A stretch of 64,000 bases of DNA, from positions 868,001 through 932,000 of the forward strand of contig JAPEUQ010000011.1 in assembly GCA_027946365.1 (NCBI GenBank), read 5' to 3'. Under the pieces are notes generated by a model. The model was not told the DNA's origin, ran no database searches, and was given only the letters and a program-made list of their open reading frames with translations. Both the position numbers and the translations under genes were made by a program. This document shows positions 1 through 64,000 of the stretch, piece after piece. The DNA is from Kalmusia sp. IMI 367209 (taxonomy: Eukaryota; Ascomycota; Dothideomycetes; Pleosporales; Didymosphaeriaceae). How positions within the stretch are numbered: the first letter of the stretch is position 1; the number at the start of each line of letters is the position of its first letter.

Positions 1-955
1 GCAACAACTCTGAGTTCTGCGAGAACTGTGCTGAGGTCCACAAGGTTCTTGATGCTGTTATTGAGGACGCATCTCAAAGACTTTCGGCCTCCGAGAGAAC
101 CACGAATGAGTTCAGTGCGTTGCGCCATGTGTGGAACAAAGTTCAAGACGTCACGGCCGCCCGCAATGAACTCCTCAATCTTCTCTTTGCTGCTCGCGAC
201 ACTATCAGCGCAGCTATTGGTTGGGTGTTATATTCACTTGCGAGGGAAGTTGAAGTCTTCCTCAAGATACAAGCGGAGATTGATAGTGTCCTGGACTCCT
301 CATTGAGTCCTCCGACAACCGGCGAGCTGGCACAAATGACATACCTGGATCAAGTTATAGCTGAAAGTGAGTGTCTGTATAGCAATTAAGTTTGCGTAAA
401 TGAGGACCTAATTGTACCTAGCCTTGCGCCTATTCCCCCCAGTTCCTCTGAATGGCCGCCTCTGCATACGAGACACAACGCTCCCCCGAGGTGGTGGCCC
501 ACGCGGCGAGTTGCCCATTCTCGTTCCCCGAGGTACATGGCTCAGCTATTCAGCTTTTGCTCTCCATCACGACGCACGCCTCTACGGCCCTGATGTACAC
601 GCTTTCCGTCCAGATAGATGGTCTGGGACAAGTATGAGGGATAGGAACATAGATTGGACGTGGCTTCCTTTCAACGGAGGACCGAGGAGATGTCTTGGGG
701 GTAAGGCTTTCTGTGAGGCGTTCGCTATGAGATGTGGACACTAACCTATATGAACATGCAGAGAGATACGCATGGAGGCAAGTGAAGTACATCGCTGTTC
801 GACTTTTGCAGAGTATGGATGCTTTGGGTACAGTACGCGACGAGCAGAATAATGGAGTTGCTTGGACCGAAGCTGTGAAATACCATGTTGATTTCGTGAT
901 GACGCCACATGGTGGGAACTGGCTTAGTGTCCAATTCAGGGACGATTCGCGATAA
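1..955 (+). CDS. Cytochrome P450, C-terminal half (5' cut by window edge), CYP52-like
   Basis: Heme monooxygenase of the microsomal fungal type, probably a fatty-acid or alkane hydroxylase by resemblance to CYP52-like families (inference). Reading frame 3 is open from the window edge. It shows the I-helix motif AARDT (in place of AGRDT), the K-helix ETLRLFPPVP (the ExxR motif) and the heme-binding loop FNGGPRRCLG, followed by a normal C-terminal tail. Two introns are inferred: 367-421 (the splice rebuilds the ETLR motif) and 701-761 (just after the heme cysteine). Exons are therefore <1-366, 422-700 and 762-955. The N-terminal membrane anchor and the first part of the fold lie outside the window. 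No break is seen in the visible part. The family call is sure, the subfamily is not. Confidence 0.85.
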
Positions 956-1271
956 TTAAATGGGATCAATTTGGCGTTTATTTCTCGATTTTTGCGTCTT
1001 GGTATAAGCCGGTGTCCGTTACGAGGCGCGAGATGAGAATCTCGACTTTTTTTCTATTGCTTCACGCTCGACACTTCCACTTAATACACATCTACCCTGG
1101 CAGCTAAAGGTTCAGCAGCTGGACGGCAGTCGCTTACCTCACGCTCTCTTCTTCCATATGAGTGGTGTCTTTTCGGGGTGAATCATCTGCAGTAGTAGCA
1201 ACATGCCGGTATCTTGCAATATAGCTACAGCACGCTCTCTGGCTGCTTCCTAGCTGCTTCCTAGCTGCTTC
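956..1271. other. Intergenic, P450 3' flank
   Basis: No gene is seen here. The only structure is the 11-bp tandem repeat at its right end. Confidence 0.6.
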
Positions 1272-1275
1272 CTAG
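1242..1275. repeat. 11-bp tandem repeat, three copies
   Basis: The unit GCTGCTTCCTA occurs three times head to tail (1242-1252, 1253-1263, 1264-1274), with one further G. The last copy overlaps the stop codon of the P450 fossil on the minus strand. Confidence 0.9.
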
Positions 1276-1616
1276 CCCTCCCCATTACGTCTCATTGGCG
1301 CTACGCAATGATCGCGAAACATAACCACCGGAACGGCAATGTCCTCTACCTGAGCGAACTTCTTCCCAGGGTACGCTCGATTGCCCTCACTCCAGAGAAT
1401 ATACGCTCCGTGGCTGGGCATGACTATCTGTTCGAATTCGTGTACCGAACCGTCTCCCGACGTTGCCTCGATCCACCGCGACGGTTTCCACTCGAGGCCG
1501 TCATCACCCCAATATCTTGGGTGCGTATGGAGAGCATTAAGACTGCCTGTCGCAAGATAGGCTCCAAGAAACTCGTCAATAGAAGTTTGCTTTTGGCCGA
1601 CACACGTCTCAATTGA
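1272..1616 (-). pseudogene. Cytochrome P450 C-terminal fossil
   Basis: The minus strand has one open frame of about 114 codons that reads like the last third of a second, different P450. It contains LNALHTHPRYWGDD, then WKPSRWIE (the PERF-like region), then the heme loop WSEGNRAYPGKKFAQVE. The heme-ligand cysteine, normally in CPGKKF, is tyrosine here, so no catalysis is possible. No start codon or N-terminal two thirds were found upstream on the minus strand, where the frame runs into TAG at 1617-1619. It is unrelated in detail to the P450 at 1-955, whose heme loop is FNGGPRRCLG, so it is not a simple tandem copy. Best read as a decayed gene end. Confidence 0.7.
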
Positions 1617-1619
1617 CTA

Positions 1620-2913
1620 TACAGCGCTAGGTAAAAATCTATGGTAACTTGATTTCAGAGGGATTGGCCCGTGTCTCTTCATTGTTGCTTATTGCCTCTT
1701 TACGCTCCAACCTAGTGAGTTGTGTGCTGCGCCGCATGCAGATGTCAATAGTAAAATTTTTATCAGCAATCCAAGAGTATTTTGCAAGCATCCACGGCCA
1801 TTATTATCCTACTCTACACTACATTATAGTTGATCAATTTATCATTCCTCTTATCCCTCAGATGGCTTTACATCAACGTGGGAAGCTGAGTGCGCGATGT
1901 CCCATGGCGTTTGAGTGCAGAAGCTAAAGTATCCGACAGTAACCGCCATTCCTTTCACGATGCTGTGCAAGCACCGATCCAACATGCGACAAACATTAGC
2001 CCTTGATCTGGTTGTCTCAGTAGTAATCATTCTTGCGATGATTGTTGCGATTGCGCACGGAATCATCGAAGCAAGCTACTTCTTAAAGAATCTACTGTAA
2101 GTCGCATAGCTGTGTGTTTGGAATGCTGTACTCGTTAGCTCTCGAGACGAATCCGCGTTTTGCTTCCTCAGCTTATCTGGGATGAAGACTGGTAAGATTT
2201 CGCTTGAAACAAGAGCATGTTATATCTACACAGCTCTATAAGCCACTATTCTAGCCAGGTAGCCGCACCTGTTGCAGAAGCCAACTCTTGACTCAGACGA
2301 CTTGTGTGCTTGCAACACTGGAATAGAAGGGCAAAAGTATATGGCCGAAGTAATTCCAATGTTCAGGCTGCCGCTTTTGCAGTCCATTCGCATCAATGTA
2401 TGACTGCATTGACTCAAACCATGCTCACGATATCGTACAGTTCACACCAGCTCGATATCCCGCTCATGAAGATCAATCAAGAAATCTTTTCCTCCAAAAG
2501 AAAGAACCCATAACCAAAAAAAACTAAAGTCCATGCCATGCAGTAATGCTTGGTCCTCCCGAAAGGAAGCATTAGAAAGAGACCTTTAGAAACCCATGAT
2601 ATCTCGACGGAAGGAAAAAAGCACCCACAGCAGGGGCGAAGGTTCTGCATCCAAAAACAATGTGTTGAAACTAAGGTTGGCTGTCCGATATCATGAACCA
2701 GATGTGGCATTCTGCAACTTGTGCACGTGAGAACGCATCGTTAGCAGACGCCAGTGATCGCGAAGCATCAACTCTGAATAGAATCAAAAAGAACACGAGT
2801 AGAGCAGTCAGAAGCGTTCGGGACCGACTGCTTCTCATTCTAGTCCTGTTCATCAACATCTGACAACAGTTGAAAAGGTTTTCGGTATGTGATACGAGTA
2901 GTTGCTTTGCCGC
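1620..2913. other. Long spacer, no supported gene
   Basis: Stop-rich on both strands. A short plus-strand frame ending at 2100 contains a hydrophobic run (LVVSVVIILAMIVAIAHGI) that could encode one membrane helix, but it has no family match or flanking exons that could be recognised. Confidence 0.5.
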
Positions 2914-4551
2914 TCAAGATTGGTCGCTGTGCATCCGAAATGGAGCGGTGGTATGAGCAGCAGTATGAGTTCTCTTGCGATGTGAAGACGCTGGAAGGCG
3001 CATATTCGTGGGAATATCGGGATGCTCGATGACGATGGGCTGGAGATGCTGGGACTTCTTTGCTGCAAGCCACTCTTTGCTCTTGACCATGAGAGCACGT
3101 GGAGAATGAGACTTACTGTTATCTGGGACAGTAGAATCAGGTCCTTGGGTACCCAGGTGGGCGTCATCGTAGGGTGCTGTCTCAGTGATGAACGCCTCAA
3201 TAGTGAGTAGCTCATCTTCGGCAGAAGGAATTTCCCCTAGAGGATCAATAGGAGACATATTAAATGGATTGGAGTCGTACAAAGGTGGCGCGTCTGTCAT
3301 GTTAATGCTATATCGATTGTCGTTCAAAGGCACGGGCGCTTCGGTTCCCGAAGCATTAATCGTTTCGGAAGGGGCATTGACGTCTCCGAGCGTTGAATCG
3401 AAATTGAAGAGTTCCGCAGAAGGAGCAAGTGTCTGGAGAGGTAGTGACGGTATAGTGTATGACGACGGAGACGCTAAATTCGAATGCGACAGCCGGAAAG
3501 CAAAGTCTTTCGCCTTTGTATGAGGAATTCCAACCAAGAAGAGTCTCTGGAGGAAATCCTCTATCGAATGACCTTCGAAATTGTGGAATTCTAGCTGTTC
3601 TCTCATTCGCCGCGTCGATTGTGGATCCCATGTCAAATCATTCGGAATGATCTCAAGTTGAGGACAAAGAGTACCGTAGATATTCTTCCATTGATTGGAG
3701 AGACGTGGATCCTTCAGAAGATTTCGGATGGTCCGGTCGTACGTCCATGTCGTGTGGCCTTTAAGCATATGCGTAGCGACGTGGTCACAATGATCCTTCC
3801 ACGTTTTATTGAGCTCGCGACAGTTTTCGAAACCACATGCGTAGACCCGGCTCAGTTGACGGACCTCCTTACTATCCCGAGGAAGTTTTTTGCCCTCGTG
3901 ATCCTTTCTTAGGTGCTGTTTGAAGCCAGAACCGTGAAAGAAGACCTCGGAACAGTCTTTTACTTGGCAGATCCATTGAAGGCCCGTTTCAATATGGTAG
4001 TCTTCTTCGTGCCGTTTCCAGTCCTGTTTCGTCTTGATGACTTTGTATTTGCCGACCTCCGCACAGAAAGTACAGAAGAACTGCTTTGGTGCAGCTTCGC
4101 CAGGCTTACAGATGTCCAATGGTTTGTGTGTCGCCTCTTGAAGTAGGGATGATACCAGTTGGCTGCGAGTATTCGTGGCGGAGAACGGAGGCCAAAGATG
4201 AGCCTCGGTCGCATACGGAGCGAGGGAAGGGACATTATCGCCGTAAGATGCTCGAGGAGGGAGAGAATTTGGCTTGTCACTAGTGATTGAGCTCGCTTGT
4301 GGTGTGGATCGCCCTGACTGATACAATGTCGAGGAATTGGAATAGTACGTTGCGCGCGCAAGGTCGGATGAGACGTGGTCTACGATCATCCCAATTAGAC
4401 AGGACATATAGTACTTGGCACTAATATGCTTACCCTCTGAGTCTCTCTGGAAACTATATTGGGTAAGGAGCTGATCAATCTTTTGTCGCAATTGGTGAAG
4501 CTGATGTTCGTCGAGCCTAGTAAGTATAGTGTCCCAATACTGATCGTCCAT
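2914..4551 (-). CDS. C2H2 zinc-finger protein (paralog A)
   Basis: Single-exon protein of 545 residues, probably a nuclear DNA- or nucleic-acid-binding protein. After an N-terminal helical region and a Ser/Thr-rich stretch come three zinc fingers with unusual spacing: CTFCAEVGKYKV..HEEDYH, CQVKDCSEVFFHGSGFKQHL..H and CGFENCRELNKTWKDHCDHV..H. A conserved block after the fingers (TIRNLLKDPRLSNQWKNIY) is shared with the gene at 11211-13185. The C-terminal third is low-complexity and ends in basic residues. The start is the first ATG of the frame; a downstream ATG is not excluded. The two paralogs lie about 6.7 kb apart and point away from each other. This type of fungal protein is common and lacks a defined target. 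Confidence 0.8.
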   Translation of the reverse strand: MDDQYWDTILTRLDEHQLHQLRQKIDQLLTQYSFQRDSEGKHISAKYYMSCLIGMIVDHVSSDLARATYYSNSSTLYQSGRSTPQASSITSDKPNSLPPRASYGDNVPSLAPYATEAHLWPPFSATNTRSQLVSSLLQEATHKPLDICKPGEAAPKQFFCTFCAEVGKYKVIKTKQDWKRHEEDYHIETGLQWICQVKDCSEVFFHGSGFKQHLRKDHEGKKLPRDSKEVRQLSRVYACGFENCRELNKTWKDHCDHVATHMLKGHTTWTYDRTIRNLLKDPRLSNQWKNIYGTLCPQLEIIPNDLTWDPQSTRRMREQLEFHNFEGHSIEDFLQRLFLVGIPHTKAKDFAFRLSHSNLASPSSYTIPSLPLQTLAPSAELFNFDSTLGDVNAPSETINASGTEAPVPLNDNRYSINMTDAPPLYDSNPFNMSPIDPLGEIPSAEDELLTIEAFITETAPYDDAHLGTQGPDSTVPDNSKSHSPRALMVKSKEWLAAKKSQHLQPIVIEHPDIPTNMRLPASSHRKRTHTAAHTTAPFRMHSDQS

Positions 4552-6671
4552 ACTGCTTTCCTAGGCTAGGCTGGACTATCGCAATGAAATCTACTGGGCT
4601 TTTCCTGAATTAGGAGCGATAGCAGTTACTGGAATTGTCGCGACGACTAAGCACGGCTTGCCCACATGCGCACTTGCTAAAAGAGGAATGGCTTCGACGG
4701 AATCGAGGCTACCGCTAATCGAGAGTATTGGCGCTTAAAGCGAGATTTTACCGATGTCGATATTGACAGAACGGAAAGGACTGTGACTAAGGAGCGACAG
4801 GAATTGTGAAAAGCAGAGAGGTGACGACGTCTGGCTGCAAAAGACGGAGTTTACAATCTCACGTTGCTCGAGTGGCTCTGTGAGTTCTAATACCTTGAGG
4901 CCAATGCTCTAGTTTCTCTGAGGCAAGCGTAGGCGTAATTCTATGGTGAGACACAGCCTGATCATCATGATATCCCCAGATTCCGAGCCGAATGCTTGGT
5001 CAAGGACAGCCGTACGTAGCTTTCCGCCAGCGGCTCTGTGCTGGGGAGAATCGAAACACTAGATCGGAAATGAACCGTGCATCTGCATAGGTAGGGGAGA
5101 TAAGCATGTCTTTCGTTTCGGCGCAGCGAGTGTCGCGTACCGGTACAGTAGGGTGTCGATAGAATCTCATCGGCGCCCGGCGTTGACTCTGGCCAGGTTC
5201 GTTTGCATAGTTCGCCCTTCTTCATCGTTCTAATGATACAAGCTGTAAAATTAGGGAAATAAGTGTCGGACCTTATGAAGAGGGACCTCATGACCCTGGG
5301 AGTTGCAGAAAGCTGCAGCATTCTGCAGAGACGCTAGTCGCAAACGAGCGATCAGCATCCAGCCTGCAGCAAAACAGTAACGCAATCAGAAAAGTTATGC
5401 AGAACACAATTTCCTCGATTTTGTGGGCGGTAGCGAAGACGCGAATGCAGTTTCGTTCACCGGTTACTTGACTCGCTCCGCGCAAATCAAATGACATCCC
5501 CTGAAACTTGGACCCAGTTCATCTGGAGGGGATTATATGTGAGGGATGCCGACACCTCCAAGTTGATAACGGTCTATTGATCGTATGCACCCGCGGGGCG
5601 AAATAAGCGGTGTAACTGGGATTTGGTACTGGAGTGCGGAGATGTTGGGATGTGTTCGACGGCACCATCAGGCACGTGGGAAACGATCTGATGGAGCGGA
5701 GCCATTCTTCATTTTTAATGGGTGTATAATAGCTAGATTGCACCATGCTTGTAGCGATCGTCTGAAGGAGCTCATACAACATGAGGGAGATGCCACGCTG
5801 TCGTGTGGTACTGAAAAAGCAAGTGCCAATCACCGGATGTAGAGGTTGGAGATGGGTCTGCGCGATGTTGTCGCTCTCTCACCATGAGATCTCAGTATGC
5901 TCGTCGCTCGTTTTAGAGAATTTGATTTTGTTGAGGCTTGACATTGATGTCTTAGCTTGTGCATAGTCTGTGGCGTGTCAGCACCTTGTTGCCTTCTTTG
6001 ATCTGCCGCAGCCCAGGGGTCGAGTCAGGGCTTTACCCTTGACTTACGGACACCTTCATATCGCAAGACGATCCTAGAGCATTGCGTCTTCGAAGACATT
6101 CTATGCATCATGAATGCCACGAGGCTCGCCCCCATCCTACGCGCTCGGGCCGAGCTGCATCCTTGACGCAAGCCACCGTATTTCATGCGGAGTAGTCACA
6201 GGCAGCCGCCGAGAAAAGTTTGCGCCAATTAAGAAATGTCTGTGCACAAAAAAGTGAGGCGAATTAGCGCAGGGGTGTAGATGTAGGTAAGATGTATAGA
6301 GAAGATGGTGGAGAGTTGGGTCGCCACTGCTAGTCCTACCTTCACGAAGAGCTAGTCTAGAATGGGGCTAATGTTTACCCACCGACTCAGGAAATTATGA
6401 CCTCATGCTACAAAATGTCTAATATCGACGTGGTTTAGAAGAATCAGAACGTGATTGAGAGTTTCAGGAGGGCTTTTGAAGCAAAGTATTGGAAAATTTG
6501 GTACCTAGATCGATTCGGCTCTAGCCTCTACACTAAGGCGCTATGCAACATTCAGAACAAAACCAATCTGATGTTAACTGATGCTCCACTGCATCAAAGT
6601 GATCTATTTGTCTGTCTCACAAGACAGCTAATAGATGAGGCACTCACCAAACCCTATCACGCCAGAAATGC
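4552..6671. other. Gene-poor spacer
   Basis: Only short overlapping frames occur on both strands, none longer than about 120 codons and none with a recognisable motif. It is flanked by the promoter side of the C2H2 gene and the 3' end of the putative secreted protein. Confidence 0.5.
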
Positions 6672-7541
6672 TTACTCGATCCATGACTGGACTATCGTAA
6701 TACGGAGCCGGTGATAGATATGGTCGGCATCATCCTTCCAAAGGATGTGCCATCCTCGTCCCTCGTGAGTCTTCATCGCATCCCATCCTCCCTTCCTGCT
6801 GTTAATTTGCAGTGTAGAAGCCTCTGTGGTGACTACCCAGTGCTGAGAGTCACACCAAGAAGCTTCCGCCGGGCAGCCATTATAGGAAGACGACGGTGTC
6901 CAGCCTATAGCGGTGAGATTATCCTCCTCAGGAAGAATGTATTGGGTAATAAAGCGTGTCTCACCGCTGCCGTTGTCTGCACTGCTAAAAGTCAGTACTG
7001 AATGTCTCGCGTGCACATTAAGTTTCTGAACTTACCCATATAAGGCATAGACATTGGTTGTCGAATCCATCTTTTCGAGGGAAAATAGCACAGGCTTAGA
7101 CGGAGGGTGAATGGTGAAGTTCTCTAGCCCGAAGGAAGGAGGTAAGTGGACCTACAATGGGGGTACAAAGTCAATGTGAGTCAAAAAGTGGGAAGTAGTA
7201 CTTTGTCAACGTCTCATTTGGGCTGCAGTAGATGATTTCTTCGGTCCAACTCAAAATATACATCCACTTTGTGCGCTGGTCTTTGCTTACTACTCCGTCG
7301 ACTATGGTACCTGCGCCAAGCGCTACAATCGGACGTTCGCGGAAAAAGATCGCTATCCCTTCATGAACAGTCAGTCATGGATGTTGAAGAGATATAGATG
7401 GTGCACAGCTTACAAAGAGCGCACACTCAAGAAGAAGACATCTTCCTGTATAGTGGATACAGCAAGCTCTTGACCGGTCGGAGCTGCGAGCACAGCGCTG
7501 ATGGCCGCAACGCCCAGGGGCAAGGTGACCGTGATCTTCAT
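6672..7541 (-). CDS. Putative small secreted protein, multi-exon
   Basis: Family not recognised. The first exon starts at ATG 7539-7541 and encodes a clear signal peptide (KITVTLPLGVAAISAVLAAP). The last two exons are well defined. Exon 7036-7151 (from VHLPPSFGLENFTIHPP to ALYG) is followed by an intron at 6985-7035 with gtaagt and ttttag ends. Exon 6672-6984 contains the cysteine pair in NGCPAEASWCDSQHW and ends in VQSWIE. Between 7152 and 7430 the frame IFFRERPIVALGAGTIVDGV (near 7352-7285) is coding-like, but both its junctions are unsure. The first-intron donor could be GTGTGC near 7426 or GTAAGC near 7411. The product would be a secreted protein of about 200-250 residues with two cysteines, plausibly an effector or extracellular protein (inference only). 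Confidence 0.5.
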
Positions 7542-8475
7542 GCTGATTGATTTCAAATGTGCAGCGACTTTGCGATTGGGAGCGTGGAGTAGGTTGAAGG
7601 AAAGGTGACTGCTTGCGGAAGCCGTGGTCAGGTGATGGTGTGTAAACAGCAGGAAGGCAGACGAAGTACCTATTATAAATGCAATGCACTTTTTGTCCTT
7701 AGGAAAGGTTAAGTTAGTGGAGGTGAAGATGGGAGTAACCCGTGTAACGCCCTGTTCGCGTCGTGCTACTTCTTTCGACGGATTACCCGACTTCAAACGC
7801 ATCGGGTTGTTGAACTGTCTACAGTGTCTTCAATCGTCACTGGAACGCAAACATCTATCCTTGCGATGACTTTAGTTTGACCTATGTTTGATCAATGTAT
7901 GATGTCCAAGACAAAGGCGAGCTCACGTCCCGAGCTAACAACAACAAATTTCTTGGTAACTTCACATGCAGTGAGGCAAAACGTCAAAACAATCGAAGAT
8001 CAAAAGCCGGATGTACAAATCCGTGCTGTCAAGGCATTGCTCCGCACATTGCATGGTAGGCACAATGATGAAAAGGTAGACTTATCTGATACGTACAAAT
8101 GCACGCAATGCCTCTTCCGGGCTTGAGCGCTGCTTATATCGCGTTCACCGCGCTATAGAACACAAATGTGTGACCGGGACACGGCTTGTAAGTTAACATG
8201 CAGAAATCTCTCTCGCTGGCATACAGGAAAGCCGCGCCAATGCATGAACGTCCGAGCATGTCAGACAGCGCCAACGCCTGTCGTTTCTAAAGTCAAGATC
8301 AAGAAATGACTTCGGCTGCACGAGTTCCTTTCGCTATTGTTATTCAAGGTGACACAAGTCGAGGAGAGGCCAGATCATGCAATTGATGTTTCCGCTGTCC
8401 TCCACCCCTTGCGTCGTCGTTAAGACTCGAACACCAAGGTGCCACGAATGGATACACAATAGCACTCATCCATTG
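7542..8475. other. Spacer between two minus-strand genes
   Basis: Upstream region of the putative secreted protein and 3' flank of the next gene. No motif, repeat or RNA gene was recognised. Confidence 0.5.
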
Positions 8476-9459
8476 TTATATAAGTCTGGACTTTTTCAGC
8501 CCAGTTGGTGTGAGCGTGTTGTCGTTGAATACATTGTCTTTCGTAGGAACGTGATACTTTTCTGTTACGCATCCGTCTGCGCCTCTAGGTCGATTGCAGC
8601 AACTGTATGAGTGAACTTTTTCAGATCCTGGCGCGATGACTTTTGTACGTCCTGGATGATATCGGCAAAATTTACCTTGCTGAATTAGCCCATGACATCG
8701 CCGGCACATTGATCCGGTAGAACCGTGCTCTGATTTAACCCTGACCGATAGGCCCAACTGTCCATTGTTCTGTAGTGTAGAATCATGCGTAGGCGTTCGC
8801 TTTGAACTGTCGCGAGAATTTCGAACTGAATACGAGGGTGATTCGGCAGAGCTTGGGTGTGAGAAGTTGAACGATCGGGCGGGCTGATCAAGCACTTCCA
8901 GATCGTCTAGACCGTCTGAACTGTCTGATCCGATCGAGATGGTGTCTACCTCATTCTTGACACTAGCTTTTGGATTCGGTGTGACTTGCGGCATATAAAC
9001 ATTGTTTTCAAGGGATGGCCTTGACTTCCCCGGATCCGGCTTTACTTGCGACAGCCCATTTCTTCTCTGATAGTCCTTTATGGTTTGTTGCGCCCACACG
9101 GAATGAGGTGCCAGGCCACGCACGACGGCGCCGGATAGCGCGGGAGAGGCATTACAGAGGTCGATTAGGAGATCCGAGACCCTTGCGGGAGGGGTAGTTT
9201 TGATAATCTGGCGTAGCTTGTCGGCGGGAATCGAGGGCAGAGGTGGATCGGTGGTGATGGCAGTCTGGGCCCGCGGGCCCGCTAGCGATGCATCGCGTGT
9301 CGCATTAGGCGAAGCTCGGTTCTCTTTCTTGAGGTACGAAGCAAGTTGCTGCTGCCGTGGAGGGCGACGTGGTTGGGGGTCAGGTTCCGGAGAGGGTGAG
9401 AGGGTGAGATCCACGGTCTCGACGCCTTCGAGATCGCCGCCAGCGGGCCCAAGCGACAT
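8476..9459 (-). CDS. Hypothetical protein with C-terminal Cys/His zinc-like motif and a SUMO-interaction-like motif
   Basis: 327 residues if started at ATG 9457-9459; the frame stays open upstream to 9582, but that extension reads like 5' UTR. Near the N-terminus, VETVDLTLSPSPEPDP resembles a SUMO-interacting motif (hydrophobic core followed by acidic/Ser residues). Residues around 75-120 hold a small helical block (LRQIIKTTPPARVSDLLIDL). The middle is Ser-rich and disordered with acidic clusters. The C-terminus has a compact set of possible zinc ligands: MCRRCHGLIQQGKFCRYHPG, then SYSCCNRPRGADGCV and a histidine. I do not recognise the family. A nuclear role is plausible from the motif combination, but this is inference. 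Confidence 0.65.
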   Translation of the reverse strand: MSLGPAGGDLEGVETVDLTLSPSPEPDPQPRRPPRQQQLASYLKKENRASPNATRDASLAGPRAQTAITTDPPLPSIPADKLRQIIKTTPPARVSDLLIDLCNASPALSGAVVRGLAPHSVWAQQTIKDYQRRNGLSQVKPDPGKSRPSLENNVYMPQVTPNPKASVKNEVDTISIGSDSSDGLDDLEVLDQPARSFNFSHPSSAESPSYSVRNSRDSSKRTPTHDSTLQNNGQLGLSVRVKSEHGSTGSMCRRCHGLIQQGKFCRYHPGRTKVIAPGSEKVHSYSCCNRPRGADGCVTEKYHVPTKDNVFNDNTLTPTGLKKSRLI

Positions 9460-9807
9460 GGTGCGCCGTGGTGGTGGACAGTACAAAGCAGCAGGGGGGT
9501 TTGTGTTCCCATAACCACCCCACGAGTGAAAGCAACAGATAGTGGGATGGCGTGGCGGGGAAAGGGAAGGCCCAAAGGACACCCGGCGCTAAAAGAGGCT
9601 AGAACGACCCGTCCGTCGCGTCTTGAACGCGCGGCAGAAGCCAGGTCACGTGGAGCTTCTGGCTCGCGGGCTCCTCGGAGCAGCGTCGCCCATGATTCAC
9701 TCAGCAACGCTCAGATGGCGTTCAGACGGCAGACCCGCTGTCACGACTCGTGCTGCGACGACGCACCATCGAAAGGTCCTTCCTTATGCGTTCGCGGGCG
9801 CGATAAA

Positions 9808-10407
9808 TTAGGCCACCTCCGCCAGTCCTCGCGATTGCAGAATCCCCGTCCACTGGATGACGCCTTTCGCTGTCTCCGCGCTATCTCCAGACGAACGGAG
9901 CAACTTGACGCTTGCGAGCGGTGCCTGATGATCTTCAGGTGTATTCTCCGCCGCCAGCAACGCGTACCCTAGCCTCCTTGAAGCAACAATAGCAGCCCTT
10001 CCCTGCGCTGTTGTCGCAATGCTATCGGCGCGCCATCCTCCCAAACGTCGCCGCAGGATACGAGCACTTGCCTATCAAACCTGCCTTATCCTGCGAACTG
10101 CATCAGCGACGCGCTTCATCTCGCTGTTAAGAGCAGCGATTTTCCGGCCTTGAGCCTGTGCACAGGGACTGTGCGCGTCAGCGGCCGCCCAGGTCGCCAC
10201 GGCGGCTACGAAGAGGACATGCTAACCGTCCTGCACTGTCCTCGCTGCCTTCGAGCGCAGTCCCGCGAACTGCCTCCACTTATCACTAGCACGCGCAACG
10301 GCCCCGGATATCGAATCCACCGTCATCGGCAGCCAGACGACGCGAAACCGAGGCTCTCGGGGCGTGCTCTCGTTTGGGCGTGCCCTCCGATGAATCGCTG
10401 CCGCATG
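9808..10407 (-). pseudogene. Coding-like frame interrupted by three in-frame stops
   Basis: One minus-strand frame runs from about 10407 to a TAA at 9808-9810. It looks protein-like throughout (for example RFRVVWLPMTVDSISGAV, KIAALNSEMKRVADAVRRI and HQAPLASVKLLRSSGDSAE). It is broken by TAG at 10222-10224 and by TGA plus TAG at 10072-10077. An intron of 81 nt (GTG..CAG) could remove the first stop in phase, but no clean intron was found for the second pair. Further short coding-like pieces lie just upstream on the same strand (about 10440-10500 and 10565-10695). It could be a decayed gene or a multi-exon gene whose introns I could not resolve. No family was recognised. Confidence 0.35.
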
Positions 10408-10419
10408 TCACTGGAGAAC

Positions 10420-11210
10420 ACACCATCACCTTTCGAGATGAACGCGACCCATGCGTCATCCGAGGAACCAACGACATGCTCCAGGGCCCCTTGCAGCAAC
10501 ATGGCCTAGCGTCGACATCTGCCGCAAGTGCTCAGTTGCGCTGCTGTGATAGGTGCGCCACTATCCCATCCCTTGAGGGCCTGCAAGCAGTGCCCCATCG
10601 CTTGGCTCCAACCCATTTCCGCCTTCTTTTTGCTCCTCGACAGCTGCTGCCAACCCACTGCCTGTTTCGAGGGCGTTGAGCGCGTCCGCCATATGCAGTG
10701 AAGCGCGTTTACGCCATCCAGCTTACCGCAGGGTGCTGTCCGAAGGTTGCCAGTCCCTGCGAGTATCAAACGCGCTAGGACTCGGCGCGCTGTTAAATCC
10801 TCAGCCTTGCCCCAGACTTGGGTTCAGACCAGGATCATGGCCCTGTTGACGCCGGGGCTCAAGCTCCTCTGCGAACAGTACTCAATTTAGCTTCTTCTAC
10901 GGTCTTTCTAGAAGATTACCCTCCCGCGCTCCCCGCTGTGCTCTGATGATGTGATATAACAGCCTGGTCGCACCAACAGGAGCTTATAGCCATCTACCGG
11001 AAACACGTTCATCCACTCCTTCGCCCCTATATCCTGTCGGCGGTGCGCGCATGCCACTTCAGCCCTTCCTTAGGCCTAGTAATAGCGTTTGACTTGCTTT
11101 TTAGCACCCCTCAGCCAGCTGGACCACCCAGGCAGCATTGGCAAGGAATGTGCAGCTCCATCGCTTCAGTTCACACCCATCGGTAGACCATCATTGTCGC
11201 GCTCGCCAAT
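10420..11210. other. Spacer, includes promoter side of C2H2 paralog B
   Basis: Many overlapping frames on both strands from 9500 to 10800 reflect GC-rich, stop-poor DNA rather than several genes. The last 400 bases before 11211 contain no clear frame and presumably hold the promoter and 5' UTR of the following gene. Confidence 0.4.
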
Positions 11211-13185
11211 ATGGACGACAACCTAGATATCCCCGAGGAGTCGATGCGACACATCGAGGCGTTGTTGGCAAGACATCGCCCAGACATGATTCATAGGATG
11301 TTCCAGCAGGCTATGGAGAGCCGTATGTCAATCTTGTCGGGCACGCGCGTGTAGAAGCTCACCTAGTGTAGGACGCAGCTCTGTCGCATCTTCTCATACT
11401 GCATCTTCGATATCAACGACTGGGTCGACAGGTTCCTCGTTCCGCTCTTCCGTAGCGCCATCATTTCGCACGTCCACAACAACTTCGTATCACTCGCGCA
11501 TGTCTATGCAGTCTAACCACTCAACCTCCACTTTATCGTCCACACTGTCTAGTGTAGCTCCATCAATCGCGTCTTCATCTTCATCGATATCCTCACGCTC
11601 TCGAGCGACATCGAGGCGAACGGAGCCGCGTTCCTATCCAGCATCGCTGGATCCTACACGGCCGACTCTGGATCCGACGCGCCCTGTGCCATCGGTACTT
11701 ACGCCGACATCCGAGATGGATAGCCCTATCGATGCGAAACACGAATCGTTTACGCCCACTGATGAAGATATGAGCATCGCCTCGTTCCCCACCGACAGAG
11801 GGGCCAGTCAATCAGGCGACTCGTTCATGTTTTGCACATATTGCGCCGAAGCCAAAACACTCAAAACGTTCAAGGCAAAATCAGACTGGAAGAAACACGA
11901 GATGAGGATGCATGAGACTGGAGAGGATTGGCCATGTCTAGTAAATGGTTGCAACCGGATCTTCGACCGCCAAAAAGACTTCGTGAAACACCATCAACGT
12001 TATCACTCGGGACGACCACTACCGTCTTTGACCGACATAGGTATACAATTACTGCCAAGGAGAGTATTTGGTTGTGGGTTCGATAAATGCAAAGAGGTTA
12101 GCATTGGATGGGATGAACGGTGCGATCACGTTGCTAAGCACATGAAAAATGGCGCTGTATTTGACCAGTGGAAATACTCGAACGTCATCCGTAATCTCAT
12201 CCGTCAAGAGGCACTGCACGATACGTGGAAAGAGATCATTGCATGCCTAAACGAGCGACTTCGAGAAAGTCGTTCCCAAATCAGCTGGTGCCCGGACAAT
12301 ACGAGAATATTACGACAGAAGCTCCAATGTTGTGATCTCCGACCTAGTCGAGAGGAGGTTCTGATAACAGCACTTAGCTTACGTTCTGATATATCATTGG
12401 ACCCAAGCCAACAGCAACCACCACCAGGATTCGTCGTTCCTAGCAGGGACTCGGTGCCAAATGTGGACAAGTTGTCCCGCGAACAACGCATGCACATACT
12501 AATCGGGAACCCAAATGCTTCCATCTCCCGCAGTCGGCTTACTGCAGTCAACGCTGCATTGCTTCGAGCAAGTCACTCTTCACCTAATGCATCCAACTTT
12601 GACTGTGGTGCATCGCCTTTCGATGATGGCCCTGAGCCCGACACAAATTCGCGTCGCATAAGCTACATGGACATCGACACGGCAGATAACTATATAGACA
12701 TGTCACAGCAACCCATACCCGATATGCAAATGCCTAATCCTGGTGCGCAGTCGCAATCTCAACCTCAAACCCAGCCTCCTCTAATGGAGACCGAACATCC
12801 ACAAAACCATAGCTTCGTTGACCCGGCAAAGTCGTCAAACCCGCTGGGCTTGTTCTATCCTAGTTACTTTGATGCAACCCCCCAGATCGAAGAGTCTCCT
12901 TACTACGAGCGACCTTCGCTTGGACAAATGATTTCGAAACCGCTGCAAAGGATTGGAAGCCGCTTAAGCAGACATGGTACACCAGGCACACGACCGAACT
13001 CGCAGCCAGATCAACATGCAATACCTGCCGACATGACGCCTGAATTCCAGATTCAAAGTCCTGTTCATATGGGCAGACACTTTCAGCATCATCAATCAAA
13101 CATGCACGCGCAACAATACCGCAGCGCGGATTCCCAACATCACCAACACCACGACCAACAACTTCTCTTTACGTCACCTATTTAA
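11211..13185 (+). CDS. C2H2 zinc-finger protein (paralog B)
   Basis: Two exons, 11211-11322 and 11372-13185, joined across a 49-nt intron whose removal keeps the frame; the product is about 641 residues. The short first exon encodes a helical start (MDDNLDIPEESMRHIEALL). A Ser-rich region follows, then three zinc fingers matching paralog A in order and spacing: CTYCAEAKTLKTFKAKSDWK..H, CLVNGCNRIFDRQKDFVKH..H and CGFDKCKEVSIGWDERCDH..H. The shared block after them is NVIRNLIRQEALHDTWKEI. The C-terminal half is rich in Pro, Gln, His and Ser, as in many fungal regulators, and ends in a His/Gln-rich tail. The neighbour on the left is the broken minus-strand frame; 1.8 kb of gene-poor DNA follows on the right. 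Confidence 0.82.
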
Positions 13186-15000
13186 ATTTATCTGGTTTGC
13201 CTTTTGCGTGCATTTCTTCGGTTGGATATCCAGCATGACGGGTCCTTCGCATATAGATCTTTCCTTTGTCGTTTGTTTGTTTCTTTTCTTGATACCCGTG
13301 CTTTTCGCACACCGTCTAGAGCATGTATGATATCCACACGCCAGCATAGATGTTCGCGCCAAGCGCGAAATAGCATATAGACACGTATCACGACTCCTCT
13401 AATATCGTCATCGCCAATATCTCCTGTTCCACGCCACTCCGTCAGACCACTCGCTGGGCGGTGCCACTTTTACTCATCACGGAGTTTGCAGTAGACGAAT
13501 TGCTTTATCAGGATTAGCCCATGGCAAGACACGAGAAGACACGTGCACAAACGGGCACTCCGTTTTGCTCGATCAATCACGCCTCAAGCAACCCTGACTC
13601 ACCATCCTTACTCTGTGCCAGACTTTCCTCATTCACACCTTTATCCGCCCCGTGTTCGTTGGACTAACGCTGCAGCACTACTGTATGTGCGTTGTGACCG
13701 CCCGGTGTCGCGTTCGCCTCTTACGCAGTGATCATGCATTCCGCCAACTTCTTCACGATCCCTCGCGTGCAAAGGAATGCGACCGCGTGCGAGAATTTTT
13801 GCCGGATCCAACGTGGACGACGCCGATCAGTGGTTCCTGTGTGCAATCCTCCAGGATGTTGCTTAGCTCGCTTATCTTACATGGTACCCTATATCATATG
13901 GCCATATGTGTACCAGCGTTGCACGAGCGCCCGAGGGGAATAATGTTTACCTCGAACAGCCTAGACTCTTGCGTCCGCGCCGGACACCATCAGACCTAGT
14001 TACTTGAAGTAATCCCAAAGATAGAGCTCAGGACATGGCCCTCTGTGCCAGCCACGCTTTCTACTGCGTAACCCCCCACATCCTTTCACACCGCTTGAAA
14101 ACTGAGTTTCCACATGTCACCAGATCCTTCAATGCAGTCCACCGTTGAGAAAAATATCCCACATTACGATCGCTGCCTTAGCGAGCATCATATTCGTGTT
14201 ACTAAGATATACACTACGGTAGGATTCCGTCTCGGACCCGTGCGGTGCGTGCCTTCGCTAGAAATTACCGGATCAAGCAGGCGGTCCTGTACCTGATGTC
14301 CTGGACCACGGTCGATACCCGCACCTGCATGCGTTGCTTGCAAGGCGAGGGGCGAAAAAAAGAAACTGCTCAGAGGATGAACGATCTGGTGCTTTCGCGT
14401 ATCTAATTTGGGAGGCGGTTAGGTGCGGAGAAAAAAAAAAGTGTTGGTTGCATGGTTGGTCTTGGGATTGGCACACGTGCGAGAATGGCAAAGCGTGGGT
14501 TCGTCGTTTGTGCTGGTTTTTTTGTTTCCGTTGATGCAGCTCGTGGCATGGAGTAATTCCGACAATCAGTAGAGAGCAACAGCAGTAAGTGTAGCTTGGT
14601 GCTATGCGCAGACAATGGGGGAGTCGTAGGGAATGAGCTCGCTCGATTCGATCGATCGCAGCTTAGTAGACGGACAATGGTAACGCCGGTCCCTCTCATT
14701 CTAAATATAACTTAGACGGCTTGTGACGGAGGGAAATTACAATTTCCCTCTTCTCTCGCCTATGGTTTGCCTTAGGTTAGTGGCTATCGAAGTTGCAGTA
14801 GTAGTTTTGTCAACCCACTACAGGGTCGTTAAGCCGACTACGGTTCTCGTCGCGACTTCCTTTGTCCTTGGTCTATCCATGGAACTGCGCTGTGGTTACT
14901 ATGGACTGCGCTAAACTGTCGCCGACAGCTGTATCGTAGACAGTATGCTCGTGTCGTGTTACGTGTACTTACGTGAGTCACCGTGGTATAACACGACTAT
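13186..15000. other. Gene-poor spacer
   Basis: Only short chance-like frames occur on both strands. A run of ten A residues lies at 14431-14440. No conserved motif, tRNA or repeat was recognised. Confidence 0.5.
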
Positions 15001-15290
15001 ATGTCAGATGTAGCTGAAGCAGTCAGGCATATACATTACAGAGGTGTCATTCACTGCGACATCCAGCCAACAAATATACTGATCGACAATAATCTTCACC
15101 TTACGCTAGCGGATTTTCAAGGCAATTACTTCTCCGAGAATGGTGGGGTCATATTTGTTGGTGTGGCGAGCCATGCAAATATCTCTGCCCCTGGGATGAT
15201 GAAATCGAAGCTAACCCCAAGACCGATTCTTTTGTGCTTGGGTCTATAATCTACTACATCATGAACGGCCATGAAGTCTTTCTATATTGA
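15001..15290 (+). pseudogene. Protein-kinase catalytic-core fossil
   Basis: A kinase C-lobe fragment is spread over two frames. The first reads AEAVRHIHYRGVIHCDIQPTN, corresponding to the HRD loop (here HCD), followed by LTLADFQG, where the DFG glycine is replaced. After a frame change near 15175 the match continues as PWDDEIEANPKTDSFVLGS and then IIYYIMNGHEVF, corresponding to the activation-loop end and the F-helix DxFxLG motif. It ends at TGA 15288-15290. The N-lobe, glycine loop and catalytic lysine were not found upstream. The mixture of intact motifs and a frameshift shows a decayed kinase of the fungal NPKTD-type family. Confidence 0.7.
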
Positions 15291-15949
15291 CTTGCATCTA
15301 CTATATCACTCTTTTACTATCTAGGGAGGGTGATACGCATAGTGTTATCAGCCTGCCCTGTGGCATGGTCGCAGCACTAAGTGAAGCAAGTCTAGGACAT
15401 ACTCTGCTAACGCATGCCAAATAAGAGCCAGACTTTCGGGGAACCTAATTGCTGACTTGCGAGATAGGTTCGTCCATTATCAAAATCTCGGACGATGTGA
15501 GATTAGGTCATCTCCCTAATGTCATATTATCAGGTGATCTGTCATTCAGGATTAGATATAGATGAGACTGGATGTTCGTGCCGGACATGTTAGTCTAGTT
15601 GGTTAGCTCTAGTCGGAATCTCTCTCGTCTACCACCACATCACTCATCAGAGGCTGTCGCAAGCCCCGGCGCAGGTATATATATAAACTCCCAGAAGACT
15701 AGGAAGCTATAGTAATTATCAGATACGGGACTTCCGACTATTCGACAGCCAAAGTCAAACCATCCCAAATGCCGCTTTTCTTTAAGACTTACGGATCCCA
15801 TTCACAAGGAGACCTGCCCTACATCTGTCTACACCTTCGTTCTAGAATAGACTAAGAGGAACGTTCCCGTTCCGATAGTAGTCTTTGACATTCAGACTAG
15901 GACTCAATTCTCAGGAACCACACAAGATAGCACTAGAGATGAATACTAA
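15291..15949. other. AT-rich degenerate spacer
   Basis: Stop-rich in all frames. It probably contains further decayed kinase sequence, but nothing could be aligned by eye. Confidence 0.4.
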
Positions 15950-16204
15950 ATGAGATGCTGGAGGGTTTATGATGTCGTCTATTCTATCTTCTACCTTGGT
16001 CAAAGAAGGGACGACCACCTACGGAAGATTAAGGATACCTTAGATTCAATCCTAAATGGGAAAATAAAGGAAGCTACCGAGTCCTCGAAGTGTCTTCGAC
16101 CACCATTCAATAGCTTATAAACTAGCAGTAATGAGAGGCAGAAAATCCAATCGCGCAAAAATCGTAGCGGATCTGATAGCGTGCAAGTACAAAGCATTAG
16201 AGTG
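15950..16204 (+). pseudogene. Short coding-like fragment with an internal stop
   Basis: From ATG 15950 the frame encodes a charged helical stretch (FYLGQRRDDHLRKIKDTLDS, then SILNGKIKEATESSK). It hits TAA at about 16119 and continues open in the same frame for roughly 28 more codons. The composition is protein-like, but the family is not recognised. It is most likely a gene fragment in the same decayed tract as the kinase fossil. Confidence 0.3.
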
Positions 16205-16608
16205 ATGGGGCTATATTATAAATAGGATAGTACAATTAGGGGCGTCTTCAGCTCTGCTACCCCTCCAAGTTTCTGCCTTGCGTCATAAGCTCTCCATCTC
16301 ACAATTCCACTGAAGCTTCGCTCGGAGATAGATCTTAAGGAAAATGTCGCGTCAATCGTCATGACTGCCGACGATATTTCATGAATCTCGCAAGATTTAA
16401 GTACAAAACAAAAACGCGAGTCAATGGTAAGAAATATGAATGTTTAGAGTTGGTAAGCGATCGTCGACAACTCAGTGACTCATTCACATTATTCATCATC
16501 GGGCAGGCGAGAATTACAGTCATCAGCAATCTCGTGCTTGGCTACAAAGACCTACGTGGTTGTTGGTTGGTGATACCCTGCTATATGCCTTGGTACAGAT
16601 CAACATGA

Positions 16609-19600
16609 TCACTTTTGCGCTTCCTCATCTCCCGTAGCTATTATTTCAGACGAGTTCTTCCTTCGTTTAAACACTTGGGACAATTTCCTTTCGACGAAGG
16701 CGGCCTTAAATGCAACCCAAATAAGTAGAGCCGATATGACAGTTGATATTGGGACTGTAATTTGATGAGCGGAAAGGCTATGCATCACCACAGACAGTAG
16801 AAGCCTACATATGATGGCGGAAACATAGCCAAGATCGAGTTTATCATCCACCCTCTTGTACTGGCGGATGTCGAGCTGAAACATCGTAGTCATAAAGGAT
16901 AGCGGGAGCTACGCTGCATGATTAGAAGTCTCCAACATTATTAGGTTACATACTTACGAAGATAATAGTTACAACAGTGAAGACCATTATAGTGCTTCCT
17001 TCTTTGTCAGCCTTCTTGGCTAAGGCCTCTGTTGTTTCTACCGAATTCTTGGTTTGCGCAGTAGATTCGTTGATACTCTTAGTTAGACTGGCTGTTTTTG
17101 AACTTAGTTCCAATGCTTTGTTCGAGTCAATGACGTTGTTGTGCTTGAGTTTCAAGTCGATAAGAAAGTTGACCTATGATTTTCGTCAGAATGAGCATAT
17201 TTTCTCTAGACTGGCTCTAGTACTTACTGAATTGTACGCTCTAGTCGCACGCTCTCTCATCCCTCTGATCTCCTCAATGCTGAGATTCACATGGTTTAAT
17301 AATAACCCGTCGCCGTGCTGCGCCCAGATTGTGCGTGGTCTAGCATCTTGATTGTTCTCTCGAATCACTCTCTTGTGTCTATTCTCCCCCGTAGACAGGG
17401 AAATTTTCCGGGGGTCTCTCTCTTCAGAGTCGCTCACGTCCTCACTACCTTTAGATATATTGACTTCGTCGTGATTCCGGAAATTTAGAAAGTGTACCCT
17501 ATTGCCTACCTCACCACGGATCAGGTTGAGGGCGCCATGGTTCTTAAAATCAACGAAGTCGATGCTATCACCTTCACCGTTCCCGAGCAAATTGAGGGTG
17601 CCGTGATTTCTGGTGTCTACAAACTGAAGCGTATTCCCAGAGACCTCATTGATAAAGCCGCTCCGTTGATTATACTTCATATCGCTCGATCGAATGATAC
17701 TGTCCAGATATCGGAACTCCTTCTTTTGGGCTTCGAATATAAATGCTTTGATGTTTAGCTCATCGAGCACGTCCTTGATTTCAGCAAGCCAGGAAATCTC
17801 GTCTTTGATATCTGCTAGTATGATCCTACCTTCCGGAGCTTTAGATAAATCTTGGAAATTCTTGAAAGCAGTAGCTTCCTTATGCATCTGAAAGTTCGTT
17901 AGTATTTGTACAGAGCTACGAGACCCAATTCTTATTTAATGTACAGTGTGCCACCTTCAAATATAGTATTGAGTCAAAAGACTGGAGATGCATTGTAGCC
18001 TGTGTTATGCCATATAGAACATAATTTGCGAAGACTTTCTCCGGGTATTTGACTGAAAGCTATACTATAAGGTGGTCATCTGTGCATAAAATGATTTACT
18101 GGATTTGCGACCAGCATTGGGAGTGACATACTATATTTCCAATGGCGTCCTCATACATGTCCGAGAATTGCACACCCTTATGGTCCTTACTGAGATCAAG
18201 TGTGCTCGCTGGATCTAAATAAGTGCGCGAGCACTTGGCCGCAATAAGACCAGCAAGATCATCGGCGTTGTGAACAGATCCTGGGTCATCAATCAAATGT
18301 CTCTTAATATTTTCGAGCACGTCGGTACGCCTATAGGGATCTGGATGGGTACTCTTTTCCAATTCTGCCACCCTTGGAAAGCAAGAGATGACGATGTCTG
18401 GCTTTCCTTCGGTTCCTCGTATTACCCATAGCCAAAGTTGATCTACCATACTAATGATGCTTGATGGAAGACCTTTGCTTTCTTGATAGCGGGTCGCAAC
18501 CTGGGAATCATCCCGACTCTCTGTGCTTTGCAATGTGTGGTAATAGTACTGGTCAAGCGTGCGCCGAATGTGTAGCGAGTGAGGGGTGTCATTAGAGTAC
18601 GTACCCACCAGCTCTGTTTCAGCTAGTTCCTTCGATGTTCCCAATGCGCTTTCCTTTGTTTCTAAGGCGCGCTGACGCTCCAATCTCATGGAATTGGCAT
18701 CCCAGTGGAGGAAAGGGATGAACAATACTAGATTAGGAGATGATACCAGCTTCCTTGGCCCCTTCGTACCGTCATACAATGACGTTGTCGCTTCATTTCC
18801 GAAATATTGACAATGCGGGCGCATGAACCTTGCGTGTGGCTTTCCAGTTGCTCCACGATGCTGTCGACGCACCCACCGCTCTGGTGTCAAAATTTGATAG
18901 GCTTTCGCAGGCTGTTCATACAGCTTTAGCATCAGAACTTCAACCCACAGCATATTGTTCGCTGGAAGGTGAAGCCATCGGAATTGTTCTCTTTCAGTGA
19001 CCGCCTTTGGAAAGGTGGGATCACTTAACAGCTCCTTAACTGATTTCTGTACGACAAGACGATTCAGACCAGCTACCGTGTCTTCAAACAGAACAACTGT
19101 TGCAATGAAACTGCAAGCGATCTTTTCTTCGACTTCCTTTAGTTTTTCGGCAAGTCTTCCCTCCTCATTTGCTTTGGTCAACATTCCCAAGATGGTATGT
19201 GCCTTGTCGGCTAGCTCGTCCGCTAGTTTGTCAGCTAGTTCGCCGACAAGTTTAAATGGAGTAGAGCCATCAATATTTGGTTTTCTTGTATCAGCTCCAA
19301 GATCAAGTAGCGCTTTTACAACAGCCTCGTGCCCCTCTTTGATGCTAATACATAGTGCTGTATTGCCTTCATGCGTTGAGTCTCTGTCTGCACCTGCTCT
19401 CAGCAGTATTTCCACTATTCTTGTCCAGCCCTGCCTTGCCGCAATGCAGAGAGGAATACTATATTCGACTTCCGGATTATAAACCCGGTCGCTTTCCATC
19501 AATATGGTCAAAAGATTGACCCAGCCTTCTGCAGCAGCTTTGTTGAGCCAATACTCGAGAAACTTCGACGACAATCCCATGATATTTGACTCATCCAAAA

Positions 19601-20666
19601 GCTCGAAGGCCTTCTTAACAAGAACAAGTAAAGTCTCCACGTGGCTCTTCTCCGATGCGATAGATATCGGACAGCCCTCTAAAGTTCTGCTTGGGTTCTC
19701 GAGGACCGGAGGGTACGAGGGCCGCACTAGCTCGCCTTTTACGTCCGCTTGGATATGGGGCCTTGCTAGGAGGTACTCTACGACGGTTGATTGACCTGAT
19801 CTAGCAGCCCATCCAAGTGCCGAGTAATGATTATAATCTTTTGTCCAAGCTGCCCCTTCATCTAGCAGCAATGCAACCATATCTAGCTGACCGCGCCTCG
19901 CAGCCCACAGCAGCGGTGTTCTTTTCTCATTATCATACTTATTGATATTGGCACTCCCCAACAAAATCTTAGCAGTCTCGACTTGCCCGTTTCCCGCAGC
20001 CCAGGATAATGCTGTTCTTCCGGAACTATCAACGTCATCTGCACCGGCTATGGACTTCGAAAGCAATTGTTGCAGGACATCGGACCATCCATGCGCTGCT
20101 GTCCAAATTGCAACTGATATTGGCGACTGGAAGCCGAGAAGTAAATCTTGGATGGTCCCTTTGAACTTCCTATGTGGATGAGGGTGTTGAATTTTAGAGG
20201 TGTAACTCCCGGATGCTGTATCAAGAGATGCAAGGGTACGAATAGTAATTGACTTCTTGGATACATCAAATCGTGGACGTAGTAGTATGGCAAAGGCAGA
20301 TTGTCTTGATATTCCTTTTGTAATCCATTGGACGCCGCTAGGCAGTATAGATTGTTTAATGCCATACTCTTCCTCCTCTTGCTTGGAAATTGTTTGATAT
20401 ACCACATCAGCTCCATATAGTGGAGATGATGTTGTAAAGAACACAGCCGCGTTGTCAATCTCTACCTTCTCTATCACATCTTCAGGAGGAGCGATGTCCA
20501 TACGTAGCTCGAGGATGGGAGTTGTTACACGCAATACAACCAGATATAGACTTTCATCTGGTGTGTCAGTAATCTGAGAGTAAATTTTTAACGTAAAGCT
20601 ACCGAAGGAATCGGTTGATTTTTTTGAGATCGGCTGAAAATCTCTATCAGAGGCTGTCAATGCCAT
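16609..20666 (-). CDS. Ankyrin-repeat protein with C-terminal CorA-like membrane domain
   Basis: Four exons in full phase: 20666-18132, 17887-17228, 17173-16958 and 16908-16609, giving about 1236 residues. The start is the ATG before ALTASDRDFQ; the frame is open 34 codons further, but that part looks non-coding. Residues from about 180 hold ankyrin repeats (SSGRTALSWAAGNGQVETAK; KRTPLLWAARRGQLDMVALL; GNTALCISIKEGHEAVVKAL). The second half matches the fungal CorA-like family: PHARFMRP, LHIRRTLDQYYYHTL, MVDQLWLWVI, EIKDVLDELNI, then TIMVFTVVTIIF joined over a 49-nt intron to LPLSFMTTMFQLDI, and a last hydrophobic helix. This architecture is typical of fungal proteins annotated as ankyrin/Mg2+-transporter-like. 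No GMN motif of true CorA channels was seen, so transport is unproven. The first intron (17888-18131, 244 nt) is long and has a perfect TACTAAC branch site; a small extra exon inside it is possible. Confidence 0.88.
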
Positions 20667-21503
20667 AGTAACGAAATGGTAAGCAAACAGCTGTATTCGA
20701 CTTGAGCGTCGTGACGGATGTATTGCCCCGTAAATGCCGCAATAATTTGAGCTTAGGAACTGGATCACAATGACAGTACAGCTGCGGCTGAATCTTTATA
20801 CTTGGTAAGCGTTGCCGCTTTAAGAAGGCGACCATGATAAGCAGTGTTATCTCGTTTAGAATATTGAAGGCGTTTGATGTACGATGTGGTTGGTTCTGGG
20901 ACCCGGCTGCAGATGCATGCGTTATTGGGGTGCAGTCACGCTGTCCATGTAGGAACGTGTGGGGGGTGATGGAGTGGGGCACGCGAAGGCGGGAAAGAGC
21001 CCACACCATGTTGTACAAGCCTTGTATACCACAGTAATTATTTTTGACAGACAATTGGAGATGCGCAACCGCCTTGAAAGCATTAGTGTACGTACGACTA
21101 CCTACTTATTTAAGTCCAATCTTGCAACGATCTCACTTAGTAGTCATTCGACGCAGAAGAGGTTCCGTACCTGGCATATTGTCACAACTAAACTCACTTT
21201 ATGGTAAAACATCCTCTACCTAGGGTTCGCGTAGAATTATTTCGTGAGAAAGATGCAAAAATTCGAATTGGAAATGATTGCGTGCCTGAGTTTTGGGAAT
21301 AGGGATTCGCACTCATGGTAGCTCCAGCCTACCGCTTTCCAGCCATGAGCGCCAAATTCAATCTCTCATCGATTCTTCACACCAATCATGTCTAAACATA
21401 TTGGTTTCTTTCTATCGAAGCAGTAGTAAAACTACCTCGTCCTCGGAGAAGATATAGGTCCAAAAAAAAAGGGGTAAATAACAAGTGCACAGCACCCTCT
21501 ACG
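20667..21503. other. Promoter side of the ankyrin/CorA-like gene
   Basis: No gene is seen. The DNA grows AT-rich towards the tRNA gene. Confidence 0.5.
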
Positions 21504-21591
21504 GGGTCTTACCGCGATTCGAACGCGGGGCCTCTCGCAAGTTTGCTCAGGTGCTCCCTAAGCGAGAATCATACCTCTAGACCATAAGACC
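21504..21591 (-). tRNA. tRNA-Pro(AGG) with intron
   Basis: On the minus strand a complete cloverleaf can be folded. The acceptor stem is GGTCTTA with TAAGACC and discriminator C at 21504. The D-arm contains GGTCTAGAGGTATGA. The anticodon stem is CTCGC/GCGAG with loop TTAGGG..T (anticodon AGG). The T-arm is CCGCG/CGCGG with TTCGAAT. A short intron of about 16 nt sits one base 3' of the anticodon, the canonical position for nuclear tRNA introns. AGG (read as IGG after A34 deamination) decodes proline codons. Confidence 0.92.
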
Positions 21592-22047
21592 TGATTGGCT
21601 GGATGACGACCAACGTTGTGGATTAGATATATAGCAATGTGTTGTCGTGGATGAAGAGGACGATATTCACAATATGTTGACCGAATACTTTCAGTTTCAA
21701 TGAAAATGAGGAGGGAACTCTATTCGTGAGTAAAGTAAAAATCTTCAGTTGCGGTGACCGTTGCTAAATTTACCCTGCAAACAGTGCGGGAACTAGCGAG
21801 TCATGTCTTGCTCAATCCTCGAACGAGCCCCTCTACGGCCCACCCCCAAGTCTTGACAATGGCTAATATCTCTCTAGATTCAAGCTCCACAATTTCAGCA
21901 ATCTAGCTATAATGCAGCTGCCTCGATATGTGTCCAGGTGTCAGTAGCTAACCAATTGATCTCCTCACGAATCAAAGCCAAGCCTCCATCGTAGGACACT
22001 AGATGTATTGTCCTCCTGGACGCCAAATTTCGACCGTTCTGCCGTCC

Positions 22048-22415
22048 TCATTGTAGAACGAAAGGCCAACTACTTCCAGATTTGTTGGCATATTCCTCGA
22101 TGGTAAATTTCATTAATTTCTCGAGGTCTATTAGGAGATACTCGGTCATTATATCAGGACTATCTTTGGTTGTTTCGGCTACCTCGAAGGGTATATATGT
22201 AACTTTTTGAAGGCTACATGTGCTCCTAACTCGAAGTCTCTCCAATGCGGACTCATTTGAATGATACACTGGGCGCAAGCATAACTTGCGCCAAGGTCTT
22301 CTCGAGATTTGATTCGTCTATTCTGGCGAGATTGTTTTCGTCAAAATCATTCATTATGTTTCGAACACTCTGTACGATGGTGCCCGTAGTCAAGTGCAAT
22401 AGCTGGATTGATTTG
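22048..22415 (-). pseudogene. Frameshifted coding remnant
   Basis: A coding-like minus-strand frame begins near 22415 (SIQLLHLTTGTIVQSVRNIM, then ARIDESNLEKTLAQVMLAPS) and stops by TGA near 22254. The adjacent frame, open down to 22048, continues with charged helical sequence (LIDLEKLMKFTIEEYANKSG). The gap between them is too short for an intron, which suggests a frameshift. The helical N-terminal-domain style resembles fungal STAND or SesA-type regulatory domains, but I cannot assign it. Confidence 0.35.
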
Positions 22416-22668
22416 GGAGTATTAAATTATAGTTTATCTTTAGAGCAAGTCTATGGTAGGATTACTAACTTTATGGTAGAGCACATAAAGTATCGTAAGC
22501 CCCTGAACCCGGGGAAGTGTGTAAGCATGTGTCGCGTTTCATCGAGACCTTTGACACGACAGTGATCACGGCGTCTACAGGGGCCGTGAAGTGCTACTCT
22601 TAGCATTCTTGTGATACAAAGCTAGACTGTGATTGTCTTCGGAATAGTAATCACCCCCAGTGTACTAT

Positions 22669-22938
22669 TCATGCAAAATCGCATAGCAATTCCATAGTCA
22701 CGTCAACGTAATGTTCCGTTGCTCCCTCCTCTTTGGCCGTCGCTCTGATATACCAGATCATTGCAACGATGTATATAATTGTCAATTTTACGACTCTGCT
22801 AGTGACAAGTACCTTTTTTTGCGAATCAGTGCCTGGGACATGTATCCGACTATCTGAAGACATTGTATCCGCAGCTAGCCATATTCTTAAGTCTATTCTT
22901 GACGTTGTCTTCAGGAGTTTGTTGGAGCTGCGAAGCAA
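22669..22938 (-). other. Open frame with one predicted membrane helix, unassigned
   Basis: An 89-codon minus-strand frame contains a hydrophobic segment (VVKLTIIYIVAMIWYI) between charged flanks. It may be the 3' part of the same decayed gene family as the fragment at 22048-22415, or chance. No start or partner exon was found. Confidence 0.25.
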
Positions 22939-22939
22939 T

Positions 22940-24757
22940 TCAACTATCTCTCTTCACTAGTCGTCTTAAACGAGCCTGTACTTGAAAGGTTTTTTGAAGT
23001 TATTGAGCATCATCTGGCTACAAAGAAACCCAAAGCAAAGGTGGCTAAGGGGTGGTCTCGGATGTCGTCTTAAACATTGGTCCCTATGGAGCGATCGCCC
23101 ATTAGCGTGTATCACCTTGGTGCTCGTGCTCTATGGTCGAATGGTACGCGGTGAAAGATGGTGATAAGCACACTACCTGTTGTGACACAATAAGCGCATG
23201 CACCTCACGCAGAGTGGTCATGGCACCTGACTTTATGGAGAAGATAGACGACCTGGGTGTTCAGACACGTACATATTGGCTCCCGCAACGCACGGCAGCT
23301 GAGATACTGATGAACGCTAGCTATGCAGAGCTTGTGCAGAGCTTGTAGGACAGTACGCTATCTTGGCTTCGTTTTCCCCGCTGTATGGTATGGGAGGATA
23401 GGAGCAGGTCACAGGTGCCCTAACTACGGATAGGAATCAAATTATGGCATAATGAGAATAGAAGCTTTCAACTGTGTGCGCCAGATGCCCAGTTCGCGAG
23501 CAGTTCATGCAGCACCATCGGGATGATCGTGGGACTGTTCACTGTTGGGCGCGTCATCCCACCCAGGAAAAAGCCACCCCTGCCGTGCCTGCGTGGTTCG
23601 GCAGCAACGACCCGCCGATCATGACTCCACCCAACACCAACACCTGCACCGTTTGCCTCTTAACCTTTGCTCTCCGCGCTCTCTCGCTCTCTCGACGTTT
23701 GTCCTTTCTCATCGCTCCAGTGTGATGCTCATCGTCTTTTGTCATAGCCATAGCCATGCCGCTCCGTGCCGATCGCCATTGGCCCGTCAAACCCCGACGA
23801 AATGATCCGCGGCGCGCCAAACCCGCGTACGTCCAAATCGCGACATGCTGGCATCTGTGCCCAAGCCTGGGATCGGAGGCAATCGCAGAGCTGTTCGGAG
23901 ACCGCTAGTCGCTTGCGAGAGACGGTGTGCCATCCCATCGGTTCACGGCAGGCCTGCCTGTGTTTGCGTCTACGTGCTACCGCTCAATGAGTGCCATCAC
24001 AGGATCCGCCTTTTGGCCTGCTGCCATGTACCACGGTCGAACCATCTCCGCGCGACTTCGCTCGCGGCTGCCACCGACCGCGGCAGCACATAATGTCCGA
24101 TCAGTGGTCAGCGGCGCACCCCCGGAAAGCGGGGATTAACGGCGTTCTACCGGCGAGCTGCTCTGTCAGTGCGCGGCGCAGTGTCGATAAAGAAACAGTG
24201 CTGTCTCCTGCTGCATCTGACCCTTTCCGCACAAACCGGATCGCACACCCCTACCGCACTCTGAACGACACTGCCCTGTCGGGCATCTCCGCCATTGATC
24301 ATCAGAGCAGGTCAGCCACGATCGTCCACTGTCTTGCAGCTCCGGCCCACCCCATATTATAGCGCTCATCCAAGACCACCGACTATATATCGGCGGCCGG
24401 TGCCTCATCTGCCGGACCTCTGTGTAAAAGGTGACATCGGCGCCCTGCTACGCTAGCCGCTTTTCGGGCGGAAACATACATCCGACTACAGTTACTTTCG
24501 GAACATATTTCACCCGACCTCGGGTATCGGGATTCCATCCAAGATCTTGTTGTCGCATGCAGTTTTCTGACACGGCATGCGATAGTCCAAGTCGGTCAGG
24601 ATCTTTCTGTGCTAGTTCGATACCCCTACGCGCCTCTGGTCGTTGCTGGCCACTCGTCACGCGTCGCCTCTCATAAATCTGACGCCGTCTTGGCATGATC
24701 GGACTTCCCCACCAGCCCGCGGCGAACGATTCCACGCCTTCCCACTCCATCATCACC
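22940..24757. other. Long spacer before the Zn2Cys6 gene
   Basis: From about 23470 the DNA is GC-richer and stop-poor, giving many short frames on both strands without motifs. The last 300 bases are presumably the promoter and 5' UTR of the regulator at 24758. Confidence 0.45.
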
Positions 24758-26725
24758 ATGGAGGCCAGAGAGGGAAGGATAGGGAATGCGTTTGCCTGCG
24801 AGCGGTGTCGAAAGCACAAAGTAAGATGCGTACCATCCGAAGCGGCAGGTATATGTCAAAGGTACGTTACACTGTCATCATACATAGGTTCGGCTTAACA
24901 CATGCTACAGATGTCAGAAGGCTCGGGTCGAGTGTATAGAACATGTTGCTCGACGAAGACCAGCAAAACCAAGGGCTGTTATCCAACCACCAAACAGAGT
25001 GGCTGAAATGGAAAAGAAACTGGACAAATTATCAGCCATTGTCACTGCCACGACTGCACCAAACATTCCCAGCTCTACACCACAACCTACTCTACCACCT
25101 GTAGCCACTATCCCTTCGCAACCCACAGAACCATCACGACGCACCTCTACACCGGCACCTATCTTACCATCGGCACCCCCACCGCCAATGGTGAAAACAC
25201 CGATTCTCCCCAACCCTGGCTCCACTCCAGAATCTGCCATGTCCTTCTGGGAATCCATCAATGACACGATATCTGGACTAGGACATCTCGATCCTCTCAT
25301 TCGGTCGATCAGTATCATTCATATGCAAATGTTATTAGAAGGTTACCGGACGATGGCTGATTTCTTTCCATTCGTCACGTTACCCAAAGAGTACTTTTGC
25401 AAGGACTTGATCCAACAGAAGCCGATTTTTCTCTTTGCCGTTCTCACAGCGGCATCATACGACTCCACTCAGCTCCAGGCCTCATTAAGCAGAGAGTTCC
25501 GCAAGGTAGTCATGGTGAAGATCATGAACGGAGAAAAGAGTTTGGATCTATTACAAGGACTGCTAGTTTTCATCGCGTGGCATCACCACTACATGGATCC
25601 TCATGCTGCTTCAGTTCATTTGCTCCTGCAAATGTGCATCGGTATTGCGGGAGATCTTGGTCTCGACAATATCCCATCTCCTGCGAGAAGTCCGATGCAG
25701 AAGGATGATGCTCGTGATAGAGAGGCGAAAAGAGCATATCTGGGATGCTATTATCTCGCGTCGTGTCTGAGTTTATTGGATTCTGGCAGGATCCGAAGTA
25801 TGCCACATTCGAGTACTTTGCGCATGTATGCGACGGATATTGCAGCCATCTGGGAACATCGTTCTGACGCTATTGTACCGATTCTCATCGATACTTGCCA
25901 GTTCATGGAGGATGTGGAGGAGACATTTCGCAGTCAATCCGAGCCAGCGCTGGTTGCCAAGGCTCAATTAAAGCGTCTTAGTGAGAAGTGGGACAATATG
26001 CGACTTGCGTCAAAAGCGCAGGCCAGCGATTATAGTGAGTACGTCTATTTTGTACTACATAACAAGCTAATGTCTCTCGAGAAACTCTTCGTTGGATTCA
26101 GTTGGGAGCTCGGATATCTCTCTATAAAGCCGCAGCATCACTCGATATCCCTGACCGAGATAGCATGCCGTGGGCTTCAGGATTTCAATTATCGCAACGC
26201 ATCGCATGTCTCCGATACGTGGAACAATTCCTAGACAACAGCCTTCAGCTTTCCAGTAGCCAGTATGAGTTGCTCTCCATCACCGACTGGCTCACTCTTG
26301 TCGCTAGCTTGACAACTCTAGCCAAACTCGCGCTTCATACCTCGCCGATGCCTGGCTGGGATCCTATAGAATTACAGATCTCCAAGTCATTCGAGTATTT
26401 CCGGGACCAACTCTCATCACAAATGCCGCGGCCGCATGAGCCACAAGATCATAGCGAGGATCTTTTTGAGAGATTTAGACGCATCACTGCGATAATGAAG
26501 ATGGCAGTCAAGAGTGCACCTGGAAGGAGTAGTCCCAACGGATCTACGTTTGAGTTAGCCACTGGATCCGGGAGGACGGTTTCTCTCCTGCAAGAATTAC
26601 CCCCGTTAAAACCTAACGGCGTAGTCAACGGGTCAGACCCATTGCCAGCTCCGTGGAAGGTCAATCCGCAGTTCGATATCAGCAGTAGTGAATTTCTCTG
26701 GAAATTCTTGATGGGCACTGTTTGA
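24758..26725 (+). CDS. Zn2Cys6 transcription factor
   Basis: Three exons, 24758-24861, 24911-26034 and 26082-26725, giving about 623 residues. The start ATG has the context caccATGg; an upstream in-frame ATG at 24695 is possible but adds sequence unlike the family. The binuclear zinc cluster is complete: cysteines 14, 17, 24, 33, 36 and 43 with the spacing C-x2-C-x6-C-x8-C-x2-C-x6-C. It is split by the first intron in Arg35, the usual place for a fungal Zn2Cys6 intron. A Pro/Thr-rich linker follows, then a helical middle region (residues about 130-400). The second intron (47 nt) restores the frame at TLRWIQLGARISLYK. The target genes are unknown; no biosynthetic cluster is adjacent. Confidence 0.88.
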
Positions 26726-27693
26726 GCAATTACCACCTTACCTCTACAATAATCTACAAGCTCAAGGTGCCATTTGGTCGCATGTCTCATGGACTGACGA
26801 CGGTGGCTTCTCCTAGTAGACGACTCGGCAACCGACAGCATCCCTTCTACGCGCATGCCCACGGGCATTGCAACCGCCCGCGTGCAGAATGCGCGAGCCG
26901 CTGACGGATCGGAAGTAGCACGACTTACCAGGTTGACATGTTGACGATCTCCGGCAACGTATCGTCCAACGTCAATAAACCCGGCTTGGTTTTCTAGGGC
27001 GTTTTGATTATCTCTTTGGTCTTCCTGAAAAGCGCGCTGTCTTTGCATGTTGCTCCATGCGTGCGAGATTTGCTTTTCTATCTCATCTCTTCGTATTCCT
27101 TTTCGCTTTACGTCACGATTTATGTCATATTGAATACCCTTTTCTTCTACAAATCATTTGTATTGGCTAGTATGTCTTGGGTTTCAATTGCTCGCGGCTG
27201 AGCATTGATGCTTTGTCGCTCGGAATCTTCCATTTTTCAGCTACCCCGCGAATTCTCATGCCGCATCGGTCCAGAGTGACGCTTTCTTCTGAAACATTTC
27301 TTCGCAGAGAACTAGATGTTCGTCTTGAATACAACCAGTGAGGTGCTTTGCGCGCCCATGTCATAATATGACGTCTCGACTCTGACTTGCTCCGCCACGC
27401 AAATGCCTTGAACCGTGCACAGCCCTCCCACGCTTGAAGGAACCAAAGCGTCAGCTAACACTCAATCTAACACATTCCTCCTACACCAACAACACAGGAT
27501 CTTAGCGGACACCGATCGGATCTTTTGGAGCCTTCGGAGTCAACATAAACATCGGCCTGTTCCTTCAATACTCGCACATAGTAAACATTCACTCGCAACC
27601 GCTCTATGCGCGTAGCTTCGCTGATTTTCCATGCACAGCTATATCGCGACTGTCTCCCTTCTATAGTGCCTAGAAAGGTAGCTTTGACGAAGC
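26726..27693. other. Spacer
   Basis: 3' flank of the regulator and upstream region of the small glycine-rich gene. No feature was recognised. Confidence 0.5.
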
Positions 27694-27950
27694 ATGGGTT
27701 GTTTCTCGAGCAAATCGGAGCGTAATCAAGGTGGTCACTCTGGGTATTATGCGGGCGGGGCATACGCTGGTGACTCCGGTGGAGGGCATCATGCACATCA
27801 TCACGCAGGGGATGGCGGAGGAGGACATCACACCCACGGCGGTGACGGAGGCGGTGGCGGTGGTGGTGATGGAGGAGGTGGTGGTGGTGGAGGTAAGATA
27901 TCTAATTCCGCCTGGATTGACTTATCGCTAAGGGGTCCTTAGGCTGTTAA
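27694..27950 (+). CDS. Small N-myristoylation-type Gly/His-rich protein, copy 1
   Basis: Two exons, 27694-27892 and 27943-27950, with a 50-nt intron (gtaaga..cttag, CTAAG-like branch site). The product is 68 residues and ends in Gly-Cys. The N-terminus MGCFSSK fits an N-myristoylation signal (Gly2, Ser at position 6) with a palmitoylatable Cys3, predicting membrane attachment. The rest is Gly/His-rich (GGGHHAHHHAGDGGGG) followed by long glycine runs encoded by GGN repeats. The last exon contributes only the final Gly (with the split codon) and Cys. The same seven N-terminal residues and a GGGGC end appear in the next gene. The function is unknown; metal or RNA binding by His/Gly tracts is speculation. 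Confidence 0.6.
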
Positions 27951-28741
27951 AAACGTAGCTGCAAGTTTTATGATTACACTCACTCGAGCTGGACATCAGA
28001 ATTCAGCGTCGTCACTGAATATTCCGCGACAACCGCAGTGACAATTATCCACAGCCATCACTGCAGATCTTACCTGCTTCATCGAGGCGAAATCCGGTGA
28101 CTGCTCACTTGTGTCGTGACACCAACCTTCTGCCTCGAGCTCCATCAAATACGAACGTGTATCTGCCTTGCTCTCTACCTTCTCCCAACATAGCTAGCGC
28201 TCGTCTAGTTTTACCGGGTACAGCACCGAATATCCGGCCCCCATGCTAACTACAACGAGCTGACCGAGGCACCTTGTCCACATCTCTTTACGAGAATGCC
28301 TCATTTCACTATCCACGCTACGCGTGTGGACTTACCTTAAAGACTCACCGTCCGAGAAAATCCACCTCGTGTCGTTCGCAGCGCCACACTGCTCGCCTAT
28401 CGAGTCATGTACTACCAGGCAAGACTCTACACTAATACATCATGCACAGCCACATATTAGTCGCCTGCCGCTGGACCTGCCTTGAACCCTTATGTCGCGC
28501 AGAGGCAGACGGCGGAACGGAGAGCCTCAACGGGCTCCACGACGTCCCCATAACCGTCGCTTACCCTGGCGTAAACATAGCCGCAAGTGAAAGCAGGCCC
28601 ACTTGAAGCTTGAGCTTGGACTTGTATCTCGCATATATCTACACCTCTACGTCAACCACACTTCTCTATCCACACACACACACAGATCAACTCTACCCTC
28701 TCAACTACACCCTCCTCTCAACCCCCTCCGTACACAAAACA
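27951..28741. other. Spacer with CA microsatellite in the likely 5' UTR
   Basis: No gene is seen. A short (CA)n run lies at about 28671-28684, just ahead of the second MGCFSSK gene. Confidence 0.5.
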
Positions 28742-29113
28742 ATGGGCTGCTTCTCCAGCAAACCCAAGGCCCCGCCCACGGGCCCAAGCGCCAAACCCGC
28801 AACCACCGCGCCTCCCCCCAAGGAGAAAGCCAAACCCAAAGCCGCGGGCGCTTCACACGGTGCACCTGCCGACACGTCGTACCGCACGACGACTGCGGCC
28901 AACGCGACGACAACGGCGGATCCCAATGCCGCCGTCGTGCTGAACACGTACACGTACGATCTGCCGAGCGCGGACAAGTGCGGGACGGGCAACCAGTCGA
29001 GTTCGTATAGTCATTATAACTCGCACCATGGGTCGCATCACCATGATTCGGGGCATTCGAGTGGTGCGGGAGCGCATTCGAGTGGTGGGGAGGGTACTCG
29101 GGAGGGGAGATAG
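28742..29113 (+). CDS. Small N-myristoylation-type protein, copy 2
   Basis: From ATG 28742 the protein has 123 residues and begins MGCFSSK, as in copy 1, again predicting Gly2 myristoylation and Cys3 palmitoylation. A Lys/Pro/Ala-rich segment, a central block (AAVVLNTYTYDLPSADKCGT) and a Ser/His/Gly-rich tail follow. The frame stops at TAG 29111-29113. The same frame continues open for 23 more codons (29114-29182) as Gly/Ser/Asp-rich sequence ending in GGGGC and then TAG, which matches the C-terminus of copy 1. The true product may therefore include this tail by readthrough, or the tail is a remnant after a stop mutation. A frame-preserving intron that removes the stop was sought and not found. 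Confidence 0.6.
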   Translation: MGCFSSKPKAPPTGPSAKPATTAPPPKEKAKPKAAGASHGAPADTSYRTTTAANATTTADPNAAVVLNTYTYDLPSADKCGTGNQSSSYSHYNSHHGSHHHDSGHSSGAGAHSSGGEGTREGR

Positions 29114-29185
29114 CGGGGATATTCGGGTGGTGGTGGGGACAGTGGAGGAGGCGGAGGCGGTGATAGCGGTGGCGGTGGTTGCTAG

Positions 29186-29674
29186 GTGATGATGGTTGAA
29201 GGCATGGAAGGGAAAGACAGACTAGACATAGAGAACAGGAACGAGGCGGGATGCGCGTTAGATTAGAGGATCATAGAAGGACACGAATTCTCATGAGTTA
29301 AGGAACTTTACCAAGCTATCTATATGCTACCAAGATCGTGGCATACCAACAAGGATACAGATTAACTGAGAGTCATATATACCAAGAAAGTTGACGACTA
29401 TGGGGGAGAGTACACGGTACATGCAGGTGCAGCTAGAGGCAAGTGTTAGCAACAATCATTGAGAGTGGCGTAGACGTTTGGTTGATCAGTCATATCTCAT
29501 TTTATTCATAAGGTAGACGTGACACACACCGAAGTGTGTGCTTCGAAGATTGCCGACACTATGTGGCCATCACGCTGGCTCCATCCCAACGCCGGTGTAT
29601 CTGATATCTATTCAATTCATGCTCTTGAAATTTTTTGGCTCAATAGCCGGGTCGCCGCCTCATAGGCGTGACCT
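29186..29674. other. Intergenic 3' regions of two convergent genes
   Basis: No coding frame, RNA gene or repeat was recognised. Confidence 0.5.
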
Positions 29675-30859
29675 TCATGCGCCCTGCACTTTCTTGACAA
29701 TGGCTACGACACGCTCGTACAGCGGGTGGTCCTTGTCCAGACCAGTGATCTGAGAAGTGGCCTCCTCAGCAGATTTCTCCTTGAGGATCTTGGCAAGCTC
29801 GAAGGACTCTTCGTCACCCTCTACATTCTGGAAGCGGAAAGCCTGCTCGGCGGCACCAAGGAGGGCATCAACCTTGAGGTTCTTCTCAGCCAGTTGGGCA
29901 GCGGGACCGATGAAACGCTCCTTGCGGGAAAGCTTCCGCAGCGGAGCACGGCCGACACGCTCGACGTTGTCCTTGAGTACGGGGTTGGAGATACGTGAGA
30001 TGATGGTCTCGACGTACTCATCTTGCTCGTTCTGTGCAACGCCATGCTTGGAGACGATAAGGGCAGCAGTCTCCTTCACGGCTGCGCGGACGGTATCGTG
30101 GAGTTCCTTATCTTGGAGCACCTCGTGGATGTAGGGGATCTTACGGCTGTGGCCGTAGTAAGCCGCGGTGGCGTGCGAGGTGTTTACAGTGAATAGCTTG
30201 CGCTCAATGTACGGCTCAAGGTCGTCAACGTAGTGGACACCCTCAATCTCGGGCTTCTTGCCGCCGTTCTCAAATGGCTTCTGCTCGACACACCACTCGT
30301 GGAACTTCTCAATCTTGACATTTAGGCCAGCATTGGCGTCCTGAGCAGGCACAATGCGGTCAATGGCCGAATTGGCGTACCGTGCGCGCTTCTCGATGTC
30401 CTTCAGGGTGTCCTTGTTGAGCTTATCCTCAATGTACTTCTCAATGAAGCCCTTCCAAGTGGTCGTCGCATTGATGGCGTTCTCGCAAGCGATGACAGCG
30501 AGAGGGGGCAGGTCCGAAGAGCGGGCCTCAATGGCCTTCGCTACGGGCTCGGCGACGAACTTGAGGATGTTGGGGCCGACGGCGCAGGTAACGACCTCGG
30601 CGGTTGCGATCTCGTCGACGACTTTGGGCATGTCGTACTTTGAGTTGATGGCCCGGTAGTTGTCAATGGTGAATTGGCGCTCGCCGTCCTTGCCAATCTC
30701 GGTGACGACGTAAGACGACGCAGCGTTGAGGTCGTTGATGATGGTGTCCATGACATCGACGAAGATAACCTCGTAGCCCGAGTTGTGTAGGAACTCAGCA
30801 ACGAAGCCACGGCCGATGTTGCCACCGCCGAAGTGGACAGCCTTCTTCGTAGGAGCCAT
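29675..30859 (-). CDS. mpdA: Mannitol-1-phosphate 5-dehydrogenase
   Basis: Cytosolic NAD-dependent enzyme converting fructose-6-phosphate and mannitol-1-phosphate in fungal mannitol metabolism. It is a single exon of 394 residues, close to the usual 388-390. The start chosen is the ATG before [12 protein letters not shown]; the longer open frame upstream is 5' UTR-like. The Rossmann glycine motif is [20 protein letters not shown] near the N-terminus. The long-chain dehydrogenase signature [16 protein letters not shown], with the K-x4-N-x2-H catalytic set, lies in the middle. The C-terminal helical domain is complete and ends in VKKVQGA. Codons are strongly C/G-biased at the third position, suggesting high expression. 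Confidence 0.97.
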
Positions 30860-31849
30860 AGTGTGTGTTCGAGAGGTATGATCTGACAAAGGGTGGTCAG
30901 AGTTGTGTCGTTTATCTAGAGGTCGAAGGTCAATTGAGTGTGGGAAAGGTAGTAGGAATAGGGGGCGAGGGTGAGATTTATAGGTAGAGGCGGGTGAAGG
31001 ATTAGTGTTGAGGGGCAGGCGTTGGGGGCGTTGGTGGGGTATACGTAGCAAGCACGGAGTCCGCGCGGGGGCTGGGGTGAAGGTGCCGTGACCTGGGGTG
31101 ACCTACCGAGCGTTTGTTCCTGAGCGGGTGAGGGCGGTGTGCTATGGGGTGCAGTAGCAGAGATTCTGGAGGGGGAAGGCGAGTAATGGGCAGTGTTGGG
31201 GGCACGTAGGTGAGGTGTCGATGGATGAGAGATGGCCCCGCTTGAGCGGTGACGTTGCAGGTCAGGAGCAGGGGGCGCGATTGGTCGTGGCTGCCGGAGC
31301 AGAAGGAAAAGGCAGCCGCGGGTGACTCGCGCAAAAGCAAGAGGTGGCTAGGCGTGGGAGCACAACGCTACACGGGGCGCGACAGTTTTTGTATTTTGCG
31401 GGCGAAAAGGCGCGTCCGGACGCCAGCATGGCCCCTCCAACACCCCACCATCACTTGCTTTTATTAATGCCTCACGACGGCAGCCCAACAAATCCCATCT
31501 CGGCCGGCGAGTGCTCTACACGGCCGCGCCCACGCCAGCTCAGGCCAGGATGATACCATCATCTGCATCTCCCAAGGTCATGCTGTTGCCAATGCCTATG
31601 TACGCCGACGTCATGCCCGCGATAGCTTCCCAATAGCTTCCGCAGCGATCGACTAGACCATGCCAAGCCAGCCGGACCGCCGCTCCTAGAACAGACTACC
31701 CTCGCGCAAATGCCTGTCACAAATTCGATGTGGATCCATATCGCAAGACGCACAGGAGACTGAATTACGTTGTTGTTCTTGAACAATATACAAATTGTTG
31801 CAGGCTAACAACTCTTCGCCCCAATAGTATTCCGCTTCTCCACATCCAC
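30860..31849. other. Spacer between two minus-strand genes
   Basis: Promoter and 5' UTR of the mannitol-1-phosphate dehydrogenase gene, then 3' flank of PNS1. No gene was recognised. Confidence 0.5.
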
Positions 31850-33693
31850 CTACGCATGAATCGCCTGCTGGACATGCGGATATACTGCCACCATCTGATG
31901 GTACAGGTCCGGATGATCCCTCATCAACACCTCAGGATCCCAAGCCATCGCAACGAAGATTGTGTCCAACCCGCTGCTCAGCGGCGTGGTGAAGATCTGA
32001 CAAATTTGTAGCCCGATTACGAACGCGAATGCGACGACGACGGGCGTATACGATCCGGTAGAGTTGTAAGCCGGCGACGTGAAAATCAGGTACAAATACG
32101 ATAGCAACGCACATGAGTACGCGACGAAGAACGCGCCCATGCTCAGGACCGGCCCCACGAGACATTCGTTTACGAGTGCATCGATTCCGCGGTCTTTGAT
32201 CATCCTGTAGCGCATTAGTATAGGTCCCGTGCGAGGAGGGAAAAGAAGACCTACTTCCAGGTGTCCTTTGCTGCTTCTACGTAGGACTTGCCATAGAGAG
32301 CGATGTATGAGAAGGCATAACGATTGAGGAATTGAACAGCCCAATCGAGAAGACCAATCAGGCACTGCAAGCAGCAGAAGATGATGGTCCCGACAATGTT
32401 ACCTTCTTGGGAGGCGCTCTGCTGCGCAGCCGAACAGAGCTGCCTCAATAGTTGTATGATAGCCACAATGAGACTGCCCAGGCTTATGCTGCCGAAACTA
32501 TATGTGAGTGATCGCTTGAGTGCGCTGCGAGTGGCCTTTTTGGGGAAGTTGTTGCCCATGAAATACCAAGAGCCGTACACCCCTGATATTGTGACGTGAA
32601 TCGTGTTCTTGAGCCACCTAGAAATTCATTAACGAGGTCTTTCTCAATTGTATCGTGGTCGGTAACTTACTCAGATATCCAATACATTGCAAACGTCACA
32701 AACACGATCAAACCAATCACCTTGGCGGAGCTACAGCCTCCCACCCCGGTGTTGCATGCCGGATTCCTTCCCGGTTCGTATTTAACGTATACCGCGACGA
32801 GCGTGACAGAGTACCATGCGCCGAACGCAGCAGCAAGGATGCCTCCAATCAAGGACACCATGTACACATGTCCAAACTTCTTCGATACGTCGATGGTAGT
32901 CTGCAGCATCAGGACCGAGAAAGGTATGCGCGGGATCCAGCTGATGAAGCAGAAGACGTAGAAGACGGAAAATATGATGAAAACGATGCCGCCGGACCAG
33001 TACTTGCGCGAGAGCATGTAGATGGCGGTCACAAAGCCGAAGACAATGTTGAGGATACCGGTTATCCCTACAAACATGAGCTTTAGTATCACATCTTCAC
33101 GCTATGTTAGGAGCCGCCTTACAGATGAACTGTTTGGTAAATGCACGCGCCGCCCACATATAGGCATAGCTAAGGATCATAGCCTGAGATGCGATGAGCA
33201 TAGTCCTCATACATCGCACGTATCTTCGGGGAGTTTCACCATCACCAGCACGAATGCGAAAAGGATGATTGTGTTGCTGTCGAGCCCGAAGTCATTGCGG
33301 CTGCCATAGATGCCGCCATTGAAGTCAATGGTTTCCGAATAGCCCTGGAGTACGATGCCCGAAGTCGCACAGTAGCCTAGAAAGACGGCAATGAGCTGTG
33401 CTAATCAGCGACCTCTTCGCAGCCTTAATAACGATGCGCGCGCATACCAAAACACCAGCCCACCAGTCATTGTACTTTGGACGCTCAAGCTTGAAGGCCT
33501 GGTCGAAATTCGGCTTCTCGCTCCAGTTCTGCTGTCCGCTCGGTGGAGGAGGCCCGGACGGCGGCCCATAGTTCTGCTGATTGTTGTACTGCGGAGGTTG
33601 CTGTGGGTAATTTGCTGGCTCTTGCATGTTGTAGTAGTTGTTCTGCTGTGGCGCGCCATTGTAGTAGCTCGCGGCCTCCCCCGGTTGAGCCAT
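31850..33693 (-). CDS. PNS1: PNS1/CTL choline-transporter-like protein
   Basis: Multi-span plasma-membrane protein of the SLC44/CTL family; the family is linked to choline transport, but the fungal PNS1 substrate is not settled. Six exons in phase: 33693-33448, 33395-33240, 33183-33123, 33067-32671, 32617-32255 and 32204-31850, giving 525 residues (yeast Pns1 has 539). The N-terminal 60 residues are Gln/Asn/Pro/Tyr-rich and cytosolic. About ten hydrophobic helices follow. The conserved C-terminal block includes FGSISLGSLIVAIIQLLR, then QFLNRYAFSYIALYGKSYVE, MIKDRGIDALVNECLVG and SSGLDTIFVAMAWDPEVL. All intron ends are GT..AG and every splice restores a family motif. Confidence 0.93.
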
Positions 33694-34495
33694 GTTCGCG
33701 GTCGCAGTAGGACGGCGCAGGAGGAATAGAAAGAAGGCAGGAGGTCAAAGAAGGTTTTGTAGCCGATATCCCTGGCGTCACCCATCGGAATCGGGGTGTG
33801 ACGAATAGCTCAACAGACGCGCTTCAAGTGGCTGTTGATAAGTGGGTCCTAGCAGCTAGATCTTCGACGTCACTAGCAATTTACAAGGGGTGCGACTGCT
33901 AGCCTGCGCGGGTAGCACTCCGTTGGTGGATCACCCGAGATCGTGAGCTGCGATCTGCATGTGATTCGCTGTTCGTGCAGAAAACAAAGGGGATGCGATG
34001 CAGCTGGTACTCCGTTCCAGACGACACCAAAAGGTTTCCGAGACGCTTCTGTGGCGCATATCTGTGGCGCGACACCATTCGCGTCAACCACAGCTCGGCG
34101 TTGCCAGCTTCAGGGCTCCGGAGCGTTCAGCGGCATGACTTCCGTGCCGTTATCCGTCTGGACCGCACAAACAGGGCATTAGTACTGCAAAAGCAATGAA
34201 ATCATTGCCATGACTCGGTGGTAATCCAGCAGTCTAAATTAGTAGATGTATGGGGATGCCCGTCGGATTGTGTTCGCACAGTGCAATCCTAGCTCACGCT
34301 TGTGCACATGGTCTACTGTGTATAATTTCTCCAGGAATGTCTCGAGTTTATCAGTCGTCTCTAGACTTCCAATCTCATACTATACTGCGAGGAGGCATAG
34401 ATCTGTGGAAGCTTTGTGCTTTATCTTCGGTGTGATCGAGTGAACTGCCTACCATACTATCCAAATCCGACTCATGTCTAGACCTAGGGGTTGTA
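33694..34495. other. Spacer between PNS1 and the kinase gene
   Basis: Upstream side of PNS1 and 3' flank of the kinase gene. No feature was recognised. Confidence 0.5.
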
Positions 34496-36438
34496 TCAGT
34501 TGGCCCAAGGCCTAGCAGCCTCGAACGGCTCAGGGCCATCAGAACAGCTCGCACAGTACATCTGTTTTGCACAAGCCGCAATCTCCCAAGCCAGTGGCCT
34601 TTGCGAGGGCGACTTGTCAATCATTTGTGGAAGTATGTTGAACAAAGCCTCCAATCCAATAAAGTCTCCCATGGGCGTTAGTCCCATAGGCGTTATCCAC
34701 TGTGTTGCATGTATTCGTTTCTGCCTGAACCAGTGCTGGATTGCATCAATATTCGCCTGGTAGGAAGTATCGCTATCATCCTTGGTGCGAATGCTCTGTA
34801 ATCGATGCCGCTCATTCTGCCCATGTACCTGGCGCGATGCTAATGTAGCCGTCATTTCCATAAACACACATCCCAGGGAGAAAATGTCAGCACTTAATCC
34901 CCTCTTTTCTTGGAGCACCACTTCGGGAGCAGCGTAAGTGCGTGTGTAGGATGTGGGTGATTCGGTGTCAGCTTCGGCTGCTGTTTGGTACGCGCGGGCG
35001 ATGCCAAAATCCGCAAGATATACCTGACTCACATTAGCCAAGTCCACCTTGAAAGTTTACGCTCAAAGAGGTGCTACATCTAACACAGTGCATCTCTGAT
35101 GTTACGTACTTTCCAAGGGATGTTGAACGGCCCCTTAATCGAGGCGGGCCCCATAGTCCGAACTAAAATGTTCTTCGGTTTGATGTCCATATGCTTCACA
35201 TTCTCACTGTGGAGAAATCGTATCGTTCTGGCGAGGCAGCCGATGAAGGTGGCAGTAGCAAGCCGCCGCAAATCAACCATTTCCTCAGGATTGTTCTCTA
35301 GGTCCACTGTATCGTCCATGAATTCCTCAAGATTCCACTCAGCGGCCGGATAGAGAAGTATCGCGAGATCTCGTCTTAGGGTATACGTCCCTATGACTCT
35401 AACAATATGTGAATGCGACAGACGCTGAAGGTGCTCTACCTCTGTTATAGCATCTTCCTTGCTCAATCTTCTGTTGCACCGAACTATTTTGCGAGCTAGT
35501 CGAATCCGACGGCATCTAACACTTTCGACCAACGCGGTTGCGCTGTGACCTAATATCTTCTCGCTTTGAACGGGTATCTCGTTCGCTTCGTTAGCCGCAA
35601 ATTCAATATGTTGTCCCCGGCCTGACCAGTCAAGCTCGTCTTTTGGATCTAGTAAAATACCTCGCACGCGGAGATACTCCAACCAATCGCTACTAAAAAC
35701 TTGCGAGGGTGGCCCATGAGGTCGAACTCCATGCGTGTCAACCACTTTATCGAGTGCACTCTTGATGAACTGTTCAAAAATTTCCTTGTCATCCTGTTCT
35801 TCAAAGGGTGAGGTTTGGTGTATCTGATCGGTAATGCGCTCTGCGAGAGGATAGGACGGGTCAACGAACCCACGAATTGCAAAAGACTTCAGCTCTTTCC
35901 ATATGTACGATTTCAGTGGCTCCCAGTCTATCCCTAGCATGAGGTCGGCATGCGAGCGTGCTTCGGTGACGATCTGGTTTACCAGCTCCATCACGTTGAA
36001 GTGAACTGGTTTTGTTTCATCATTCGTCAATACAGAATGTGTTCGCGAACAGGGCTGATTGGTATCAGAATCAGGCGACCGGTCATCAGTGCTTGATACC
36101 GAACATGATACGGGCGCAGTCTTATAGCTCGAGAGAGCGGAACGAGCTGTTTCGTAGCTCAAAGGACTAGCAACACTCAATACACCCTTACCCAAAGACC
36201 GGCGCAACGGCGTAGGGTTGTTAGAAATGCCAAATTTGACCATACGCTGAGAAAGCCGAGAGGAATACATGCTGCCATCGGGAACGTCCTGGGATTTACT
36301 GTCATTACGGATGCCGAAATGTTCGTTCTCGAGGCTATTTCTTTCCTCTTTTTCCTGATCGTCATCAATGTCTCTGTCGGATCCCACGTCACCGACTGCA
36401 GCAAGAGAATCGCAAGATTCAGACTGGCCTAGGTTCAC
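34496..36438 (-). CDS. Serine/threonine protein kinase with long N-terminal region
   Basis: Two exons, 36438-35110 and 35047-34496, with a phase-0 intron of 62 nt, giving 626 residues. The first 150 residues are Ser/Asp/Glu-rich and disordered; a helical region follows. The kinase domain starts near residue 290 with a weak glycine loop (ILGHSATALVE). It has the ATP-anchoring lysine in RLARKIV, the helix-C glutamate in EVEHLQRLSH, the catalytic loop HMDIKPKNIL (HMD rather than HRD), LADFGIAR, the activation-loop end YAAPEVV and SADIFSLGCVFMEM. All catalytic residues (Lys, Asp, Asn and the DFG Asp) are present, so it should be active. This is a type common in filamentous fungi whose substrates are unknown. 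No operon-like relation to its neighbours is seen. Confidence 0.87.
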
Positions 36439-37665
36439 TGCATTGAGAGAGAGTTCGTCTGTCGGTCAACCAAAGCCTGGAGGTGACCGGTGGCGGCACA
36501 TGGAGTGGTACATACTTCACAGTGGATTCGTTTCGTTTCCACGGGCGTCGCAGTATGTCGAGATGCCTGAACAAACATGCTGTTGGCATATAAACGAATT
36601 TATAAGTCGTTACAGGTGGCACTACGGGTCAGGCTGAAACCGCGAAGGCAGGAAGCGTACCAGCTGTAAGTCCCGAGGTCCGTGCGAGATGTTGCGCATG
36701 CCTGGGGGCGGAGCATGCAAGTTGAGACAAGGATGTTTGACGACGAACAGCTCAGCAATGCGACCGGATATCTACAAAGGAGAAAGCGGGCTTTTCGGAG
36801 TTCTCACCACACCCAAGTCTAACGCTTAGAATCCCATGCTAGACGCGAGTTGAGGCGAGCCAGACACCCGTTAAAGAGCCCTACTCAGCTAATGTAGATA
36901 CTTCTGACGAGAGACAAGATAGATCCTTCTCTTTTGCCCACATCTTTGATAGTTAGGCGATGTTCTATCATGTAAACTCCTGTGATCCAATTCATACTTG
37001 GGATGCAACTGAGACCTCAGTATATAGAACATTGAGATCAGCGTATGGTGAATGTGAGCAAAAGCCTAGGCTATCTTTCAGCAGCTATAGGCAGACCGGT
37101 CGGGGAGTCAGGGTGTAGAAGACAGGATGAGTGTCAAACGCTGATTTCGCCAGCGGCAGCGCGCCAATATAGGAGGACATCATGAAGTATGTTGTGAGGT
37201 CAAGAAGATTTGCGGGTGCTCGAAGAAGGCGCAAGGGGAAAGGATCTGGCGCTAGCACCTACCAGGAACAGTGTGGTGACTTGATGCACGGTGCTTCACA
37301 CTAATCTTTCACTCTTCTCTGCCTCAAATCAATAAATATTAGCTTCATCTACATCGAATTTGTATCTCAGCATAGTCGATCGAAGCTTACGCCAGATGGC
37401 ATCCTCGGAGGTCATACGAGTCGAACGAATATTACATTCACACGTTAATGTAATTACTAAATTATATAGACTCCAGAACGCCGCATACAATTCATCTAGA
37501 AGAGTAACACGAAGCCCACCTACGATATCAAAATCGGTTCCACCGACCTGTGCTAGTATAGCATTGCAGTCTTCCTTTTATTTATCCAAATTGTGCGAAG
37601 TCCAATTTGAAAATCCATTATCCAGGGCGTCTGATGACAGTCTCTGAATCTAAGTCATACCCGGC
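36439..37665. other. Spacer between kinase and MFS genes
   Basis: About 1.2 kb without a recognisable gene; the half near 37300-37600 is AT-rich. Confidence 0.5.
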
Positions 37666-39318
37666 CTAGACATCTGTAGTATCAACAATCTCGGCCCTCC
37701 TCTCCCTCTCCCGCTGCATCGCAGTCGTCTTCTCGCTTGCCTTGCTTTCCTTCGCCTCTGCCAGCTCCGTCGCAAACCTGCTCTTGCTCCGGATTTGCGG
37801 TCCATAATAATAAAAGATCCACACGGGAATGCAAAACAATGCTGCGAGCGCAAAAAGTACGAGCTGCGAATTGCGAATCCCGAGAGAGTGGTACATCTTG
37901 CCAGTATACAGCGCACACATGCCAGCGAGGAAGTCGCGCGCGAAGCCGTTGCCGCCGGTTGCAGAGGCGGAGTACTCCCCATAAGACGCAACCATGTAGT
38001 CGATGGTGGCGTAGTAGATGCTGAAGTTAGCCATGCCTACTAGGACGCTGAAGACGATGACGCCGGCCCAGTGGAGTGGCGGGCCAGTTGTGACGAAGGC
38101 GCTACCTAGCAGACCTAACGGGAGTAAGACGACCTGGAAGAGGAGCCACCAGAGGCGGGTCTCGGGCTGCAGGACCTCGCCGTTGCGGCGGCGGTGCTCG
38201 TGGCGCGCGACAACAGGGAAGAAGGAGAAGTAGCCGAATATGTAGGAGCCTGCTAGTGGAATGAGCGCGAGGGATATCTGCGTCGGGGAGAAGTTCCATT
38301 GTGCGAAAACGTAGCCGTAGGATTCAAAGAAGGAGAAGATGAGGGCGTCAGCGAAGCCACTCAAGAGCGAGAGGAATAGGACGATGGGCTCGGTCAGAAG
38401 CATCCTGTAGGGTCGCCACATGGTGTTGCCAATTTCTTTGGGGTCGATTCGCTGATACCACTTCTTGCCGTAATTGAGCGCCTCGTTTGGCCCATACACA
38501 TCCTCCTCGCCCTTCTTACGCATGCGCTTGGCTTCCGCATCCAGCATCTTCGTTGATCTGGTTTCTTTCGCAACAGAGAAGTGAACACCCTGCGTGATCA
38601 CGCTGAAGATGAGTTGAATCCAGAAGTTCCAGCGCCAGGACAGATATTGTTGAACTGGGCCGCCACAAATGCCACCGATAACAGCACCAAGGCAGCTCCA
38701 TAGACTTGCCCACAGCACTGCGTGCTGCTGGCTCTCCGCATCAAACATATCCGCGACCATACCCATGGTCACACTTCCACCCGCGCTACTTAGCCCCCCA
38801 ATCACCCTCCCGGCAATAATGCCTCCAAAGCTAGGGCTAAGCGCGCAAATGAGGATACTCGCATTCACCCCCAAAAGACTGGCCTGCATAACGATCCACC
38901 GTCCCAGCTCCTCGGAGCATGGTGCCCACAGCTCACAGCCAAACGCATACGGCACGAGAAACGCCACCATACCTATACGCGCGTTGCTGATACCGAAGTA
39001 CTCATTAAGAGGCGTCACGGCGTTAGAGTATATGGCGGCATTAAAGTTCATGCTTGTTTGGCAGAGAGCGACCACAGTGAGAATCGTCCATTTTCTGCGG
39101 TCGGACCAGGCGAAGGCAGTCTTTTCAAAGTCGTCGGATTCGGTGAGGATGCGTTTGCCATTGAGGATGTTTGTGGCGGGTGCAGAGGAATGGAGATGAA
39201 TAGGCGTGAGGCCTGAGTCGGCGATTTTGATCTCGTCGGGAGGGTTGCGTTGAGATTGGGAGCTGGCTTGCGCAGGGAGGTTTAGCACCGAGGGTGCGGG
39301 TTGGGTGTTGTTAGACAT
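37666..39318 (-). CDS. MFS transporter, DHA1-type
   Basis: Single-exon 550-residue membrane protein of the major facilitator superfamily. It has a polar N-terminus of about 75 residues and then 12 predicted helices. Family signs are the loop NEYFGISNARIGMVAFLVPYA, the helix-4/5 signature RVIGGLSSAGGSVTMGMVAD and the following QQHAVLWASLWSCLGAVIG with SWRWNFWIQL. The central cytosolic loop is basic and the C-terminal tail is charged (ERERRAEIVDTT). Fungal DHA1-like members export drugs or metabolites or take up small solutes; the substrate cannot be read from the sequence. It stands alone, with no neighbouring biosynthetic genes. Confidence 0.92.
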   Translation of the reverse strand: MSNNTQPAPSVLNLPAQASSQSQRNPPDEIKIADSGLTPIHLHSSAPATNILNGKRILTESDDFEKTAFAWSDRRKWTILTVVALCQTSMNFNAAIYSNAVTPLNEYFGISNARIGMVAFLVPYAFGCELWAPCSEELGRWIVMQASLLGVNASILICALSPSFGGIIAGRVIGGLSSAGGSVTMGMVADMFDAESQQHAVLWASLWSCLGAVIGGICGGPVQQYLSWRWNFWIQLIFSVITQGVHFSVAKETRSTKMLDAEAKRMRKKGEEDVYGPNEALNYGKKWYQRIDPKEIGNTMWRPYRMLLTEPIVLFLSLLSGFADALIFSFFESYGYVFAQWNFSPTQISLALIPLAGSYIFGYFSFFPVVARHEHRRRNGEVLQPETRLWWLLFQVVLLPLGLLGSAFVTTGPPLHWAGVIVFSVLVGMANFSIYYATIDYMVASYGEYSASATGGNGFARDFLAGMCALYTGKMYHSLGIRNSQLVLFALAALFCIPVWIFYYYGPQIRSKSRFATELAEAKESKASEKTTAMQRERERRAEIVDTTDV

Positions 39319-40092
39319 GGTTAGTGATGGTATATTGTAGTGTTGATGTATTGTAGTCGTATAATGAAGCTCGGAAATGTGGGTAATAGCCGTCGTTTGC
39401 GTTCGTCACTTGTTGGCCAAGTAGCTCAGTGTTGGTGTGCAGGAGGATAGGCGGGTTTCCTCCAATTTTATACTCTAACACGTGAAATCTTGTTTCTCGT
39501 GCATTCTATTACCGTAAGAGACATCCCGAATCATCCAATTCGTGTCTTCTAAACTGTTGAGGGGACCAGTGTTTTCACCTTTGGTAGCCATGGTTGACCC
39601 CTCCTCGTGATGTGTGGTTCCGGGGGTTGACAGCTTGGCTTCCCCACAAACTCATCATCGTGGGAATAGTGATTAGCATGTAGCTTCTGAGATTGGGTAG
39701 TCAACTTAAACGATGAACAGATCAAATTCTTATTCACCGTCCGACCATTAGCATAACACCATTTGCATGACTGGCTAGCCACGGTGCTCAACGTATCTCG
39801 AGACAGCGGGAACGCGGCACATTCAAATCGACACTAACATTCTTAGACCGAGGTAGCAACCTTGAGCTATATTTGTAGAGTTCGGGGGTTGCAACGTATA
39901 TGAACTCAATATATATCAAGAACACATGGCATGTTCTTGGGGCGCATACCTCTCGGAGCAGAAATGAAGAACCTGAGTAAACCCAATATTTCATATTGAT
40001 GCTGTTTTTATGCGTTTGACCCTATCAGTACCTTACTCAAAGCATGAGTCATAACTCGCAGCTCTTCTAAAATGCGGGATGTTCCAAACAAC
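39319..40092. other. Spacer
   Basis: Promoter region of the MFS gene and 3' flank of HAUS6. No feature was recognised. Confidence 0.5.
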
Positions 40093-42491
40093 TTAACCAA
40101 ACATCCTGCCCTTCCGCTCCTTCAATGGGCTGTTCTCCCAAGGATGCTCGAATCCATCCTCATCCTCATCGTTGTCCACGTCCGCAAGGTCTACACCCGT
40201 GACACCCTCATCAAACGCATCCTCCTCACCACCATCTCCCGGTGTGCCAAACACCGGACTTGTCGCTATTCGTGGGCGACTCTTAAACACCCTATCATAA
40301 TCCACATCATCGCTGAATAGTTCCTCCTTTGGCGTATGCTCGCTCTGTGCTTCCTCAATCGCCTGAAAAGATTTGCGGTTGTGTGGCGTATCGAATTGGT
40401 TGACAGGGAAGGTGGACTGGCGCGTCGACTTGCGCTTTTCTTTAGAGGCAAGAGAGACACGCGGTTTGGAAGTCATGGCAGCCATGCTGAGGCGGGTGCG
40501 TTCAAGGAGGGATGCGCGGCGGTCCAATTGCGTCTGGTCTACGGTGGGAGGTTCAGGTAGCGGAGGGGATGGCAACGTTGGAGATTCGGTGATGGGTTCG
40601 AAGCTTGTAGTGCGCACCATAGACATACGCGTGCGTTCCATGAGGGAGAGACGCGGTTGTGGCTTCTTTATTGGCGAGGGTGTCGCATCACCAATAGTGG
40701 AGACGATCTGTGCAGCCAGGGCTTCTTCGGTGCTTCGCGACGGAGGTTCGAGAATGGGAGGCTCAGATGGAAAATAGGAGCTTGGCGGAGGTGGCGAGGA
40801 GAAAGGCGAAGGTAGCTCAACTGGGGGCGGAGGAGCCTTCGTGGACGAGGCAACAACTGGAAGAGGATCGGAGACATTATCAACATAGTCGAAACCGGTA
40901 AGATGTTCGGTGGGCGCCTCAGTAGCCGAGGAGTTTGCCACTGCGGTATGATGTGTAGACGCTTGTCCTACCAAAGTCGCCTCCGAATCGACTGGAGTTG
41001 CCATTGGGAGCTGGTCGACGCGAGCATTTCTTGTCCGCATTGCGTGCTCTGGATCGATATTAGACGATAGCACTGGTCTCACTATTTTTGGGGAATTGGT
41101 AGTTTTGGCTATCGAATGTGATCGGGACCTCCGTCGTTGAACAGGCGAGTGCGAAGCATGGCTGCCTCGAATGGGTGGCACGATCGAAGACTGATTATAC
41201 CTTTCTGAGGCTGCTTGTGATAAATCGTCATCCAACTCACGAACGATGTCCTGATATGCCGGGCGTAACTCATGCTGTTGTGTAGACTCGTTGGTGGGAA
41301 TCTTCGACCGAAGTTGGAGTTGTAGATGATCATCAAATCTGAATTCTTTAGCGGAAACTAGGACTTTCTTTGGTCCATTATCCGCCACGGTGCTCTCGGC
41401 TTGCATTTTCTCGTGATATTTCTTCCACTTCTCTAGCCTCGCCTTTTGTTCTTCGACTCTCAGCTGTAGGTTTTCTAGCAAGCCAGCTTCAGGAACAGCA
41501 TCTTCTAGTCTTCGGCCCTGTTCGACAATTCTCCACACCTTCGTGAATGAACTGTTCAGGAAAGCAGCCTCAGCTTGAACGTTGTCGCCATGTAGCATGA
41601 CGTCGATCCACCTCTGGTCGCCAATCCAGTTGTCTTTCAATTGTTCCTTGATCGCAAGTGCTTCTTTTTCTGAAATAGCGGGTTTGCTAGCTCGGGGTGT
41701 TCCGACAGCTTTTCGTATTCGGCGATTGATCTCGTCTGCTTTCGCATCGAGCATGTCTCCAAACTCAGCGAACCTCCTCCTTTTCTCTTCCTTTCTTCGT
41801 AATATGTTTGCGAGTGCCGCCTTATGTGCAATAGCAAGAGGCAATAGAGAAGCTTGTCCTTCGACTGACAGTGTACTCGAGATAGCCAGCGTCCGCGCAA
41901 CCGCTGTCCTTGTGGCATGTTTCGGTTGTGATGCTAGCACCTTCTTGAAGACAATAGAAGAGAACGATGCCAGGATCTCGTAGAATTTTTCACCCTTGCA
42001 CTCGTCCAACATAGTCTTTCGGAGCACAGTTTCTCGCCCCAAAATGCCATCTTTCTTTAGTGTATCCAGGGAGCGATGAAGGGCGATGCGTAGGTTGCGA
42101 GATTGGAGCGGTTCGAGGGGAGGAAAAAAGGGCTGGAGCTTCTATGAATTGAATTAGCGCTGGCTCGTACAGACAATCTATGAACACCCACTTGGCTCGT
42201 CTCGACCGGATCCCATATTTCAAACAGGCGGAAGAGAGACCATTCGACGGCTCCGATGCGTTGCTTCTGGTCGGCATTCTTGGCGGAGAATGTTTGCACG
42301 GTGATACCTGGCCAGTCAGGTCTCCGGTCCAAGTCGATCAGGCGTAGGTTTGTCACGAAGAGCTTGATGTCTGAAGGTGGCAGTGGATTGTTCATAGACG
42401 ACTTGGTGTTTGTTTTGATCGACAAGCTGCGGGTGAGCCCATTTGCGGGGTTCCCAGACGCGGTAGAAGTTTGCGAGGTGGTACGTGACAT
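40093..42491 (-). CDS. HAUS6: HAUS augmin-like complex subunit 6 N-terminal-domain protein
   Basis: Spindle protein of the augmin complex, which recruits gamma-tubulin for microtubule branching. Exons 42491-42192 and 42141-40093 are joined over a 50-nt intron, giving 782 residues. The HAUS6 N-terminal domain is clear: LRLIDLDRRPDWPGITVQTF, EWSLFRLFEIWDP, LQPFFPPLEPLQSRNLRIAL, then RETVLRKTMLDECKGEKFYE and FSSIVFKKVL. Residues about 180-330 are helical or coiled coil. The C-terminal half is disordered, with Ser/Pro-rich repeats containing RLSLMERTRMSM and RASLLERTRLSM, two similar basic segments that could be phosphorylation sites. The gene is divergent from the HD-domain gene at 42844. Confidence 0.88.
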
Positions 42492-42843
42492 GATTGGTAT
42501 ATATAACAGGCCATGCAGGCGATATAGCAAGATTGAAGCGCCACACGCAGCAGTTGCAGTTGTATAGACGCTTTGGTGTTGAGGCCAAACAATGCCGAGG
42601 CCCTATTCTACACTCAGCCTAGCGCGCAGTGCTTCCGTTATCGATCGGCGCCCACCGCCCACTCGGGCACCGCTATTTCCAATGTTCCCTTGGTTTGGTA
42701 CGGCAGCTATCGTCAAGTCTCTCGGAACCTCTAGTTTCGCAAAATCGTATCCTCTGCTGCTGAGCCGTTACGTTTCCTCCTCGCACCTCCACGCTCGCAT
42801 TCGCCCACCGCCCCACTTCCGGTTCCCTGTCCTCACAAAAGCT

Positions 42844-43786
42844 ATGACGACGTCACACACGGCCCCACTGACCAACGGCCACACCAACGCCGCCTCGCAC
42901 AAGACAGAAGAGAGGCCTAGCACCGCTGACGAGAGCACTCAGACCAATGGTTTCTCCGAACCCCATGCTGGTAAACTGGACAAAAAAGAGTTAGACGGCG
43001 AGAACCGCTGGTCAGTAGAGAGTGGTATGTCGTGAACGTGGAGCGCTGTCCGTATGCGACACCTTCTTCTCGTCTATACATTACTCAGCCATGTAACTAG
43101 CTAACAGTCCTCTAGTGTTATCTGAGATTACCACACGCTACACCGAAAGCACCAATTCACCCGTCCCCTTCTTCCACCTTCTCGAGCGCCTGAAGACGAC
43201 GAAGCGCGCAGGATGGCGGCGGTTCGGAATCGAGCACTGCGAGTCAATCTCTGATCACATGTATCGCATGAGCATCATCACGATGATGGCCCCTTCCTCC
43301 ATTTCCTCGAGACTGGACATCCTCAAGTGCTGCCGCATGGCGCTGATTCACGACATGGCTGAATCATTGGTCGGAGACATCACCCCTGTTGATAACGTGT
43401 CCAAGACGGAGAAGAGCAGGCGCGAGTCGGAAACAATGGATTACATTTGCACCAACCTACTGGGCAAGTTCAATGGCGGCATCAACGGGAAGGAGCTGCG
43501 CGCCATCTGGCAGGAGTACGAGGACAGTGAGACACTCGAGAGCCAGTTCGTGCACGATGTAGACAAGGTCGAGCTGATCTCACAGATGGTCGAGTACGAG
43601 CGCGAGTGGAAGGGAGAGAAAGATTTGGGTGAGTTCACGTGGGTGACAAAGAAGATCCAGTCGAAGGAAGTGAGGGCCTGGTCAGATCAGCTTCTCTGGG
43701 AGCGCCTAGAGATGTGGAAAGGTTTCGACAAAGAGCCTATCTGGGCAGAAGACACTAAGCCGCAGTCGAAACCTGTAGTCTCCTAG
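42844..43786 (+). CDS. HD-domain 5'-deoxynucleotidase, HDDC2 family
   Basis: Metal-dependent nucleotidase that removes phosphate from deoxynucleoside 5'-monophosphates (family knowledge; yeast YGK1/YBR242W and human HDDC2). Exons 42844-43024 and 43116-43786 give 283 residues. The intron is 91 nt with a GCTAAC branch site. Metal ligands are visible: the histidine of ESISDH (about residue 108), His-Asp in ALIHDMAE (139-140) and the Asp in HDVDKVEL (about 208-210). The frame is open further upstream to an ATG at 42592; those 84 extra residues are Arg/Ser-rich with almost no acidic residues and could be a mitochondrial presequence. I chose 42844 because family members start near there. The gene lies back to back with HAUS6. 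Confidence 0.9.
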
Positions 43787-44783
43787 GGGTGCACACCGCG
43801 AAGGGGAGGTCATCGATTCTGTTTGCATAGCCCGCATCGTGGTCACAGCACAACAGCGTGTGCTTTTTTGGCGTTCAAGAAGGTAATAGAACAGTGAGCC
43901 TTGCGACTCTTGATATCCCTAGCATCAATGATTCGGAGTATTCTTACAATGCCGTCCATGTCCATCTTCTCAAGTCCGCTCGTCTAGTCTCATATTTCGT
44001 CACTAAGCCCTCGCATCTTCGTCTTTCACTTCACCGACACGATTTATCAGCCGTCGCCGAAGTCCGTGTCATGGAAATACAGAATCGAAACAGTGCCCAG
44101 AAGGCCTTGAAATAACACCCTCCACAGTTTCCACAAATATTTCACACTTGTTTGAAACTGAGCGGTAAGTGGCTGGCTTTTTATTGCGTTCTTTGGGTAA
44201 AGACATGGGCTGATGAAGAGATGTCAGAAAACAATCTTAGAAGGGAGTCGGAGATTTAGTCCCTGCGATGATCGCTACGTAAACGATCTTCTGCGCCGCG
44301 CGCGGGCCGAGGCTTAGCCCGAAGAACGACACTGCTTGGCCCGACGTCCTCGTCGCCAATGTCCTCGTCCACATGCCGATATGATTCGTCTCTTTCTACA
44401 GAAGCAGGGATAAATGCGGATTTGAAAATACTCTGGCCTGACAAGTGTTGGTCTGTTTCGTCTAGGCGCACGCAACGCTCGCATTGGTCGTCAAGCGTAT
44501 GACGAACCAAAACATGATGGCTGTGGGCTTGGGCTGTTGGAAATTACGATTCTAGGCAGTGATGCGCGCATAATGTACGGACCAACGCCACGGTCCTGCA
44601 AGGTACTCGATGGTATTCCCCGAGAACGGTTCAGCCACGCGCGGTGCTGACTGGCACCAACAGAGACCTATCTTGGATCACACCATCCAATATGAGAAAT
44701 CCGTATAAGAGTACTAGAGTCCGCGCCGGCTCGAGCCCTTGCGTACGAAGATACCCTTTTCGTTTGGTAGAAGGACGTTGAAT
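43787..44783. other. Spacer before the TRI14-like gene
   Basis: A minus-strand frame at 44256-44510 contains an acidic stretch (DEDIGDEDVG) but starts only from a TTG, and no partner exon was found. It is left unannotated. The rest is non-coding. Confidence 0.4.
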
Positions 44784-46252
44784 ATGTACCTCTCCGCATC
44801 GGTCTTGACCGCCGCCCTCGTGGTCACGGGGGTTACTGCGCACCCACAAAAGTCGAAATGCAAGCCGTTCCAGGGAGAATTTACTATCGATGAGTACCAG
44901 CTATACCCTGAAAATGCGGACTTCGATTTCAACACGTGCAAACTGTACATCGGCCAGCTTTGGAACGCATCTCTAGGCATCTACGACCCGTACACCAAGA
45001 AACATGAAGTCGTCGAGTTCCCAGGAATCTCGCACAACCCCACGCTCAACATGGGTGGTGTGGGCGTAGACAAGCGCACTGGCCTGTGAGTCCTCATCCT
45101 TCCATCCTCCCTTACACATTCATCAATTGCTGTCCTATCTGTTCACTTCATATAACGTTGACGGACCCTGACCATGTACAGTATCTCCCTCGTCGCCAAC
45201 GGCCCCCTAGAGTTCCCTACAAACGGCGCAAACATCACTGGCGACCGCTGGCTCATCTCCTATGATCCGCTTGCCAAGAAGACCGTCTACCAAGTAAACC
45301 TCACCGCCACCTCGCAAGGCAAGTACGGCGGCTTTCAAGATGTCGAGCAGGATCCTGCCGGCAACACCTTCGTCGTGGGATCCTTCCCTGGCACGCTCAC
45401 CAAGGTCTCCAAGGATGGGAAGACCGTCACCCCGTGGTATCTCCCTGCGACGATCAACAGCACGAACAAGGGCCTAAGCGGTATTGCTACGGATGGGTGG
45501 ACCTTGCTCGCGTACGGCGACGCAAGCGGCGAGCTGTGGAAGTTTGACACGAGGGCGAAGACGGGTGTTCCCACCGTTGTGCCTGTGAAAGGAAACCACA
45601 CCTTCGTGGGTAGCGACGCCATCTACCTCCCGCCAAAGTACAACTCGGCTGTTCTCCTTATCGCCGAGGCCGCTGCTGGCGTGAGCGTCTTCAAGTCCAC
45701 CGATGGATGGAAGTCAGCCGACTTCTTGGGTACCGTGGGACTTGCGCCGGTGAGTAAACCCCACATCTTTTCATTTTTCCTCTTGCAAGGAAGGCGAAGA
45801 GCCAGGACAAGATCAGCTGCTGATGATACGCATAGGTCGACCCTGGCACCGTGCTCGTAGCCCCCGTCCAAGTCGGCGACGGCATCTAGCAAGTCTTCGC
45901 CTACTTCGGCGACGAGGGCCTCGGCGGCCCCGGCACCGCTGGCTCGCGCGCCCAGTTCCCCTTCTACGACATCTCGGCCGAGGTCGACAAGCTGGTCAAG
46001 GGATGCTCCAAGGCGCACCGTCGCAGCGAAGAGCCTGAGCAGGCCGAGGTAGCCTCGTGGTACTACAAGGGCCACTCAAAGCGGAGCGAGGAGGCTGAAC
46101 AGAGCGAGGTAGCATCTTGGTATCTAAAGGGACACTCGAAGCGCAATGAGGAGGCTGAGCAGGGAGGCGTGGCGAGCTGGTATTACAAGGGACATTCGAA
46201 GCGGAGCGAGGAGACGCCAGAGGTGGCGAGCTGGTACTACAAGGGCCATTAG
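44784..46252 (+). CDS. Secreted TRI14/Mala s 1-like beta-propeller with C-terminal kexin-type repeats; in-frame TAG
   Basis: Exons 44784-45085, 45182-45749 and 45836-46252 make 428 codons, one of which (codon 308, 45887-45889) is TAG. Residues 1-19 form a signal peptide (YLSASVLTAALVVTGVTA). Residues about 25-345 match the secreted propeller family that includes Fusarium TRI14 and the Malassezia allergen Mala s 1 (for example GGFQDVEQDPAGNTFVVGSF and STNKGLSGIATDGW). From codon 354 there are four repeats of period 20 ending in Lys-Arg, with core WYYKGH or WYLKGH, as in kexin-processed peptide precursors. The frame after the TAG is perfectly kept, so the stop is recent, read through, polymorphic or an assembly error. 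If it acts as a stop, the repeats are not made. TRI14 itself is not a toxin-forming enzyme. Confidence 0.75.
46025..46249 (+). repeat. Four 60-bp coding repeats (kexin-cleavable peptides)
   Basis: Units are 46025-46084, 46085-46144, 46145-46204 and a shortened last unit 46205-46249. Each encodes an acidic Ser/Glu/Ala/Gln spacer, then VASWYYKGHS (WYLKGHS in unit 2), then Lys-Arg. The last unit ends the protein directly after the core. An Arg-Arg pair precedes the first unit. Synonymous differences between units (for example TGGTACTAC versus TGGTATTAC) show that the peptide core is held constant while the third positions drift. Confidence 0.93.
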
Positions 46253-46717
46253 ATGGAGAGTCGAGAAGAGTAAGCTTAGGTTTGGTATAGGTGTATTATA
46301 GATAGAACATATAGAATAACAAATGCGAGTTCATTACTTCCTCTTACGCTCGAGCCGGGGTTCTAGCTGTGTTTGCCCTGTCCTTGTGTGGCTAGATTTG
46401 AGCCCTACGATAGCCTAGATGTATTGATTACGAAGCATATGTAATTCATGAGAGGTTAGTCAATCAGCTTTCTTCTTGGTGTTTGAATGGACAACATGCA
46501 GCCGTGTCGTGCAGAAGGCAAACGACGAAGCTCTTAGGCTGTGCACACATCAATCCGGGCAAGCACTATCACTATGGCGCGCAATCACGGGCAGGCATAT
46601 AACGACAGAGTAAGAAGGAGCTCAAATGATGAGAATGTTAATTGATTCAAGCTATCTGAAGTGTTTATCGGTGGTGTGGAGCGGATGAGGCAGTGCCCCA
46701 CACCACGCGACAAGTTG
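46253..46717. other. 3' flank of the kexin-repeat gene
   Basis: No gene or repeat was recognised. Confidence 0.5.
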
Positions 46718-47065
46718 TTAAGTCGCATTGTGGCGATTTATTGCGCTCAAGGCTGTGATTATGGCAGCTTTGGTATTTTGATGGAGATCGTCCGGCGTTG
46801 ACAATAAAGCTGCGATGGCTGCGCTGATGGCTGCGATGGTTTGTCTGAGTAGGTTAGCCGGAGAACTAAAGAAAAGGCTGAAGAAAACTTACGACAAGAG
46901 GTTTTGGAAACCTGTGAGATTTTGAGCGAAGGCGTCGGCTCTGTTGGTGAGAGGCTTTGACGCGCGGTGACGCGCGTTGTTGTTTTGATCTTGCGACGAG
47001 TCAGTAAACAAACCAAAAGTGAAGACTGAGTACATACTTTTGTGTAAGCTGTTGCTCGCCACCAT
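46718..47065 (-). CDS. Putative small protein, three short exons
   Basis: Not recognised. Exons 47065-47038, 46989-46893 and 46823-46718 join in phase to a 76-residue protein. The introns (48 and 69 nt) have GTATGT and GTAAGT donors, and a CTGAC- or CTAAC-type branch site upstream of each acceptor. The second half is helix-like and alanine-rich (RADAFAQNLTGFQNLLSA, then LSTPDDLHQNTKAAII). There is no signal peptide or known motif. It may be the 3' end of a longer gene whose upstream exons lie at 47080-47460. It lies tail to tail with the kexin-repeat gene. Confidence 0.4.
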
Positions 47066-48150
47066 CTGTGGACTTACGAGTGTGCAACCTCAACCCCGTC
47101 GCCATTGCTCCTCACGGATTATCAACCTTCATCAGACTCTCACCTCCATGGGCCTCTACCCAAGAGGGGTAGAGCCACATTTCAGTTCGAGACTGCACGA
47201 CGGATCGACGACTTACGGGCGCACCCAGCGATAGACCGCTCACTGGACATTACCCAGCGGGAAGGAACCAAGAGCCGCTGCCAGGTACAAGGCGAGTGAT
47301 TGTCCGAGCACCACGATGCCACGCAGCCGCGTCGTACCGATGCCCCGTGCGGCTGCCGGCGCGACGGGCTGTGCGAGTGTTGAAGAGTAGACCTGGATGA
47401 TTGTAAGTCAAGGCGATGGTCAAAAAATGGTTGGTGAGACTTACTTGGTGCCCTCCATGGGCAAGTTTTGCGAAGTCGTGAGAAAAGTCGTGAGAGAAAA
47501 GGGGAGAGCGGTAGGCAGGCGGGGCTTTTATACAACGCAGGTGCCAAAGTGAGCTCGCTAACGATACTAGCGTGGTCTTAGGTCATAGATCATCCGGGCA
47601 CATTGGCGCAAACCAATGGGGAATGCCAGCTTCACCGACGAGAAGACTTGGCGAGTGAACGCATCGGTCATGTGAGCAAGCGAGTCTCTACGTGAAGTGG
47701 CATTTACTCAAGAATATCACTAATGATAGTAAACAAAGCCCATAAATAATAGTATGTACTCTATGTAATCATCTGCAGGTGTTTCCGGCGAGGCGGACGC
47801 AATAAACAGCTATACAGTCGCATGGAGCCCCTTAACGAAACTACCCAACACTTTCAAACAGTTATACCACCAACGCTAAAATCATGCTCAGGCGATCTCG
47901 TTCTTATTATCATTATCTAGACCGTTGATTCCTGCAAAAGGATCCATTAAATGGCAGCCCCATGTGACTGGTGCGCGCTTCTTGACCTTGCCCAGGCCTG
48001 CCACCAACTCGACTATAGCATGAACTCTACAGCTTCGGAATGCGACGAAGAACTGCATTATATAAAGAGCCAATATGTTTCTATGATCTAGGTTCAAAGA
48101 GTGTCCAATCAATCACACCCAAGCAGCACCAATCTCACATATCCCACGCA
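47066..48150. other. Spacer with TATA-like site and splice-like signals
   Basis: On the minus strand there is a TATA-like box (TATAAAAG near 47526-47533), an ATG at 47457-47459 and a splice-like pair (gtaagt after codon 5, atccag about 50 nt later). The frame continuing best as protein (RGIVVLGQSLALYLAAALG, a possible membrane helix) does not join in phase to that ATG. A small gene is likely here, but its structure was not solved. Confidence 0.3.
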
Positions 48151-49884
48151 TCACACAATCTCAACCCACTTCTCCCTCCACCCACCCTTGAGCGCAACCT
48201 TGATCCCCCACCTCTCCCAAGCCTTCCCCAGCAACCCCAGCACCACAAACCCCACCCAGACGTACCCGCCGACCAGCTTCACGCCCCGAAACGGCGCCCC
48301 CACCGCATGCACCGCTTCGCGGATCGCGTCCAGCACGAAGTAGATGGCAATCAGCGCATACACCAACAAGCAGATCTTGAGAACCAGGCTGAAGAAGCCC
48401 GTTATCTGCGCGAAGCCCGTCTCGAATTTGCCCTTCGCCGTGGGCGTCGGTGCTGCCGTGGGGCGAGCCACCTTCCTGGGGGACGCCGGGCGCGATGTTG
48501 CGGGTATGCTTGGAGGCGGCGTGGCATGCTGGATGAAGGGATCTATGTATGCTGATAGCGGCTTCGCCGCCGCCACCGCTGCTGCTGTTGCTGCCGGCAT
48601 CGTCACATTTGCCGTCGTAGGCTTCGCGACTCGCGGTCCTGCAGGTCGTAGCCAGGCCCACCGGCTCGTGAGGGTGCGCTTTGGTTCGTTCTTCTTCTTC
48701 GCCTTTGGCCCCAGATCCGGCCTCGCTTTTGCGGCGTCGGTGCCTGTGATGGAGGCTGTACTGTATCCGAATATGGAGTCCTTTGTAGCGGCAACGTTCT
48801 CGCTCGCGCTCGTCGTGTTCGCGAAGCGCGGGAAGGACTTCGTGGGCGACGGTGAGCGGGTGCTGTCGCTGGAGGACTGGGGCGAGCGATTGTAGAGCGC
48901 CCACCAACTCTCTTTCTGCGGGGGGTCTGGCTGAGCGGTGTTGGCTTTGGGCACAAGGCGTACTTTAATTCTGGGCGAGGTCGAGACTGGCGAGGCTCTG
49001 GCGCCTGTGCCTGCATCACTTCGTTGGAAGCGTGTATGCGAAGTCGAGGTGGTGCTGCCCAGTCCTACTGTTTTCTCTGTGATAGAGATACTGCTGGACT
49101 TGGTGTTCGACCGTGGACTTTGGTCGTGAGCGCTAGGGAAGGTGTGCTGTTTACGCGGCGGCGGCGCTGCTGTCCATGTGTTTTGTACTATGGGCGGGCT
49201 TATAGGGAACGAGCCTGCAAGCGACGATTGCGGTGGACTAGCTGGTGGGTGAAGATCTAATTCTAGCGGCACAGGCTGTTCTTTCTTGCTCGTATACGCG
49301 TAATCATATGATATGATCTTCGATGGTACACGCACGCCCTCGTCCTTATTCCGTTCGCGCACCTCCTGCGCTTTCTGCTTGTATGTTTGATATGCATCGA
49401 CTTGCGCCTTTGAAGGTACGGGTATCTTGGCCCTGAATATAGGAGCGTCTAGGACAGGTTCTCGAGTGGTGGGCATCTGTATGGCGAAGGCATCGCTCTC
49501 GAATGCGGGCTCTGTATCCGTGGCTTCGGTGCGGATGGTACTCCAGTCTGTTTTCCTACTGCGAGGTTCTTTTGCAGGGCTCTTTTTGATCTCGAGGAAG
49601 TATTCTGACGATTGCGAGCGTTCTAGTCGATTTCTAGACGCAAGAGAGCTGGTCTTGCTGTAAATAAGATGCGGGGGAGGGGGAGGTGGCGTTGTAGAGA
49701 AAGATAGAGCTGCTTCTCGTTTTTCGGGAGTTTTATAGTTTAGGAAGGATACGTTGCTGGGAGAAAGATGTTCTGTTCTTGGGTTTGGGAACTGTGCTGT
49801 TATCATCTCTTGCTGCGGTCGAGGTTCACGACGGAAAAACATGCCGTGTCTTTTGCTTGCCGGAAACACAGATTCTACTTGCAT
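48151..49884 (-). CDS. Hypothetical protein with long disordered region and two C-terminal membrane helices
   Basis: Single exon, 577 residues from ATG 49882-49884 (the frame is open slightly upstream but without an ATG). Residues 1-480 are Ser/Pro/Thr/Lys-rich and disordered, with a poly-proline run (TTPPPPPPH) and the short conserved-looking segment SKAQVDAYQTYKQKAQEVRE. Two hydrophobic helices lie near the end: about 494-522 (FFSLVLKICLLVYALIAIYF) and about 538-554 (LVGGYVWVGFVVLGLLG). They are followed by a basic, amphipathic tail ending KWVEIV. The layout suggests a membrane protein with a large cytosolic arm, for example at the nuclear or plasma membrane (inference). No family was recognised. 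Confidence 0.75.
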   Translation of the reverse strand: MQVESVFPASKRHGMFFRREPRPQQEMITAQFPNPRTEHLSPSNVSFLNYKTPEKREAALSFSTTPPPPPPHLIYSKTSSLASRNRLERSQSSEYFLEIKKSPAKEPRSRKTDWSTIRTEATDTEPAFESDAFAIQMPTTREPVLDAPIFRAKIPVPSKAQVDAYQTYKQKAQEVRERNKDEGVRVPSKIISYDYAYTSKKEQPVPLELDLHPPASPPQSSLAGSFPISPPIVQNTWTAAPPPRKQHTFPSAHDQSPRSNTKSSSISITEKTVGLGSTTSTSHTRFQRSDAGTGARASPVSTSPRIKVRLVPKANTAQPDPPQKESWWALYNRSPQSSSDSTRSPSPTKSFPRFANTTSASENVAATKDSIFGYSTASITGTDAAKARPDLGPKAKKKNEPKRTLTSRWAWLRPAGPRVAKPTTANVTMPAATAAAVAAAKPLSAYIDPFIQHATPPPSIPATSRPASPRKVARPTAAPTPTAKGKFETGFAQITGFFSLVLKICLLVYALIAIYFVLDAIREAVHAVGAPFRGVKLVGGYVWVGFVVLGLLGKAWERWGIKVALKGGWREKWVEIV

Positions 49885-50419
49885 AGTTATGGAGTAGAAT
49901 TTGACACCATATATGGCAATGAGCAAAAGCTCAAGGGAAGCCCAGATATACTAGCATTGGATTGAAGCTGAAAATTGAGGTGGATAGCCGGAATGTGGGT
50001 GGCTGACATGGTGACGGAAAAAAATGCGAGGAATGTGGAGTGACGCAAGAGTCTCGAGGATCCACACACGGAGCCTACCAGAACCACATTTCAAGAGAAC
50101 GTTGTACGATGTTCTGCATACAGCATGAAAACGGGTGGTGATTTACCCAGGATGCACCGTACACAGACTTCCTGGTGAACGACCGCTCTGAACTCCCGGC
50201 TGCAAAGAATTTGGTTCGATATAGAATTGCTTTACAACGATATCTAATAGCTATTCCATGCCATCGACAATGATCTCGAGGGTATCTGTATGGCGGAGTG
50301 ACTTCGATACCGGGTGAAGTCAGATTGCAACCCACAACTCCCTATTGAAACGCCACGCCAATATGCCGAACTTATCCAAAACGCCTAGCAAAATGTGACA
50401 CCGCACATTGGTCCGGAGA
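49885..50419. other. Spacer upstream of the two-helix protein
   Basis: 5' side of the membrane-protein gene and 3' flank of SEH1. No feature was recognised. Confidence 0.5.
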
Positions 50420-52278
50420 TCAGTTATCACCTGATGTTCCGATCTCAGAATACTCAAGCCAGTGGCCGTTGATGGCTTTCTTCCATGTACGAATTGCAGC
50501 GTCGTCTCCGGTGGTCACAAGCAGATCGCCTAAGCATGGTTAGCATCGATGGGCCGAACAAGTACAGTGCTATATCACGATCCCTGTATAGTTTGCCTTT
50601 GTGAAGTGCATTGCAGGGTAATATATCAAACAAAAAAGTACGAAAATTAATGACACGGCGCTTCATTACTGACGTACCCATTTGCGAGAAAGCCACGCGC
50701 CATACGGCACCCTGGTGGCTGGTGAGCTCATCTACAAGTTTGACCACTTGTGAGATCCGACCAGGGCCTTGCTCGTGGTCTTGAGCTGGCTGCGGGCCCT
50801 TTGAAGCTCCGGCCAAACCCGCCCCGATACCCGAAGGCGCCCGCGACTTGCTCATCTGTGGCGAAGAGAGTGTGTTAGTAATGGTAGAAGCTGAAGAAGC
50901 TCCAGTGGTGGACGCTTTATCGGAGTGTGGCGTAGAAAGCTCGTAGATGCGTATAGCACCATCTTTGCTCGCTGTTGCGAGAACATCATAACCTCTCATG
51001 GAACCATTAGCCCACGCCACGTCCCGAATGATCTGCCGAGCACCTTCGAGTTCCGCAACCCGGAAGAATCGTTTGGTTTTGTCGGTTCTGAAGATGAGAA
51101 CCTTGTTCATCGCTGCGACGGCTAGGCCGAGGGATTTGCGATCTAGACCAGCCATGATTGCTGTCCAGCAAGGGAGCTTCTCTTTGTGGAAGGCGACTTT
51201 AAAGCCAACCTCCTCTTGGCGCTCTGGAGGATTGTTTCCACACACCCAGGTCTCGGCTATGATACTCCATTCGTTGAGATTACTCTGATCAGTAGGCTCG
51301 TAGACGAGAAGCAGGCCATCGCGGGTGATTAGTGCGAGCCAGGTCTCCTGCATGATGTTCTTGAAATCTAGTGACATGAATGGGGCGTTGGTCTGCGACG
51401 CAAGATTGGCGATCAACTTGAATCGGTTGCCTGACATGGGCACCTCGGTCACATCCTCTTGCCAAAGCTTGCAGCGGCCGTCTTCGCCAATGCTGCCGAC
51501 GACCTCGCCCATGAAAGGGCCATTCCACTTGACCTGAGGGCTGTCAGACGATATGCAAAGATAAGGTGTGGCAAAACGGTCGTGCAGATGCCGGGATCAC
51601 AGACAGGGTTGGCCGAAAATTGCGGACTTCCGGTGCAGTCTGCAGGTGTAAAAGAGTGCTCTGTAGTGATACACTGTACGGAACAACTACCGGGTGCTCG
51701 CATGGGGTGGCACTCACATCGACAATTTCAGCATCGTGCGCCTTCCAGCTCTCGACGAGGGTCCAAGATTCATCCTTCTTGTCCCAGACCTTGAGGCGGT
51801 GGTCCGAACTGGCCGTGACCATACGCGTGCCAAAGTAGTTGAAATCGACGGCGAGAACGAGATCTTGGTGCCCGTGGGCAAAGGACTGGAAGTTGCGCTC
51901 CGACGCCATGGTGGAGTAGGCGTTGCGAGCTCTCAGGAAATGGGCCTGGAGATGGACCTGCACGTGCTGCTCGATGGCGGTCGTGCTTCCGTCAGCTGAG
52001 GGCTCCTGTAGCAGCGGCAGGACGAGATCGCCTTCTACGACGACGCCATCATCGAGCGTAACGATATTCAGATGAGAATGGCCACGATGGTGGGACCGTG
52101 CCTCGGCGTAGTGTGGGGCGTTTGGATCGCCAGGCGACAAGCTGGAATCTGAAGCTGCGCGCGAGGGGAGGCGCGAGGGTGTCAGGTTCGACAGAAAAGC
52201 CGGGCGATGTAACTTGCGCGTCACTGCGTCTAGATTGAGCTGGATGGGATCATGCTCGGTGGTCGCTCTGTAGTCCAT
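50420..52278 (-). CDS. SEH1: Nucleoporin SEH1, WD40 protein
   Basis: Beta-propeller subunit of the Nup84/Y complex of the nuclear pore and of the SEA/GATOR2 complex at the vacuole. Exons 52278-51718, 51533-50678 and 50529-50420 give 508 residues. The classical SEH1 start region FAHGHQDLVLAVDFNYFGTR begins only at about residue 130. It is followed by WD blades (TASSDHRLKVWDK; GSIGEDGRCKLWQED; TASKDGAIRIYEL; TTGDDAAIRTWKKAI) and the end HWLEYSEI. The 123 residues before the internal ATG at 51907-51909 are unusual for SEH1. That internal ATG has a perfect ccaccATGg context, so two products, or a 5' UTR that is merely open, are possible. It shares a 176-bp divergent promoter with ALG7. Confidence 0.92.
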
Positions 52279-52454
52279 CTTGCTGCTCAAAGCGCGCGCG
52301 GCCTGGGCTCTCGTTTCGGGTTTAGGTGGAGCTTACGAAAGAGCCTCTGCAAAAGGTGGCTTCAACACCACCACGGCCCGCCGAGCCTCACGAACTTGCC
52401 GTCTTGCGCAAACCAGCCTTTTTTGCGGTTTTCCTTTGTTGTCACTCCGTCGGC
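52279..52454. promoter_or_regulatory. Short divergent promoter SEH1/ALG7
   Basis: Only 176 bp separate the two ATGs, which point away from each other. If the internal SEH1 ATG is the main start, the shared region widens to about 545 bp. No specific factor site was identified. Confidence 0.6.
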
Positions 52455-53979
52455 ATGTCGACTGCCCTCAGCTCGACGGAGGCTTATTCGCTGCTGTCTC
52501 TTTCCTTGGCGGCCGTGGGCGTGCTTCTGAACACTTTCACCGGCGAGGGCGAGCCACTAATCGCCTCGATTGCTTTCAGCTGCCTCGCATTCTCCTTCTG
52601 TTATGCACTCATACGATGGCTGGGGAACGCCTTTATACGGCGGGGGTTCAAGGGCAAGGATCTATGCAAGCTTAAACAGACCGAGATGTACGACCATCCG
52701 CCGCCTCCCGAGAGTAATCGCAGCTCACATGACCTAGCCCAGAGACCATGGGCGCCGTGTGTGCCATGGTGTATCTCTTCACTATCATAACATTCATTCC
52801 ATGGCCCTTCTACAAGGACATTGTCGTGGCAACCTCAGGCGGCGGCAATCGCGATGTCATTAAAGAGCTAGAAGAGGTCGAGACTGGCAGGCTGCTTCAC
52901 CGCTTCCCCCACAACAAGGTACTATGCCCCTCATCGAGAGACGCGTCCACCCATTCACCATAGCCCAGCTCGCTTCGTTCCTGTCCGCCATCCTCTCGCT
53001 GCAGACCATTGTTCTGCTAGGCATTGGTGACGACCTGTTCGACATCAGATGGAGGCACAAGGTGTTCATTCCGGCCGTCGCAGCCATCCCGATGCTCATC
53101 GTCTACTTTGTGGACTTTGGTGTCACGCAAATGGTGGTCCCGATACCGCTGAGACCGTATCTCGGAGAATTGTTCGATCTTGGTGTGTGTGACGCTCCCC
53201 GTCTCTGTGGGACGAGGCTAACAGCTGCAGGCTGGCTGTACTACGCATACATGGCCCTGCTCTCCATCTTCTCGTCGAATAGCATCAACATCCTCGCTGG
53301 CATCAACGGCATCGAGGTTGCGCAGTCGCTGGTAATTGCCGTCCTGATCGTAGTCAACGACGTTCTGTACCTGTCGCCGTTCACTGCTTATCCGCATCCC
53401 GCGACTGACTCGCACTTGTTCTCCCTGTATCTCTTGCTGCCCTTCATCGGGGTGTCACTTGCGCTCCTGAAGCACAACTGGTTCCCGGCCAAGGTGTTTG
53501 TCGGAGACACGTACTGCTACTTTGCAGGCATGGTCTTCGCCGTCGACGGGATCCTAGGCCACTTCAGCAAGACACTGATCCTGCTGCTCTTGCCACAAGG
53601 ATTCAACTTTGTCTACTCAGCTCCGCAGCTGTTCCACATGGTGCCATGCCCCCGACATCGGCTCCCGCACTTCAATGCACGGACCGGACTTCTTGAATGC
53701 TCGCGCGTCGAGTTCAAGAAACCTCTTGTCCGCCCGATAGCGGAGAGCCTGAAGCTACTGCACCGGCTTCGGCTGCTGGACGTCGAGACAGACGGAAACG
53801 GGCAGGTGGTGTCTTCGTCCAATTTCACAATCATCAACCTGTGGTTGGTGTGGTTTGGGCCCATGCGGGAGGACCGCCTTGCATTAGGACTATTGGCGTT
53901 TCAGACGGGGCTGGGGATTCTGGGGCTGCTGGTACGGCACCGCATGGCGCTACTTGTATTCACGGCGGACAACTGGTAG
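52455..53979 (+). CDS. ALG7: UDP-GlcNAc:dolichyl-phosphate GlcNAc-1-phosphate transferase
   Basis: ER membrane enzyme for the first step of N-glycan precursor synthesis, the target of tunicamycin in the family. Four exons, 52455-52687, 52738-52918, 52969-53182 and 53231-53979, give 458 residues. The frame is open to 52326, but the first ATG is 52455. Family motifs are PETMGAVCAMVYLFTIITF, IGDDLFDIRWRHKVFIPA with the Asp pair, NSINILAGINGIEVAQS and KVFVGDTYCYFAGM. About ten hydrophobic helices are visible. Each 48-50-nt intron restores a conserved motif when removed. It is divergent from SEH1, and LEU1 follows on the same strand. Confidence 0.96.
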
Positions 53980-54670
53980 AAGTAGGTGATATTCGATAGT
54001 GCAGGCCGGACACGGATCGGCAAGGGTAGGATAGAGACGAAAATTGTACAGAGACTTTGGGCATGCTCGGACCGCACACGGGACCGATCGGTCCAGTATA
54101 GACGCGAGGCGCATGGGCAAACGTGCCAATCGGAGGGCGCCTGTTTCGTGCTTATGCCGCGCGCGGAAGACGGAAAATTTGGGCTACGCTGGGCTAAACG
54201 CGGGGCTTAGCTCGAGGGCGAGGCCGGGCATGCCAGCGAAAGAGGGCCGCGCTGAACGTCATCACGAAGCTGCCGGGCACGCGTAGGGCCTAGCCGCAGC
54301 ACCCTCGCGCAGCAGTCACCACGCCAAAAAAATGCTGCCGCAATCGCAGCGCCCGGCAGCAGCCTCTAGCAGCTTGTTGCACGCACTGGCACGACCCCCG
54401 CCACAGCTCGCGGAGGGCTCGCGCGGTTAGCCGAAGGAGGCCGGGCGTCATCAAATAGGTCGACGTTGATATGCGCTCCGAAAATCGGCATCCAGCTTCT
54501 TTTGCGCGCCAGAGTCCGCTATAACAGTGCCACGGCTCCTCGTCTGGCCCTGGAACGCTTCCGGTGCTGACACTGCTTCTCCTTTCCCCTCTCTCGCTTT
54601 CCCTTTTCTTCCGGGTTCGAGGTATACCAGGCCTCGTTGTAATAGTAGCACACAACTCGGCTTAAAAACC
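53980..54670. other. ALG7 - LEU1 spacer (LEU1 promoter)
   Basis: GC-rich, no gene. The last 100 bases are pyrimidine-rich, as in many fungal promoters and 5' UTRs. Confidence 0.5.
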
Positions 54671-57152
54671 ATGCCGTCTGCCGTGAAACCGCCACGGACT
54701 CTGTACGACAAGGTCTTCGAGGACCACATTGTCGACGAGAAGGAAGATGGCACAATCCTGCTCTATATTGGTACGCTCTGCTGCTGTGGAATTCGTGTGC
54801 ATGCTCGCTGACACTTCTGTAGACCGGCATTTGGTGCACGAGGTGACGTCGCCGGTAAGAAACATGCGGAAGCGCCGCCCGACGCGGCAGAGGCTGACCA
54901 CACGCAGCAAGCATTCGAGGGCCTCCGAAATGCGAGCCGGAAAGTGCGGAGACCAGACTGCACCCTTGCCACCGTAGACCACGTATGTCGTGCTCCAGCG
55001 CATCCCCGTCTACCTGACTGACAATGTACAGAACATTCCCACTGTCTCGCGGAAATCTCTCACCACCACCGAGAAGTTCATCGACGAGGCCGACTCGCGG
55101 ACGCAATGCATGACCCTCGAGGAGAACGTCAAGGCATTCGACCTCACATACTTTGGCCTGGACGACAAACGACAGGGCATTGTCCACATTATCGGCCCGG
55201 GAACAGGGATTTACGCTGCCTGGCACGACTGTCGTGTGCGGTGACAGCCATACATCCACCCATGGCGCATTCGGATCAATTGCCCAAGGTATCGGTACCA
55301 GTGAGGTCGAGCACGTTCTAGCTACGCAAACGCTCATCACCCAGCGGAGCAAGAACATGAAGGTCCAAGTCGACGGAGAGCTCGCGCCGGGCGTCAGCAG
55401 CAAGGACATTATCCTGCACATAATAGGAGTCATCGGAACGGCCGGAGGCACCGGCTGCACCATTGAGTTCTGCGGATCCGCCATCCGGGGACTAAGCATG
55501 GAGGCCCGTATGTCGATATGTAACATGTCCATCGAGGCAGGTGCCCGCGCGGGTATGATTGCACCGGATCAGACCACCATTGAATACCTGAAGGGACGGC
55601 CGCTTGCGCCCAAGGTCGATAGCCCAGAGTGGAAGAAGGCCGTCAAGTATTGGCTGACTCTAAATTCGGATCCGGACGCCAAATGGGATCATGAGGTTTA
55701 CATCGACTGCAAGGACATCGCGCCCACCGTCTCATGGGGCACTTCTCCTCAGGATGTCATTCCTATCACTGGCAAGGTACCTAGCCCAGATGATTTCCAG
55801 GACGAGGTAAAAAAGAACGCTTGCAAGCGCGCGCTTGAATACATGGGCTTGACGGCAGGTACCCCTATGCAAGATATTCCTGTGGACAAAGTCTTTATTG
55901 GCTCTTGCACAAACGCACGTATTGAAGATCTACGAGCTGCGGCACGCATAGCACAAGGCAAAAAGGTTGCGCCGAATGTCAAGCACGCCATGATTGTCCC
56001 TGGATCTGGTCTAGTTAAGAAGCAGGCTGAAGCCGAGGGCCTCGATAAGATCTTCACCGACGCTGGCTTCGACTGGAGAGAAGCAGGTTGCTCAATGTGC
56101 CTAGGCATGAATCCCGACATTTTGTCTCCTGGCGAGCGATGTGTGCTTCGACATCAAACCGGAATTTCGAGGGACGACAAGGTGCTGGAGGTCGCACGCA
56201 TTTGATGTCACCAGTCATGGCTGCCGCTGCCGCCATTGTCGGCAACCTTGCTGACGTACGAAAACTCGCACCACCATCCATGTCTGCTGCCAAGGGCTCA
56301 CCGAAGGTCGAGGTCGAAGATGCTCACATGGAAGAACCCAGCAGCGATGAGGATCTCGACCACATCATGGATCTCCCCACCGACTCTGCCACCCACAACT
56401 CCTCTACCTCGACCGAGGGCGCCTCAGCAGGCATGCCCAAATTCGAGACCCTCCGTGGCTACGCCGCACCCTTCGACGTGGCCAACATCGACACCGACGC
56501 CATCATCCCCAAGCAATTCCTCAAAACCATCAAGCGCTCCGGTCTCGGCTCCGCGCTCTTCCATGCCTGGCGCTACGAAGCGGGCTCCGATAAGGAAAAC
56601 CCCAATTTCGTCCTGAACCAGGAACCCTTCAGAGACTCCAAGATCCTCGTGTGCACAGGGCCCAACTTCGGATGCGGCTCCTCGCGCGAACACGCCCCCT
56701 GGGCCCTCCTCGACTTCGGCATAAAAACCATCATCGCCCCCTCCTACGGCGACATCTTCTTTAACAACACCTTCAAGAACGGCATGCTGCCCATCCGCAT
56801 CACCGACCAGGCCGTCCTCGAGAACGTCGCCGCCGTCGCAAAGTCCGGCAAGGAGCTCGAAGTTGACCTGCCCAACCAGGTCATCCGCGACGCCGACGGC
56901 AAGGAGCTCGCCAAGTTCGACGTCGAGGAGTTCAGGAAGCATTGCTTGATCAACGGACTGGACGACATCGGCCTGACCATGGGCAGCGTCAAGGACATTG
57001 AGAGGCACGAGGCCAAGCGAAGTAGGGAGTGGCCTTGGCTCGATGGAAGCGGCTATCTGGCGAGACACAGGAAGGGTCCGGTCAAGGTCGAGCCTGCCGC
57101 TGTACCCAAGACGAATAGGGGAGACGTGATTGGGGAGCCGTTGGAGTGGTAA
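54671..57152 (+). CDS. LEU1: 3-isopropylmalate dehydratase, with two frame-breaking indels
   Basis: Cytosolic 4Fe-4S enzyme of leucine synthesis, isomerising 2- to 3-isopropylmalate. The exons are 54671-54770, 54823-54854, 54908-54982 and one long exon from 55032 to 57152. Family marks are [49 protein letters not shown] and [18 protein letters not shown] (cluster cysteines). The swivel domain has [18 protein letters not shown] and [17 protein letters not shown]. Protein similarity moves to another frame at 55199-55201 (one extra G in CCCGGG) and moves back at 56141-56145 (one extra TG in GATGTGTGCTT). Each break is inside a conserved motif, so no intron explains it. As written, translation ends soon after the first break, near 55244. 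Assembly indel error is the simplest explanation; a dead gene is the alternative. Confidence 0.93.
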
Positions 57153-57527
57153 AAGCGTTTGTTTGCGCGTGCTGGCTTCACGGTATGAGATAATGACTTT
57201 GGAAATATTGGAAAAAGGAGGTACATATGGATGGTTAGTATCAGCATTTCAGTAGTGATATCTCCCTTTCGGGGTCTATCGAGAGAGCGAAGCTCGGCCA
57301 TGAAAGGAATTGGCCTGTGTTCAATCAAGTATTTTTTTTTTCCAACGGGAAATGGCGTCTTCAGTATGCTTCCTTTTCTACAATTGTGGTATAGTAATGC
57401 GATCCAAGCCTGGCGTACAGAAACCCGATAAACTCCCCTTCCATGCCCGCCCCATGAACGCCGTTTGCTCCTTCGCCGCAGAAGCTCAGCGTTGATCATA
57501 CAGATGCGCTCCACACGCACACAGATA
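57153..57527. other. Convergent 3' region LEU1/CDC73
   Basis: 3' UTRs of two converging genes, with a run of ten T residues at 57332-57341 that may serve in termination on the plus strand. Confidence 0.5.
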
Positions 57528-58872
57528 CTAACTCTGCTGCTGCGCCGCCGAGCCCGGCCCGTAGTTTGTCCAGCCATTCCGCCGCATGCCCTCCTCGATG
57601 CGGCCCCATATCCTCTCGACGACCTCCCTGTCCCTCCAGCGGCCCTTCTCGCTCCCCGTCCACTTGTCGACGTGGACGCTCGAGACGCCGCGGCCCCAGG
57701 CCTTGACCGTCTCGGGCTCGGGCTCGCCCTCCCAGCCTACGTATACGCCTGGATAGTGGGCGAACAGGTCGATGGGGTTCGGATACTTGTAGGATTTGAA
57801 CTGCCAGGACTGGCCTGTTGTGAAGACGGCGACGACGCGGCTCCAGTAGTTTGGCTTGAACATGGTGGTGTTGTCGACGAGGATGAAGCGGAGGGGCTCG
57901 TGGGCGCAGATGCTCGGCAGGCTGCGCTTCATCTGCAGGATCGAGGTCGAGGATGTGTCGAGCGTGTTTGGCGGGATGAAGATGCCCTCGTCGAGGAACG
58001 ATTTTATGTTGGACATGCGGAGGAGGGAGGAGGCAGAGGGGGAGAGCAGGATGATGGGTTGCTCGACGCGGCGGGAGGGCTTCTTTTGGAGGTTCGAGAC
58101 GAGGGGCTGCGCGATGGCGTGTTTGGGGTTGGCGTCGGGTTTGGAACGGAGGAAGGTGGTGGCGACTTTGCGGTAGGCGGAGAAGTCCTGCGACGGAATC
58201 AGTTGGCTGTGGTAGAGGAGGAGAGTAGTACGAGGGAGAGAGAGAGAGACGTACAATGGGCTTTGAGCCTCGGAGCGCAGTGTTGTGGTCGCCCATTCGA
58301 CGCTCGCCGTCGTAGATCTGGAGTAATCGCGCATCCACCATCTTCTGCCCGCCTGCGGCTGCTGTGCCTTTTTGAACAGGCACGCCTTTTCCACCTGCAA
58401 TCGCGGCAGCATCACCTGCCGCTGCGCTGGCCGCTGCACCCTCCACCGGTTTGATATCTTCGCTCACATCCACCTCTCCGCTCAGCCAGCTCATCAACTC
58501 AATCTTTTGCGCAAAGCTCAAATTGACGACGCTGCCGCCGGCACCGCCGGGTAATTCCTCGTTCAGTTGTTGCACGGCGGCGAAGTATTCGGTGACAGAC
58601 GCATCTTTGTTCAGCCAGGCGAAGTAGATGCTGCGCAAATCAATGGGCTTGTCGCCTGGCGCATAACGTGTGGGTACAGTGATATCGAAGGTTTTGTGGT
58701 GATTCGGCGCGTTGAACGATATGTATGTAGCTTGCGATAATTCTGTGACGGTGTCTGAGGTCGCGGATGGGTTCGCCGTAGTCGCGAGGATGGGCGGGGT
58801 GCTGGATGTTATGCTGAGGCGCAGATTGGAGAGCGGGTCGTCCAGTTCGGCCTGTGTCGGAGTCGCCATCAT
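57528..58872 (-). CDS. CDC73: Paf1 complex subunit Cdc73
   Basis: RNA polymerase II elongation factor subunit (parafibromin family), acting in chromatin modification during transcription. Exons 58872-58255 and 58187-57528 give 425 residues. The N-terminal half includes LRSIYFAWLNKDASVTEYF and FAQKIELMSWLSGEVD, followed by an alanine-rich linker. The C-terminal Ras-like domain is clear: QPIILLSPSASSLLRMSNIK, FLDEGIFIPP, RFILVDNTTMFKPNYWSRVV and FTTGQSWQFKSYKYPNPIDL. The 67-nt intron is made largely of a CT/GA microsatellite and has a gtcgcag acceptor. Two adjacent ATGs mark the start. Large antisense frames over this gene are shadows of its GC-rich codons. Confidence 0.95.
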
Positions 58873-60480
58873 GGAAAGAAAGCTATATGTCCGCCGGTTT
58901 GAGTTGCGAGACTATGTTGAGCGAGTGCTGGTGAAGCTTTAGAGCTTAGCTTGGTTCTTTTCTGGCCTTGGTCGCGCCAAGATGCACGTGCGGTCGCGTT
59001 TCTGGGGGCAGGCGTCGCGCGCTCTATTGTTCACCATTCTCTCACCTACACATAACACCCAAAGGAAGTCTTAGCATGGTTTCTGTATCGTGTGATGTAT
59101 AATTACGCCATTGTCCAGCACGTTTTGCGGACTGACTATCTCCCCATTAAACAAGAATCGACCTCGACAATAGCTTACTCAAAACTTAGGAAATGTTTGT
59201 TCGATTTGTTTGCACGGTTTGTTAGCATCCATCCGTCTCTAACATTCAGCACTTTCTTATTTCAATTTCTCTTTTTTCTTTTATTCTCAAAACTTCAAGA
59301 CACAACTCCTTATCCTGCGCATCAATAGTACCATAGGTCTTGATGGTCTAGCACCAAGAAACGAATGCCCGCGTCAATTTTTCTTTTTTCTTGAAACCAT
59401 TGGCCGATGCCGTCAATCACGACAGCCACGTTTGTTCAGTTTCACTCTATTAGTCTTCCTTCTACGCTACAGCCCCAATGTGAGCGGCTCCAACGTCCAA
59501 CGAGCGACTTTTAGGTTTGGAAAGCTTCGATAGTCCCTAAATAACCTATGTACCAGCGCGTGTTTGGTCAGCTCGAACAAATGTTGACTCCGAAGTACGT
59601 GGTCGGTGGCGTGGACTGCGGCACACAGCTCGTATGGGCACAGCATGCGATTCGATGGCTCGGACACTCCACAGCGCGTACCTGCAGCTCGACGACCAAA
59701 AAGCATTCACGGGGCGCTATGCAAAGGCATTTTCCAATACTAAAAAGTGCCTTGCACAAAGCCGAGTCGTATCACCCACGAACTAGATTTTCGAAACAAC
59801 GTGCAGTGTTTTCACGTCAGTAATTGATCAGTAAGAGCCACGATCAACACCTACAATCCTCGTCTTTGCAATTTAACGAAGCACAACCGTGAGTCTATTA
59901 ACAATCTGAAGCACAGCCGATGAATTTTCCAGTGCGCAAAGTGATCTCCTTGATCCTGGCATAACCCTGCGACACATCTCGTATGCCCACCCAGTCGGGA
60001 AAGCTGGGTACAGCTGAAAGCCTTTCCGGCGTCTGAGCTACCAACAACAAGGCATCACGAGGCAAATTGAGTATCAATCCGGCTATCGGTCGCATGTGGC
60101 TGTAATGTTCCCCTGCCGAGCCCAGCCCATGGCGAGAAATACGATCTGGTAAAGCCAATAAACTTGCAGGCTACGAAATTTTGTCAATTACAGTAAGACA
60201 TTGTATGCACAGCACATGGGGCGACTACAGCCCGCCCAGAGCTGGCTACACGTACTCATCTCCACTGTCATGATGGAGGAGCAACTTGCCGTAGCTATTC
60301 CTGCCCAATTCGGAGAAGTAGACTCTCGCTATAGTATATATAAAGGCAAGATTCTCTGATGCCAATCACTCCCTCAGCATCCTACGGTCTTTCCTCCTAA
60401 TCTTTTCTTTTCAGTCACTCGCTTCCTCTTTGAGGATCGCATTCATTACTTAGTAATCCTAAAAAGTCTCTCTCGACATT
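58873..60480. other. Long spacer, cell-wall protein promoter at right end
   Basis: No gene is seen between CDC73 and the GPI protein. Short frames at 59470-59830 on both strands lack motifs. T-rich tracts occur at about 59240-59290. Confidence 0.5.
60335..60344 (+). promoter_or_regulatory. TATA box of the GPI-protein gene
   Basis: TATATATAAA, about 137 bp upstream of the ATG at 60481, is followed by a pyrimidine-rich leader (TTCCTCCTAATCTTTTCTTT). This fits a strongly expressed secreted protein. Confidence 0.55.
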
Positions 60481-62684
60481 ATGAAGCTCACTGCCTTCAG
60501 CCTCTTCGGAGGGCTTGCAACATCTGTCGTAGCACAAGACCTTCTCTTTCTCGAGGGCCTGCAATACCAGGAATATAGTGAAGCAATCACCCTAGGCTAC
60601 ACTGCTAAGACCGTCACCGAAGCCGAATGGGCTGCTTTGACCACCGAGGACTTTTCCAAATTCAAGGCCATCATCGTGCCCGATCCATCTTGCGGCAGTG
60701 TCGACCGCATCAAGTTTCTTGAGGACTCGAGGGATGCATGGAGCCCGGCTGTGACCGGTAACATTATCTTGATCGGTACGTACATTCTTTGGCTTGAGTC
60801 TACGGCTAGTCTTCTTGTGTGTTGCAGATCTTGGGATGTCTGAGTGCCCTCTGCATCGTCAAATATTCATCTGAAAGCTCCCTCCTAGGTCTACTCAACA
60901 CAAATTTCATTGAGGCAATGTCACTAATGGGTTACACTTAGGGACCGATCCATCTTATCACTTCCTCCAAGGCCGAGCCAAGACCCTGATTGACAACTCG
61001 ATCAATTTCGCTGCTGCTGGCAAAGACACCAAGGGCAACTCGCTGACTGGTTTGTACTTCGCCTTGTCATGCTACTATGGTGGTGTGCCTAGCGCTAAGG
61101 TTGAGGCTGTAAGTACACGAAGTTCCCATCATCCACAAAGCTGAACTAGTCCAGCTCTCTCGCATTGGTGACTTCACCGTCCGCGGCGATATCGGCTGCT
61201 ACAATAAAGCCCACCTTGTCGCTTCCTCGGAAGCACTTACCTCTCTCGACGATGATTCCGTCTCCAATTGGTCCTGTAGTGTGCACGAAGCCTTCTCATC
61301 ATACCCCTCCGTTGGCGCGAATGGTTTCCAAGCGTTCGCTATCGCGCAGGATGTCGTAGGCGTGGGCTCTCAGGAATTTGGTGACGGCACCATTGGTCTG
61401 CCATATATCCTCTCGCGCGGTGCTACACCTGCGAAATGTGGTGACGGCACATGGGATGAGTCCTTGGGCGAGGAGTGCGATGATGGAAACACCGTGAATG
61501 GAGATGGCTGCTCGCTGAGTTGCAAGTGTGAGAGCGGTTTGCCCAAGGGAGATGGGACTTGCGAGCCTCCAGTCGTTTCCTCTTCGTCTGTTGTCTCTTC
61601 AGGTACAGCATACAGCACCGGGACCGCATACAGCACCGTAACAACCTCAGGCACCGCCGTTTACAGCACTGGATCGTCAGCTTACGGGACCGGCTCGTAC
61701 TCGACACTTTCAACGTCTTATGGGAGTGGTTATAACGCTTCATCTTCTTCTTCATATCCCACAGGAACTGGATCCTACGTTGTGTCATCCCCATACGCTA
61801 CAAGCGACTCGACTTCTTACGGAGAAGCAAGTGAATCACACTATTCAGTCCCCACCTCTACCCCCGGTTACTCTGCCGGAAGCTCGAGCTACCCTGTTGA
61901 GTCAAGTTACGTCGCCAGCCACAGCTCGGAAGACTATCTTCATTATCCTCATTCAAGCTACGTAGCGAGTCACAGCTCCAAGAGCTACGGCCATCCTCAT
62001 GGATACCCCCACGGTCCCTCTCACACCCCAAAGCCCTACGGCATCCCCACCTCCGCGCCTTACCCATTCCATCACAGCTACACTCCCCCACCATATGCAA
62101 CGCCGTCCTGCCCAACTGGACCCAAGATAATCGGTGTCGAGTACATCGTTGAAGCGACTTACACCCACTCCTCCTATAAACCACACCACACCTCCATCCG
62201 CCCTATCTACGACGCCCCCACCTCGAAGCTCCCCTGCTACATCTGCGCCATCAAATCCGAGCACATGACCTACACGACGACTGAGTTCGTCACCGTTACC
62301 ACCACGACCGTGAAAGAAACGAGCGGCCCGAGCAGCTACTTCGCACCGGTCGTGAAGCCTTGCGCCACGTGCGACGCGCACACCTTGACTTACACTGAGG
62401 CGATTGGGGACAGCCATACGGAGTACGTTGGCGTGCCTTATGTAGCCCCCACACCTCATGTGCACAAGACGATGGAACAGGAAGGGTACACGGCGACAGT
62501 GTATCAGACGAGCACCGGCATTGTTGAATATCCGATGCCGACTGTGATGCCGACGAAGACGGGTGGATATTATCCTGCGAATACGACTGGGTTAGTCGAG
62601 TTTACGGGTGCAGCAGTGCCGATGGAGGTGCAGATTGCTGGGGCGATTGGCGGTGCGCTGATGGCTGCTGCGGGGCTGTTGTAA
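60481..62684 (+). CDS. GPI-anchored cell-wall protein with DUF4215-like cysteine-rich repeat
   Basis: Exons 60481-60775, 60942-61108 and 61155-62684 give 663 residues. Residues 1-18 form a signal peptide ([17 protein letters not shown]). Residues about 20-245 form an unnamed globular domain. At residues about 249-277 stands [20 protein letters not shown] followed by [11 protein letters not shown], the cysteine pattern known from DUF4215/Myxococcus cysteine-rich repeats. Then comes a long Ser/Thr/Tyr/Pro/His-rich stalk with short repeats ([40 protein letters not shown]) and a region with paired cysteines ([26 protein letters not shown]). The C-terminus ([17 protein letters not shown] after a small-residue site) fits a GPI-anchor signal. 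It is probably an adhesin or structural wall protein. The first intron is 166 nt, long for this genome. Confidence 0.85.
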
Positions 62685-63127
62685 ATGGAGCTGAGTTGGG
62701 CTGTCAACAGAGATATATGTAATCTTAATTCATGGTTTAGATAAGATGAGATGAGTTGGGGAGATAAAGGGCAATATCACTATTATGCATCTTGAGCCAA
62801 AGGCGCGGTGTGTAGAATGCGTCGTGGTTATTGATTACTTTTTCGACAACGTTGCATGAAGGCCATCAGTTCCCGGCTCCACGCTCTACTTGAGCATCGG
62901 CATATCATATCTACATGTTTCTCCGGTCCCAAATTGTCGAAATTGATCGTCAAAGAACCTGTTCGCAAAGGGTATATAAGAAACAGCATTGTTTTGCTAA
63001 CGTCGAAATGAGCGAGCCTTCCTTCGCTTGCGTGTATTGTCCTGATGTTTCGTGTGATCATAACATCAATGATATCAGCCCTTCCTCCATTTGAGTAGTT
63101 CGCCAGACATCTACTCCCTTCTAATAA
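62685..63127. other. Convergent 3' region
   Basis: 3' flanks of the GPI-protein gene and of the ECM11-domain gene. No feature was recognised. Confidence 0.5.
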
Positions 63128-64000
63128 TCAGCGCTTGCGAGGTTGCACGCTCTTCGCTTGCTTCGGGCTCTTCGGGATGAGCCCTTGCCCATGAGTTTTC
63201 ATCTGATTCAGAGCTCCCTCTACATTCTGCTGTCTCTTCGCAACATGACGATGTCGCTTCTCGATTTCGTCCTCAAAGTCTCTTGCCAACTTTCTCTTCT
63301 TCTGCCTTGCTTCCTTCGCACGGGTGATGATGTTGTTGAACTGGTCGAGGAACCAGTCACCAGCGTCTTCCCAGTCGCGTGTAGGCAGAGCGCGGAAGAA
63401 CTTGTCCTGGTCGCCGGCGTTTAGGTTCTTCTGAACGTGACCGAGACGCTCTGCAAGTGGCATGTGCTGCATATCCTTGGAGAGCACTTCATTCTTTCCA
63501 CGGGGCATATCGTCAAAGCTCTCTTCCTTTAATTGGTCATATGTCAACTTGAACAGGTCCGGCTTATCATAGTCCTCGATTGGAAGTTCAATATCACGAA
63601 CAGGGTCCGCTTCAATGGATTGGTAGTGATTGGTAGATTCCTCCTTTAGCTGTGGCTGAGCTAGATGTACTCCAGGACCAGTGGGCGCTACTTGCCTGAG
63701 AGCTGTTGCACGCGAGGGATCGGTGGACGTTCGAGTGCCACGTTGAGGTAACTGGCCAGATGCTACTGTAGGTCTGTGATGAGATGTAACATTTGCAGAT
63801 CGGTACCCTTCGGGGACTATCTGGCTGTAACTAGGTGCTTGACTAGAAAGCCCAGGAGTGGTATTCGCCTGATAGCCGCTTCCTCCACGCACAGTGAGGT
63901 TCGTGTTTGCACGTTGGTCTGCTCGAACAGCAGCTCCCCTTTGGTAGATGGTCGGTTGAGTAGATAGGGTCTGAGGGGCGATTGGAGGATGGTCCTGTCG
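63128..64000 (-). CDS. ECM11-domain protein (5' cut by window edge)
   Basis: The C-terminal 290 residues of a minus-strand gene whose frame is open to the window edge. The conserved domain near the end includes FKLTYDQLKEESFDDMPRG, LPTRDWEDAGDWFLDQFNNI and ITRAKEARQKKRKLARDFED, with a basic coiled-coil tail (KRHRHVAKRQQNVEGALNQM) and the end SVQPRKR. This is the fungal Ecm11 C-terminal domain; yeast Ecm11 works with Gmc2 in the synaptonemal complex during meiosis. The N-terminal part visible here is Ser/Thr/Gln-rich and disordered. The start lies outside the window. Confidence 0.85.
   Translation of the reverse strand, partial: RQDHPPIAPQTLSTQPTIYQRGAAVRADQRANTNLTVRGGSGYQANTTPGLSSQAPSYSQIVPEGYRSANVTSHHRPTVASGQLPQRGTRTSTDPSRATALRQVAPTGPGVHLAQPQLKEESTNHYQSIEADPVRDIELPIEDYDKPDLFKLTYDQLKEESFDDMPRGKNEVLSKDMQHMPLAERLGHVQKNLNAGDQDKFFRALPTRDWEDAGDWFLDQFNNIITRAKEARQKKRKLARDFEDEIEKRHRHVAKRQQNVEGALNQMKTHGQGLIPKSPKQAKSVQPRKR

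What the first reader, a model, noticed from the sequence alone, without database searches (positions are those of the whole stretch)
44784..46252. Secreted propeller protein fused to kexin-cleavable peptide repeats
Seen: a signal peptide, a TRI14/Mala s 1-like propeller, then four 20-residue repeats bounded by Lys-Arg with the constant core WYYKGH/WYLKGH and acidic Glu/Ala spacers. Known: dikaritin-type RiPP precursors (ustiloxin, asperipin, phomopsin, victorin) and alpha-pheromone precursors have repeated cores separated by kexin sites. They normally follow a short leader, not a complete globular domain. Inference: the propeller could act as carrier or chaperone, or the peptide could be a separate secreted signal. 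Aromatic-rich cores such as WYY are typical substrates for UstYa-type cyclisation. This is the best candidate here for an undescribed system.
Basis: partly seen in the sequence, partly recalled or inferred. Interest (0 to 1): 0.9.

Follow-up and report, generated by a model that had tools for sequence, protein, structure and literature searches.

The report
Propeller protein with releasable peptide tail
One family of plant-associated fungi has a secreted propeller-shaped protein that ends in a string of small peptides apparently set to be cut loose, an unusual way to package possible signal peptides, although the copy in this strain carries a premature stop.

Summary
The repeats are real: exon 3 encodes three 20-residue units and a last one of 15, each with W-Y-[YL]-K-G-H, preceded by one Arg-Arg and separated by three Lys-Arg. 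Between copies the cores differ far more at synonymous (pS 0.83) than nonsynonymous sites (pN 0.14). GenBank's protein for this gene avoids it by dropping a conserved strand. The strain is cf. Kalmusia sp. IMI 367209. Four other Didymosphaeriaceae carry such tails; 110 of 115 relatives that reach the propeller end have none. The tail fits one origin. The nearest UstYa match is about 294 kb away, so a clustered dikaritin is not supported. Best reading: a secreted Mala s 1-like propeller that acquired a Kex2-processed repeat tail releasing linear aromatic peptides; in this strain the tail is probably cut off or made only at low level. Release is inferred, not shown. New variant of a known kind.

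The parts
44784..45085 (+). exon 1: signal-peptide-like start (44784-44840) and first part of the propeller
   Evidence: translation; P0002-P0006 begin alike; signal peptide judged by eye
45086..45181 (+). intron 1 (GTGAGT...CTGAC...CAG)
   Evidence: protein continuity with relatives
45182..45749 (+). exon 2: main part of the Mala s 1-like propeller
   Evidence: P0003 matches here at 81% identity
45750..45835 (+). intron 2 (GTGAGT...CTGAT...TAG), expected acceptor
   Evidence: within 45750-45889 a CTRAY branch-like motif occurs only at 45820; relatives contain the residues that follow the acceptor
45836..46252 (+). exon 3: last propeller strands and repeat tail, interrupted by an in-frame stop
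45887..45889 (+). in-frame TAG, at a position that is Tyr/Phe in 62 of 64 other aligned relatives
45836..45889 (+). stretch treated as intron in the GenBank protein N0V90_009787 (P0002), removing 17 residues and the stop
   Evidence: strand 295-303 of the P0003 model lies in the matching segment 291-307
46019..46024 (+). Arg-Arg at the propeller/tail boundary
46025..46084 (+). unit 1 SEEPEQAEVASWYYKGHS-KR
46085..46144 (+). unit 2 SEEAEQSEVASWYLKGHS-KR
46145..46204 (+). unit 3 NEEAEQGGVASWYYKGHS-KR
46205..46249 (+). unit 4 SEETPEVASWYYKGH, C-terminal; stop codon 46250-46252

Best explanation
In Didymosphaeriaceae a secreted Mala s 1/TRI14-like propeller (single-copy in this genome) gained a C-terminal tail of Kex2-processed repeats. 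The protein enters the secretory pathway; Kex2 cuts after Arg-Arg/Lys-Arg in the disordered tail, carboxypeptidase Kex1 trims the basic residues, and 2-5 linear peptides, 15-21 residues long but for one of 27 (acidic N-terminal half; core W-[YW]-[YL]-K, mostly followed by G-H), are released beside a free propeller. The peptides most likely act as diffusible extracellular signals, self-directed or towards a plant host. Shown: tail, repeats, dibasic spacing, conservation, fit to one origin, predicted disorder of the tail, a kexin-type P-domain locus in the genome. Inferred: secretion, cleavage, trimming, linear form and signal role. In this strain the in-frame TAG should end translation inside the propeller, so the copy is probably a recent null or makes its tail only by rare bypass.
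For: Tails in P0002-P0006, whose five genera are all listed in Didymosphaeriaceae, and in none of the other 110 of 115 relatives that reach the propeller end. The tailed rows are one clade, support 100/100, 100% of 200 bootstrap trees. 18 of 19 predicted pieces carry W-[YW]-[YL]-K and 12 of 19 the full K-G-H, while spacers and unit number vary (my count). The dibasic property is kept though letters change: three of four sites are KR in Kalmusia, RR in the others except the first Bimuria site. pS 0.83 vs pN 0.14 between cores. In the P0003 model every block of ten residues from 31 to 340 has pLDDT 88 or more, and 358-436 lie below 50. Best PDB fold match Mala s 1, E 6.1e-19. One P_proprotein locus in the genome. 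Tail, propeller and family each matched one locus. Stop: 208x short-read coverage with Pilon polishing makes a base error unlikely; 56 of 59 near-invariant positions are kept, with one E-to-D change and two that only the GenBank model lacks, so little other decay.
Against: No transcript, proteomic or peptide data. The premature stop means this strain's own copy may make no tail. Published KEP surveys define KEPs in ways this protein fails or barely meets. Conserved dibasic sites could also serve an uncleaved tail. The six core pairs behind pS/pN are not independent and are uncorrected (two exceed 1).
Confidence: 0.6

Rival explanations
1. The tail is not cleaved: it is a flexible, aromatic-rich binding tail (to cell wall or partner) of the secreted propeller, and the dibasic residues are part of the binding motif.
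For: The tail is predicted disordered; aromatic W-Y-Y with K and H recurs; Mala s 1 is mainly in the cell wall (start of abstract, and passages, of PMC10281499).
Against: Dibasic letters switch KR/RR between lineages while the site stays just after the core, and a dibasic site sits at the domain boundary in all five, as Kex2 processing would need.
Confidence: 0.2
2. Dikaritin-type RiPP: the aromatic cores are cyclised by UstYa-type oxidases and the propeller is an oversized leader.
For: Signal-like start, Kex2-like repeats, Tyr/Trp-rich cores; UstYa-family genes are abundant in this genome (102 exon-level matches); Y is commoner in repeats of UstYa-accompanied KEPs (65.6% vs 38.2%, PMC7329392 section 7).
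Against: Nearest UstYa match on the contig is about 294 kb away, whereas accompanying UstYa genes average 3.09 genes away (PMC7329392); recognised neighbours include HAUS6, HD-domain, WD40, glycosyltransferase 4, aconitase-type and Cdc73 genes. An unclustered UstYa cannot be excluded.
Confidence: 0.08
3. Programmed control in this strain: the TAG or the alternative acceptor ending at 45889 makes two products, a truncated protein and a tail-bearing one by readthrough or alternative splicing.
For: Acceptor 45889 keeps the frame; the tail cores keep their amino acids and conserved propeller positions are kept.
Against: The four other tailed relatives have Tyr there, not a stop; no CTRAY motif between 45836 and 45889, and another YAG intervenes at 45860; the skipped strand is kept in the other aligned relatives. 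Readthrough context was not tested.
Confidence: 0.08
4. The peptide is this family's alpha-type sex pheromone.
For: Same kind of precursor logic; no exact match to one DNA pattern for the Pleosporales motif PYG[L/M]P[I/V]G in this genome.
Against: Core shares neither the PYGxPxG nor the two-Cys motif of Dothideomycete pheromones (PMC6339444 section 4); no regular Ste13 X-A/X-P series right after the cleavage sites (by eye). The pattern would miss variants, introns and a Val coded GTG, so the empty result is weak.
Confidence: 0.05

Closest known systems
Kex2-processed repeat proteins (KEPs; Le Marquer 2019, Umemura 2020)
   Same: secretory-type start, several short repeats between KR/RR sites, conserved core with variable spacer, unit number changing between species
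   Different: a complete globular propeller of about 330 residues precedes the repeats; longest dibasic-free stretch 127-211 residues in the five against the 100-residue limit stated in the 2020 survey
Mala s 1 (PDB 2p9w) / TRI14 family (PF22701)
   Same: sequence and fold of the propeller
   Different: 110 of 115 relatives that reach the domain end carry no repeat tail; the 2p9w chain is 334 residues long, about one domain
Dikaritin precursors (ustiloxin, phomopsin, asperipin)
   Same: signal-type start and Kex2-bounded aromatic cores
   Different: no UstYa match nearby; the known ones have a short leader instead of a domain (recalled)
Borosins (omphalotin precursor OphMA; recalled, no call)
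   Same: an N-terminal folded domain with the peptide core at its C-terminus
   Different: there the domain is a methyltransferase in the cytosol; here no activity on the tail is known

Membership tests
KEP (Umemura 2020 definition) | signal peptide for the ER | tested here: inconclusive
   hydrophobic N-terminus by eye and in four relatives; no SignalP available
KEP (Umemura 2020 definition) | at least 3 tandem repeats of at least 8 aa between KR/KK/RK/RR | tested here: met
   4 units in the window; core-bearing units in relatives 4, 3, 2 and 5, so P0005 as modelled falls short; rule
KEP (Umemura 2020 definition) | no separated sequence longer than 100 aa | tested here: not met
   longest dibasic-free stretch 127-211 aa in the five; rule as worded in the passage (section 13, words it for repeated sequences, which would be met)
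KEP (Le Marquer 2019 definition) | repeats make up at least 15% of the protein | tested here: inconclusive
   about 8-17% across the five, 14.6% for P0002, by hand from lengths; rule
Dikaritin RiPP | UstYa/DUF3328 gene in the cluster | tested here: not met
   nearest PF11807 match on the contig about 294 kb away
Dikaritin RiPP | oxidative cross-link in the product | not testable with these tools
   needs LC-MS
Mala s 1-like / TRI14 family | PF22701 match and propeller fold | tested here: met
   PF22701 36.9 bits over cut-off 27.5; 2p9w first by sequence and, for the relative P0003, by fold
Alpha pheromone of Pleosporales | PYG[L/M]P[I/V]G core | tested here: not met
   not in the tail; no exact match of one DNA pattern in the genome

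The most novel reading that the evidence does not exclude
An enzyme and its own substrate in one chain: the TRI14-like propeller acts in cis on the aromatic cores of its C-terminal tail before Kex2 frees them, so that neither a UstYa gene nor a cluster is needed. This would be a new route to modified fungal peptides, comparable in layout to borosins but secretory and propeller-based. It draws on the report that Tri14 is a cyclase (introduction passages of PMC12474229).
Probability: 0.06. Interest if true: 0.9.

Novelty: new variant of a known kind. Interest (0 to 1): 0.5.

Why it matters
Two published surveys of fungal peptide precursors use filters on long non-repeat segments or on the share of repeats that this kind of protein fails or barely passes, so folded proteins with a peptide tail could be missed as a class. 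A tail conserved across five genera of one fungal family and not seen in the other relatives gives a clean test of how Kex2 peptides originate: here apparently by extending an existing secreted protein. The premature stop in one endophyte offers a natural comparison of fungi with and without the peptides.

Tried and rejected
Dikaritin cluster: rejected on distance of UstYa. Stand-alone relatives of the tail: profile search A1 gave 4745 candidates and none at E<=1; the region search of P0003 found only P0003, P0004 and P0005 among 46 candidates and missed the tails of P0002 and P0006, so both negatives are weak. Second propeller or tail copy in the genome: none found (core DNA pattern 3 matches, all here, reversed control 1). 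Alpha-pheromone: one exact pattern absent; the two-Cys pattern gave 238 matches against 109 for the reversed control and says nothing. TRF flagged other short arrays in the window, not followed. The weak Pfam hit of the tail (zf-CCCH_RBM22, 19.8 bits against a cut-off of 53) is taken as noise. Paper searches for TRI14+Kex2, for the core motifs or PF22701, and for KEPs with globular domains found nothing; Kex2+beta-propeller gave one unrelated paper (listing only); the library is open-access only. My first exon-3 translation was one base out of frame and was discarded.

Full report
Identity. The gene's product is P0002, a GenBank protein of Kalmusia sp. IMI 367209. The strain is an endophyte reported as cf. 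Kalmusia sp. in Didymosphaeriaceae (PMC10027605, passages and section 5). The window is contig 3, bases 868001-932000, of a 42.78 Mb genome.

Gene structure. Exons 44784-45085, 45182-45749 and 45836-46252 line up with relatives. With the expected acceptor at 45834-45835, which has a CTRAY motif at 45820, exon 3 reads VDPGTVLVAPVQVGDGI, then TAG at 45887-45889, then the last propeller strands and the tail. In A2, 65 rows chosen from the 120 listed hits, this position is Tyr in 50, Phe in 12, Asn in 1, Leu in 1 and a gap in P0002. P0002 joins 45749 to 45890 and so lacks those 17 residues; no other row has gaps at 9 or more of the 17 positions. The AlphaFold model of P0003 puts one strand (295-303) in that segment, another (306-313) across the stop position (308), and the last strand (330-335) beyond it. 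The GenBank form is therefore probably an annotation work-around. The assembly was polished with 208x short reads, so the stop is probably real. 56 of 59 near-invariant positions are kept in P0002 (for comparison 56-58 of 61-62 in P0003-P0006), so the stop is probably recent or tolerated. Four relatives have copies without the stop.

Repeats. Four units: SEEPEQAEVASWYYKGHS-KR, SEEAEQSEVASWYLKGHS-KR, NEEAEQGGVASWYYKGHS-KR and SEETPEVASWYYKGH. Across the six pairs of 10-residue cores, synonymous differences are 28.75 over 34.5 sites and nonsynonymous 20.25 over 145.5 sites (pS 0.83, pN 0.14); for the three 20-residue units pS is 0.76 and pN 0.14. The peptide sequence has been held while the DNA drifted. 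The pairs are not independent, values are uncorrected, and concerted evolution was not modelled.

Relatives. The homologue search gave 146 proteins at E<=0.001, of which the best 120 were listed. Of 121 proteins held (the 120 plus an exon-1 fragment), 115 reach the end of the propeller and 5 have tails: P0002 (own), P0003 Didymosphaeria variabile, P0004 Paraphaeosphaeria sporulosa, P0005 Paraconiothyrium brasiliense, P0006 Bimuria novae-zelandiae. All five genera are listed in Didymosphaeriaceae. Two further rows met my loose flag but have no repeat tail: P0052 (two dibasic pairs, no extra length) and P0106 (does not reach the end). The tailed rows form one clade, support 100/100, on a long stem (0.54), with Kalmusia branching first (99/90), so the tail probably predates these genera. 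Of 19 predicted pieces, 18 carry W-[YW]-[YL]-K and 12 of 19 K-G-H; the piece without a core is the end of P0005 (counted). Without the dibasic residues the 18 are 15-21 residues long, except one of 27 in Bimuria.

Genome context. UstYa: 102 exon-level matches, none in the window; the nearest on the contig is at C3:1208440, about 294 kb from the gene. Of 20 window ORFs taken from the lists had a Pfam family at E<=1e-5 (MFS, HAUS6, HD, WD40 twice, glycosyltransferase 4, aconitase and its C-terminal domain, mannitol dehydrogenase, ankyrin, kinase, DUF4215, Cdc73) and 7 had none. The locus does not look like a biosynthetic cluster. Propeller, family and tail each match one locus in the genome, and the core DNA pattern occurs only here, 3 times, with 1 match for the reversed control (the WYLKGH copy does not fit the pattern). 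One kexin-type P-domain locus exists.

Mechanism. Best reading: secretion, Kex2 cleavage in a disordered tail, Kex1 trimming, release of linear peptides. The sequence, predicted fold and conserved sites are shown; every processing step is inferred from the known Kex2 pathway. The propeller's own role is unknown. Mala s 1 binds lipids such as phosphatidylinositols and sits in the cell wall (PMC10281499 passages); Tri14-GFP is at the ER (PMC5347122 passages); Tri14 was reported to be a cyclase (PMC12474229 introduction passages).

Comparison. It works like a KEP. By the 100-residue rule of the 2020 survey (PMC7329392; abstract, sections 6 part 1, 7, 9, 13 and passages seen) it would be excluded, and by the 15% rule of the 2019 survey (PMC6339444; abstract and sections 4 and 24 seen) it is borderline. 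Whether either survey's supplementary lists hold it could not be checked. Membership among dikaritins is not supported. I therefore call it a new variant: a folded secreted domain with a KEP-like tail.

Noticed in passing
window 45836-45889: The deposited protein N0V90_009787 (P0002) looks like a gene-model artefact that skips an in-frame stop by dropping a conserved strand; automated annotation may hide other broken genes this way.
   Followed up: yes
P0006 (Bimuria novae-zelandiae): Tail has an internal partial duplication (AAWWEESAPAV) and near-identical units, suggesting recent unit turnover; residues near 140-160 look mis-spliced.
   Followed up: no
G000, whole genome: 102 exon-level UstYa (PF11807) matches, several close together on contigs 4, 9, 23, 25 and 26 (some may be exons of one gene): this endophyte seems rich in possible UstYa clusters.
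   Followed up: no
A2 tree, stem of the tailed clade: Long stem branch (0.54) ahead of the tailed clade: the propeller itself may have changed quickly around the time the tail appeared.
   Followed up: partly
window 61113-62684 (+): ORF with a weak DUF4215 match and a long Ser/Tyr/Pro-rich region, looks like a cell-surface protein.
   Followed up: no
window 17186-20795 (-): Two adjacent ORFs, one with ankyrin repeats (18096-20795) and one without a Pfam family (17186-17935), possibly one NLR-like gene.
   Followed up: no
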